Assembly: GCA_003551155.1 (NCBI GenBank)
Contig: PUMA01000130.1
Location: 1 to 52,075, forward strand
Source of the DNA: Desulfonatronospira sp.
Lineage (GTDB): Bacteria; Desulfobacterota; Desulfovibrionia; Desulfovibrionales; Desulfonatronovibrionaceae
Length of the DNA stretch: 52,075 bases
Reading direction: 5' to 3'
The notes beneath the pieces are model-generated. The model had not been told where the DNA came from. It worked only from the letters and a program-made list of their open reading frames with translations, and searched no databases. Made by a program: the position numbers and the translations under genes. This document shows positions 1 through 52,075 of this stretch, in pieces. Position 1 is the stretch's first letter; the number at the start of each line of letters is the position of its first letter.

Positions 1-492
1 ATCCACAGCCCTGTTAAGCACCACAGCTCCCCCAAAGGCGGCAATGCGGTCTGAAAAGTAGGCCTTGTGCAGAACATCCTCCACTCCCTGATCAGACCAG
101 GCAGCGCCGCAGGGATTGTTATGCTTGAGAATGACCGCAGCAGGGCTTGTGTGCAGATACTGGAGGATATTGATACCGTTGTCCACATCAGTGAGATTGA
201 TCTTGCCTGGATGTTTGCCCGACTGCAGCATGTCCTCTTCAGTAATGGCTGACACAAGGCCCTGACCGGGCCCCTTGAACCGCACTCCTCCCAGCTTCAG
301 TCCGCCACTTACAGGTTCAAAGATGGCTGCGGGCTGATCCGGATTTTCTCCGTAACGCAGGCCTTTTTCCTGGCCCTGGATTATCCAGGTTCTCTTGCGC
401 AGCATGATTTCCTGATCCCCCATCCTGAGAACCATATCCCTGGGAAAAGGATCCTGCTGAATGTCTTTATACATTTTTCTCAAATCCTGCAT
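1..492 (-). CDS. purH: PurH-type phosphoribosylaminoimidazolecarboxamide formyltransferase / IMP cyclohydrolase, partial (runs off the left edge)
   Basis: Reverse translation gives MQDLRKMYKDI...GENPDQPAAIFEP...KINLTDVDNGINILQYL...AAVILKHNNPCGAAWSD, including the KHNNPCG AICAR transformylase motif; ATG at 490-492. Confidence 0.8.
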   Translation of the reverse strand, partial: MQDLRKMYKDIQQDPFPRDMVLRMGDQEIMLRKRTWIIQGQEKGLRYGENPDQPAAIFEPVSGGLKLGGVRFKGPGQGLVSAITEEDMLQSGKHPGKINLTDVDNGINILQYLHTSPAAVILKHNNPCGAAWSDQGVEDVLHKAYFSDRIAAFGGAVVLNRAVD

Positions 493-693
493 GTGTTCAA
501 TCCTCCTGAAAATGCCAATTTGGGGGTTGCTCAAGGCACTTTTTTTACTTAACACAGGGCTTGTATGGGGGCAAACTTTTTAAGGTGCGGCAACCGGCCC
601 GGACAAAGAGGGCTGGTTTGCCTCCAGTACCCCGGCCCGAGGTTTACACGCCCTCATACGTTCAACAGCCTGTTTTGCAAGGACAACAACCCC

Positions 694-996
694 ATGGAAA
701 AAGTGCTCAGAAAGCTGGCAGATGAGTTGAACAGCCTGGATGAGGCTTCTTTGATCAGCTTGTGGGACAAGTATTATGAACGGGTTCAGAGCTTTACACC
801 CAGCCGGCAGTGGGAAGAGGATATCCTGATTTTATCCATGATTCAGGCGGTGCGCTGGAAAAACCAGCTTTTCAATCAATGCATGAGCAAAGAGCCTCAG
901 GACAAAGACCCGGATAGAAAAAGTCTACTCAGGCCAGTCAGGCGGAACAAAGTCAAGAAAACTGCCAAGGTGCTCAACTTCAGGCCTCGCAAGTGA
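694..996 (+). CDS. hypothetical protein (100 aa)
   Basis: ORF with internal ATG at 694 (MEKVLRKLADELNSLDEASLISLWDKYYERVQSF...); 3' end overlaps mltF in antisense. Confidence 0.5.
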   Translation: MEKVLRKLADELNSLDEASLISLWDKYYERVQSFTPSRQWEEDILILSMIQAVRWKNQLFNQCMSKEPQDKDPDRKSLLRPVRRNKVKKTAKVLNFRPRK

Positions 997-2385
997 GAGC
1001 AGGCCGTAGAGCAGATAATAGTAGAAACGGACATTTTCCACAAACTGCACCGCCTCAAACCCCCGGGCATATCCCCTGGGCAGGTCTTCGTAGTATTTTC
1101 TGTAGCTTAAAAGAGGATAAGCCTGCTTAAGCCCTGACCAGGAATCGGGATTCAATCCCTGGCGCTCGGCCAGAGTCCTGGCATCATAAACATGGCCCAG
1201 GCCCTGGTTGTATGCGGCCAGGGCAAAAAACCACCTGTCCCAGGATTCAATTCCCATCTCTTCCACGCTCTCCAGCAGGATACTCAGATATTTGGCTCCC
1301 CCCAGAATGCTTTCATGGGGGTCCAGGCGGTTTTCTACTCCCAGAAATGCGGCTGTCTGCATAGTCAGCTGCAGAAGCCCGCGCACCCCGGTGCGGCTGG
1401 AGGCCTGGGGATCAAAATGGGACTCCTGATAAATCAGAGCCACCAGCAGCAATGGGTCCAGCCTGTACTTTTCTGCCGCATCCAGTATGGTTGAAGTGTA
1501 TCTGGGGACATCCTCATGCAGCACCCTGACAAAATGCCTCAGCTGATAAGGGTCCTGATTGGCCGGGAAAAAACCATAATACTTTTCACTTAGTTCAGCC
1601 AGCTTGCCGGATTGAATAACTTGTTCCCAGAAGACCTCCAAATTCTCATGGAGATCCTGCTGCCTGACGGACCAGAGCCAGCGGTGCTGGCGATTCCCCT
1701 CAAAGGCATAAGTCTTACGAACCTCAGGATATAATCCTTTCCAGAGCTTGAAGCTCAGTTCGTCCATGAGGCCGAAACGAAACCTGCGGTCAGAAAGGGT
1801 GCGGAAAAAAGGCTGGCCGGGTTCGGTTGTTTTTACTGGTTCAAGCATGCATTCCAGAAGATTTTCAAGGCTGTCAAGCTTTTGCCGGTAAGGAGGACGG
1901 TCAGGAATCACCAGATCTGTGGAACAGAGATCATGAAGGCTGTTTAAGGGATACCTCCCCTGGTTATGAACAACTATCATCCTGCTTTTCAGATAATACG
2001 GACCCTTAACAATCCCGGCCTTCTCAAGGCCTTCAAGCCCGGGGCCGGCCAGGAACAGGTGAAGCAGGCCCTGGTCAAGTCCTTCAATGCCCTGGCTGAA
2101 GTTCTGCATTTTAATCCACTGAGGCCTTAAACCATGCTTCTGACAAAACAGTTCCACAAGTTCCTTTTCAAAGCCGGGCCCATAGGGACTGAGCTCAGCA
2201 TGCACCTTTTCTGAGGGCAGATATCCCACCCTGAGGGTTTTGGCCTTCCAATAGTCAATCTCATGGACCTCCTCCTGTACATGCCAGAACACCAGCGCTG
2301 CCTGTATCAGGAGCAGGAGCAACAGGCCCAGGAGTGCATTTCTGTTTTCCTTGTTCAAATAGAGTTTGTTCATAGGGATCTGCAA
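925..2385 (-). CDS. mltF: MltF-like membrane-bound lytic murein transglycosylase (SBP_bac_3-like domain + SLT domain)
   Basis: N-terminal TM, periplasmic binding-like region, then LDPLLLVALIYQESHFDPQASSRTGVRGLLQLTMQTA (SLT motif). Confidence 0.85.
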   Translation of the reverse strand: MQIPMNKLYLNKENRNALLGLLLLLLIQAALVFWHVQEEVHEIDYWKAKTLRVGYLPSEKVHAELSPYGPGFEKELVELFCQKHGLRPQWIKMQNFSQGIEGLDQGLLHLFLAGPGLEGLEKAGIVKGPYYLKSRMIVVHNQGRYPLNSLHDLCSTDLVIPDRPPYRQKLDSLENLLECMLEPVKTTEPGQPFFRTLSDRRFRFGLMDELSFKLWKGLYPEVRKTYAFEGNRQHRWLWSVRQQDLHENLEVFWEQVIQSGKLAELSEKYYGFFPANQDPYQLRHFVRVLHEDVPRYTSTILDAAEKYRLDPLLLVALIYQESHFDPQASSRTGVRGLLQLTMQTAAFLGVENRLDPHESILGGAKYLSILLESVEEMGIESWDRWFFALAAYNQGLGHVYDARTLAERQGLNPDSWSGLKQAYPLLSYRKYYEDLPRGYARGFEAVQFVENVRFYYYLLYGLLSLARPEVEHLGSFLDFVPPDWPE

Positions 2386-2488
2386 GGACCATGTCCGGAA
2401 AAAAGCTGGTTACAGCATCAAGCATTACATGTGTTATAATTTTATAAGACATTTAAACTGGCTTGGCAAACTTATCCAGAATGATGCA

Positions 2489-2517
2489 TTGACTTTACTG
2501 TACCTGTATGTTAATTT
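2489..2517 (+). promoter_or_regulatory. candidate sigma70 promoter for purA (TTGACT-N17-TAATTT)
   Basis: ttgact at 2489-2494, 17-nt spacer, taattt at 2512-2517, upstream of purA; TAATTTTATAAG also occurs as a direct repeat at 2437-2448 and 2512-2523. Confidence 0.4.
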
Positions 2518-2651
2518 TATAAGCTGTTTGCAAAAATATAAGTGCACTTCTTTCGCCTGTGGACAGTCTGGATCCGGGCTCAACCCTGCATAATCTGCTG
2601 TCCGGTCATGGCGTCCTGATGGAGCGGGGCTGCACCCAGGGAGGATATTTC

Positions 2652-3926
2652 ATGTCCAACATGGTTGTTTTCGGCACTCAGTGGGGTGATGAAGGCAAGG
2701 GCAAAATCGTGGATCTCCTGACTGACCATGCTCAGATCATCGTCCGGTTTCAGGGCGGCAACAATGCAGGACATACTCTGGTCAACAAAGATCGCAAATT
2801 TATCCTGCACCTCATTCCCTCGGGGATTCTGCATCCTGACAAGCTGTGCCTCATCGGCAACGGTGTGGTTCTGGATCCGGAAGTCCTTTGCCGGGAGATG
2901 GACACTCTGATCCAGGGTGGAATAGAAATCAGTCCGGCCAGGCTGGGCATCAGCAAAAAAACCCATTTGATCATGCCTTACCACAAGGAGCTGGACCTGG
3001 CCAGAGAATCAGCCAAATCAGGCCAGGATAAAATCGGCACCACATGCAAGGGCATTGGACCCTGCTATGAGGACAAGATGGCCCGTATAGGAATCCGGGC
3101 CGGTGACATGCAGGATCTGGACCTGCTCAGGGCCAAGATTGCCAGAGCCCTGCCTGAAAAAAACATGCTCCTTCAAAACCTTTACAAGTCAAGTCCGGTG
3201 AATCCTGAACAGGTCATGGAATATATCCTTCCGTTGGCCAAAAAGCTGGTTCCTTTCCTCACAGACGTGTCCCATAAGATTCAGACTGCCCGGGAAAAGA
3301 GCCAGACCGTCATGTTTGAAGGAGCCCAGGGTGTGCAGCTGGATATTGATCACGGTACATATCCGTTTGTCACATCTTCCAACACTGTCACCGGTAATGC
3401 CTCTGCCGGAGCCGGATGCAGCTATCAGATGCAGCAGGTTATAGTCGTTGTCAAGGCCTACACTACCAGGGTAGGCCAGGGCCCCTTCCCTACGGAACAG
3501 GATAACCGTCATGGGGAACACATGCAGACCAAGGGTGCTGAGTACGGATCAACCACCGGGCGCAAAAGACGCTGCGGCTGGCTGGACATGGTTATCTTGA
3601 GAGAGGCTGTGCGCTTGTGTGGACCCACAGAGATCGCTCTGACCAAGCTTGATGTCCTGAGCGGCCTGGAGCGTATCAAGGTGTGCAGTGCTTATGAGTA
3701 CCAGGGAAAAAAGTTTCTTTACCCTCCACAGGAGGAAAACGCCCTGGCCCGGGTAAAGCCTCTCTATGATGAACTGGACGGGTGGCAGGAGGACATAGGC
3801 AACTGCCGCAGGCGCGAGGACCTGCCTGAGAATGCAGTACGGTATATCCAGCACATTGAAAAAATGCTCAATACTTCGGTGCGGATTGTCTCGGTTGGCC
3901 CTGACAGAGAGCAGACCATCAGGTGA
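2652..3926 (+). CDS. purA: adenylosuccinate synthetase
   Basis: [27 protein letters not shown]... P-loop and full-length family pattern; start chosen at ATG 2652 behind gggaggat. Confidence 0.96.
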
Positions 3927-4000
3927 ATACCCTCAGGACCTCCAGGCTTAAAGGGTCTGCTTCTTTTGCCTGTGCAGTGAAATCTTTGATAATCAGGCGG

Positions 4001-4837
4001 ATGCTCACCATGATCAATCCGGAAAATCCAGCTGGATTCAAGCAAGCAAGGGTGCTCTCTCTTTTGTCCAGACTGGTCCATAGCCCCCCCACCAGCCTGA
4101 TCCTGGAAGGCGGCCCTGAAAATGAGCGCCGGGCCCTGGCCAGGCATCTGCAAAAGATGCTGCATTGTTCCGGTCCAGGTGATGAACCATGCCTTGAATG
4201 CATACCCTGCCTACAAATCGAGGCCGGAGTTTTCCGGGATCTTTTCTGGCTTGAACCCAGTGATGGCTTGAGCGTGGACAGCATTCGCGAAATGAGGCCC
4301 GCTCTGGCCCAGAACCCCAGCCATGGCTGGCGCATGGTGGTCATTGCCGGGGCTCATGACCTGAACCTGTTTTGTGCCAATGCCCTGCTCAAAGCCGTGG
4401 AAGAACCTGTCAGCCGCAACCTGTTTGTTTTTCTGGCCGGACAGAGGGAGCACCTTCCGCCCACCCTGGTTTCCAGAAGTTTTGTCCTTACTCTGGACAG
4501 GCCCCCCCATATTGTTCTGGACCAGAAATCAGAAAGCCTGTATGAAGCTCTACTGGGTTTTATCAGTTCCGGGCGGGGATTTTTGGACAAAATCTCCCAT
4601 AAAAACGTCTTGAATCCTGACCAGGCCAGACAGCTTGTGGTCAGGCTCCAGCTGGAGCTGGCCCGCGGCATGCGCGGAGACTTGAATTTGTTTCAAGGCC
4701 ACAGGCCGGTTTCCTGGTACCGAATGAACCTGGTGCTGCACACCGCATTAAAGGCCCTGGACTGCAACGTGCGCATCCATGTGGTTCTGCAATGGCTGGC
4801 CCTGACCTTCTGGGGAATCAACAGGACAGAAAACTGA
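4001..4837 (+). CDS. holB: DNA polymerase III delta-prime-like subunit (possible upstream GTG start at 3923 overlapping the purA stop)
   Basis: SLILEGGPENERRALARHLQKMLHC...CLECIPCLQIEAG...LLKAVEEPVSRNLFVFLAGQREHLPPTLVSRS; zinc-module cysteines and the KAVEEP motif. Confidence 0.8.
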   Translation: MLTMINPENPAGFKQARVLSLLSRLVHSPPTSLILEGGPENERRALARHLQKMLHCSGPGDEPCLECIPCLQIEAGVFRDLFWLEPSDGLSVDSIREMRPALAQNPSHGWRMVVIAGAHDLNLFCANALLKAVEEPVSRNLFVFLAGQREHLPPTLVSRSFVLTLDRPPHIVLDQKSESLYEALLGFISSGRGFLDKISHKNVLNPDQARQLVVRLQLELARGMRGDLNLFQGHRPVSWYRMNLVLHTALKALDCNVRIHVVLQWLALTFWGINRTEN

Positions 4838-4839
4838 AT

Positions 4840-6726
4840 ATGCTTACTGAACAGGATATCTATCTCTTTAAAGAGGGCAGGCACTTTCGTTTATACCGGC
4901 ATCTGGGCGCCCACGTGATTGAACATGGCGGGGTCAGGGGGACCTACTTCGCGGTCTGGGCTCCCAATGCTTCCATGGTCAGTGTCATGGGCGACTTCAA
5001 CACATGGAACAACGAATCCCATAAGCTCCATGTACGCAATGACGGATCCGGAATATGGGAAGGGTTTGTGGCTGAAGCGCTGCCCCGCCAGAAATATAAA
5101 TACCATATACGCTCCCGTTTTCAGGACTACAGGGTGGACAAGGGCGACCCCTTCGGTTTTTTCTGGGAAACCGCCCCCAGTACTGCGTCCATCATCTGGA
5201 AAATGGATTACCAGTGGCGAGATCAGGACTGGATGCAGAACCGCCATGAACTAAGCAGACACGACAGCCCCCTGGCCATTTATGAAATGCACCTGGGTTC
5301 CTGGCAGAGAGACCCGGCCGATCCAGGCCGTCATCTTACCTACAGGGAAATTGCAGACAAGCTCCCTGCCTACCTGCTGGAAATGGGCTATACCCATGTG
5401 GAGTTTCTCCCAGTCTGTGAGCATCCTTTTTACGGATCCTGGGGCTACCAGATTCTGGGTTTTTTTGCCCCCACCAGCAGATATGGCACCCCTCAGGACT
5501 TCATGCACCTGGTGGACACCCTGCACCAGCACGGGATCGGAGTCATTATGGACTGGGTGCCTTCCCACTTCCCCACGGACGAGGTGGGGCTTGGCTATTT
5601 CGACGGAACTCATTTGTACGAACACATGGACAGCCGCAAGGGATTTCACCCGGAATGGAAGAGCTACATCTTCAATTACGGACGCTACGAGGTCATAAGC
5701 TTTCTGATCAGCAATGCCCTTTTCTGGCTGGATATGTACCATGTTGACGGCTTGCGCCTGGATGCAGTGGCCTCCATGCTCTATCTGGACTACGCCCGCC
5801 AAGAAGGGGAATGGGAACCCAATGAATTCGGCGGTAATGAAAACATTGAAGCCATAAATTTTCTGAAGCTTCTGAACAGTGAAGTTTACCGCTCATACCC
5901 CGGTGTTCAGACTTTTGCCGAGGAATCCACTTCCTGGCCCATGGTTTCCAGACCTACTTATGTAGGAGGGCTCGGTTTCGGGTACAAGTGGAACATGGGC
6001 TGGATGAACGACACCCTGAGCTATATGAACAAAGAGCCGGTATTTCGAAAATACCATCACAACCAGATGACCTTCAGCATATGGTACGCTTTCACTGAAA
6101 ACTTTGTTCTGCCCCTGTCCCATGATGAAGTTGTCCATGAAAAAGGGTCACTATTGTCCAAGATGCCTGGAGACGACTGGCAGAGATTTGCCAATCTCCG
6201 CCTTTTACTGGGCTACATGTATGCCCATCCGGGCAAAAAACTGCTGTTCATGGGCGCTGAACTGGCGCAGCGGCGGGAATGGGACCATGATCACAGTCTG
6301 GACTGGCACCTTTTGCATCATGAGCCCCACCAGCAGATCCAATTATGGATGAAGGACATGAACCGGTTCTACCGGGACCATTCCCAGCTGTATGAGCGGG
6401 ATTTTGAGCCCGGAGGATTTGCCTGGATCGACTGCCAGGACGCAGACAACAGTGTGCTGTCTTTTTTGCGACTGGATAAACAGGAGAACCCTGTTCTGGT
6501 AGCGGCCAATTTCACTCCGGTCCCCAGAATGGACTATGTCCTGGGAGTGCCCTCAGAAGGCCCCTGGCGCGAAACCCTGAACAGCGACCAGTCATGTTAT
6601 GGCGGTTCAGGTATTCACAACCCGGGCTTTTTTTCGGGCCGTCCCTTTCCGGCCCACTCTCAGCCCTATTCCTTGGCCTTAAACCTTCCCCCACTGGGAA
6701 TAATCTTTCTGGAACCGGCTCAATGA
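4840..6726 (+). CDS. glgB: 1,4-alpha-glucan branching enzyme
   Basis: HVIEHGGVRGTYFAVWAPNASMVSVMGDFNTWN...VDGLRLDAVASMLYLDY...AEESTSWPMVSRP...LPLSHDEVVHEKGSLL. Confidence 0.96.
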   Translation: MLTEQDIYLFKEGRHFRLYRHLGAHVIEHGGVRGTYFAVWAPNASMVSVMGDFNTWNNESHKLHVRNDGSGIWEGFVAEALPRQKYKYHIRSRFQDYRVDKGDPFGFFWETAPSTASIIWKMDYQWRDQDWMQNRHELSRHDSPLAIYEMHLGSWQRDPADPGRHLTYREIADKLPAYLLEMGYTHVEFLPVCEHPFYGSWGYQILGFFAPTSRYGTPQDFMHLVDTLHQHGIGVIMDWVPSHFPTDEVGLGYFDGTHLYEHMDSRKGFHPEWKSYIFNYGRYEVISFLISNALFWLDMYHVDGLRLDAVASMLYLDYARQEGEWEPNEFGGNENIEAINFLKLLNSEVYRSYPGVQTFAEESTSWPMVSRPTYVGGLGFGYKWNMGWMNDTLSYMNKEPVFRKYHHNQMTFSIWYAFTENFVLPLSHDEVVHEKGSLLSKMPGDDWQRFANLRLLLGYMYAHPGKKLLFMGAELAQRREWDHDHSLDWHLLHHEPHQQIQLWMKDMNRFYRDHSQLYERDFEPGGFAWIDCQDADNSVLSFLRLDKQENPVLVAANFTPVPRMDYVLGVPSEGPWRETLNSDQSCYGGSGIHNPGFFSGRPFPAHSQPYSLALNLPPLGIIFLEPAQ

Positions 6727-8231
6727 ACAGGCTTAGCGGTATACTGTTACATATTTCCTCTCTGCCCGGCCCGTATGGAGTAGGCGATTTCGGTGCCCAC
6801 GCATACAGGTTTGTAGCCTTTCTGGCCGGCTGCAGCCAAAAAATATGGCAGATTCTGCCCCTGAACCCTACTACCCCGGGCATGGGTAATTCCCCCTATT
6901 CCAGCTACAGCGCCTTTGCCGGCAACCCCCTGTATATTGATCCTGAGCAGCTGCTGGACCAGGGTCTTCTGGATCATCAGGACCTGAAGAACACTCCATC
7001 CTTTCCTCATGACAGGTCAGATTACCACATGGCTGAAAAATTCAGATCAGCTCTCCTGCAAAAGGCATTTGAGCGTTGCCGCAGCCGGTTTGAAACCGAG
7101 GCCAGATTCGCTCTGTTCTGCGAACAAAACGCCTACTGGCTTGATGATTTTTCCCTGTTCAGCGCTCTGAAAGAACACTTTCAGGGAGCTCCATGGTATG
7201 AATGGCCAGACGAACTGCGCTACAGACATAAACAAGCCCTCATGGAGTGGAAGCAGAAACTGTCCGCGGAAATTCTGCGGGAAAAATATTATCAATACCT
7301 TTTTTTCTCACAATGGCAAAAACTTAAAACCTATGCCAACAATCAACAAATCGTTATTTTTGGAGATCTGCCCATCTACGTAAGCCTGGACAGCTGTGAT
7401 CTGTGGGCTCACCCCCATCTTTTTCTTCTGGACCAGGAAAAAAATCCTCTTTATGTGGCTGGCGCTCCTCCGGACTACTTCAGCGAAACCGGCCAGCTCT
7501 GGGGCAATCCCCTGTATCACTGGGAAAACAATGCCCGTGAGGATTTTCAGTGGTGGATCAAGCGCATCAGGCAAAACCTGGTTATGTTTGATCTTTTACG
7601 CTTTGACCATTTCCGGGGATTTGCCGCTTACTGGAGGGTACCGGCTGGTGCCAGGACTGCAGCGGGCGGAGAATGGATTCAGGGTCCGGGGGAACATTTC
7701 TGGTCCAGATTGACCCGGGAGATCTCTCCAGCCCATTTCGTAGCCGAAGATCTGGGGCATATCACGCCAGACGTTCTGGCTCTCAGAGACAGGTATGCTC
7801 TGCCGGGAATGAAGGGATTACAGTTCGCCTTCGGCGAGGACATGCCCACCAATCCGTATATACCGCATAATCACACCGGCAACTGCGTAGTGTATACCGG
7901 AACTCACGACAACAACACCGTACTGGGCTGGTATCTCCAGGAACTGAACCAAGACGGCCTGGACAGAATACAATTGTATACCGGACGTGAAATCACGCGA
8001 AAAAATGTTGTCAGGGAAATGATCAGGCTGGCCATGTCCTCTACTGCTAAATTCTGTGTTTTGCCCATGCAGGACATTCTCGGTCTGGACGCCGGAGCCC
8101 GTATGAACAGGCCTTCGGAATCAGTGGGAAACTGGGAATGGCGTTTGGATACCTCTTTGCTTGACAATGAGATAAAAGAGTTTTTGAATGACTTTACTGC
8201 CATATACGGCAGAAACAGTTTTGAAAATTAA
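6723..8231 (+). CDS. malQ: 4-alpha-glucanotransferase (amylomaltase)
   Basis: MNRLSGILLHISSLPGPYGVGDFG...FDLLRFDHFRGFAAYWRVPAG...AEDLGHITPDV...YTGTHDNNTVLGW; ATGA overlap with glgB. Confidence 0.95.
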   Translation: MNRLSGILLHISSLPGPYGVGDFGAHAYRFVAFLAGCSQKIWQILPLNPTTPGMGNSPYSSYSAFAGNPLYIDPEQLLDQGLLDHQDLKNTPSFPHDRSDYHMAEKFRSALLQKAFERCRSRFETEARFALFCEQNAYWLDDFSLFSALKEHFQGAPWYEWPDELRYRHKQALMEWKQKLSAEILREKYYQYLFFSQWQKLKTYANNQQIVIFGDLPIYVSLDSCDLWAHPHLFLLDQEKNPLYVAGAPPDYFSETGQLWGNPLYHWENNAREDFQWWIKRIRQNLVMFDLLRFDHFRGFAAYWRVPAGARTAAGGEWIQGPGEHFWSRLTREISPAHFVAEDLGHITPDVLALRDRYALPGMKGLQFAFGEDMPTNPYIPHNHTGNCVVYTGTHDNNTVLGWYLQELNQDGLDRIQLYTGREITRKNVVREMIRLAMSSTAKFCVLPMQDILGLDAGARMNRPSESVGNWEWRLDTSLLDNEIKEFLNDFTAIYGRNSFEN

Positions 8232-8288
8232 AGAATGCATGCCCATGATGCAAAAATATCTGTGGCTTTTAAACCGGGAGGGGCTTGA

Positions 8289-9119
8289 ATGAATGCCTTA
8301 AGAGTCATATTTTTGATGTTTGTATTTGCAGCAGTAATGCTGGTCATAAGCCAGAACACCGCAACACTGGGATACAGGGCTCCTCTGGAGCTGGATCTGT
8401 GGCTTGTTCACCTGACCTCTCCGTCAATGGCCATGTATGTGTTTGTCTTTTTATGTTTTATACTGGGAATAATTTTTGGAGCACTGACCTTCTACCCCGG
8501 CAACAGGGAGATCAGAGAGAATCTCAGGCTGTTGCGAAACAGGATAAACCTGCTCAAGGAGGAGCTCATGACCCTGGAACAGCAAAAAAAGCAGGAGCTG
8601 AAAGACATTCAGGAGCAGGCTGCACCTGAAGAAAAACCCATCAGGGAAGAACCTGTTCTGGTCCATACCTCAAGCGCATGGGGCAAGGCTGCCATGGCTG
8701 GTTTTGTCATTACATTCATCCTTTTGGTGGTGTTTTATTATTACGCCCAAACAGAAATGGATCTTCTCAAAAAGCGCATGTCCGAGTCCGAAGAGAAAGC
8801 AGTGCACCTGACCCAAGCTACAGAAGACAGCCTGTCATCCATGGAAGAAACTCTCTTGTCCCTGGAGCTTAAGTTCCAGGACGAAACCGGGAAAATTGAG
8901 GAACGGTTGAGAGATATTGATGAAGAGATCCAGATCCTTGAGCGTCAGCCTCAGAAAACCAGGGACTACCTGACCCTGATGCATTTGCAGCAATACATGC
9001 AAAATCTGGAGTACCTCCAACAGGGGGCTGAATCTGAAATAGACCGTGAAAAACTTGATCAGGCAGGTGAGATGCTGCAAAAAGCAATTGAACATTACCG
9101 GGGAAAAAACCAGGAATAG
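8289..9119 (+). CDS. LapA-domain-like membrane protein with C-terminal coiled coil
   Basis: MNALRVIFLMFVFAAVMLVISQNTATLGYRAPLELDLWLVHLTSPSM... two early TMs, a third TM near residue 140, charged coiled-coil tail. Confidence 0.65.
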   Translation: MNALRVIFLMFVFAAVMLVISQNTATLGYRAPLELDLWLVHLTSPSMAMYVFVFLCFILGIIFGALTFYPGNREIRENLRLLRNRINLLKEELMTLEQQKKQELKDIQEQAAPEEKPIREEPVLVHTSSAWGKAAMAGFVITFILLVVFYYYAQTEMDLLKKRMSESEEKAVHLTQATEDSLSSMEETLLSLELKFQDETGKIEERLRDIDEEIQILERQPQKTRDYLTLMHLQQYMQNLEYLQQGAESEIDREKLDQAGEMLQKAIEHYRGKNQE

Positions 9120-9133
9120 TCAGCCTGTAAGGA

Positions 9134-9961
9134 TCAAGGCTCTTCAGGCGCCAATTGTAAAGACTTTGGAAGTTCATCCACGCATATTGCGTCCAGCCTA
9201 GCTTTCACCGCAGCAGGGTTGGGGTGAAATTTCTTGAGTTCCTGCAGTAATTCCCTGGCTCGGACAATTTCATCCAGTTCCAGCAGCACCTCTGCCAGCA
9301 GCATACCTGCTCTGCATCTGGTTTCATTATCTGTCTCCAGGATATAAGCCTGGGCAAGCTTACTTTCCGCTTGCCGGCTCTGGTTATCCAGATAATAAGC
9401 CTTGCCCCAGAGATAAAGGATTGTGGTGCACAGTTCAGAATGCTTCTCAGGTAAGCACGGGGGGGCGTCCTGCATTGCCTGCCTGGCTCCATGGAAATCT
9501 CTCAGGGTGATCATTATCCTGGCCATACTGATCCTGGCCTGCATCTCCTGCTCCAGAGAATCCGCCAGCTCAAGATGAGATTTCCATATCCTTAGACTCT
9601 CTTCAGGCTTTCCAAGCCGGGAATAAAGATCAGCAAGCCTGGAATTGATCTCCCATAACCTGTCCTGATGTGCATGGAATTCAAGTTGCATTGCATGGAG
9701 TATATTCACTCCTGCGGGCAGATCACCCTCCATATCCACTCTTATGGTGAGCAGTCTGCTCCAGGCATTCCATGCCTTTGGGCCCCCTGGTTCTTCCTGT
9801 AGATACCGCTCATAATAAATCCGGGCCTGGTTCACCTTTCCTGCGGCAAGATACTCTTCAGCCCGGTAAAAGATATCCTGTGCCTGATCCTGACCTGAAC
9901 AGCCCCCCATATAGATGATGGCCAGCAGGCTTAAACAAAGGATTTGCACACCCATCTGCAT
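9134..9961 (-). CDS. TPR-containing lipoprotein
   Basis: Signal peptide with lipobox-like YMGGC; repeated TPR-like helices (YERYLQEEPGGPKAWNAWSRL). Confidence 0.65.
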   Translation of the reverse strand: MQMGVQILCLSLLAIIYMGGCSGQDQAQDIFYRAEEYLAAGKVNQARIYYERYLQEEPGGPKAWNAWSRLLTIRVDMEGDLPAGVNILHAMQLEFHAHQDRLWEINSRLADLYSRLGKPEESLRIWKSHLELADSLEQEMQARISMARIMITLRDFHGARQAMQDAPPCLPEKHSELCTTILYLWGKAYYLDNQSRQAESKLAQAYILETDNETRCRAGMLLAEVLLELDEIVRARELLQELKKFHPNPAAVKARLDAICVDELPKSLQLAPEEP

Positions 9962-10002
9962 TTTTTACCCATCAGGAGGTTCAGAAACGGTAGAACAATA
10001 TT

Positions 10003-12450
10003 CTAATCAAGGTCAGTATCCGTTGGCTCAAGATCATGCTCCTGAATAATCAGGTCAGCGCAAATGACCTTTTGCTCGTCTTCCAGATTGACCAGTTTCA
10101 CACCCTGGGTGGAACGACCCACTTTGCGGATATCGCTGGTGCTCAGACGGATGATCTTGTTGCCCGAGGTGAATATGATCAATTCGTCCCGGTCTGAAAC
10201 CAGAAGAGATCCTACCACTCTGCCGGTTTTTGGAGTGACCTTCATGTTGATCAAACCTTTGCCTCCCCTGGCCTGAGACTTGTACATGTTCAGAGAGGTT
10301 TTCTTTCCGAAACCCTTTTCCGAGATGGTAAACAGGTTATTATTGTCCTGGTCAGTGCTGGCAATTACCGCTGAAACAACCTCGTCCCCGGCCCGCAGGG
10401 TAATTCCTTTAACCCCTGAGGCATTTCTGCCCATGGGTCTGATCTGACTCAATTGAAAATGTATGGAGTAACCCTCAAGGGTGGAGAGGATCGCTTGAGA
10501 ATCGTGGCGGACCACCCGGACACCGATGAGTTCGTCTCCCGGCTTAAGGGTGTAAGCGATAAGCCCGTTGGAGCGCATATTCCTGAATTGATCAATGGAT
10601 GTTCTCTTGACCATTCCTTTCCTGGTGACCATGAGGAAATGGTCCAGGTGGTGAAAATTGCGCTCGGCCAGGGCTGTGGCTATGTACTCATCAGGTCCCA
10701 GAGGCAGAAGATTTTTTATGTGTACTCCCCTGGCAGTACGTGAGCCTTCAGGGATTTCATAGGCCTTGAGTCTGTAGGCCTTTCCCAGGTTGGAAAAGAG
10801 ATAGATATCCTGATGATTGCTGGTAGTAAACAATGTGGAAATAAAGTCCTTGTCTCCCACATTGGCTCCGGCTATGCCCTTGCCTCCTCTTTTTTGCTGA
10901 TGGTAATATTCCAGAAGCGTCCTTTTGATGTAGCCTCTTCTGGACAGAGTAACCACCACGTCCTGGTCAGGCACCAGATCCAGAATATCTATACTGTCCG
11001 GATCCTGCTCCAGGATTACACTCTTCCGCGGGGTGGCGAATGTATTCTTTAGATCCTTCAGTTCCTTGTGAATTTCACCCTTTAAAACCGCAACGTTCTC
11101 CAGAATACTTTTAAAAAATTCAATCTGCTGCAAGAGTTCTTTGTACTCCTGCACCAGTTTTTCTCTTTCCATGTTGGTCAGCCGTTGCAGGCGCATGTCC
11201 AGAATGGCCTGGGCCTGGACCGGACTCAGCTTGAAGGTATGCATGAGTTTGTCTTTGGCCTCTGCTGCAGTTGTAGAAGCCCTGATAAGCCTGACCACTT
11301 CATCAATATTGTCCAGGGCAATCTGCAGCCCTTCCAGGATGTGCGCCCGGTGCTCGGCCTTTTCCAGATCAAACCTGGTTCTTCTGAGAATAACCTCCTT
11401 TCTGTGTTCCAGGAAATATTCCAGTATTTGTTTTAAATTCAGCAGTTGAGGCCGGTTATTTACCACTGCCATCATATTGATGCCAAAGCTGGTTTCCAGG
11501 GAAGTCAGCTTGTACAGCTTATTGATAATAACATCAGCAATGGATCCTTTTTTAAGATCAATTACAATACGGATTCCGTTGCGGTCGGATTCGTCCCGCA
11601 GATCCGATATGCCCTCGATTTTCTTCTCATTGACCAGTGCTGCAATTTTTTCCACCAGATTGGCCTTATTCAAGGCATAAGGGATCTGGGTAATTACAAT
11701 GGATTCATGGCCCTTGGGACTGGATTCCACATCCCCCCTGGAACGGATTTTGAAGCTTCCCCTGCCTGTACGGTAAGCTTCCTCGATTCCCAGGGTATTG
11801 TAAATTAAAGCACCGGTGGGCAGATCAGGGCCCTTGATTCTTTTCATGAGATCCAGGACATTCAGATGAGGCTCATCCAGAAGATCCAGGAGGGCATCAG
11901 CCACTTCCCCCAGGTTATGGGGAGGGATGTTGGTGGCCATACCCACGGCAATACCGGCACTGCCGTTGACCAGAATATTGGGCACCTTGGCCGGAAGCAC
12001 CTCAGGTTCAAACAGGGTATTATCGTAATTGGCCCTGAAAATGACTGTATTTTTTTCGATATCAGCCAAGAATTCACCGGCAAGCCTGGACATTCTTGCT
12101 TCTGTATAACGCATGGCAGCAGGAGCATCACCGTCAATGGATCCAAAATTGCCCTGCCCGTCCACAAGGGGATCGCGCATGTTAAAATCCTGGGCCATGC
12201 GCACCAAAGCGTCATATACTGCTGCATCTCCGTGGGGATGATATTTTCCTATGACATCACCGACCACTCTGGCTGATTTCTTGTAGGGCCTGTTATAGGT
12301 GTTGCCCAGTTCGTGCATGGCGTAGAGGATTCTGCGGTGCACCGGTTTCAGCCCGTCGCGCACATCAGGGATAGCCCGGCCGATGATCACGCTTAAGGAA
12401 TACTCAAGATAAGATTTTTTTATTTCCTGTTCTATGCTGATACGGCTCAA
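10003..12450 (-). CDS. gyrA: DNA gyrase subunit A (TTG start)
   Basis: [46 protein letters not shown]...; start codon caa at 12448-12450 on the plus strand = TTG. Confidence 0.98.
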
Positions 12451-12525
12451 GTTCCATACTCCAATAATAATTTATTTTTTCGGCAATACTCAAGACTCGC
12501 CGGATAGTTCTTTAAGATGGTTCAT

Positions 12526-12660
12526 CCGGTTAAAACGTACTTGAGCATAAGGAAAAGAATATCTCAAGCCCGGCCTACGCAGGACTTGAGGAAGACGCGG
12601 AGCAAGGCAGTTCTTAGATTGTAATCCTTTTCCCGGCTGCGCATTCTTAAACCGGAAGAG
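12526..12660. repeat. imperfect long inverted repeat in the gyrB-gyrA intergenic region
   Basis: TCCGGTTaaaa...GGAAAAG...ATCTCAAG on the left arm, roughly mirrored by CTTAGATT...CCTTTTCC...TTCTTAAACCGGA on the right arm. Confidence 0.4.
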
Positions 12661-12697
12661 TGTTTAAAATCTCATCAAAGGACCGAAAGCCTGCCTG

Positions 12698-16257
<3,560 letters not shown>

Positions 16258-16277
16258 TTTTATTATCCTTATTAGCC

Positions 16278-16286
16278 TGTGTATAA
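16278..16286 (-). promoter_or_regulatory. DnaA box TTATACACA in the dnaA-dnaN spacer
   Basis: Plus strand tgtgtataa = reverse complement of TTATACACA, a perfect match to the TTATNCACA consensus, inside an AT-rich spacer. Confidence 0.55.
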
Positions 16287-16386
16287 ATGTTCGAATAGCA
16301 TGTAACTACATAAAATTATTTATAAGATTTGTGCTGTAAAAATGTGATGATTTTTATTCAAATGTATTTTCTGTTCCTTTCTGCTC

Positions 16387-17640
16387 TCAAGCCAAAGGTG
16401 ATGTGCATTTTGTTCGTAAGTCCTGGATCATTTGGTTCAAATCCGGATCAACAGCCAGTTTTTCATTGATTTTTTGTATATTATATACGGCAGTGCTGTG
16501 GTGTCTGCAGCCAAAAACGGCACCTATCCGGGGATAAGACCACTTAAGCTCCAGTTTGCACAGATACATGGCTACCTTCCTGGCCATGGCCAGATTTCTT
16601 TTTTTTGATTTGCTCATGAGCTCTGCGGCAGAGATTTGAAAGGATGAGCACACCAGGCTGATGATCCGGTTGAAGTAATTCTGGTCCAGGGAATGAATCT
16701 GTACATGGTCATGGTATATTTTTCTTGAGGATAATTTTTGTTCATTGTCTGCACCGGATATATGGTCCAGCATAATCTTGTTCAGGTATTTATTGATAAA
16801 AAAGATATTATCACAAATATTAGCCATTGTAAAAATATCATTTTTTGAAATACTTATCTGATTTTGCTTGCAAAAAAATTTTATAAATTTGATTTTCAGC
16901 TCCAGGTCAGGATGGGGCAGAATTAATATCAAACCCCTGAATATCATTTTATGGATTGTTTCTGGCAAAATTTTTAGATCATTCCGGCAACCTTTGAACG
17001 TTGTAACTATCTGTTTATTTTCCCTGATAAATATTTCCATGATTTTATTTATGAAATTCAACAAATGAATATTATTTACTATCTCATGAATGTCCTCGAT
17101 AATTAATATTTCTGATAATTTTATATTAATGATTATATCATTTTCTTTATTTGTTTCTGTCAAATTTTTAAATTCAAGTATACTTGAAATGAATGATCTA
17201 CCTTTGTACGAGTTTATTATAGATTTAACCAGGTGAGTTTTTCCTGTTGATTTGTTTCCTACAAGATTTATTGGATTGTATTGAATTTTTTTGTTTTCAG
17301 ATATTTGTCTGCATAATTCAGCTGCTGTTTTATTATCTTTATTTACTATAAAATTTTTAAACAAAAAATTATTGTAATAATCATAATTGATATGTGATTT
17401 GCTTATTTTATAATTATTAATATCTTTGTCTTTTATTTTATATTTTATTTTCTTGGTCGTCTGGTTTTGAATAATTTTGTCTATTCTATTGCTGTATAAA
17501 TCAAATAAATATTTATGAGGGAATATAACCAGAATATCCTCATCATATTCCATGAGTTCAATCTGTCTGAGGATTTTTTCGGTCTCCTCATCCACAATCC
17601 CTTTTTGAGTCAGTCTTTTTGTCAGTTCAGATAAAGGCAT
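16387..17640 (-). CDS. dnaA: chromosomal replication initiator DnaA, divergent and AT-rich
   Basis: Walker A GNKSTGKTHL, Walker B-like ILIIEDI, domain IV AMYLCKLELKWSYPRIGAVFGCRHHSTAVYNIQKI; adjacent to dnaN and gyrBA. Confidence 0.88.
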   Translation of the reverse strand: MPLSELTKRLTQKGIVDEETEKILRQIELMEYDEDILVIFPHKYLFDLYSNRIDKIIQNQTTKKIKYKIKDKDINNYKISKSHINYDYYNNFLFKNFIVNKDNKTAAELCRQISENKKIQYNPINLVGNKSTGKTHLVKSIINSYKGRSFISSILEFKNLTETNKENDIIINIKLSEILIIEDIHEIVNNIHLLNFINKIMEIFIRENKQIVTTFKGCRNDLKILPETIHKMIFRGLILILPHPDLELKIKFIKFFCKQNQISISKNDIFTMANICDNIFFINKYLNKIMLDHISGADNEQKLSSRKIYHDHVQIHSLDQNYFNRIISLVCSSFQISAAELMSKSKKRNLAMARKVAMYLCKLELKWSYPRIGAVFGCRHHSTAVYNIQKINEKLAVDPDLNQMIQDLRTKCTSPLA

Positions 17641-17800
17641 AACCAGTACTACTCAGGTTACAGGGCTCATGTTCAGGAATAATCGCGGGGGAAGCAGCGA
17701 GTACAGGCATTTTCACAGCTTCTGGCAGTGAATGATTTTCTATGGTTAAAGACCAATGGTTTTTCTTGCAGCTTAAATGGTCTTAAGGTAAAAATTTTTT

Positions 17801-17900
17801 GGCTCTTGGACGTATGCTGTGGATTTATTATTATGGCATTCTGGATAAAGCTTTTTATTTTTAACTGTGTGTAAAATCCACACGTTGCGTCGAGGAACCC
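17801..17900 (-). mobile_element. MITE-like element copy A (100 bp) with ~23 bp imperfect TIRs and an 8-bp target-site duplication AATTTTTT
   Basis: Starts ggctcttggacgtatgctgtgga; reverse complement of the other end is gggttcctcgacgcaacgtgtgga; flanks 17793-17800 and 17901-17908 are both aatttttt; ~90% identical to 32910-33005 in opposite orientation. Confidence 0.8.
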
Positions 17901-18003
17901 AATTTTTTATGGCAAAGGTTATTATGAAAGACAGGTCCACTTTTTGATTAATACTTATGTATACCGGCCCTGGTTAATGCCGGATGACTTTCAAGGTGAA
18001 ATT

Positions 18004-19176
18004 ATGTCCAAATTGTATGAGGTTGTTAAGAGTATAGAAGAGATTAATGATAAAATCAGAAAAAAAAAGGCAGTGGTGCTCAATGCAAGAGACATGGCCA
18101 GTTTAGTCCGGAATAAGGGCAAGGTCAAGGCTGCCCGCGAGGTAGACGTGGTCACCACCGGCACCTTTTCTCCCATGTGTTCCTCGGGCATGATTTTCAA
18201 CTTCGGCCAGAAGCCGCCCATGATCAAGGCTCACAGGTTATGGCTGAACAATGTACCATGTTATGCCGGTCTGGCTGCGGTTGACGCCTATCTGGGAGCA
18301 ACTGAGCCTACTGAAAATGATCCCCTGAACAAGGTATATCCCGGAAGATTTTCATACGGAGGAGGACATGTAATTGAAGATCTTGTCAGCGGCCAGTCAG
18401 TGCATTTAAAGGCTTTAGGCTACGGAACCGATTGTTATCCGCGCAAGCTCCTGGAAAAGGATATTACCCTGGATGAATTGAAGACAGCAGTTCTTTTCAA
18501 TCCGAGGAACGCTTATCAGAACTATAACTGTGCTGTAAATCTGACCAACAAGATCAAGTATACCTACATGGGACCTTTAAGGGCCAATATTGGTAATCTT
18601 AACTTTGCCACTTCAGGCGAATTGAGTCCCTTGTTCAATGATCATTATTTTTTAACCACAGGGTTAGGCACCAGGATATTTCTGGGAGGTGGAACAGGAT
18701 ACGTGATTGGTTCAGGAACACAGCACAACCCAGACCCGCCCCGCAATGAAAGAGGAATACCCAAAATGCCTGCAGGTACATTGATGGTTAAAGGGGATTT
18801 AAAACAGATGAACTCCAGATACCTGCGCGGGGTAAGTTTTGCCGGCTACGGCTGCTCCATTGCTGTTGGTCTGGGTATTCCCATACCTGTACTTAATGAG
18901 GAGATAGCCTGGTATACAGGGGGGGGTGACGCAGACATCCACATGCCGGTTATTGATTATGGTTATGACTATGGAGCAGGAAAAGCCAAAATTCTTGCCT
19001 ATGTCACCTATGAACAACTCCTCTCAGGTACTGTGGAGATAAATAATAAAAAAGTGTCCGCTGTCCCTTTGACGAGTTATTATCTTTCTCTTGAGATTGC
19101 CAATACTTTAAAGGAATGGATAGAATCCGGTGAATTTTTTCTAACCAATGCCCAGGAAAAAATTGAATCCAATTGA
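18004..19176 (+). CDS. homocysteine biosynthesis protein, DUF39 family
   Basis: MSKLYEVVKSIEEINDKIRKKKAVVLNARDMASLVRNKG...EVDVVTTGTFSPMCSSGMIFNFG...GGGTGYVIGSGTQHNP; typical DUF39 features. Confidence 0.85.
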   Translation: MSKLYEVVKSIEEINDKIRKKKAVVLNARDMASLVRNKGKVKAAREVDVVTTGTFSPMCSSGMIFNFGQKPPMIKAHRLWLNNVPCYAGLAAVDAYLGATEPTENDPLNKVYPGRFSYGGGHVIEDLVSGQSVHLKALGYGTDCYPRKLLEKDITLDELKTAVLFNPRNAYQNYNCAVNLTNKIKYTYMGPLRANIGNLNFATSGELSPLFNDHYFLTTGLGTRIFLGGGTGYVIGSGTQHNPDPPRNERGIPKMPAGTLMVKGDLKQMNSRYLRGVSFAGYGCSIAVGLGIPIPVLNEEIAWYTGGGDADIHMPVIDYGYDYGAGKAKILAYVTYEQLLSGTVEINNKKVSAVPLTSYYLSLEIANTLKEWIESGEFFLTNAQEKIESN

Positions 19177-19981
19177 ATGGCTGTATACTTTTCTCAAATC
19201 CATCTCTCCCGTTGCCGTGTCCCTGTCGGGCGGTCTGGACAGCAGCACTCTGGCCTTTTTTTGCGCCCGTTTTGGTATCCCTTGCACTGCATATACCTTT
19301 TCTGGGCCTCATTTGACTTTTTTTGAAATGAAGCAGGTTCAAAACTGGGTCAGGCGCCATACGATCAAACATAAATTTCTTTATTTTGATCCGTTGGCGC
19401 ATAAGGAGGTCACAGCCAACAGCCCTGTCAGGTGCTACTACTGTAAATCTGCAATGTTTGGATTTTTGCGCAGACAATTATCCGGGTCCATGGCCATTGT
19501 TGATGGTACAAGTTTTTCAGATTCTAATAAGTACAGGCCGGGAATCAGGGCATTATCTGAGCTGGGCGTGGCCTCTCCATTTATGCGTCTTGGCCTGGAT
19601 AGAGAAATAATAAAGAATCTGGCCCGTCAAATGGGCCTGTCCGGGATAAGCGCATATTCCAGGTCTTGTCTTCTGACCAGGTTTGAATACAATCATCCTG
19701 TAACCAGGCAGAATCTTGACAGGATCCGCAAAGTTGAGGATTTTCTTCTTAAGAACGGTATCTCTGGTTTCAGGATCAGGTTCTTCAGGTCAGGGAGGAT
19801 TGTTTTGCAGGTGGATCATGCCCAGGCGAACCTGATCCAGGATTTAAGATACAGGCTTGTTACCAGGATGGCTCAAGAGAATATGCATCCCTTTGAACTG
19901 CAATTCATGGATTTTGAACAGATTACAGGCTTTTTTGATCACTCTTTAACATCAGATGATAAAGGAAGTTCCAATGCATGA
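19148..19981 (+). CDS. LarE-like PP-loop ATP-dependent sulfurtransferase family protein
   Basis: PP-loop SLSGGLDSSTLAFF; NSPVRCYYCKSAMF; DGTSFSDSNKYRPGIRAL; SPFMRLGLDREIIKNLARQMGL. Overlaps the DUF39 CDS by 29 bp. Confidence 0.75.
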   Translation: MPRKKLNPIEWLYTFLKSISPVAVSLSGGLDSSTLAFFCARFGIPCTAYTFSGPHLTFFEMKQVQNWVRRHTIKHKFLYFDPLAHKEVTANSPVRCYYCKSAMFGFLRRQLSGSMAIVDGTSFSDSNKYRPGIRALSELGVASPFMRLGLDREIIKNLARQMGLSGISAYSRSCLLTRFEYNHPVTRQNLDRIRKVEDFLLKNGISGFRIRFFRSGRIVLQVDHAQANLIQDLRYRLVTRMAQENMHPFELQFMDFEQITGFFDHSLTSDDKGSSNA

Positions 19982-20534
19982 GGTGAATCTGAATCAGGTG
20001 ATCACTGATTACATTACCGGCAAGGAAATCCAGTTAACCACTTACGAGGATATCCGCCAGGCCCTCGCCCGTCTTTTGGTGGAGGAAAAGGGTTATCCGG
20101 TTGAAAATATATTTCCAAAATATGAAATGAATCTGGACCTTGGTGACAGCGAGTATCAGATTATTATCGATTTTGTTGTCTTTATCCAGGATAATCCTGC
20201 TTTAATTCTAGGTTTTTGTCCCGGGGCGGTCTCAACCTTCATAACCCAGTATGTAAGTGTGGCCAGGCTTTTTCCCACTGGCCCCGTGCCTTTTGTCCTG
20301 ATAACTGATTCCAAGGATGCCGCACTGATGAGGGTTCGAGACAGAACTGAGTTGTGTCGAGGTTATCAATGTATTCCCAGCTGGCAGGAATTGGGCAGGA
20401 TGTATCAGAACAGCCGGGAACTGTCCTTTTCCAAAGAAAGGCTGGAAAAGGAAAAAAGGATTGCCCACGCCATGTTCGCTCTGAGCGACAGCTGTTGTAT
20501 CTCCAGTTGTTCCGTCACCAATCAAAAAACTTAG
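19974..20534 (+). CDS. type I restriction enzyme R N-terminal-like (HSDR_N_2-like) stand-alone protein
   Basis: TTYEDIRQALARLLVEEKGYPVENIFPKYEMNLDLGDSEYQIIIDFVVFIQDNPALILGFCPGAVSTFITQYVSVARLF. Confidence 0.65.
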   Translation: MHEVNLNQVITDYITGKEIQLTTYEDIRQALARLLVEEKGYPVENIFPKYEMNLDLGDSEYQIIIDFVVFIQDNPALILGFCPGAVSTFITQYVSVARLFPTGPVPFVLITDSKDAALMRVRDRTELCRGYQCIPSWQELGRMYQNSRELSFSKERLEKEKRIAHAMFALSDSCCISSCSVTNQKT

Positions 20535-21498
20535 GTTCATCCCACAATTCAATTGCACGGACGATGCTTTTCTTGTCTGCAGCAGCCGTGCCCACCTGCC
20601 CTACTACATGTCCGGCAGCGTAATTGGCCAGCATGCAGGCCTGGGTCAAAGAAAGCCCGGCCTGGAGGCTGGTTCCCACAGCTGCGATGACCGTATCTCC
20701 GGCACCTGTGACATCATAAACTTTTCTGGCGCTGGTGGGAAAATGTCTGATGCTGTAATCCTGGCTGAAAAGGACCATTCCTTCTGGACCCAGGGTTATG
20801 AGCAGATTGCTCAGTTTTTTGGCATGCATCAATTTTTTTCCGGCCTTTATTACGGTCTTGTTGCTGTTGATGAATACACCGCTGCCTTCTTCAGCCTCTT
20901 TCTGGTTGGGGGTCATGATAAAAATATTTTTATAGTCTCTGAAATTTTTGCTTTTGTGATCCAGAACAACTTTGCGATCATTGAGTCCTGCCAGGATCTT
21001 TTTTTTGATCATGCCCTTACCATAATCCGAGACCAGGACATATTCACCCAGGTGGTGTTGTTTCAGCTTCTCCAGAACCTGTTTTTCGTCCAGAGCACTT
21101 ATATGGGAGTTGTTTTCAATATCCACACGCACAATCTGCTGGCTGTTTCCTATCACCCTGGTTTTGAGGGTGGTTTTTCTACGGGAGGACACGATCAGAT
21201 CGTTCTCGATCTCTTCGGCCTTGAGCAGGGATTGAATCTTATGACCATGCCCGTCTTCGCCCACCATTCCAATGAGAAAAGGCTCCCCCCCAAGGCTCTT
21301 TATGTTTTTGGCCACATTGCCTGCCCCTCCCAGGCTGTAAGTCTCCTGCAGTACATAGACCACAGGAACCGGAGCTTCGGGGGAAATCCTGGAAACATCC
21401 CCCCACTGGTAGTGATCCAGCATGACATCGCCCACTACAAGTATGGGTTGTCCGCTGATATGCTCCAGGCTTTTTATCAGTTCCTCTTTGATTGTCAT
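20515..21498 (-). CDS. rfaE1: D-glycero-beta-D-manno-heptose-7-phosphate kinase (RfaE1-like)
   Basis: VVGDVMLDHYQWGDVSRISPEAPVPVV...SLGGAGNVAKNI...VYDVTGAGDTVIAAVGTSLQAG (PfkB/ribokinase signature). Confidence 0.88.
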   Translation of the reverse strand: MTIKEELIKSLEHISGQPILVVGDVMLDHYQWGDVSRISPEAPVPVVYVLQETYSLGGAGNVAKNIKSLGGEPFLIGMVGEDGHGHKIQSLLKAEEIENDLIVSSRRKTTLKTRVIGNSQQIVRVDIENNSHISALDEKQVLEKLKQHHLGEYVLVSDYGKGMIKKKILAGLNDRKVVLDHKSKNFRDYKNIFIMTPNQKEAEEGSGVFINSNKTVIKAGKKLMHAKKLSNLLITLGPEGMVLFSQDYSIRHFPTSARKVYDVTGAGDTVIAAVGTSLQAGLSLTQACMLANYAAGHVVGQVGTAAADKKSIVRAIELWDEPKFFDW

Positions 21499-22382
21499 GT
21501 TTCTTCCAGGATATCTATGCCCTCGAGTCCCAGGTAGCTGAGTATTCCCTTAAGCTGTTCACGGTTTCTGTATTTAATAACCAGCTGACCTTTTTCTTTG
21601 TTTCCCTGCAGCCTGACCTGGATCGGCTGCTTTGTTTTCTGTTTGATTATGTTCTCCAGATCTCTGTTAAAAAGAACCTGTTCCTTTTTTGTTTTTGATG
21701 CAGACTTATCAGGCTGCAGGCACTTCTGGACAATGTTTTCAGTCTGGCGCACTGACAGGTTGTTTTTGAGTATCCTGCTGCAGATCTGAAGCATCAATTT
21801 TTCATCCTTTATTCCCAGCAGGGCCCTGGCGTGGCCCGGACTCAAGCGCTGATCTTCAACCATGCTGCGCACACCTTCAGGCAGCCTGGTGAGCCTCAGA
21901 ATATTGGTCAGTTGCGGCCTGCTTTTGCCGATTCTTGCGGCCAGTTGATCCTGGCTTATTTGCAGCTCAGACTGCAGCCTCTGAAGTGCATAAGCCTGTT
22001 CCATGGGGTTTAAATCCTCTCGTTGCAGGTTTTCAATCAAGGCTATGGCCAGCACTTCCTGGTCAGTATAATTTCTTACCAGGGCGGGCACCGTGCTCAA
22101 GCCTGCTTCCATACTTGCCCTCCATCGCCTTTCACCGGCAATGATCTCATATTCATGGGCCTTGTTCTGTCTTACCAGAATGGGCTGCAGGACTCCGTTT
22201 TCCCTTATAGACAAGGCCAGTTCCTCAATCTTTTCCAGGTTGAACTGCTTGCGCGGCTGAAATGGATTGGGTTTTACCTTGTGTACGCTGACCTGGATGG
22301 CATCCGTGCTTTTTTCTTCATAAAAACTGGGTTTAATCAGTGCATCAAGCCCCCTGCCCAGTCCCTTTTCCACTTTTTTCAT
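21495..22382 (-). CDS. parB: chromosome partitioning protein ParB/Spo0J
   Basis: KGLGRGLDALI...NPFQPRKQFNLEKIEELALSIRENGVLQPILVR...IIAGERRWRASMEAGLSTVPALVR...ALIENLQREDLNPMEQA. Confidence 0.96.
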   Translation of the reverse strand: MKKVEKGLGRGLDALIKPSFYEEKSTDAIQVSVHKVKPNPFQPRKQFNLEKIEELALSIRENGVLQPILVRQNKAHEYEIIAGERRWRASMEAGLSTVPALVRNYTDQEVLAIALIENLQREDLNPMEQAYALQRLQSELQISQDQLAARIGKSRPQLTNILRLTRLPEGVRSMVEDQRLSPGHARALLGIKDEKLMLQICSRILKNNLSVRQTENIVQKCLQPDKSASKTKKEQVLFNRDLENIIKQKTKQPIQVRLQGNKEKGQLVIKYRNREQLKGILSYLGLEGIDILEET

Positions 22383-22653
22383 GGCTTCATCCTTTCCTGA
22401 TTTTGGTTCCTCTAAGTTTTCTGTGGAATGTTACTTCAAACCATGGCAGTATTTTCGTATCTCTGAAATCTGCAGTCATGGCCAGGCCTTCATGTTTCTG
22501 CTGCCTTGAGGTATAATCTGCACATTATGCAAGCCAGCTTCTGATGGATTCAATTTTCATTTATTCCACTCGGACTGGTGATGATTGTCTGATAATAATG
22601 GGTTGCCATGAGCGGGTCAGGCATTATATACAATTGTAAATTCAGGAGGAACC

Positions 22654-23058
22654 ATGATTAATCAAAAACAGATACAGCCTTTGTATAGTGAAAAAGGAGA
22701 TTTGGTTGCAGTTTGTATCTCCGCTGAAAAATGGCTCAGTCACCAGGATGAACTGGAGCAGATCCTTTTAGGTCAGCCCAAGAAACCTGCAGCTTCGCCA
22801 GAACCTATGGGGGATTGGAAAACATTTCTATCCTACTGGGATTTCAACTACCCTGTGGAAAAATGCGTGGAGTGCAGGCGATGCGGCAACTACTCCCAGG
22901 ACTGGACTTTGGATACACCCAGAAAGTTCACTTTACGCACAGCCAGTTTGGGCGGTCTGGTTGCTTTTGTCTGCCAGGGTTGCAATTCCAGAGTATCTAA
23001 GAAGCATTTCAAGGATCATATCCTTTACGAGTCCGGGGCGGATTCATGCAAGGTATAA
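22654..23058 (+). CDS. hypothetical protein with possible zinc-binding cysteines
   Basis: 134 aa with strong RBS aggagga before ATG 22654; CVECRRCGNYSQDW...VAFVCQGCNSRVSKKHF. Confidence 0.6.
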   Translation: MINQKQIQPLYSEKGDLVAVCISAEKWLSHQDELEQILLGQPKKPAASPEPMGDWKTFLSYWDFNYPVEKCVECRRCGNYSQDWTLDTPRKFTLRTASLGGLVAFVCQGCNSRVSKKHFKDHILYESGADSCKV

Positions 23059-23861
23059 ACCTGCTCCGGTATTCCTGTTTCTTTTTTGCTGTTCATGCGG
23101 TCTTTCTTGGTGTTGATTTCTCTGGCCAGGCGTAAATATGCATGTGACCCAGTGGAACGAATATCATAGGTGAGAACCGGTTTGCCATGACTGGGAGCCT
23201 CTGAGAGGCGAACATTACGAGGAATAATGGTTTCCATGACCTGGTTCTGGAAATGTCTTTGTACTTCGTTTACAACTTGGTGGCAGAGCCTGTTTCTTTT
23301 GTCGTACATGGTCAGAACAACACCCAGAAGCTCCAGATCAGGATTGAGTCTTTTTTTGATCAGGGTGAAGGTTTCTATGAGCCTTGCAATGCCTTCCAGG
23401 GCATAATATTCGCACTGCAGGGGAATAAGAAGCTGGTTGGCACCGCAGAGGGCATTTATGGTTATGAGGCCCAGTGAAGGCGGACAGTCAAGAATCACAT
23501 ACGAATAAGGTGTGCTGATTTTTTGCAGAATATGATAGAGATAAAATTCCCTGTTGGTTTTCTCGTTCAGTTCCAGTTCCGCAGCCACAAGGTCTTTTCC
23601 GGCCGGGATAATGTCCAGATAAAGCAGTTCAGTTGGATGGATCAGTTCATGGGGATCCACATTTCCCATGATCCCCTGATATAAAGTATTGGACAGAGCT
23701 TCAGTCTCCAGGCCCAGGCCGCTGCTTGCATTGGCCTGGGCATCGCAATCCACCAGCAACACTTTTTTTTCCATGACTGCCAGTGAAGCAGCCAGGTTCA
23801 CGGCAGAAGTAGTTTTGCCCACTCCTCCCTTCTGGTTGGCCACGGCAATGGTCCATTTCAA
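23025..23861 (-). CDS. parA: chromosome partitioning ATPase ParA/Soj
   Basis: MKWTIAVANQKGGVGKTTSAVNLAASLAVMEKKVLLVDCDAQANASSGLG. Confidence 0.96.
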   Translation of the reverse strand: MKWTIAVANQKGGVGKTTSAVNLAASLAVMEKKVLLVDCDAQANASSGLGLETEALSNTLYQGIMGNVDPHELIHPTELLYLDIIPAGKDLVAAELELNEKTNREFYLYHILQKISTPYSYVILDCPPSLGLITINALCGANQLLIPLQCEYYALEGIARLIETFTLIKKRLNPDLELLGVVLTMYDKRNRLCHQVVNEVQRHFQNQVMETIIPRNVRLSEAPSHGKPVLTYDIRSTGSHAYLRLAREINTKKDRMNSKKETGIPEQVYTLHESAPDS

Positions 23862-23889
23862 GGCCCTGTACTCCTTGTGCTGAAGTTAT

Positions 23890-23905
23890 TGTTTCACGTG
23901 AAACA
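23890..23905. promoter_or_regulatory. parS site, perfect consensus TGTTTCACGTGAAACA
   Basis: Exact 16-bp palindrome about 28 bp upstream of the parA start. Confidence 0.95.
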
Positions 23906-23950
23906 ATTGATTCGCTCAGCTGTATAAAAAAGCACGCAATTTATCAAGTT

Positions 23951-23990
23951 AAAAACTCGGCAGAATCAAGCGGACTTCTGCCGAGTTTTT
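23951..23990 (-). terminator. rho-independent terminator-like hairpin, potentially bidirectional
   Basis: AAAAACTCGGCAGAA / tcaagcggac / TTCTGCCGAGTTTTT: 15-bp perfect stem, lies between the 24086-26542 genes and parA. Confidence 0.85.
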
Positions 23991-24085
23991 TGTTGGACGT
24001 GGCGGGCAATAATTATACGTGCCCGTCAGTAAAGATATGAGGATGCCCGAGTGCCAGTGGAAAACAAAAAAGGATACAGTGAATG

Positions 24086-24370
24086 TTAATTGTTTTCAGG
24101 AAAAAAGGACCATGCCTCTTTAATGGAATCCACAAGCTGGACAGCTTCTTCAAAACGTTTGTCTTTCACCGCAAGGAGCAGCTGGTCTGCAAGATGAGCA
24201 AAATCCTCTGCTTCTGCCAGCCAGAATTCGTCAGCATGCATGGGCATGTTTCTGGCCAGACGGGTGAAATGCTGTACCTGTTCCAGGGACGGCAGCTGGT
24301 TGTTGTTTTGTGCTGCCAGGATTTGAGCCAATATTTCGTTAATCAGGGCATTATAATTGGCCAATTTCAT
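24086..24370 (-). CDS. hypothetical protein (94 aa)
   Basis: ORF upstream of the terminator and co-oriented with the SPFH gene. Confidence 0.6.
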   Translation of the reverse strand: MKLANYNALINEILAQILAAQNNNQLPSLEQVQHFTRLARNMPMHADEFWLAEAEDFAHLADQLLLAVKDKRFEEAVQLVDSIKEAWSFFPENN

Positions 24371-24408
24371 TGCCGAATCTCTTCAACAGCAAAATTATTA
24401 TTTTGATC

Positions 24409-25239
24409 TTACTTTTTCTGGTCTTCGCTCAGGGGATCCGGGGGAACATCAGGGTCAGGAAGGTCTGCAGGCTCCACTGGAGGTTTTGATTCCTGAGCAA
24501 TTAGACCGCTTAAGCCCTTGAAAAGATCAATGGGTATGGGAATTACAGTGGCGTTTCTGGCTTCAGAGGTCATTTCACGCATGGTCTGCAGATACCTGAG
24601 CTGCAGGGCCTGAGGATAGGCGGAAATGATATGGGCGGCCTGGGTGAGCTTCTTGGCGGCCTGGAATTCACCCTCTGCGTTGATGACCTTGGCCCGTCTC
24701 TCGCGTTCAGCCTCGGCCTGGGCTGCCATGGCCCGCTGCATTTCCTGCGGCAGGTCAATGTGCTTGAGCTCTACAGTGGTAACCTTGACGCCCCAGGCGT
24801 CGGTCTGCTCGTCCAGAATGGACTGGATCTTGGTGTTCAGTTTTTCCCGCTGTCCCAGGATTTCATCCAGTTCAGAGGCTCCGCATACAGTTCTGATGGT
24901 TGTCTGGGAAAGCTGGGATGTGGCGAAATGATAGTCTTCAATTTCAAGAATGGCGTGTTGGGGGGAGATGATCCTGTAGTAGAGAACAGCATTGACCTTG
25001 ATGGTCACGTTGTCATGGGTGATAACCTCCTGATGGGGAACATCCAGGGTGACAATTCGAAGGCTGGTTCGGACCATTTTATCGAGTACCGGGATCACTA
25101 TGATCAATCCGGGACCCTTGACCTTGAGAAATCTGCCCAGGCGGAAAATAACACCGCGTTCATACTCATTGAGAATCCGGATGGCATTCATCAGAAACAA
25201 TACAACAAGTATTAGTATCGGTAGGCCATAAGTTAACAT
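24409..25239 (-). CDS. SPFH/band 7 slipin (stomatin-like) protein
   Basis: [68 protein letters not shown]. Confidence 0.92.
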
Positions 25240-25252
25240 TAGCTCCTCCTGA

Positions 25253-26542
25253 TTATTTGGGTTTTATATGAACAGTCAAACCGTCAACCTTTTCCACCTG
25301 TACCTCTTGACCCGGCTGCAAGGGCGCGGGTTCGCTGGAAGTAGCCCGCCATATTTCGCCGCGCAATTTTACCTGTCCCTGACTGCCGCTCCAATTGACC
25401 ACCTTGGCTGAATAATTGTGAATACCGGTTTCGTGGGCTTTAGGAGCCATCTGGGATTTACCGATTAAATAGGCCAGAGCAAGCAGAACAAAGGTGAGGA
25501 TAAGTATTACTGGCAAAATGGTCATGATTGGCAATTGAAAATAAGGGTGATCAGCATCAAAAAGCAAAAGAGAACCAAAGAAAAAACTGGCTATGGCAGC
25601 CATTGTAAGCAGTCCGAATGTAGGCATGTTAACTTCCAATATTATAAACAAAAATCCTAAAATTAGCAACAAAATTCCAGTGATGGAAGTTGGCAGTACA
25701 GCAAGAGAATAAAGTCCAAGTATCAGACAGAAGGAGCCTATCACGCCGGGGAAAATTGCTCCCGGATTGGACAGTTCAAAAAATAATCCCGCCATTCCGG
25801 CCAAAAAAAGCAGGTAAGCTATCTGGGGATGCAGCAGCCAGGATAACACCTTGTACTTTAAACCCGGTTCAAACTCTACTATTTCCAGCTGAGCAAATTC
25901 GAAAAAAACTTCTTCATCGCCAACGACAAGCCCCTTTTTCCCGATCTGGTCGAACAAATCTTCCATGGACAGAGCAATGTGATCTATGACTCTTTTCTGT
26001 AGAGCCTCTTCAGCATCAATATTGGCCGCCTCGGTGACAGCCTTTTCATACCACTCTACATTGCGGCCTCTTTCCTTGGCTACAGCACGTACCAGGCTCA
26101 GCATCTCATTAATAATCTTTGCGGCCATGGTATCATCCTGCTCCTCACCGGATATGGCCACAGGAGTAGCTGATCCTATTGTGGTCAAAGGGCTCATTAC
26201 TGCATGGTCAGCGGCGGCAACCAGAAAGACGCCTGCGGAGGTGGCTCTGGCTCCGGGCGGATCCACCCACACTATCACTGGAACTTCAGCACCGAGAATG
26301 TCCTTGACCATGTTGCGCATGGACTCGGCAAGACCACCAGGTGTATCCAGTCGAACCAGCAGGGCAATAAAGCGTTCTTCATCCGCCCGCTGCAGAGCAC
26401 TCTGGAGCAGCTCTTCAGTTGCAGGCGTTATGGGGCCGGTAATATCCAACTGTAAAACTCTGTACTCCTGGCGTTCGGCATGAACTAGTCCGAAAAAGAA
26501 CAATATAATGATCAAAAGAAAACACAGTTTAAAAACTTTCAT
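25253..26542 (-). CDS. NfeD family membrane-bound serine protease
   Basis: [66 protein letters not shown]-terminal NfeD/OB domain. Confidence 0.92.
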
Positions 26543-26669
26543 ATTTGTCTCATTTAATGCGGCTTGAAACAGGTGATTTCAGGCCGGGTTAATATTCAGG
26601 CAAAATAGTTAGATTTGCAATCTCCCGCTGTAACCTGGCAAAATATCAGCCAGCTATTTTATAAAATGC

Positions 26670-27266
26670 CTAAATGCTCCCTGGGGGAGAAAATGTCCTG
26701 AGAATCTGCCAGGCAAAGTTTTTAAGCAGTCTGTTATCCGGCAGCATGGCCTGCAGAGCCGGCAGGGCCAGAATTGTCATATAACCCTTAACATGCTTGC
26801 CGTAAACAAATGGCTGCTCAGGTAAAAGAACATTGAATGCCCGGGCCCCAAAGCAAAAAATGAAAGCAGGACTGATAACCTCCAGGCCCTGCAGAAAAGT
26901 ATCCGAATCCGGAACCAGGACGTTGTCCTTTTCCCTGGCAAGAGGCCAGTAAGTCATGCTGTCACTGGACCAGCCCAGGCTTGTGCGTATGGACTCAATA
27001 AGTCTGCCCTGGGGTGTTTGAAAATCTGTCTTCAAGTCACAGGGCAAATCGTAATATGTCCAGACTGCATAAGAAGGTCTCAAATATTTATCTAAGGTTA
27101 TTTGTTTGCCCTGGCAAGGGCTCTGAATGCGGAACTGCTCATTTAAATGCACCTTCTCACTGCCAGGGCATGTGGTATTTACAGGATTGGCTGCCAAAAG
27201 ATTCTTTAAGTTCAAAAGATGGCGGACACCCAGGTTATACAGCCGGACTGCGTGCGGACCGGACAT
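26670..27266 (-). CDS. hypothetical protein, possibly uracil-DNA-glycosylase-superfamily-like
   Basis: ATG at 27264-27266 overlaps the coaBC stop (TAATG); ...TPQGRLIESIRTSLGWSSDSMTYWPL...GLEVISPAFIFCFGARAFNVLL; family assignment is weak. Confidence 0.5.
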   Translation of the reverse strand: MSGPHAVRLYNLGVRHLLNLKNLLAANPVNTTCPGSEKVHLNEQFRIQSPCQGKQITLDKYLRPSYAVWTYYDLPCDLKTDFQTPQGRLIESIRTSLGWSSDSMTYWPLAREKDNVLVPDSDTFLQGLEVISPAFIFCFGARAFNVLLPEQPFVYGKHVKGYMTILALPALQAMLPDNRLLKNFAWQILRTFSPPGSI

Positions 27267-28489
27267 TACAATGCGGCTATCCAATCCACCAGCCTCCATG
27301 CGATTTCTGCCTTGGATGCTCTGGGCCACATCTGAGCGCGGTCATGTCTGTCCAGGAGCAGAATCTGGTTGTCATCAGATCCGAAGGGGGTCGCTTCCAG
27401 AGATACCAGGTTGGCAACAATCAAGTCCAGATCCTTATCCCAAAGTTTTTTGCGGGCGTTTTCCTCAAGCTCATCGGTTTCAGCGGCGAAACCAATGACT
27501 TTTTGTAAACCGGACTTGCTCCGGCTCAATTCTGCGAGAATATCCCGGGTCCTGTGCAGGCTCAAGGTAATAAAATCTTGCCCCGTCTTTTTGAACTTAA
27601 GCTGGGAAGCTTTTTCAGGAGCAAAGTCAGCCACAGCGGCGGCAAATATTCCATATCTGCAATCAGGCCATAATTCCCGGCATCTTACATACATTTCCTC
27701 AGCACTGGTTACCGGATGAAGTTCCAGCCCTGGAAAGGATACAAGGGTGGGCATGGGGCCGTGTACCAGATGCACCCTGGCCCCCCTGATCCAGAGGGCC
27801 AGGGCAGTTGCCAGGCCCATTCTGCCGCTGGATGGATTGCCCCAGTAGCGCACCAGATCAAAATATTCATGGGTAGGCCCGGCTGTAACCAGAACTTTTT
27901 GCCCATCCATGGTCTGCGGACTGACTGCCTTGAGGCTATGAAAATAGAGCCTTACCACATGAGCAAGGCGGCCTGTACCTGATTCACCGCAGGCCATGGA
28001 GCCTTGTTCAGGAGGAATCACTTTGTGACCGGAACTTTCCAGTATGCTCAGATTGCGCCTGGTTATGGAATTGTTCCACATGGCGGGATTCATGGCCGGG
28101 GCAAAGTAGACAGGTCCGGGGCACGACAGAATCTGAGTGGACAGCAGGTCATCGGCCAGGCCAGCGGCAGCCTTGGCCAGTATATTTGCTGTGGCCGGGG
28201 CGATAAGAAAAAGATCCAGCGTGGTCCGGCCTGCAAGATGGGCAAAAGGGGTATCCACCGGATCGAAGCAGCCCTGATCATAGACAGGATCAACACCCAA
28301 TGCCCGGAGGGTGAGGGGGGTAACGAATTCTCTGCCGGCTCTGGTCAGAGTGCATCCTGCATCAAATGAAGATTCCTGCATCAGACGGATAAAATCCGGC
28401 ATCTTGTATGCGGCAATACTCCCGGTAAGACCGATATGAATGCGCTTACCTTGGAACACATTGAATACTGGATAGGGTGCTGGCAACAT
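27266..28489 (-). CDS. coaBC: bifunctional phosphopantothenoylcysteine decarboxylase / phosphopantothenate-cysteine ligase
   Basis: IHIGLTGSIAAYKMPDFIRLMQ...VYFAPAMNPAMW...VLVTAGPTHEYFDLVRYWGNPSSGRMG...; internal ATG at 28489 preferred over 28531. Confidence 0.92.
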   Translation of the reverse strand: MLPAPYPVFNVFQGKRIHIGLTGSIAAYKMPDFIRLMQESSFDAGCTLTRAGREFVTPLTLRALGVDPVYDQGCFDPVDTPFAHLAGRTTLDLFLIAPATANILAKAAAGLADDLLSTQILSCPGPVYFAPAMNPAMWNNSITRRNLSILESSGHKVIPPEQGSMACGESGTGRLAHVVRLYFHSLKAVSPQTMDGQKVLVTAGPTHEYFDLVRYWGNPSSGRMGLATALALWIRGARVHLVHGPMPTLVSFPGLELHPVTSAEEMYVRCRELWPDCRYGIFAAAVADFAPEKASQLKFKKTGQDFITLSLHRTRDILAELSRSKSGLQKVIGFAAETDELEENARKKLWDKDLDLIVANLVSLEATPFGSDDNQILLLDRHDRAQMWPRASKAEIAWRLVDWIAAL

Positions 28490-28513
28490 GGATGCTCTGG
28501 ATACTGAAGTAAA

Positions 28514-28607
28514 AATGCCCGGCCTGAACATGAAAAAGAGAGATCAAACTTCTACAGCTTTCAGACCCTAGAAGTTTATCAGGATGTCATGCTGAATGCC
28601 GGGCATT
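28514..28607 (-). promoter_or_regulatory. nested hairpin element upstream of coaBC (leader or terminator of the upstream gene)
   Basis: Outer stem aatgcccggc/gccgggcatt (28514-28523 with 28598-28607), inner stem aaacttcta/tagaagttt (28546-28554 with 28569-28577), each followed by T-rich sequence on the minus strand. Confidence 0.45.
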
Positions 28608-28641
28608 AGTTTCAGGGGTGTGTTTCCTTATTCCGGCCCCC

Positions 28642-29079
28642 CTATATTTTGGGGGATACCCAGATTTGAAGCTCTGTGCGCAGCCTGCCCTCTATGATGC
28701 GAACAATGCACAGGCGATCGTCCTTGTCAAAGGTCATTATCTGGGTGCCGTACTTGATGTAGCTCAACAGGCGCCAGTTTTCATTCTGCATGCTTACCTG
28801 GAAATAATTGAACAGGGACTCACTGTCCACCCGGCCGGTATAAGTGAGCATCCCTGCTTTTACTCCCTGGGCCTCGAAAAGTATGGAGCCTTCGCGGTCC
28901 AGAGACATTTCCCTTGGTATGGGTATGTCATCAAAATCATAGTAACGATGGCCGTCAACATCGCGCTCGGGCGGGGGCCTTTCGGAAATGGGCTCAAAGT
29001 CGTTGTTTGCGGTGTCTTTGCCGGCCATGCATGCTGTCAGCATGCATCCAAGGATGAGTATGGCGATTATTTTCCACAT
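28642..29079 (-). CDS. hypothetical lipoprotein
   Basis: MWKIIAILILGCMLTACMAGKD: lipoprotein signal with lipobox LTAC. Confidence 0.7.
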   Translation of the reverse strand: MWKIIAILILGCMLTACMAGKDTANNDFEPISERPPPERDVDGHRYYDFDDIPIPREMSLDREGSILFEAQGVKAGMLTYTGRVDSESLFNYFQVSMQNENWRLLSYIKYGTQIMTFDKDDRLCIVRIIEGRLRTELQIWVSPKI

Positions 29080-29095
29080 GATTCATCTCCTTAAT

Positions 29096-30922
29096 TTAAG
29101 CCAGATTTTGATCTGTTGCAAAGTCTTCCTGTATTTTAACCAGCTCATCAAAACGTATGTCCGCGCCCAGGATGGCCTGAATCTCATCCTGCTGACTGAA
29201 AACCGGCACAGATGCAGTCAGACACAGTTTACCTGTAAAATAAGACTTGTAAAAATCAGTGATATGCAGTCTGCCCGTCTTGACTGGGCGCACGAACCAT
29301 TCCCGGTCGGAAAGATCCTTGCCCAGCTTTACCTGCCTGTACTTGGACAAGTCGCCTATATCACTTACATTCCAGGTTAGCAAGCACCCGTTGACATCTG
29401 TCAGGTATAAATACTGAATAAAGGGGGATTCCTGCAGGAAATCGCGCATCAAAGGATTAATCCTTTGCAGGTCCAGGGAGGCCATATCCGGATGAGATGC
29501 CAGGTCGAGCATGATCTTGGCCAGCACCGTGTGTGCGAGCTTTTTGAGTTCATCAAAGGAGGATGAAAATAGTTCGGGCAGATACCTGCTAACCAGCTTT
29601 TCCATTTCCTCATGGGAGTAATTGGTGGTCCGTCCCTTGCTGTATGAATCCCTGATCTTTTCGTAAATCTTGCCCACAGCAGGATGCCTTTTATCCACCT
29701 TCTGATCCTCTGGCAGATCCAGAAAGTGATTGATCCAGTATGCCACACCTGCTCTGCCTGTCTTGTCGGTAATAATTATGGGAATGGACCGGTGCAGAAT
29801 CTGCCTGGTATCGAAAATATTGTAGATTTCCTCATTCTTGAGCAGACCGTCCACATGAATGCCTGCGCTGGTGGCATTGAAGTCCCGGCCTGCAAATGGA
29901 TAATTAGCCGGAATATCCACACCCAGCTTCTTTTGAAAATATGTGGCCAGCTCGGTGATGGCCGGGGTGTAGGCAGCATCATCATCCCCGGTCAGGGCAA
30001 TGTACTCGAAAACCAGGGCTTCAAGGGGGGCATTTCCGGTGCGCTCTCCTATGCCGAACAGAGTTGAGTTGGCTGCTGAGCACCCGTAAAGCCAGGCAGT
30101 GGTGGTATTGATGAAGGCTTTGTGAAAATCATTGTGTCCGTGCCACTCCAGCCATTCGCATGGAACTTTTGCCTCATGGGTGAAAGTGCGCACAATTTTA
30201 GACACGCTTCGGGGCAAAGCAGCTCCGGGATAAGGCACACCATAGCCCATGGTGTCACAGAGTCTGATTTTTACAGGGTGCCCCTTTTGAGCGGCCAGAT
30301 CCATGAGCTGCTGGGCAAAAGGAATGCAGAAGCCATAAATGTCAGCTCTGGTGATATCCTCGAAATGGCATCTGGGTATGATGTCATGTTCCAGAGCAGC
30401 TTCCGCCACCTGGAGATAGTCGTCCATGGCCTGCTGTCTGGTTTTGCCAAGTTTTAAAAAAATGTGGTAATCGGATACTGAAGTGAGCATGCCGGTTTCC
30501 TTTAGGCCCATCTCTTTTACCAGTTTAAGATCCTCTTTGGTGGCCCTGATCCAGCCGGTTATCTCAGGATATCTGTATCCTTTTTCCAGGCATGCCTCCA
30601 CAGCCTTCTTGTCCTTGTCCGAGTAAAGAAAGAATTCACTCTGCCGGATAAGGCCTGAATGGCCGCCCAGCCTGTGCAAGAGCTCATAGATATCTGCGAT
30701 CTGCTGCACTGTGAAGGGAGGTCTGGCTTGCTGACCATCCCTGAAAGTGGTGTCAGTGATAAAGATCTGTTCCGGCGGCCTTGGTAAAATAAATGAATCA
30801 TCAAAGGCCACACGGCAGACACGTTTGTAAGGATAAAGCTCTCGCCAAAGCTGAGGACTCTGGACATCTTCCAGTTCGTATCTCAGTTTTGCTGGATCTT
30901 TATGATAAAGGAAATCAAACAT
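29096..30922 (-). CDS. HMGL-like (isopropylmalate/homocitrate/Re-citrate synthase-type) enzyme with C-terminal Cache-like domain
   Basis: ITDTTFRDGQQARPPFTVQQIADIYELLHRLGG...HGHNDFHKAFINT...GIGERTGNAPLEALV; C-terminus FIQYLYLTDVNGCLLTW...DLSDREWFVRPVKTGRLHITDFYKSYFTGKLCLTASVPVFSQQDEIQAILGADIRFDEL. Confidence 0.85.
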   Translation of the reverse strand: MFDFLYHKDPAKLRYELEDVQSPQLWRELYPYKRVCRVAFDDSFILPRPPEQIFITDTTFRDGQQARPPFTVQQIADIYELLHRLGGHSGLIRQSEFFLYSDKDKKAVEACLEKGYRYPEITGWIRATKEDLKLVKEMGLKETGMLTSVSDYHIFLKLGKTRQQAMDDYLQVAEAALEHDIIPRCHFEDITRADIYGFCIPFAQQLMDLAAQKGHPVKIRLCDTMGYGVPYPGAALPRSVSKIVRTFTHEAKVPCEWLEWHGHNDFHKAFINTTTAWLYGCSAANSTLFGIGERTGNAPLEALVFEYIALTGDDDAAYTPAITELATYFQKKLGVDIPANYPFAGRDFNATSAGIHVDGLLKNEEIYNIFDTRQILHRSIPIIITDKTGRAGVAYWINHFLDLPEDQKVDKRHPAVGKIYEKIRDSYSKGRTTNYSHEEMEKLVSRYLPELFSSSFDELKKLAHTVLAKIMLDLASHPDMASLDLQRINPLMRDFLQESPFIQYLYLTDVNGCLLTWNVSDIGDLSKYRQVKLGKDLSDREWFVRPVKTGRLHITDFYKSYFTGKLCLTASVPVFSQQDEIQAILGADIRFDELVKIQEDFATDQNLA

Positions 30923-31161
30923 ACAGCCTCCATTTTTTGCAAAATTTTTTGTATGTTAGCCGAAAATCAGGTCTTGAGCAAGGAATCATTAAAAGTAGGT
31001 GCGGGAACTGAAGCGGGGGTCACGCCATGGAGTGGAGAAACTCTGTTCCCGAGTTCAGCATGCTTGGCAGATCCAGGGAATTTAAGGCGTGCAAAGATGA
31101 CAGACTGATAAGCAGCCATGACCCCTATTCTGCCCGGACTTTACTGATTATCTGCTGATGT

Positions 31162-31872
31162 TCAAGCAAAGTCCATCAGAAGTCTTTTTCTAGCGGCTTC
31201 GGCTTCCTCAATCCACCCGCCGCACTCCAGGCTCCAGGCGGCCAGTTCGAACATTTTCTTGGGATTATCTCCGTAGATTGCTGAAATCAGCTCAGTGTAG
31301 GAAGACTTGAAAGCTTCCCGGACAAGGTCTTCCCTGGCAAATAAAAAACGGGCCAGCAGGGGATTGTCCTGGTGAGCGGGTAAATACAGAATGAAAAGTC
31401 TGCGGCAATGAAAAAGAATAAACTTAATCCTGGATATTTCCCGGTCAATGCTTTCCCTGGTCTGGTCCAGGACGGTAAACAGCTCCTGGCTTATAAGCTT
31501 TTCCTCGGGTAATACGGCTGGGTTGCTGTGTCTGGCTTCAAACCATGGCCGGTAGTTTTCCTGCTGGTAGGCATCCTCCCTGAGCTTCATGCTTTCATGA
31601 AAAATATAACCGATACACCAGTCCAGATAAGGGCCTATGTTGTTATCCTGCTGATCATGGCGGAAGAGGATATGGGCGGTATCCTTCAAGCGCCAGAGCT
31701 GGCCCTTGTGCATTTCTTCCCCCAGGATTTCCTTGAAAAAACTGAAGCTGACACAGCCGGTTTGCTCATGGGAGCGAAATTGAGTAAACAACAGCTGGCT
31801 GATCTGACAAAAATCCCGTAGAACGTCGCGAACAAACTCAGGCAGTTTGGATGTGATCCATGATTTGTACAT
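31162..31872 (-). CDS. hypothetical protein (236 aa)
   Basis: Long ORF with balanced protein-like composition; no family recognised. Confidence 0.6.
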   Translation of the reverse strand: MYKSWITSKLPEFVRDVLRDFCQISQLLFTQFRSHEQTGCVSFSFFKEILGEEMHKGQLWRLKDTAHILFRHDQQDNNIGPYLDWCIGYIFHESMKLREDAYQQENYRPWFEARHSNPAVLPEEKLISQELFTVLDQTRESIDREISRIKFILFHCRRLFILYLPAHQDNPLLARFLFAREDLVREAFKSSYTELISAIYGDNPKKMFELAAWSLECGGWIEEAEAARKRLLMDFA

Positions 31873-31948
31873 AGAGTTAACTGGGTTAAATAACTTTATT
31901 TGTCCATTTTAAAAATCATCTGTCAACCTTTACGGTTAGCCGCCTGTA

Positions 31949-32887
31949 ATGCCAAGAAATTTTGCTTTATTGTCGGTATTGGCCTCGATTCTGACCCTGG
32001 GCCTTAAATTCGGAGCTTTCTGGGTCACCGGTTCAGTGGGGCTTTTGTCCGATGCTCTGGAAACCCTGGTCAACCTGACAGCCAGTATTGTTGCAGTCCT
32101 GGCCCTGACCATTGCCTTCAGGCCGGCAAATAAAAAATTTAATTACGGGCACGACAAGGCTGAGTATTTTGCCAGCGGCCTGGAAGGCGGACTCATTCTG
32201 GTGGCTGCGGGGGGAATAATCTACTCAGCCCTGGGTCGTCTCATTGCTCCTCAGGCGTTGGAGAACCTCGTCCTCGGAATCATCATTGCAGCTGTTGCAG
32301 CAGGCATAAATCTGGTAGTGGCCAGGATCATGATGAGAGCAGCAAGGCATTTTGATTCCATTGTCCTGGAAGGGGATGCCAAGCATCTGATAGCTGATGT
32401 ATGGACGTCTACAGGGGTTATTGTCGGGCTTTTGATCATTCTGTTTTTTCCTCAGATGCTCATCCTGGACTCCCTGATTGCAGTACTGATAGCTCTTAAC
32501 ATCCCCCGCTCGGGCATCAGTCTTATCAAGCGCTCCATGCATGGCCTCATGGACATTTCCCTGCCCAAAGAAGAGATTCAGATTGTGGAAAAACATATCC
32601 GTGCACATGCAGGTGAATCAGCAGCTTATCACGGCCTGCGGTCCAGGAAATCCGGATCCAGGAGGTTTATAGATTTTCATCTTTTGCTGCCGGGACACAA
32701 AACAATTCAGGAAGGGCATCGGATCTGCTGCCGCATTGAAAAAGGCATTGAAGAAGAGCTGCCCAGGTCCCAGGTAACCATTCACGTAGAGCCCGAGGAA
32801 GACAAGGCCTCCTGGGACGGGGACCGGCTGGGAGGAATAAAGAGCAAGTCTTCATCTGCCGATGACCACCACCCTGATGGAAAATAA
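31949..32887 (+). CDS. cation diffusion facilitator family transporter
   Basis: GSVGLLSDALETLVNLTASIVAVLALTIAFRPANKKFNYGHDKAEYFASGLEGG...; CDF signature and C-terminal cytoplasmic domain. Confidence 0.93.
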   Translation: MPRNFALLSVLASILTLGLKFGAFWVTGSVGLLSDALETLVNLTASIVAVLALTIAFRPANKKFNYGHDKAEYFASGLEGGLILVAAGGIIYSALGRLIAPQALENLVLGIIIAAVAAGINLVVARIMMRAARHFDSIVLEGDAKHLIADVWTSTGVIVGLLIILFFPQMLILDSLIAVLIALNIPRSGISLIKRSMHGLMDISLPKEEIQIVEKHIRAHAGESAAYHGLRSRKSGSRRFIDFHLLLPGHKTIQEGHRICCRIEKGIEEELPRSQVTIHVEPEEDKASWDGDRLGGIKSKSSSADDHHPDGK

Positions 32888-32909
32888 AACAGGATCCCGG
32901 GCTAATTTT

Positions 32910-33005
32910 CGGCTCCTCGACGCAACGTGTGGATTTTATATACAGTTAAAAATCAAAAGCCTTATCCAGAATGCCATAACAATTCCACAGCATACGTCGA
33001 AGAGC
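32910..33005 (+). mobile_element. MITE-like element copy B (96-97 bp) with ~23 bp imperfect TIRs and an 8-bp target-site duplication CTAATTTT
   Basis: cggctcctcgacgcaacgtgtgga...tccacagcatacgtcgaagagc; flanks 32902-32909 and 33006-33013 are both ctaatttt; ~90% identical to the reverse complement of 17801-17900. Confidence 0.8.
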
Positions 33006-34817
33006 CTAATTTTTGTAGCTGAGGCTGGCAAACTGCTCTATCTTGTCCTTGTAGGCCAGTATCCCCTGAGTCAGTCCCTTGGCCATGTATTCCAGAAAGT
33101 CATCGGATTGCAAAAGCCTCAGATCTCGCTCATTGGTCATGTAGCCGAGCTCAAGAAGTATGGAAGGCATTTTGGCTCCCATGAGCACATAAAACGGGGC
33201 CTGCCTTACACCATTGTCACCAAGATCAGTAAATCTGCCCTGGGCATGGCTTATAGTATTAGTGTGAACCTTCTGGGCCAGATTTCTGGACTCATTGATC
33301 TTGGAGCTGAGCATGAGGTCGGTGAGAATGTACTGCAGATCTGATATTTTCTGAGTGCTGACAGCATTCTCTCTGGCTGCCACCCTTTTGGCGTCCTCGG
33401 TTTTGGCAAAATTGAGATAGTACACTTCAAAGCCGCGGACATTGGGGTTGCGATGGGCATTGGCATGCACTGAAATAAAAAGGTCTGCTTTCTGGGAATT
33501 GGCCATGGCTGTTCTTTCTTCCAGGGGCACAAATACGTCCCTGGTACGGGTATACAGCACATTGAACCCCTGTTGCTCAAGATGGCGGCCCAGAATCCTG
33601 GACATTCGCAGCACCACGTCCTTCTCCTTGATTCCGTTGGATATGGCTCCCGGATCTTTGCCTCCGTGTCCGGGATCGATCATAATTGTTCTGACCTTGA
33701 GCCCCAGCTGCTCCACCAGGCTTCCCGCGGTCAGCTCTCTGCTTCTGGGATCCAGGGTTATTTGAGGCCCTCCCTCAAGGGTCCCCAAAACTTTTCTTTC
33801 CTCGGGGGCATAGACATCCACCACTATACGGAACGGGTTTTCCAGGGCAAAAACCCTGAAGTTATCCAGTTCGTGAATATCCAGAACAACCCTGGATTTG
33901 TCCTGTGTATGCTGAGCAGACCTTATGCGGCTCAAAATGCCGTCAGCCACTTTCTCTTCTCCAGCAATGTCTTCGCCCCGGCGGGTTTTTTCCAGGTCAA
34001 TAAACAGACGGTGTGGTGTGCCCAGGTCAGGATCAGGTTTGAGGAGCTGGTGATGGTAATCAACCTGCGAATCCAGGTCCAGGACCACCCGGGTATATTC
34101 GTCGCTGCTCCAGTGACGGATGGTGACCAGCCGGGCCTCCTCTGGCAAAATCCTGTCCTGATCCAGTGCGGGTTGAGAGCTGATCGCGGGAGGGGTCATT
34201 TCCATTAGTTTCATGGTCCCGCCTGGCTCAGGCTGATGACTGAACCCGGCAGCATCGGCCTCGTCTGTATACTCTTGTGCTGTTGCACCTCCGGCCCGCC
34301 TGATCTTCTCCAGATTTTTCCTGTCCAGCTCCTCTAAAACCTTCTGAGCTTCAGGCTTAAACCGGCTCTGGGAAAAATTATATACAACCCGCAGATATTC
34401 AATATATGCCTGAGCAGCGTCATGGTAATGATTCAGATGGAGGCCGGCTTTTCTGAACTGGGCTTCACCAGCCCGGTCGTGCAATGGGAATTCCCGGACA
34501 ACCCGGGTATAATAATCTTCAGCTTTTTCAAAATCAGCCCGCAGATAGGATCTTTTGCCAAGTTCTTCATGAGTTCGGCCAAGGTAAAAAAGAGCCTCAG
34601 CAGCGCTGGATTCGGAAGTGCTCTCCCTGTATGCCCGTTCAAAATAACCGGCAACCTCAAGCCAGTGCGAACGGTATTGAGCCCGGGACTCGTTTTCCAT
34701 GAGGGAATTGAAGCCCTGCAGGCCTTTGTGGTGGTCTGCATGGACAGCCCCGCCTGACAGAAACCAGACAGCCAGGAAAAAGAACAAAAAGGATAAAAGC
34801 GAATTTTTCTTGGGCAT
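33006..34817 (-). CDS. N-acetylmuramoyl-L-alanine amidase with TPR-like and AMIN-like N-terminal regions
   Basis: IMIDPGHGGKDPGAISNGIKEKDVVLRMSRILGRHLEQQGFNVLYTRTRDVFVPLEERTAMAN...SVHANAHRNPNVRGFEVYYL. Confidence 0.93.
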   Translation of the reverse strand: MPKKNSLLSFLFFFLAVWFLSGGAVHADHHKGLQGFNSLMENESRAQYRSHWLEVAGYFERAYRESTSESSAAEALFYLGRTHEELGKRSYLRADFEKAEDYYTRVVREFPLHDRAGEAQFRKAGLHLNHYHDAAQAYIEYLRVVYNFSQSRFKPEAQKVLEELDRKNLEKIRRAGGATAQEYTDEADAAGFSHQPEPGGTMKLMEMTPPAISSQPALDQDRILPEEARLVTIRHWSSDEYTRVVLDLDSQVDYHHQLLKPDPDLGTPHRLFIDLEKTRRGEDIAGEEKVADGILSRIRSAQHTQDKSRVVLDIHELDNFRVFALENPFRIVVDVYAPEERKVLGTLEGGPQITLDPRSRELTAGSLVEQLGLKVRTIMIDPGHGGKDPGAISNGIKEKDVVLRMSRILGRHLEQQGFNVLYTRTRDVFVPLEERTAMANSQKADLFISVHANAHRNPNVRGFEVYYLNFAKTEDAKRVAARENAVSTQKISDLQYILTDLMLSSKINESRNLAQKVHTNTISHAQGRFTDLGDNGVRQAPFYVLMGAKMPSILLELGYMTNERDLRLLQSDDFLEYMAKGLTQGILAYKDKIEQFASLSYKN

Positions 34818-34819
34818 GG

Positions 34820-36643
34820 TTATTCCACCGTAACACTTTTGGCCAGGTTTCGCGGCTGATCCACATCCTTGCCCAGATAGACCGCCATTTCATAGGCAAA
34901 CAGCTGCAGGGCAGGCAGCACCAGAAAACTGTTCAGGGGATCTTCCAGCCAGGGTATCTCCCACCTGTCATTGACATCTAATACTGTTTCAGGATTGGTC
35001 AAGGCAATTATCGGCCCGTTGCGGGCCTTTATCTCCATGAGATTGGACTGGATTTTCCCCAGCAGATCGTTGTTCAGGGCCAGAGCAAAGGTTGGAAGCT
35101 CATTGTCAATCAGGGCAATGGGCCCGTGTTTCAGCTCCCCGGCAGCGTATCCCTGCGCGTGTATGTATGAAATTTCCTTGAGCTTCAAAGCTCCTTCCAG
35201 GGCCAGGGGAAAGTTTATTCCGCGGCCAAGATAAAAGAAGCTGCGTGCTCTGGCATATTGTGCACATAATTTCTGAGCCATGGTCTGTATCCGGGGCAGT
35301 TGAGCCTCCATCATTGCCGGCAGGCTGTACAGGTCTGTAACTGCTCTGCGCACAGTCCTGGAATCTATTCTGTCCTTGGCATGACCCCAGTAGAGTGCCA
35401 GCAGATAGAGCATAACCAGTTGGCTGCACATGGCCTTGGTCGAGGCCACGCTGATTTCTGGTCCGGCCTGGGTATAAAGTACCCGGTCGGATTCCCGGGC
35501 CACGCTGGATCCCACCACATTGCAAAGCCCCAGAACCGGCAGGCCCCGCTCTCTGACCATCCGCTGCCCGGCCAGGGTATCTGCGGTTTCCCCGGACTGG
35601 CTGATGCTTACATAGAGAGTTCCGGGTTCCTCCACAAGGACCCTGTATCTGAATTCAGAAGCGATTTCAACATTTACAGGAATCCCGGCCAGACCTTCCA
35701 GGACATATTTGCCCCACAGTCCGGCATTAAATGATGTCCCGCAGGCCACGATATGAAGCCGGGAAGGAACAGGCAGGCCCTGGAGCTCGGACAGGTTGAT
35801 GGTATTGTTTTTGCGGTCCACTCTGCCTGCCAGGCAGTCCATCAGCACCTTGGGCTGCTCCAGGATCTCCTTGAGCATGAAATGCCTGTATCCGCCTTTC
35901 TGAGCAGCCTGTACGTCCCATTTGATGCGCTGAACCTGTTTGGAAACCGGGGTAAGGCTGTGGGCACGATACACAGTCCAGTTACCGGCATCCATTTCCA
36001 CCAGTTCATCATCTTCCAGGAACACCACATCTCTGGTGTAAGGTAAAAATGCCGGAATATCAGAAGCCGCAAAATTTTCACCAGTACCGGCCCCCAGAAT
36101 CAGAGGACTTGCTTTTCTGGCCGCCCATATCCGGCCTGGATGCTGTCTGCTGATCAGGGCAAATGCATAGGACCCCTGCACCTGGGACATGCTCCAGGAC
36201 AGGGCTTCAATGATGGAATCCGTATGTTCCAGGCCATGAGCAATCAGGCAGACCAGAACCTCGGTGTCGGTTTCCGAGCGGAAAGTGCATCCCTTGTCCA
36301 TGAGCAACGATTTGAGCTGTTGGAAATTTTCAATAATGCCGTTGTGCACCAGCGCCAGATTGTAGTGGACATCCAGATGCGGGTGGGCATTGGTTTCGTT
36401 GGGCAGTCCGTGGGTGGCCCATCTGGTGTGACCAATGCCGGTGGTGGCATGCAGAACCTGTCCTCCTGCAAGCTTATGTTCCAGGGCCTGGAGTTTGCCC
36501 GAGGCCCTGAACAGGTGCAGACGTCCGGAATGTTCAAAGGCCAGCCCGGCGGAATCGTATCCACGGTATTCCAGGCTTTTGAGGCCCTGGATGATTACCG
36601 GCACAGCGGGACGGTGCCCAGTATAAGCAATAATGCCGCACAT
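34820..36643 (-). CDS. glmS: glutamine-fructose-6-phosphate aminotransferase (isomerizing)
   Basis: MCGIIAYTGHRPAVPVIIQGLKSLEYRGYDSAGLAF...; C-terminal NLAKSVTVE. Confidence 0.98.
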   Translation of the reverse strand: MCGIIAYTGHRPAVPVIIQGLKSLEYRGYDSAGLAFEHSGRLHLFRASGKLQALEHKLAGGQVLHATTGIGHTRWATHGLPNETNAHPHLDVHYNLALVHNGIIENFQQLKSLLMDKGCTFRSETDTEVLVCLIAHGLEHTDSIIEALSWSMSQVQGSYAFALISRQHPGRIWAARKASPLILGAGTGENFAASDIPAFLPYTRDVVFLEDDELVEMDAGNWTVYRAHSLTPVSKQVQRIKWDVQAAQKGGYRHFMLKEILEQPKVLMDCLAGRVDRKNNTINLSELQGLPVPSRLHIVACGTSFNAGLWGKYVLEGLAGIPVNVEIASEFRYRVLVEEPGTLYVSISQSGETADTLAGQRMVRERGLPVLGLCNVVGSSVARESDRVLYTQAGPEISVASTKAMCSQLVMLYLLALYWGHAKDRIDSRTVRRAVTDLYSLPAMMEAQLPRIQTMAQKLCAQYARARSFFYLGRGINFPLALEGALKLKEISYIHAQGYAAGELKHGPIALIDNELPTFALALNNDLLGKIQSNLMEIKARNGPIIALTNPETVLDVNDRWEIPWLEDPLNSFLVLPALQLFAYEMAVYLGKDVDQPRNLAKSVTVE

Positions 36644-36787
36644 TCTTGGTCAAGCTCCGTTATGCATGTTGTCAGCTGCAGGAATAAAAAAACCGTAAAG
36701 CAAAACTATACATCTATAACAGCAGGGTGTCTGCTGCCTGGCCGTTAAGAAAAAATTTTTGATCTTATGAAAAGAACCATGTCCGGA

Positions 36788-37414
36788 TTACAGATTTATC
36801 TGGTACATGAAAGCATCCCATTTTTTGAGAAGCTGTCCCAGAGCCTTGCCCCTGTGGCTGCGCTGGTTTTTCTGGACTGGATCCATCTGGGCTGCTGTAA
36901 GTTTCAATTCCGGGTCGTAAAAAACCGGATCATAACCAAAACCCTTGGTTCCTCTGGGCTGGGTCAGGACCATGCCTTCCCATTCTCCCCGAACCATCAG
37001 GCTGGCTCCTCCGGGCGCATGCGCCACCAAAACACAGATAAACCTGGCTGCACGGGCATCACCGGACAAGTGCCGCATTCTGCGCAAAAGCTTTGCATTG
37101 TTTTCTTGGTCAGTAGCATCCTTGCCTGCATATCTGGCCGAGTAAACGCCGGGCTCACCATCCAGGGCAGGCACTTCCAGGCCGGAATCGTCGGCTATGG
37201 CTACATAACCGGTGCCCCTGGCTACAGCCATGGCTTTTATCCGGGCGTTCTCTTCAAAAGAGGATCCTGTTTCAGGAATGTCTCCTATCTGTGGAAACCG
37301 GTCCAGCCCCTGAACCTTTATGTCCGGCCTGACAGCAGCCAGCAAGCGTCCCATTTCTTGGATTTTGCCCTGATTTCGGGTTGCCAGAACTATTATCGCA
37401 TCATTGCCGGACAT
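36788..37414 (-). CDS. rdgB: XTP/dITP diphosphohydrolase (RdgB/HAM1)
   Basis: IIVLATRNQGKIQEMGRLL...FEENARIKAMAVARGTGYVAIADDSGLEVPALDGEPGVYSARYAG; start at 37414 with gagggg RBS. Confidence 0.93.
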   Translation of the reverse strand: MSGNDAIIVLATRNQGKIQEMGRLLAAVRPDIKVQGLDRFPQIGDIPETGSSFEENARIKAMAVARGTGYVAIADDSGLEVPALDGEPGVYSARYAGKDATDQENNAKLLRRMRHLSGDARAARFICVLVAHAPGGASLMVRGEWEGMVLTQPRGTKGFGYDPVFYDPELKLTAAQMDPVQKNQRSHRGKALGQLLKKWDAFMYQINL

Positions 37415-37459
37415 GATTTTCCCCTCAATTCTTAGCTGAAAACCGCAGATGTTGTCCAT

Positions 37460-37475
37460 TGTTTCATGTGAAACA
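37460..37475. promoter_or_regulatory. second parS site, one mismatch (TGTTTCATGTGAAACA)
   Basis: 15/16 match to the parS consensus, 45 bp upstream of the rdgB start. Confidence 0.85.
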
Positions 37476-37770
37476 ATTTGCTGCAAAAAACTCTTCAATC
37501 TGCAAAAAAGGGGGCTGCCAAGTTACTGTTATGCCTGCCCTGAGGTATAAAAGCCTTTAATACAGCTGCCTGGAAAATTGCAAGCAATTTCGTCTGGTTT
37601 TTGCCTTTCTGCGAGGATGAGGCAGCAATGTTCTCTCATGGTTTCTTTACAGCATCACAATAGGTTATTGATTTCCTCGATACACTGCGTGGAAAACAGG
37701 CATAAGTGGCTGATAGCATGTGCTTTTCCCGGATTCTGCAGCACAGATTTTAAGAATGCTGGACGAGGGA

Positions 37771-38610
37771 TTAAAGATCAAGGGTCTGGAAAAAACATTT
37801 ATCCAGATCTGCCAGGAAAACCTTGTTGCGAAGCCCGGGTTGATTCCGGGTGACTATGGCCACGGCTTCGTGGGACTGGATACTGGCGATCAAGCCCACG
37901 ATAGTGGACAGGGTGCCCAGGACCTGTTCAGCGCCCTGCTCCAGGCTGCCCTGCCAGAAAGATTCCGGACTCCTGTCCCCGGGATAGACCGTGCAGGCCA
38001 GACCGGTCTGGCCTGCCACAAATCCGGTAACCAGGGGGCAGCCGGCTTCATGGGCAGCTTTAAGTAATGTATTCCTGAAAAGGATTCCCCCCAGACAGTC
38101 CAGCACAAGATCCACCCTGGAGAGCAGATCAGGCAGATCTGCTGCCTGTAAAAATTCGGGGAAAAGCTCAAGCTTTGTAAAGGGATTAATGAGCTGTAAA
38201 CGGTCCATGGCAGCATCCAGCTTGAATTTTTTAAGGCTGGCCATGGTCCCCAGCAGCTGACGGTTGAGGGTGCTCTCCTCAAAAGTATCCCCGTCAGCAG
38301 CAAGGAATGTACCGACGCCTAAGCGGGCAAGCATTTCCAGGACATATCCTCCAAGACCGCCGGCTCCCACTATGAGAACTTTTGAACGGGCCAGAGCCAG
38401 CTGCATGTGCAAGTCAATAGAACTGTAGTTGCGCAGGTACCTTTCCAGGTTTATTCCCTTTTCAAGGACCAGCTGCTGGGCTTGCCAGGGTGTTACTGCG
38501 TGTTCACGGGCCAGTTGCAGCAACTCCGGACCAGAAATAAAGGCAAACGGATACTGGTCCGTGGATCTGCTGGCCCTGACCACATCCCCGACAAAACTTT
38601 TCCAGGGCAT
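37771..38610 (-). CDS. HesA/MoeB/ThiF family adenylyltransferase
   Basis: RYLRNYSSIDLHMQLALARSKVLIVGAGGLGGYVLEMLARLGVGTFLAADGDTFEESTLNRQLLGT. Confidence 0.88.
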   Translation of the reverse strand: MPWKSFVGDVVRASRSTDQYPFAFISGPELLQLAREHAVTPWQAQQLVLEKGINLERYLRNYSSIDLHMQLALARSKVLIVGAGGLGGYVLEMLARLGVGTFLAADGDTFEESTLNRQLLGTMASLKKFKLDAAMDRLQLINPFTKLELFPEFLQAADLPDLLSRVDLVLDCLGGILFRNTLLKAAHEAGCPLVTGFVAGQTGLACTVYPGDRSPESFWQGSLEQGAEQVLGTLSTIVGLIASIQSHEAVAIVTRNQPGLRNKVFLADLDKCFFQTLDL

Positions 38611-38612
38611 CT

Positions 38613-38837
38613 TCAGCCTCCGCCGATGGCCGGGAAAAAGCCTACACGGTCATGATCGTGCAGTACGGTTTCCGTATCAGCGCTCTGGCCGTTGACAAAA
38701 ATGATTTTTACCTCTTCTTCAGGGATTTTCAGATTGTGGATAATATCCCGGACAGTGCTTCCGGGCTGAATCTCCATCTGTCCCTCAGAAGGTGTAAACT
38801 CTGACAAAGTGGCAAAACAGGAGATCTGAATGCGCAT
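38613..38837 (-). CDS. MoaD/ThiS family sulfur-carrier protein
   Basis: MRIQISCFATLSEFTP...GSTVRDIIHNLKIPEEEVKIIFVNGQSADTETVLHDHDRVGFFPAIGGG; C-terminal glycine tail. Confidence 0.85.
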   Translation of the reverse strand: MRIQISCFATLSEFTPSEGQMEIQPGSTVRDIIHNLKIPEEEVKIIFVNGQSADTETVLHDHDRVGFFPAIGGG

Positions 38838-38948
38838 GATTTACTGTTCGGCCTCGGTGATATTCTTTATTTTTGCCCAGTTAATGGGGGTCATAGCATC
38901 CATTCCTGTGGCAGTTGTGGAAAAACTACCCACGCTGTTCGCTTCATG

Positions 38949-38985
38949 TGCATCAGCGGAGATGTGCAACATCTCCGCTGATGCA
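38949..38985. repeat. 17-bp perfect inverted repeat (hairpin, 3-nt loop) downstream of aor
   Basis: TGCATCAGCGGAGATGT gca ACATCTCCGCTGATGCA. Confidence 0.9.
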
Positions 38986-39000
38986 GACCAAAATCTCAGC

Positions 39001-40740
39001 CTAGATTTCCACCTTGGCCATCTGCAGTTCATCTGTGCTTAAATCCCATTTTACATTGTGCGGTGAAAGCTCCTCATTGATAAAGAAGTCCGGAAGCTGG
39101 TCGTGGACCGGGCTGAATCCAGCATCCCGGTTGAACGAATACTCGTCCTTGAGAACCTCAATCCCGGTCTTGCCGATATCATCCGCTGTAAAAGAGATGC
39201 CGAGCCTGGCGCTGATGAGCCTGGCAATGACATCCAGAGCGTCTTCAGTATCCAGGACCGCAAAGGCCACAAACAGGCAGAAGCCTGTGGAATCCACGGC
39301 AGCGGTAGCTATTTGAAGATTTTTGGAGATTTCCACATTTCCTGCCTTGCCCAGGGGGTCTATGTCCCCCCCTACTTTGAGTATATTCTGGCAGATGGCG
39401 TAGCCAGCGGTGTGGTCAGCGCCCATGGATGAGGTGGCATAGGTAACTCCAATTCCCTTGGCTGCTCTGGGGTCATAGGCCGGGATGGACTGTCTTTTGA
39501 CTACCGGCACCCGGTCTACGCCCAGGGCCTCGGCTGTAAACGCTGTGCCGTTGCCGATAATGGCTCCCAGGTAATCTTTAGGGGCATAGACCCTTTTGAG
39601 CAGATCAATGGCTGCCTGGCCCTCACCCCAGGGAATTATCCCGGCTTCCATGGCCATGGCCAGGGTGGTGCCTGTTTCTATGGTGTCCAGTCCCAGATCG
39701 TCGCACAGGCGGTCCAGTCTGGCAATGTCATCCATGTCGGCAATGAGCAGGTTGGAGCCAAAGGCCCAGACTGTTTCATATTCAAATCCTGAAGTCAGGT
39801 ATTCCCCCTTAGCATCGCAGTATTTCTGGGAGCACTGGATAACGCAGCCTGCATGACAGCCTTCCTTGGCAACACCGCCGCGGCTGTTGATCAGCTCCAC
39901 CATTTTTTCGCCGCTGATCTGTTGGGCCTTGTCAAACCGTCCGGAGCGAAAGTTTTGAGTGGGCAGTGTGCCGGCTTCATTGATTATATTGATCAGGATC
40001 GAAGTCCCGTAACCTGGTAGCCCCTGGCCGGTCACAGGATGATTGACCAGTATTTCGGCCCATCTTTTGGCCGCGGATTTGAAAGCCTCCTTGTCAGCCA
40101 CTTCCTGGCCCTTGGCCCCCTGAGAGTCCACCACAATGGCCTTGACTCTCTTGGATCCCATGAGCGCTCCCAGGCCGCCGCGGCCTGCAGCACGGCTGGG
40201 ATTGCCCTTGGGATCAGTAAACATGATGGCTGAAGCCAGGCGGTTGTTTTCTCCGGCAGGGCCGATGACCATAACGCCAGCCTTGGATCCGAAGCGCTCA
40301 AAAAGCCTGGAAGATGCCTCGTAGGTGCCCAGTCCCTCAAGTTCAGGGGTTTCAAAGAACTGTACCCCGTCCTTGTTTATAAAGATGGCTATGGGCTTTG
40401 ATCCTGGTTCTGGCTTGTCTTCAAGAATCAGACCCATTATATCCAGTTTGGCCAGCTTTTGGGAAAAGGTTCCACCAGCGTTCGATTCCTTGATAGTATT
40501 GGTCAAAGGCGACTTGCCACCCACGGATAGGCGCCCGGTGTTGGCAGCGGTAGTACCGGTCAAAAGACCTGCAGCTACTACCAGTTTGTTGGCTGAGCTC
40601 AGGGGATGGCAGGTCGGTGGAACTTCCCTGCGTACAATCCTGGACGTCAAACCCCTGCCGCCAAGGCCTGCATAGTCTCCAGACAGGTCTTCAAAGGCGG
40701 CTTTTTTGTTCCGTGTATTGATGCGTAACAGTCTGGCCAT
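39001..40740 (-). CDS. aor: aldehyde ferredoxin oxidoreductase
   Basis: GLGGRGLTSRIVRREVPPTCHPLSSANKLVVAAGLLTGTTAANTGRLSVGGKSPLTNTIKESNAGG...GRGGLGALMGSKRVKAIVV. Confidence 0.93.
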   Translation of the reverse strand: MARLLRINTRNKKAAFEDLSGDYAGLGGRGLTSRIVRREVPPTCHPLSSANKLVVAAGLLTGTTAANTGRLSVGGKSPLTNTIKESNAGGTFSQKLAKLDIMGLILEDKPEPGSKPIAIFINKDGVQFFETPELEGLGTYEASSRLFERFGSKAGVMVIGPAGENNRLASAIMFTDPKGNPSRAAGRGGLGALMGSKRVKAIVVDSQGAKGQEVADKEAFKSAAKRWAEILVNHPVTGQGLPGYGTSILINIINEAGTLPTQNFRSGRFDKAQQISGEKMVELINSRGGVAKEGCHAGCVIQCSQKYCDAKGEYLTSGFEYETVWAFGSNLLIADMDDIARLDRLCDDLGLDTIETGTTLAMAMEAGIIPWGEGQAAIDLLKRVYAPKDYLGAIIGNGTAFTAEALGVDRVPVVKRQSIPAYDPRAAKGIGVTYATSSMGADHTAGYAICQNILKVGGDIDPLGKAGNVEISKNLQIATAAVDSTGFCLFVAFAVLDTEDALDVIARLISARLGISFTADDIGKTGIEVLKDEYSFNRDAGFSPVHDQLPDFFINEELSPHNVKWDLSTDELQMAKVEI

Positions 40741-41130
40741 GGTTGTCCTCCTGGTTATCTGGTGGTATGGATTGGGCTGTAAGATTGAACAGGCTTATAA
40801 CAGAACCGGATTTGCCGTGTAAAGTAAACCTTGGCCGGAAGGGCGAAAAATTGAATGATCCAGGCTTGACTACTTGTAAAGGTCACGGAAATCTTTATTA
40901 GCCCTCCAGGCATTGGGTAAAATTACCCTTGAGCAGATTCCAACTGCAAAAACTCAAAAGCCAGACAACGACCCCTGACCGGAGCTGTGATAATCCATGG
41001 ATTACATGAAGCGCTTTATTCTGTTTGCCTCGCGCCTTCGCGTGACAAAAAACTTTTTGGAGCGCCGTCTGCACACAGGGGTGCAACGATTTAGTGTTCG
41101 AATGATCAAGACAATGAATACAATCTGATT

Positions 41131-42174
41131 GTGAGGATTAAGCTGATGCCGCTGTTAAGTTCTCTGGCTGCCCTGGGCTACCCCAGTCTGGAATGGATCC
41201 AGGTGGGTATAACCACGAAATGCAATGCCGCCTGCATTTACTGTCCGCACCCCATGTTGGAAAAAGCCGGCCGCAGCCGCCATATGTCCATGAAGATATT
41301 CACTGCACTGTCCCCTGCATTTGCGCGCTCAGGGATGGTCTATCTGCAGGGCTGGGGCGAGCCCATGCTTCATCCTGAATTTATGTCCATGCTGAAAATG
41401 GTCAAGCAAAAGGGATCCAGGGCCGGTGCAACAAGCAATGCCAGCCTGTTGACCGAGGACCGGATAAGAAGGCTGGTGGATGAGGGCCTTGACGTGCTCG
41501 GTCTTTCAGTTGCAGGTGTGGACATGGCCAATGACAGCATAAGGCCCGGCAGTCCCCTGGAAAAGGTCCAAAAGTCCGTGGAAATGGTGCACCGGATCAA
41601 GGCTGCCAAAGGCAGTGCCGCTCCAATGCTGCATCTGGCATACATGCTGCTGGCCTCAAGAAGAAAGGATATTCCGCAGATGTCCGGATTTTTCAACGCC
41701 CTGGGCATGGACCAGATAGTCGTCAGCAGTTTGACCCTGGCCATAAACAGGGAAATGGAAAAGGAAATATATCCCGCAGAAGACAGAGATGACTTTGAGC
41801 GCTTCAAAGACGAACTCAAGGAAATGCGCTCCAGGGTGGACGGCATGGAAAAAGTCTTTTTTCACATCTGCAACCCCTATCTGAGCGGGGGGATGTGTTC
41901 GGAAAACATTCAAAGGGCCTGTTATGTGGATGTGGATGGCCGGGTTCTGCCCTGCGTTTATACTGATGTAACCGAGGAACAGAAGGTTCACAGGTATTTC
42001 AGAGGGGAAAGGCACCTGCTCTATCCTCTGGAGTTCGGCCAGCTGTCCAGGTCTTCCCTTAAAAGGATATGGAGGGAAAAAGAGTATCTCCAGTTCAGGG
42101 AACAGTTCCCTCATGGCAGTTACCCTGAAGTCTGTCGTTCCTGCTGCAAACGCTTTATTGACGATCTGAGCTGA
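41131..42174 (+). CDS. radical SAM protein with C-terminal SPASM-like cysteines
   Basis: VGITTKCNAACIYCPHPMLEK (CxxxCxxC), GWGEPMLHPEF, C-terminal CYVDVDGRVLPCVYTDV...CRSCCKRF. Confidence 0.88.
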   Translation: MRIKLMPLLSSLAALGYPSLEWIQVGITTKCNAACIYCPHPMLEKAGRSRHMSMKIFTALSPAFARSGMVYLQGWGEPMLHPEFMSMLKMVKQKGSRAGATSNASLLTEDRIRRLVDEGLDVLGLSVAGVDMANDSIRPGSPLEKVQKSVEMVHRIKAAKGSAAPMLHLAYMLLASRRKDIPQMSGFFNALGMDQIVVSSLTLAINREMEKEIYPAEDRDDFERFKDELKEMRSRVDGMEKVFFHICNPYLSGGMCSENIQRACYVDVDGRVLPCVYTDVTEEQKVHRYFRGERHLLYPLEFGQLSRSSLKRIWREKEYLQFREQFPHGSYPEVCRSCCKRFIDDLS

Positions 42175-42232
42175 ACAGCGCAAGTTCTGGCTGATTTCCG
42201 GGGTGGTACCTCCTCAGGACAATGGTGCTGAG

Positions 42233-43072
42233 CTACAGGTTCTGAATCGAAGCCGGGCTGGCCGGATCAACTCCCACGACAGCGATTTTGTGTTTATCAG
42301 CCAGGCTAACTGCTTTTTGCCGGTCGAAAAAAAGGCTGGATCCGGCTTCATAAGCCAGGCATGATGCTCCCGCCTGTATCATGGTTTCAATAGTCTTATG
42401 TCCCAGGGCCGGCAGATCAATGCGCTGGTCCTGTCCGGGCTTGAATATTTTGACCACGGTCAGATTGTTTCCTGCCAGGCTGCCTGCCCGCAGAATGGTT
42501 TGATCCGTTCCCTCGATGGCTTCCACGGCCACCACTGCCCGGTCCTTGACCACCATGCACTGGCCTATGTCCAGGCTGCCGATCTTCTTTATCAAAGGCC
42601 ATGCAAAAAGTATGTTGCTTTTTTCCTCTGCAGAAGGTCTGCGCCTGGTGAGCACGCCCAGAGGAGAAATGAGCATGGGAACAAATTTGAGGGCCGAAAC
42701 CACCTCAAAGCCTTCCCGGGCCAGTTCATCAGCCACTGCTGAAAGCAGGGCATTGTCATTGCGGCTGCGTAAGTTAATCAGGAGCTTGATGGCCCGGAAA
42801 TCCGGGCGCAGATCAAAGGCCCGCGGCTTGTCTATAGGTCCGGCAAACACCACCTGGTCAGCTTCCGCCTCATGAAGAAAACGGATGAGTTTCCCCAGCT
42901 GGCCCAGCTTGAGCCAGATATACTCATCCGAGCTGGATTCAATCTCCGGCAGGGTTTCATGGACAAATGCTGCAGCAGCCACTCTTTTGCCCTGTTCCCG
43001 GGCGCTTCTGGCCACCTGCAGGGGAAACCTGCCTCCTCCGGCAATGATTCCCAGGGTCTCAGTTTTGGTCAT
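42233..43072 (-). CDS. lpxI: UDP-2,3-diacylglucosamine pyrophosphatase LpxI (DUF1009)
   Basis: LGIIAGGGRFPLQVARSAREQGKRVAAAAF...FAGPIDKPRAFDLRPD...; next to lpxA. Confidence 0.9.
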   Translation of the reverse strand: MTKTETLGIIAGGGRFPLQVARSAREQGKRVAAAAFVHETLPEIESSSDEYIWLKLGQLGKLIRFLHEAEADQVVFAGPIDKPRAFDLRPDFRAIKLLINLRSRNDNALLSAVADELAREGFEVVSALKFVPMLISPLGVLTRRRPSAEEKSNILFAWPLIKKIGSLDIGQCMVVKDRAVVAVEAIEGTDQTILRAGSLAGNNLTVVKIFKPGQDQRIDLPALGHKTIETMIQAGASCLAYEAGSSLFFDRQKAVSLADKHKIAVVGVDPASPASIQNL

Positions 43073-43871
43073 ATTCCTGAGAAGAGCGTTCCAGGGAGAT
43101 CACTCCTCTGGTGCTGGACTTGATAAAAGATATAAGGTTTTGAGCAAGCTTGAACCCGGCAAATTCCTCTCGGGCCTTTTCCAGGGCATGCTCACGATCC
43201 AGATCTGATTTCCAGATCAGATAAAAGACCTTTTTCAGAGCTGAGATTTCCTTCCGGTCAAACCCGGCTCGACGTAAACCAATGAGGTTAGGTCCATAAA
43301 GCCTGGCCCTTTCTCCGGCTGCCAGCATATAGGGAGGAACATCCTGGGCAATGCCGCTTTTGCCGCCGATAAAGGCATATTCACCGATGCGCACGAACTG
43401 ATGCACTGCACACAAACCCCCTACCACAGCCTTGAACCCGAGGTGCACATGTCCGGCCAAAGTAGCTCCGTTGGCCATGATCACTCCGTCATCCAGACGG
43501 CAGTCATGGGCCACATGACTGTAGGCCATTAAAAAGCAGCCCGAGCCGATGCTGGTTACCCCTTTTCCTCCCGGGGTGCCGCGGTTCAAGGTTGTGTATT
43601 CCCGGATCCTGTTGTTGTCGCCGATGTTAAGCCAGGTTTCCTCGCCTTTGTACTTGATATCCTGGGGGCCTTCACCCAGACAGGCATAAGAATAAACATG
43701 ATTGTCCCGTCCCAGGCTGGTGAACTGCTTTATCTGAGCAAATGCGTCCACTCGCGTGCCCTTACCTATGGAGGTATTCTTTTCAATGATTGCGTAGGGT
43801 CCGATGACCACTTCCTGGCCCAGTTCGCTTTTTGGATGGACAATGGCAGTGGCATGAATTTCCTGCTTCAC
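43059..43871 (-). CDS. lpxA: UDP-N-acetylglucosamine acyltransferase
   Basis: Left-handed beta-helix hexapeptide repeats, IHATAIVHPKSELGQEVVIGPYAIIEKNTSIGKGTRVDAFAQI; GTG start overlapping the fabZ stop. Confidence 0.94.
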   Translation of the reverse strand: MKQEIHATAIVHPKSELGQEVVIGPYAIIEKNTSIGKGTRVDAFAQIKQFTSLGRDNHVYSYACLGEGPQDIKYKGEETWLNIGDNNRIREYTTLNRGTPGGKGVTSIGSGCFLMAYSHVAHDCRLDDGVIMANGATLAGHVHLGFKAVVGGLCAVHQFVRIGEYAFIGGKSGIAQDVPPYMLAAGERARLYGPNLIGLRRAGFDRKEISALKKVFYLIWKSDLDREHALEKAREEFAGFKLAQNLISFIKSSTRGVISLERSSQEYDQN

Positions 43872-44335
43872 TATCTGTCTTCCCTGTTGACTATGGTTGC
43901 TGAGAAAATGCCTTGGGCCACCATCCTGTCTTCCACTACGGCCTGACCGCTCATGCGCCACAGGTTCAGCCTGTGCCGATCATACGTGATGTGCAGATAC
44001 ATCCGGTCCCCGGGAAATACGGGCTTGCGGAAGCGAACCTTGTCCACTCCGGTAAAAAGGAAGATCTTGTCCTGCATCTCATCGGGAATGCTGCTGGCCA
44101 CCAGAAGCCCCCCGGCCTGGGCCAGGGATTCCAGGATAAGGACCCCGGGCATGACAGGGTATTCTGGAAAGTGCCCCTGAAAAAAAGGTTCATTGATGGT
44201 AATGTTTTTCAAAGCCAGCAATCGCTTGTAGGGTTCTATCTCCAGCACCCTGTCCACCAGAAGAAAGGGATAGCGGTGGGGCAGCAGGGCAAGTATATCG
44301 CGGCTGGCCAGTTCCATGGCTGTGGAGGCGCTCAC
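43871..44335 (-). CDS. fabZ: 3-hydroxyacyl-[ACP] dehydratase
   Basis: DILALLPHRYPFLLVDRVLEIEPYKRLLALKNITINEPFFQGHFPEYPVMPGVLILESLAQAGG. Confidence 0.96.
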   Translation of the reverse strand: MSASTAMELASRDILALLPHRYPFLLVDRVLEIEPYKRLLALKNITINEPFFQGHFPEYPVMPGVLILESLAQAGGLLVASSIPDEMQDKIFLFTGVDKVRFRKPVFPGDRMYLHITYDRHRLNLWRMSGQAVVEDRMVAQGIFSATIVNREDR

Positions 44336-45363
44336 TCTTTTTCTCCTTGCTTGTTGTTTTGCATGGCCTGGATTTCTTTTTCCAGCTTCTTGAGCCTCTT
44401 GTGCATATGGGACAGTTTGGGCAATAATATTGCGTTGCGCAGAAAAGTGGAGTGTTCCATGGCCGGGATGCCGCCTGCATCAGTGTTGGCGGGCATGGAC
44501 TTGCCCCCCCCGGACTTGGCCGCCACACGGCAATTGTCCTCTATGCTCAGGTGGCCGGCGACTCCTGCCTGGCCGCCCAGGATAACGTTGCGCCCCAGTC
44601 TGGTGCTGCCGGAAATGCCGACCTGGGCAATGAGCACGCAATTTTCGCCTATCTGGACATTGTGACCCACCTGAACCAGGTTGTCGATTTTGGTCCCCCG
44701 GCCGATCCTGGTCTCTCCCAGGGTAGCCCGGTCAACAGTAGTGCAGGCTCCGATTTCCACATCTTCTTCCACCACTACCCTGCCCATTTGAGGGATTTTG
44801 GTCCGGTGCTCCTTTTCCTGCACAAAGCCGAAGCCGTCGCTGCCTATTACTGCTCCGCCATGGATCACCACCCTGTCCCCAACCCTGGTGTCGGCCATAA
44901 TACTCACCTGGGGATAGATAAGACAGTCCTGTCCCAGATGCGCGTTCTCCCCGATATACACATGGGGGAAAATACGGCACCCCCTCTCTATCCGGGCATT
45001 TTTTCCGACAAATACCATGGGGTGAATAATTGCTGAAGGATCAACCCAGGCTGTATGGTGGATAAACGCCTGCTCAGGCATGCTTTTTTCAAGACCCTGA
45101 GGCACGGCAAACATCTCCATGGCCCGGGCAAAGTCCAGATAGGGGTTTTTGCTTACCAGGGCCCTGTGTACACTTACCGAGTCTTCGGCTGAAAGGATTA
45201 CTGCCCCGGCTCTGGTGCTTTCCAGAAGATGACGGTGTCTGGTATCGGCCAGAAAAGTCAGTTCGTTTTCCCCTGCCTGCTCCAGGGTGTTGACCCCGGA
45301 GATTACAACGTCCTCGCCTGTATATTCCAGGCCAAGATCGGCAGCCAATTGAGAAAGGAGCAT
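44332..45363 (-). CDS. lpxD: UDP-3-O-acylglucosamine N-acyltransferase
   Basis: MLLSQLAADLGLEYTGEDVVISGVNTLEQAGENELTFLADTRH...hexapeptide repeats; start at 45363. Confidence 0.95.
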   Translation of the reverse strand: MLLSQLAADLGLEYTGEDVVISGVNTLEQAGENELTFLADTRHRHLLESTRAGAVILSAEDSVSVHRALVSKNPYLDFARAMEMFAVPQGLEKSMPEQAFIHHTAWVDPSAIIHPMVFVGKNARIERGCRIFPHVYIGENAHLGQDCLIYPQVSIMADTRVGDRVVIHGGAVIGSDGFGFVQEKEHRTKIPQMGRVVVEEDVEIGACTTVDRATLGETRIGRGTKIDNLVQVGHNVQIGENCVLIAQVGISGSTRLGRNVILGGQAGVAGHLSIEDNCRVAAKSGGGKSMPANTDAGGIPAMEHSTFLRNAILLPKLSHMHKRLKKLEKEIQAMQNNKQGEKE

Positions 45364-45373
45364 GATTTGAACC

Positions 45374-45895
45374 TTAATTGTTTTTGGCTTCCCAGGCCCT
45401 GTTGAGCTCCGCAATGATTTCGTCGGTAATATTCATATGATCCTGGGCGTAGATAAGCCCGCTTCCCTGGGCATCAAAGATCATGTCAAACCCTTTGTTT
45501 TCAGCGTAGTCATTTATTACATCAAAAAGCAGATCAATTATGGGTTCGGACAGCTCCTGTTCCTTCCGCTGCATCTGTACCTGGTAGGACTGGTACTTTT
45601 GCTGGAACTGCTGCATTTTCTGTCTAAGTTCAGCTTCCATGTCCTGCTGGGCTTGCTGACTCAGGACCATGCTCTGTTTCTGCAGTTCCTGGCGTAATTG
45701 ATCCACTTTGGATCGCTCCCGATCCAGGTCCTCGCGCATGTCCTCGAAGCGCAAGGTGAGTTGACCCAGGGCCCTCTGGCCGGGTTCAGAGGTTTCCAGC
45801 ACCCGCTGAACCTCGACAATGCCAAACTTGTTCCCGGCCAGGGCATTGCCGGGTACAAGCAAAAGGATAAGAAAAAGAAAAACAATTTTTTTCAT
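45374..45895 (-). CDS. OmpH/Skp family outer membrane chaperone
   Basis: Signal peptide, NKFGIVEVQRVLETSEPGQRALGQL, coiled coil; between lpxD and bamA. Confidence 0.9.
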   Translation of the reverse strand: MKKIVFLFLILLLVPGNALAGNKFGIVEVQRVLETSEPGQRALGQLTLRFEDMREDLDRERSKVDQLRQELQKQSMVLSQQAQQDMEAELRQKMQQFQQKYQSYQVQMQRKEQELSEPIIDLLFDVINDYAENKGFDMIFDAQGSGLIYAQDHMNITDEIIAELNRAWEAKNN

Positions 45896-45998
45896 GGGTT
45901 AATACTCCTTGGTACTTATGGATTAATCATCTGCAGGTAAGGTTTACAGCCAGGTGAAACCCGCATCCTGCTGACTTCAGAAAAATGCTGCCATGGGC

Positions 45999-48674
45999 TT
46001 AAAATTCATGCCCCAAGCTGAATTCGAGCTGGCTGCGCTTGCTGTCTTCCAGATCATCCAGGGCATAGCCCCATTCCACCCTGATGGGACCCAGGGGCGA
46101 ATACCAGCGGATGCCGGCTCCCACGCTCTTGTACAGGTCCAGGTCCACACTTTCTCCTATGTCCCAGACATTGCCGGCATCAAAAAACACAAGACCCATG
46201 AGCCCGATATCCTTGTTCAGGGGGTAAAGCAGTTCAAAGTTGGTAAAAAAGTGCTTGTCTCCGCCCTTCACCTCTCCGTCATCAAAGCGCGGAGCCAGCT
46301 TTCGCGCGGCATAGCCGCGCACGCTGTCGATGCCGCCCAGGCGGAAAAGTTCAAAGTTGGGGATATCCTCGCCGGTGTTGCGCATGACGTAGCCTGCCTG
46401 ACCCCTCCAGTGAAAGACGCTTTCTCCGATAAATGGACGGTAATAGTCAGATCTGAATATGTACTTGACAAAGTTGTCATCCCCCTGGAGAACTCCGCCG
46501 GCATATTCGATGGACAGAATGTTCCTGGTGCCCCGGGTCGGGTTCAGGCGCCTGTCCCGGGTGTCACGGACGGCTGCCACATAGAAGGCGCTGGACCAGT
46601 TCTCTCCCTCCAGGTCCTGGATGTCCCTGTGGGCATCATCATCCACATTCTTGATGGTGTACTTGTCCAGCCGGTAATTCCAGTGCAGCCGGGTATACTC
46701 GCCCAGCGGGTATGCAAACCTGAGTCTGCCGCCCCGGGTTTCCTTGTCATAGGTGAAAAATTCATCATCTACCCAATAAAGGTCAGTGCCCAGTCCCAGG
46801 TCGCTGTCACGAAAACTGGGGTTCCAGAAACTCAGGTCGAACCGGGTGGTCCTGGCCCCGAAGCTGCCGGCGAAGCTCAAACTGTAGCCCTTTCCAAAAA
46901 GATTTCTCTGCTGGATCATGGCCGTAAAAAAGACCTTGTCGTATGAAGAATAGCCGGCTCCTGCCGAGAGCATTCCTGTGGGCTTTTCCTTGACCTGCAC
47001 CACCAGATCAAGGACGTTTTCCTGGTCAGTGGGTACGGGCTGAATGTCCACGTCTTCGAAAAACTCCAGGCGATGCAGGCGCTGACTTGACCTTTTAAGG
47101 TCACTGCCTCTGAACATATCCCCGTCGGTCAGGCGCATCTCCCTGCGGATCACGTTGTCCCTGGTCCTGGTATTGCCCTCAATGAGCACCCGGCCGATGT
47201 ATATCCTGTCGCCCTTGTTCAGATTGTAAACCACATTGACTATCTTTTCCTCCTCATCCACATGCATGTCCACGTCGGCATCGGCAAAGGCGTAACCGAA
47301 ATCGGTATAGAAATCGGCCAGGTTCTGAGTGTCCTCCCTCATGACTGAGCGGCTGAAATAATCATCCTCCCGGGCCAGATCGTCCAGTTGAGTAATTTCC
47401 TTTAATTCTTCCTCGCTGACAAGGAGGTCGCCGCGGAAACCCACCTCTCCCATTTTATAGCGCTCCCCCTCCTGAACATGAAAGGTCAGGTATATACCAT
47501 CCTCTTCGTAGTCCACCTCAGGCTGACCCACCCTGACATCGATAAATCCCTTGTCAGCGTAAAAGGCCTCTATGGCGGCCACATCCCGGTCCAGAAGCTC
47601 CTCCCGCAGTATTCCGCGACCTGTAAGCCAGGAAAAAATGCCCCGTCTCTTCAAAGCCATTTCCCTTCTCAATGTGCGCTCGCTGACTTCTTCTGCACCC
47701 TGGATCCTTATACCCCTGATAAAAAGCCTGCTTCCCTCATCGATTCTTATGTTCAGGTTGGCCTGGCGGTCATCGATTTCACTGATGTCGTAGGATACGG
47801 TAGCATTATAATAGGCTTTTCCCCGATACAGCTCACGTATCCGTGCCAGATCTTCGCTGATAATCCTGGGGTTGACCACTGAACCGGTCCTGGTGGTCAG
47901 AACTTCCCGGATATCTTTTTCCCTGACATTGTCCGCCCCGGAAATGTTGATGTTCTGGATCAGGGGCCTTTCTTCCACTACAATGATTAATTCTTTGCCC
48001 TGAGGAGTGGGTTCCACCTGCAACTGGACATCATCGAAATACCCCAGGTCAAAAATACGTCTGATTTCGCGGTTCAGCTCTTCAGGATCGTACAGGTCCC
48101 CTTCCTGGACCTGCAGACGCAGCAGGACCACGTCGGGATCAAGTATGTCCGTGCCCTGGACCTCAATGGAAGCAATCCTCTCCTCACGCAGCAGTTCCTC
48201 ATATATCTTCTCACCAAGCTCCTGCACTGCCGGAAGAATATTGATCACTCCCTCCTTGACAATATAAAATGGCATTGTTTCCTTCTCACCGTATCCGTCC
48301 ACCAGCCGGACATCCAGGCTGATATATTCTTCCACCTTGTTGAAGGTGCCGTAGACTGCGTAGCGGCCACCCTCCATAAGAACCAGGCTTCTGGACCTCT
48401 GTATGTCCAGGTAGGTTATTTCCTCCCTGACTATAAGGGTTTGTGCCCGCACGGGATCAATAACGCTCAGGCCTTTTTCCCGCAGAGTGTTGGTGAGCAT
48501 GGTGGGCAGCCCGGTTTCCAGGTACTCAAGATCTGGAGGCGCATTAATTTCGAAAGGCAAGACAAGGATTTTGTTTTCCCGGGCATGGACGTTGCCCCCG
48601 CTCAGAACCGAAAACAAAAGCACACTGGTCAGAACAAAGGCTGTCCAGAAGAAAAACGCTTTAATGGAGTGCAT
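45999..48674 (-). CDS. bamA: outer membrane protein assembly factor BamA (extended N-terminus)
   Basis: POTRA repeats (IASIEVQGTDILDPDVVLLRLQVQEGDLYDPEELNREIRRIFDLGYFDDVQ) and surface-antigen beta-barrel. Confidence 0.95.
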   Translation of the reverse strand: MHSIKAFFFWTAFVLTSVLLFSVLSGGNVHARENKILVLPFEINAPPDLEYLETGLPTMLTNTLREKGLSVIDPVRAQTLIVREEITYLDIQRSRSLVLMEGGRYAVYGTFNKVEEYISLDVRLVDGYGEKETMPFYIVKEGVINILPAVQELGEKIYEELLREERIASIEVQGTDILDPDVVLLRLQVQEGDLYDPEELNREIRRIFDLGYFDDVQLQVEPTPQGKELIIVVEERPLIQNINISGADNVREKDIREVLTTRTGSVVNPRIISEDLARIRELYRGKAYYNATVSYDISEIDDRQANLNIRIDEGSRLFIRGIRIQGAEEVSERTLRREMALKRRGIFSWLTGRGILREELLDRDVAAIEAFYADKGFIDVRVGQPEVDYEEDGIYLTFHVQEGERYKMGEVGFRGDLLVSEEELKEITQLDDLAREDDYFSRSVMREDTQNLADFYTDFGYAFADADVDMHVDEEEKIVNVVYNLNKGDRIYIGRVLIEGNTRTRDNVIRREMRLTDGDMFRGSDLKRSSQRLHRLEFFEDVDIQPVPTDQENVLDLVVQVKEKPTGMLSAGAGYSSYDKVFFTAMIQQRNLFGKGYSLSFAGSFGARTTRFDLSFWNPSFRDSDLGLGTDLYWVDDEFFTYDKETRGGRLRFAYPLGEYTRLHWNYRLDKYTIKNVDDDAHRDIQDLEGENWSSAFYVAAVRDTRDRRLNPTRGTRNILSIEYAGGVLQGDDNFVKYIFRSDYYRPFIGESVFHWRGQAGYVMRNTGEDIPNFELFRLGGIDSVRGYAARKLAPRFDDGEVKGGDKHFFTNFELLYPLNKDIGLMGLVFFDAGNVWDIGESVDLDLYKSVGAGIRWYSPLGPIRVEWGYALDDLEDSKRSQLEFSLGHEF

Positions 48675-49344
48675 TTAAGCCACCTGATCCAAGTTCATAG
48701 TTGATATCCATTCTCGAAGCCAGGTCCAGATTGTGAGTGACCACCACCAGGGTAATGTTCAGCTCGTGGTTCAAATGAAGCAGCAAGTCACCGACTTCCC
48801 GCCCTTTGTTAACGTCCAGATTGCCCGTGGGCTCATCAGCCAGAAGCACCTGGGGCCTGGGCAGAATAGCCCGGGCCAGGGCCACCCTCTGGCTTTCTCC
48901 GCCGGAAAGAGTGGTCACCTTCTGGGCGGCCTTGTGCTTGAGACCTACCTGTGCCAGTGCGTCCTCTGCCAGGGCCAGGGCCTTTTTTTTGTTCATGCTG
49001 CTTATGATTGCAGGCATGGCCACATTTTCCAGGGTGTTGAACTCTGGCAGTAAATGATGAAACTGGAAGATAAAGCCGATTTCGGAGCGCCTGAGCATGG
49101 CTTTTTTCGCAGTACTGATCAAGGAGAGATCCTGGCCGCAGAAAAACATTCTGCCCTGAGTGGGTTCATCCAGTGTGCCCAGCAGGTGCAGAAGAGTGCT
49201 CTTTCCTGATCCGGATGCGCCCAGCACAGCAATGGTCTGTCCTTTTTCAATAACCAGACTGATCCTGTTCAGTACGGTTATGGTTTCAGGCCCGGAAGTA
49301 AAGGCTTTAGTAATGTTTTCAAGCCGGTACAAATGATCACTCAT
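48661..49344 (-). CDS. lolD: lipoprotein-releasing ABC transporter ATPase
   Basis: MSDHLYRLENITKAFTSGPETITVLNRISLVIEKGQTIAVLGASGSGKSTLLHLLGTLDEPTQG...LSGGESQRVALARAIL; start at 49344. Confidence 0.94.
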   Translation of the reverse strand: MSDHLYRLENITKAFTSGPETITVLNRISLVIEKGQTIAVLGASGSGKSTLLHLLGTLDEPTQGRMFFCGQDLSLISTAKKAMLRRSEIGFIFQFHHLLPEFNTLENVAMPAIISSMNKKKALALAEDALAQVGLKHKAAQKVTTLSGGESQRVALARAILPRPQVLLADEPTGNLDVNKGREVGDLLLHLNHELNITLVVVTHNLDLASRMDINYELGSGGLNALH

Positions 49345-50566
49345 GGCGCAGTGCCTCGGCAGGATTAAGTCCGGAGGCCTTCCGGGCCGGATAGATGGTT
49401 GCCATAAAGCAAAGAAGCATGGCTGCTGCAGCAATGAGCACCAGGTCACGGGTATGCAGAAGCACAGGCAGATGGTCCATGAAATATACGTCGGCGGGCA
49501 ACCGGATAAACTGGTAATTCTCCAGGAGATAGCATCCCGCCAGACCCACTGCAAAGCCCATGGTTGTTCCCAGAGCACCGATCATCAGACCCAGGAGGAT
49601 AAAGATATTGCGTACCATTTTCCTGGTGGTGCCCATGGACATGAGAATGGCGATGTCCTTGTGTTTTTCCATGACCAGCATGACCAGGGCGGTAACTATG
49701 CTGAAGGAGCCCACCAGGACAATCATGGCCAGGATTATGCCCATGGCCAATTTTTCAAGCTTGAGTGCGGCAAAGAGATTTTCATTCATCTCCATCCAGT
49801 TGCGCACGTAATATGGAAAACCTCCCAGGTTCTCGGATATGGTTCTGGAAAGCTGGTGGGCCCGGTCAACATTGTCGATCCTCACTTCCAGCCCGGAAAC
49901 CGCATCCCGGATATAACCCAGTGTCTTCTGAGCATCCCTGATGCTGGTATAGGCAAAGGAGGTGTCGTATTCATACATCCCTGTCCTGAATATACCGCGG
50001 ACTTCAAAGGACTGTATCTTGGGAGTGAAGCCTGCTGCGGATCGCTCACCCGATGGAGCGAGAACATTGACTGTGTCACCGGGGGAGATGCCCAGTATGG
50101 AGGCCAGCTCCTGTCCAATGATTATGCCGGGGAAGTCGCTTTCCCGTTCCAGATCCAGCACCTGTCCCTGAACCATTTCCTGTTCAAGGCCCAATACCCT
50201 GACAGCCCCCTGGGGGTCAATGCCGCGCATGACCACCCCTTTGACGCCTGCAGGATTGCTGAGCATGACCTCGGAATATACAAAAGGAGTCGCTCCGCGG
50301 ACCCCGGGGATTTTTTCCAGGTGTTCAATCAGTTCAGGATATTCATCCATGTTTCCGGCATGGCTGCCCACTATTATGTGGGCGTTAAGGCCCAGGATCT
50401 TTTCCCGCAGGTTTTCGCTGAAGCCGTTCATCACTCCCAGGACAATAATCAGGGCGGCAACTCCCAGGGCTACTCCCAGAACGGAAAGGAGCGATATGAC
50501 CGAGATGAAGGCCTGCTGTCTCTTGGCCTTGAGATAACGCAATGCAACGAAAAATTCAAAACGCAT
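49337..50566 (-). CDS. lipoprotein-releasing system permease LolC/LolE
   Basis: MRFEFFVALRYLKAKRQQAFISVISLLSVLGVALGVAALIIVLGVMNGF...; MacB-like and FtsX domains. Confidence 0.94.
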   Translation of the reverse strand: MRFEFFVALRYLKAKRQQAFISVISLLSVLGVALGVAALIIVLGVMNGFSENLREKILGLNAHIIVGSHAGNMDEYPELIEHLEKIPGVRGATPFVYSEVMLSNPAGVKGVVMRGIDPQGAVRVLGLEQEMVQGQVLDLERESDFPGIIIGQELASILGISPGDTVNVLAPSGERSAAGFTPKIQSFEVRGIFRTGMYEYDTSFAYTSIRDAQKTLGYIRDAVSGLEVRIDNVDRAHQLSRTISENLGGFPYYVRNWMEMNENLFAALKLEKLAMGIILAMIVLVGSFSIVTALVMLVMEKHKDIAILMSMGTTRKMVRNIFILLGLMIGALGTTMGFAVGLAGCYLLENYQFIRLPADVYFMDHLPVLLHTRDLVLIAAAAMLLCFMATIYPARKASGLNPAEALRHE

Positions 50567-52075
50567 CAGCTGGTACCACCCTCCGGGCGGAGCAGGGGAA
50601 AAAGGATAACTTCCCTGATGGAAGCAGAGTCAGTAAAGAGCATGACCAGGCGGTCAATTCCTATACCTGCCCCTGCTGCAGGAGGCATACCGTATTCCAG
50701 GGCCCGGATATAATCTTCGTCCATAAAGTGCGCCTCTTCGTCCCCGGCCTCCTTTTCCAGGGCCTGATCCTGAAAGCGCTTTTTCTGGTCCTCGGGATCA
50801 TTGAGTTCGGAAAAGGCATTGGCGATTTCCCGGCCGGCAATGAACAGCTCGAAGCGGTCTGTAATTGCCGGATCATCATTGTTGCGTCTTGAAAGGGGGG
50901 AAATATCAGTGGGGTAGTGGTAGATAAAATGAGGCTGGATCAGCCTGGGTTCAACCAGGAGATCAAAAAGCTTGGCCTGAAGCTTGGCCAGTTTTTCCCC
51001 GGAATTCACGTTTTCCCCGAATTTCTGCACCATGGCTCTGGCCCTGCCCTGATCCCGGTAGTCTTCCCGGGTCAGACCGCCGATTTTTTCCAGGGCCTCA
51101 AAAAATGAAAGTTTGGCCCAGGGCGGAGTGAGATCAATATCATGTCCCTGGTAAACAAGACAGGTCCGTCCGAAAATCTGACTGGCCAGCGAACTGATCA
51201 TTGCCTCGGTAAAGTGCATCAGATCCTCAAAATCAACATAGGCCCAGTAAAATTCGAGCATGGTGAACTCGTGATTGTGCTGGGTGGAAATGCCTTCGTT
51301 TCGGAAATTGCGGTTTATCTCATACACCCTCTCAAAGCCGCCCACCAGCAGTCTTTTTAAATAAAGTTCAGGCGCCACGCGCAGGTACAGTTTCATGTCC
51401 AGGGCATTGTGATGGGTTTTAAAGGGCCTGGCTGTTGCACCGCCTGGTATGACCTGCATCATGGGGGTTTCCACTTCCATAAAGCCTTTCAGGTCCAGAT
51501 ATTCCCGGATAAAATGGATGACCCTGGTCCTCGTGAGGAATATCTGCTTGGATGCCGGATTGACAATTAGATCAACGTATCGCTGCCGATACCGGGTTTC
51601 AATATCCTTGAGCCCGTGATATTTTTCAGGCAAGGGACGCATGGATTTGGTCAACAGTTGAATCCTGTCCGCCCTGAGGGTCAATTCATGGGTCCTGGTT
51701 CTGAAAAGCTCCCCTTGGACTCCGATTATATCGCCTATGTCAAATTTTTTAAAAATCTGATATTCATCCGGCCCCAGCACGTCCCTTTGCACAAAAATCT
51801 GTATTCTGGCGCTCTGATCCTGAATATGGGCAAAGGTAACCTTTCCGAAAGAGCGCAAAGCAATTATCCTGCCCGCAACCTTAAAGGTCCTGGGAGAGGC
51901 TTCAAGCTGGTCTGCGCTCAGGTGGCCGGCTTCATCAAGAATCTGGGTCAGTTCTGTATCTTTCCGGAAAGTATTGGGAAACAGATCCACCCGCTGTTCA
52001 GCAAGCAGGCCTGCTTTTTTCCGCCTGTGCTGCAGAATATGGCTCTCGCTCTGTTCAGCTGGTTTGCTCTGTTCA
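50566..52075 (-). CDS. lysS: lysyl-tRNA synthetase, N-terminus beyond the right edge
   Basis: ...EQSKPAEQSESHILQHRRKKAGLLAEQRVDLFPNTFRKD... reads in frame to the window end; class II motifs (FRNEGISTQHNHEFTMLEFYWAY; GIGIDRLVML). Confidence 0.96.
   Translation of the reverse strand, partial: EQSKPAEQSESHILQHRRKKAGLLAEQRVDLFPNTFRKDTELTQILDEAGHLSADQLEASPRTFKVAGRIIALRSFGKVTFAHIQDQSARIQIFVQRDVLGPDEYQIFKKFDIGDIIGVQGELFRTRTHELTLRADRIQLLTKSMRPLPEKYHGLKDIETRYRQRYVDLIVNPASKQIFLTRTRVIHFIREYLDLKGFMEVETPMMQVIPGGATARPFKTHHNALDMKLYLRVAPELYLKRLLVGGFERVYEINRNFRNEGISTQHNHEFTMLEFYWAYVDFEDLMHFTEAMISSLASQIFGRTCLVYQGHDIDLTPPWAKLSFFEALEKIGGLTREDYRDQGRARAMVQKFGENVNSGEKLAKLQAKLFDLLVEPRLIQPHFIYHYPTDISPLSRRNNDDPAITDRFELFIAGREIANAFSELNDPEDQKKRFQDQALEKEAGDEEAHFMDEDYIRALEYGMPPAAGAGIGIDRLVMLFTDSASIREVILFPLLRPEGGTS

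What the first reader, a model, noticed from the sequence alone, without database searches (positions are those of the whole stretch)
17793..17908. MITE-like element inserted upstream of dnaA with an exact 8-bp target-site duplication
17801-17900 has imperfect ~23-bp terminal inverted repeats: GGCTCTTGGACGTATGCTGTGGA at one end and GGGTTCCTCGACGCAACGTGTGGA as the reverse complement of the other. It is flanked on both sides by exactly AATTTTTT (17793-17800, 17901-17908). It lies about 160 bp upstream of dnaA and about 100 bp upstream of the DUF39 gene, so it could affect the dnaA promoter or an origin. Its centre carries TTATCCAGA (8/9 to the E. coli DnaA box). TIR termini (GGCTCTT...) plus 8-bp AT-rich duplications resemble ISL3-family insertion sequences as I recall them; that family link is inference.
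Basis: partly seen in the sequence, partly recalled or inferred. Interest (0 to 1): 0.85.

Follow-up and report, generated by a model that had tools for sequence, protein, structure and literature searches.

The report
ISL3-type miniature transposon beside dnaA
A 99-bp non-coding miniature transposon, moved by an ISL3-family transposase, sits between dnaA and the neighbouring homocysteine-biosynthesis gene; it is one of dozens of copies in this sulfate reducer's genome and is a real but ordinary insertion.

Summary
The genome, a fragmented assembly of a Desulfonatronospira-type sulfate reducer, holds 43 BLAST matches and about 60 copies of each terminal repeat, against 0 for a control pattern. 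Complete sibling copies are 76-332 bp and lie between genes. Of 35 copies with both ends, 11 have an exact 8-bp target duplication (0.02 expected by chance); 3 more have exact 9-bp repeats.

Two congeners have an empty site: anchor-to-gene distance is 127/128 bp, versus 244 bp here and 136 bp once the insert and one repeat are subtracted. Complete ISL3 elements (about 1.34-1.37 kb) in the same order have the same ends and 8-bp duplications, and the own genome has an ISL3 transposase start directly behind such an end. A Microcystis MITE with the same outer 9 bases, 8-bp duplications and an ISL3 partner is published (PMC11448079).

No evidence supports an effect on dnaA or an origin. The "DnaA box" is a stock part of the repeat (20 of 35 copies). 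New member of a known kind, low interest.

The parts
17801..17899 (+). MITE, short class (99 bp; 100 bp if the C at 17900 is counted); no ORF of note, no transposase
   Evidence: 43 BLAST matches in the own genome; aligned copies
17801..17826 (+). left terminal inverted repeat, GGCTCTTGGACGTATGCTGTGGATTT (family consensus GGCTCTTCGACGTWTGCTGTGGAATT)
   Evidence: 64 matches in the own genome with up to 3 mismatches, control 0
17874..17899 (-). right terminal inverted repeat, read inwards GGTTCCTCGACGCAACGTGTGGATTT
   Evidence: 60 matches in the own genome with up to 3 mismatches, control 0
17793..17800 (.). target-site duplication, left copy AATTTTTT (9-bp reading: 17792-17800 AAATTTTTT)
17901..17908 (.). 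target-site duplication, right copy AATTTTTT (9-bp reading: 17900-17908 CAATTTTTT)
17843..17851 (-). TTATCCAGA, the near-DnaA-box; part of the repeat itself
   Evidence: in 20 of 35 complete copies
32911..33006 (-). second copy of the same MITE in the window (96 bp), flanks TAATTTTC / TAATTTTT (7 of 8 identical), between convergent genes
   Evidence: 89-90% identical; absent from two congeners
16387..17640 (-). dnaA (divergent), left neighbour
   Evidence: PF08299 and PF00308 above cut-off
18004..19176 (+). HcyBio / DUF39 gene, right neighbour
   Evidence: PF01837, E 6e-150

Best explanation
It is a non-autonomous MITE of the ISL3 type. An ISL3-family DDE transposase encoded elsewhere recognises its roughly 23-26 bp ends (GGCTCTTCGACG...TGTGGA), moves the element and inserts it at AT-rich intergenic sites; repair of a staggered cut leaves an 8-bp (sometimes 9-bp) duplication. 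This copy entered the dnaA-HcyBio intergenic region after the lineage separated from its closest sequenced congeners, and is probably neutral there. Shown: the repeat family, its ends, the duplications, the empty site, and ISL3 elements with the same ends. Inferred: mobilisation in trans by the own ISL3 transposase, and neutrality.
For: 43 BLAST matches and 60-64 matches of each end in the own genome, control 0. 11 of 35 complete copies with exact 8-bp flanking repeats against 0.02 expected. Empty site in G003 and G004 here and at the second window copy. Complete ISL3 elements of the same order with the same ends and exact 8-bp duplications (L238, L240, L241, L242). Own genome: ISL3 transposase N-terminus on C190 (63% identical) directly behind the end GGTTCTTCGACGTTGACTGTGGAATT. 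All 35 complete copies lie outside called ORFs (crude). Published parallel in Microcystis (PMC11448079).
Against: Transposition was not observed. The own genome's ISL3 element is cut by a contig end, so its second end and intactness are unknown. The MITE interior does not derive recognisably from the ISL3 elements compared; only the ends match. The congener alignment is of moderate quality (anchor distance 136 bp against 127/128 bp, not identical).
Confidence: 0.95

Rival explanations
1. A conserved origin or regulatory element of dnaA (DnaA boxes in a hairpin) that merely resembles a transposon.
For: Position next to dnaA; TTATCCAGA and TTTTACACA (17868-17876, minus strand) inside it.
Against: Dozens of copies elsewhere; absent at the orthologous site in G003 and G004; the box-like word is shared by 20 of 35 copies; promoter and terminator matches at chance level.
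Confidence: 0.01
2. The element is a MITE, but this copy has been co-opted: it changes dnaA or HcyBio expression, or binds DnaA.
For: It lies 160 bp from the dnaA start and about 100 bp from the HcyBio ATG and folds into a long hairpin.
Against: No promoter or terminator signal above chance; the dnaA-proximal 160 bp is left intact; no expression data.
Confidence: 0.06
3. A one-off internal deletion remnant of a full ISL3 element rather than a member of an amplified MITE family.
For: Its ends match ISL3 elements.
Against: The interior is shared with other 94-107 bp copies at other sites, so the short form itself multiplied.
Confidence: 0.02

Closest known systems
187-bp MITE of Microcystis aeruginosa PCC 7806, attributed to ISL3-family transposases (PMC11448079)
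   Same: Outer 9 bases GGCTCTTCG, imperfect inverted repeats, 8-nt duplications, stem-loop, tens of copies, ISL3 elements with matching ends in the same genome
   Different: Other phylum, 187 bp with only 9-nt repeats described; sequence not held here, so interiors were not compared
ISL3-related MITE of Methanosarcina acetivorans, partner ISMac21 (PMC3852290)
   Same: Short non-autonomous element (179 bp) with an ISL3 partner
   Different: Archaeal host, few copies listed; sequence not compared here
ISL3-family insertion sequences of the same order (loci L229, L238-L242)
   Same: Same ends (GGYTCTTCGACGNNNNNTGTGGAATT) and 8-bp duplications
   Different: About 1.34-1.37 kb with a transposase gene; the MITE has none and shares only the ends
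259-bp MITE of Oceanospirillum (L116, L139) and 194-214 bp MITEs of a Rhodospirillales assembly (L124, L137, L145, L157)
   Same: Same type of ends and exact 8-bp duplications; Oceanospirillum also has an ISL3 transposase behind the same end
   Different: Interiors differ

Membership tests
MITE | Short (under about 500 bp), non-coding, with terminal inverted repeats | tested here: met
   99 bp, siblings 76-332 bp, no transposase; repeats seen directly
MITE | Present in many dispersed copies | tested here: met
MITE | Flanked by target-site duplications of fixed length | tested here: met
   8 bp exact in 11 of 35 copies against 0.02 expected; 9 bp in 3. Window copy exact at 8 bp if the element is 100 bp, 8 of 9 if it is 99 bp
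MITE | Occupied and empty sites | tested here: met
   Empty in G003 and G004 here and at 32911-33006
ISL3 family (as the source of the ends) | Terminal repeats matching those of ISL3-family elements | tested here: met
   Complete ISL3 elements in the same order; Oceanospirillum transposase with PF01610, PF13542, PF14690 and NF033550; own contig C190
ISL3 family (as the source of the ends) | 8-bp target duplication | tested here: met
ISL3 family (autonomous element) | Encodes a DDE transposase | tested here: not met
   99 bp without a transposase gene; it is a non-autonomous derivative, not an ISL3 insertion sequence
ISL3 family (as the source of the ends) | Moved in trans by an ISL3 transposase | not testable with these tools
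   Needs a transposition assay
Origin / DnaA-box regulatory element | Conserved at the orthologous locus | tested here: not met
   Absent in G003 and G004

The most novel reading that the evidence does not exclude
The repeat family, many of whose copies carry a near-DnaA-box (TTATCCAGA, 20 of 35; the dnaA-side copy also has TTTTACACA), acts as dispersed DnaA-binding decoys, or the dnaA-side copy tunes dnaA expression.
Probability: 0.03. Interest if true: 0.55.

Novelty: new member of a known kind. Interest (0 to 1): 0.2.

Why it matters
It confirms a recalled family link with data and extends ISL3-type MITEs with GGCTCTTCG ends to soda-lake sulfate reducers, with relatives in Oceanospirillum and Rhodospirillales. 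It helps explain why this assembly is so fragmented, and it warns that a DnaA-box-like word next to dnaA can be transposon sequence. It does not open a large question.

Tried and rejected
Search for the ISL3 partner in the own genome with the Pfam catalytic domain gave only a degenerate 61-aa match on C42, whose nearby end-like match (C42:479) has no partner in the stretch read. The better candidate appeared only with the Oceanospirillum transposase N-terminus (C190). The ISL3 transposase of congener G004 (C80) does not have these ends. The G006 element matches lie on one contig (C347 = PWSL01000198), which may be misbinned, so G006 was not counted as an independent genome with the repeat. Promoter and terminator scan of the intergenic region: chance level. 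Rfam search of the window: nothing. The metagenome collection could not be scanned.

Full report
WHAT IS THERE. 17801-17900 is bounded by GGCTCTTGGACGTATGCTGTGGA and, on the other strand, (G)GGTTCCTCGACGCAACGTGTGGA, with AATTTTTT on both sides. It folds better than all 200 shuffles on either strand (z -4.0 and -3.8). It lies between a divergent dnaA (16387-17640, minus strand) and an HcyBio/DUF39 gene (ATG at 18004, plus strand).

REPEAT FAMILY. The own genome (2.01 Mb in 197 contigs) holds 43 BLAST matches, and 60 right-end and 64 left-end matches with up to 3 mismatches, while the control pattern (read backwards) has none. Thirty-five elements have both ends within 4 mismatches and are 76-332 bp long. 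A short class of about 94-107 bp shares most of the interior with the window copy (about 79-91% identical). Longer classes have an extra centre. Many further copies are cut by contig ends. None of the 35 lies inside a called ORF (crude ORF calling).

TARGET DUPLICATIONS. Pairing the left and right flanks of the 35 complete copies gives 11 exact 8-bp repeats (15 with at most one mismatch), against 0.02 (0.2) when the pairing is shuffled. There are 3 exact 9-bp repeats, and no comparable excess at 4-6 or 10-12 bp. Most copies end ...GARCC, so for the window copy either the element is 100 bp with exact 8-bp repeats, or it is 99 bp with a 9-bp repeat bearing one mismatch.

EMPTY SITE. HcyBio orthologues in the same genus are 82-85% identical. 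In G003 and G004 the block TTTTTCTTGCAGCTT is conserved 127 and 128 bp before the HcyBio ATG. In the window it is 244 bp before it, or 136 bp after subtracting 100 + 8 bp. The flanks align across the junction only when the element is left out, and nothing like it is found there. The second window copy (32911-33006) is likewise absent from both. Both are therefore insertions, not ancestral parts of these loci.

PARTNER TRANSPOSASE. A degenerate end pattern scanned over the species-genome collection hit 60 stretches. In Oceanospirillum beijerinckii the end GGCTCCTCGACGTTAGGTGTGGATT stands about 75 bp before an ISL3 transposase; PF01610, PF13542, PF14690 and NF033550 are all above their cut-offs. 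Searching this transposase through 249 genomes of the window's order found close relatives. Their complete elements of about 1.34-1.37 kb carry GGYTCTTCGACGNNNNNTGTGGAATT-like ends on both sides, several with exact 8-bp duplications (L238, L240, L241, L242; also L237, where the paired ends are 1691 bp apart). In the own genome, contig C190 begins inside such a transposase (63% identical over 60 residues), and the end GGTTCTTCGACGTTGACTGTGGAATT stands directly upstream. The family link is thus tested and met for ends, duplication length and presence of the enzyme. Mobilisation in trans is inferred.

KNOWN KIND. A 187-bp Microcystis MITE with ends GGCTCTTCG, 8-nt duplications, 31-33 copies and an ISL3 partner is published (PMC11448079). 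An ISL3-related MITE is listed for Methanosarcina acetivorans (PMC3852290). MITEs with the same type of ends and exact 8-bp duplications were also seen here in Oceanospirillum (L116, L139) and a Rhodospirillales assembly (L124, L137, L145, L157).

FUNCTION NEAR dnaA. Nothing points to one. Promoter-like matches are at chance level and there are no terminator-like sites. TTATCCAGA is family sequence (20 of 35 copies). The one DnaA-consensus match in the element, TTTTACACA at 17868-17876 on the minus strand, is of a type found in 4 of 35 copies. GC skew changes sign weakly between the 14-16 kb and 16-18 kb bins but gives no clear origin signal. Co-option remains possible but unsupported.

VERDICT. 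The host assignment rests on a congener contig identical in length and element position to a Desulfonatronospira record (PWSL01000198), so the genus name is an inference.

Noticed in passing
window 16387-17640; loci L218-L221; G000:C121:16174: The dnaA next to dnaN is missing in congeners: in G002, G003, G004 and G005 dnaN is followed directly by HcyBio with no trace of DnaA between. The window's DnaA is divergent (TIGR00362 below its cut-off; about 29-33% identical to the DnaA divergent to HcyBio in G007, G009 and G010), and the own genome has a second DnaA on C121.
   Followed up: partly
own genome, many contig ends (e.g. C3, C8, C19, C21, C70, C91, C105, C182): Many contigs end inside copies of this repeat, so the family is probably a main cause of the fragmented assembly.
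   Followed up: partly
L118 (PWSL01000198), L156 (PWJF01000219), L150 (PWRA01000153): MITE-bearing contigs from the same lake series are filed under Desulfonatronospira, Ignavibacteriales and Dehalococcoidia; L118 and L156 share the same flank (tctttatcct). This suggests misbinned contigs of the same population.
   Followed up: no
L043, L035, L032, L046 (own-genome copies of 150-290 bp): Longer forms have a GC-rich centre (CCAGCTCCGGGGTTTTGGCAAAAG...CCAAAACCCCGGAGC) that looks self-complementary and is shared by many copies; its origin is unknown.
   Followed up: no
window 17760-17774; L218, L219: TTTTTCTTGCAGCTT is conserved in two congeners about 128 bp before the HcyBio start; possibly a regulatory site of HcyBio. 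No Rfam match in the window.
   Followed up: no
L026 (G000:C182:11847): The outer flank of this copy reads as MITE interior (attctggataacgctctttg), a possible insertion into or beside another copy.
   Followed up: no

Follow-up and report, generated by a model that had tools for sequence, protein, structure and literature searches.

The element at positions 32911–33006 of the window, the whole 52,075-nucleotide stretch of Desulfonatronospira DNA analysed here, is very probably a non-autonomous miniature inverted-repeat element (MITE) of the ISL3 kind. Five features by which bacterial MITEs are recognized were found for this repeat: a length below 500 bp with no transposase gene or other coding capacity, imperfect terminal inverted repeats, target-site duplications of a fixed length (8 bp), at least about 40 dispersed copies, and empty orthologous sites in relatives. 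Its ends point to mobilization in trans by an ISL3-family transposase as the most likely way in which it has spread. ISL3-linked MITEs with GGCTCTTCG ends have already been published from Microcystis, and the element described here adds a member; reported from a cyanobacterium and an archaeon, such elements now extend to the Desulfovibrionales. The literature that we searched held no paper joining Desulfonatronospira with miniature inverted-repeat elements, and no description of this repeat was found.

Element boundaries and insertion at the amidase stop codon

The preliminary description of this DNA recognized two oppositely oriented copies of one element, matching at about 88 of 97 aligned positions, and the observation of the second copy is confirmed. 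Aligned with the reverse complement of copy 1 (17801–17899), copy 2 shows 89 identities, 7 mismatches and one 3-nt gap, and the genome search returned E = 7e-32 for the similarity of the two. Copy 2 is 96 bp long and lies on the minus strand, with its L end at 33006 and its R end at 32911. The L terminal inverted repeat, GGCTCTTCGACGTATGCTGTGGA (32984–33006, minus strand), is an exact match, and the R terminal inverted repeat, GGCTCCTCGACGCAACGTGTGGA (32911–32933, plus strand), agrees with the L end at 18 of 23 positions (16 of 23 in copy 1). Both window copies have the L end GGCTCTTSGACGTATGCTGTGGA and the R end GGYTCCTCGACGCAACGTGTGGA. The 96-bp element has no coding capacity, all six reading frames being too short for a transposase.

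An exact 8-bp repeat had been reported to flank copy 2, and this sequence, CTAATTTT, is indeed present at 32902–32909 and 33006–33013, but by the family's boundary rule it sits one base off. In other copies (L011, L019, L023, L029, L034, L038 and L041, among others), exact 8-bp repeats stand directly outside an element of the form GG...CC. Because exact repeats flank GG...CC directly across the family, we place copy 2 at 32911–33006, with the duplications TAATTTTC (32903–32910) on the left and TAATTTTT (33007–33014) on the right, which agree at 7 of 8 positions. The exact CTAATTTT repeat is best read as a one-base shift that borrows the terminal C of the element. Under the same rule, the element ends with the base that serves as the G of the amidase TAG codon. 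The minus-strand TAG at 33006–33008 is kept under both boundary readings, and the earlier statement that the insertion preserved the end of the amidase frame stands.

The stop codon that abuts the element belongs to a gene for an N-acetylmuramoyl-L-alanine amidase (AMIN + Amidase_3; 33006–34817, minus strand; PF01520, E = 1.4e-56). Its convergent neighbour encodes a cation efflux (CDF) transporter (31949–32887, plus strand; PF01545, E = 9.4e-38). This convergent pair (PF01545 and PF01520/PF11741) is syntenic in five genomes of the same genus (G001–G005) and two of the same family (G007 and G010). The gap between the two genes measures 10–63 bp in these seven relatives versus 118 bp in the genome studied here, and none of the seven gaps holds the element, making them empty orthologous sites. 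We firmly regard the copy 2 site as a lineage-specific insertion, and its likeliest effect is neutral.

A possible role as a terminator or protein-binding site had also been raised for copy 2. A repeat domesticated by the host, whether as a bidirectional terminator, an RNA stem-loop or a protein-binding site, and selected at the convergent gap would suit an element that nearly fills the space between converging genes and that folds better than shuffled sequences on both strands (z = −4.1 and −4.9); in a plus-strand transcript, the stem would end with TAATTTTTG. We nevertheless consider this reading highly unlikely, as a strong fold is expected from terminal inverted repeats, the terminator scan found no intrinsic terminator at 32911–33006, no Rfam family matches the element, and the convergent gaps of relatives do without it. 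There is also no bias towards convergent gaps across the genome: among the 17 copies with both neighbours called, by crude longest-ORF gene calls, 10 lie between tandem genes, 4 between divergent genes and 3 between convergent genes.

Copies and target duplications across the genome

The host draft genome comprises 2.01 Mb in 197 contigs and is 94.5% complete. Within it, the R arm of the element occurs at at least about 40 places (49 aligned pieces among the matches listed), and the L-end sequence GGCTCTTCGACGTWTGCTGTGGA has at least 22 exact copies; these counts cover the matches listed by the searches and the fetched loci. Scanning the fetched loci gave 26 distinct complete copies with both ends, ranging from 94 to 332 bp. 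With a one-base offset allowed at one side, for copies and control alike, 13 of the 26 are flanked by exact 8-bp duplications and 18 by duplications agreeing at 7 or more of 8 positions. As a control, the left flank of each copy was set against the right flanks of the other copies: 0 of 650 pairs agreed exactly and 13 of 650 agreed at 7 of 8. The duplications of the 18 copies are 77% A+T, and the G+C content of the window is 50%. Some short copies have no recognizable duplication.

Transposition, which the preliminary description had claimed from the two window copies, is borne out by the copy number, by the exact duplications relative to the control, and by the empty sites in seven relatives. 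The genome-wide count and tabulation of flanks that it had proposed turned up further copies, and conserved synteny of both window copies was not seen. At occupied sites, the repeat is a record of recent transposition. One might suspect chance similarity or an assembly artefact, given that the draft is fragmented and that many contigs end inside long copies of the repeat. Both window copies, however, are internal to a 52-kb contig, and the E-value between them, the number of places and the 13 exact duplications already refute such an artefact, to which we assign next to no probability. Contig ends inside long copies suggest that the repeat itself probably fragments the assembly. A 123-bp copy found in L026 and L028, at the ends of contigs C94 and C170, has the same flank in both (tataaatagttcag), so these contig ends probably overlap.

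Probable affiliation with ISL3-family insertion sequences

The ends of the MITE, of the form GGCTCTTCGACG...TGTGGA, and its 8-bp duplication agree with those of complete ISL3-family insertion sequences (IS) of the same order. Complete IS of this order with PF01610 are 1339–1370 bp long and have ends of the GGNTCTTCGACG...TGTGGA / GGNTCTTCGACG...GTGGAATT type, and exact 8-bp duplications were found in three of them (L080, ATATTACC; L081, AGGCAAAT; L077, GTTAAAGC). In its GGCTCTTCGACGTTTGCTGTGGAATT variant, the family's L end agrees with the ends of these complete IS at 21–25 of 26 bases; for ISL3-type IS ends of the order, the L-end matches span 20–25 of 26, the closest being an end in G056 (GGCTCTTCGACGTTTGATGTGGAATT, 25 of 26). 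A 17-of-26 match is the best that unrelated 26-mers of the window achieve, save for one 20-of-26 place that resembles a decayed copy. The IS pair of G083 and G113 has unequal ends, as does the MITE here, with the R end GGTTCCTCGACGCGAGACGTGGAAAT.

Complete ISL3-family IS (G056 L046, G019 L075, G029 L081, G049 L080 and G083 L082) and the MITE are alike in their terminal repeats and 8-bp duplication, but these IS encode a transposase of 409–435 aa with PF01610, whereas the 96-bp element encodes nothing. Since it has no coding capacity, it is not an ISL3 IS; it would be an element working with one. Acting in trans, a DDE transposase of the ISL3 family would recognize the GGCTCTTCGACG...TGTGGA ends, excise or copy the element, and join it at an 8-bp staggered cut, mostly in AT-rich intergenic DNA. 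Copy 2 would have landed in the narrow space between the two convergent genes, directly at the stop codon of the amidase, and left its frame intact. The ends, the duplications, the copy number and the empty site are observed; we infer which enzyme acts, that it is active at present, and that the effect is neutral.

Similar associations have been described in two other hosts. In Microcystis aeruginosa PCC 7806, a 187-nt MITE has been attributed to ISL3-family transposases, and it resembles the element here in the GGCTCTTCG start of its ends, its 8-nt direct repeats, its stem-loop and its multiple copies (PMC11448079). It differs in host phylum and interior, and an IS with matching ends is present in its own genome, whereas none was found here. 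Methanosarcina acetivorans carries an ISMac21-related ISL3 MITE of 179 bp that is likewise short, ISL3-derived and present in several copies (PMC3852290). Its host is an archaeon; our element is shorter, at about 95 bp in the short form, and has at least about 40 copies.

The full-length transposase or parent IS with these ends, for which a search had been proposed, was not found in this draft genome. Bacterial MITEs usually have an autonomous partner with identical ends in their own genome, although such a partner does not strictly define them. The sole PF01610 match in the draft is a degenerate fragment of 61 positions, with at most about 55% amino acid identity to the ISL3 transposases of the order, and no Zn_ribbon_ISL3 was found there. 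The exact R end of the MITE was absent from all complete IS found, and plasmids and viral contigs, searched as parent carriers, gave no matches. Because the draft is incomplete and its 197 contigs break at repeats, the parent is possibly missing from it. We considered the ISL3 transposase remnant on contig C42 as the parent and rejected it: it covers 61 profile positions only, and an ISL3-like end (L042:479) lies about 1.3 kb off with no other transposase match between.

Mobilization by a transposase from outside the ISL3 family, one that likewise generates 8-bp duplications, would fit a draft genome with no parent ISL3 IS, as well as the distribution of the exact R end GGNTCYTCGACGCAACGTGTGGA, whose hits were confined to three MAG contigs from soda lakes, with none among viral contigs. 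We judge this origin very improbable, given how closely the L end matches the ends of ISL3-type IS of the same order, whose duplications are of equal length, and given that an ISL3 MITE in Microcystis likewise has the GGCTCTTCG start and 8-nt repeats (PMC11448079). An ISL3-family enzyme is therefore the mobilizing agent that we favour as most likely.

G018, G020, G033, G049 and G211 also contain MITE-like elements, 261–285 bp long, whose ends are related and some of which are flanked by 8-bp duplications. The G211 element, at 285 bp, has an L end identical to that of the MITE, and the fetched stretch around it contains no ISL3 transposase.

Modular long copies

Long copies of the element, 149–332 bp, differ from the short form by a stretch inserted at its middle, following AATGCC. 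Their pieces generally succeed one another as L end - X - A - (D or E) - C...C' - B - A' - R end; the palindromic ones among them, A/A', C/C', D and E, vary in presence and placement from copy to copy. The B piece is inverted in L017 and L022 relative to the others. Nested palindromes are seen in the long own-genome copies L019, L029, L040, L087 and L099 (149–332 bp). In nearly all own-genome loci where the contig extends far enough, copies of the interior adjoin ISL3-type ends, and module D is also present in G001, G002, G004, G005 and G018.

This nested modular build is the least ordinary feature of the family. Growth by concentric insertion, producing palindromes within palindromes inside one ISL3-type end pair, is a possible though on balance doubtful explanation; if true, the element family would preserve a history of successive insertions at the tips of hairpins. 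The 96-bp form may be ancestral, or it may be a collapsed derivative. The long forms offer material for studying the growth of internal palindromes in bacterial MITEs.

The element in other MAGs

Among GTDB genomes, the exact R end occurs in the Desulfonatronospira MAG contig PWSL01000198, whose insertion is shared by a contig from the same-genus genome G006; on this basis, the DNA of the window was assigned to Desulfonatronospira (Desulfovibrionales) as its inferred genus. The same element is carried by a Dehalococcoidia MAG contig (L107, PWRA01000153) and an Ignavibacteriales MAG contig (L108, PWJF01000219) from the same CSSed sediments, which we take to be soda-lake sediments. We do not accept the exact R end in these Dehalococcoidia and Ignavibacteriales MAGs as evidence of transfer across phyla. 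The Ignavibacteriales contig L108 has the insertion flank gttctttatcct of the Desulfonatronospira contig L106, which makes mis-binning likelier than transfer.

Other copies in the window

Copy 1 (17801–17899, plus strand; 99 bp) lies between a dnaA-like gene and an HcyBio gene, which are divergent and were named by Pfam. Its target duplications are AATTTTTT at 17793–17800 on the left and AATTTTTT at 17901–17908 on the right, the latter preceded by an additional C (17900). Six same-genus genomes yielded an HcyBio locus, and scanning these loci for the end motifs gave no pair of element ends; the printed upstream stretches of HcyBio in G004 and G005 likewise hold no element. No dnaA-like neighbour turned up beside HcyBio in the same-genus genomes; with synteny at copy 1 thus unconfirmed, we regard this site as a lineage-specific insertion less firmly than that of copy 2.

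About 44 bp separate copy 1 from the called HcyBio start downstream of it; the copy lies in a divergent promoter region and could affect expression from there. A further trace of the element lies at 22405–22530 of the window, where an element end, GGTTCCTCTAAGTTTTCTGTGGAATGTTAC, survives in decayed form: it agrees with the L end of the family at 20 of 26 positions, and a weak R-end-like stretch follows about 110 bp on. This place is probably an old third copy.
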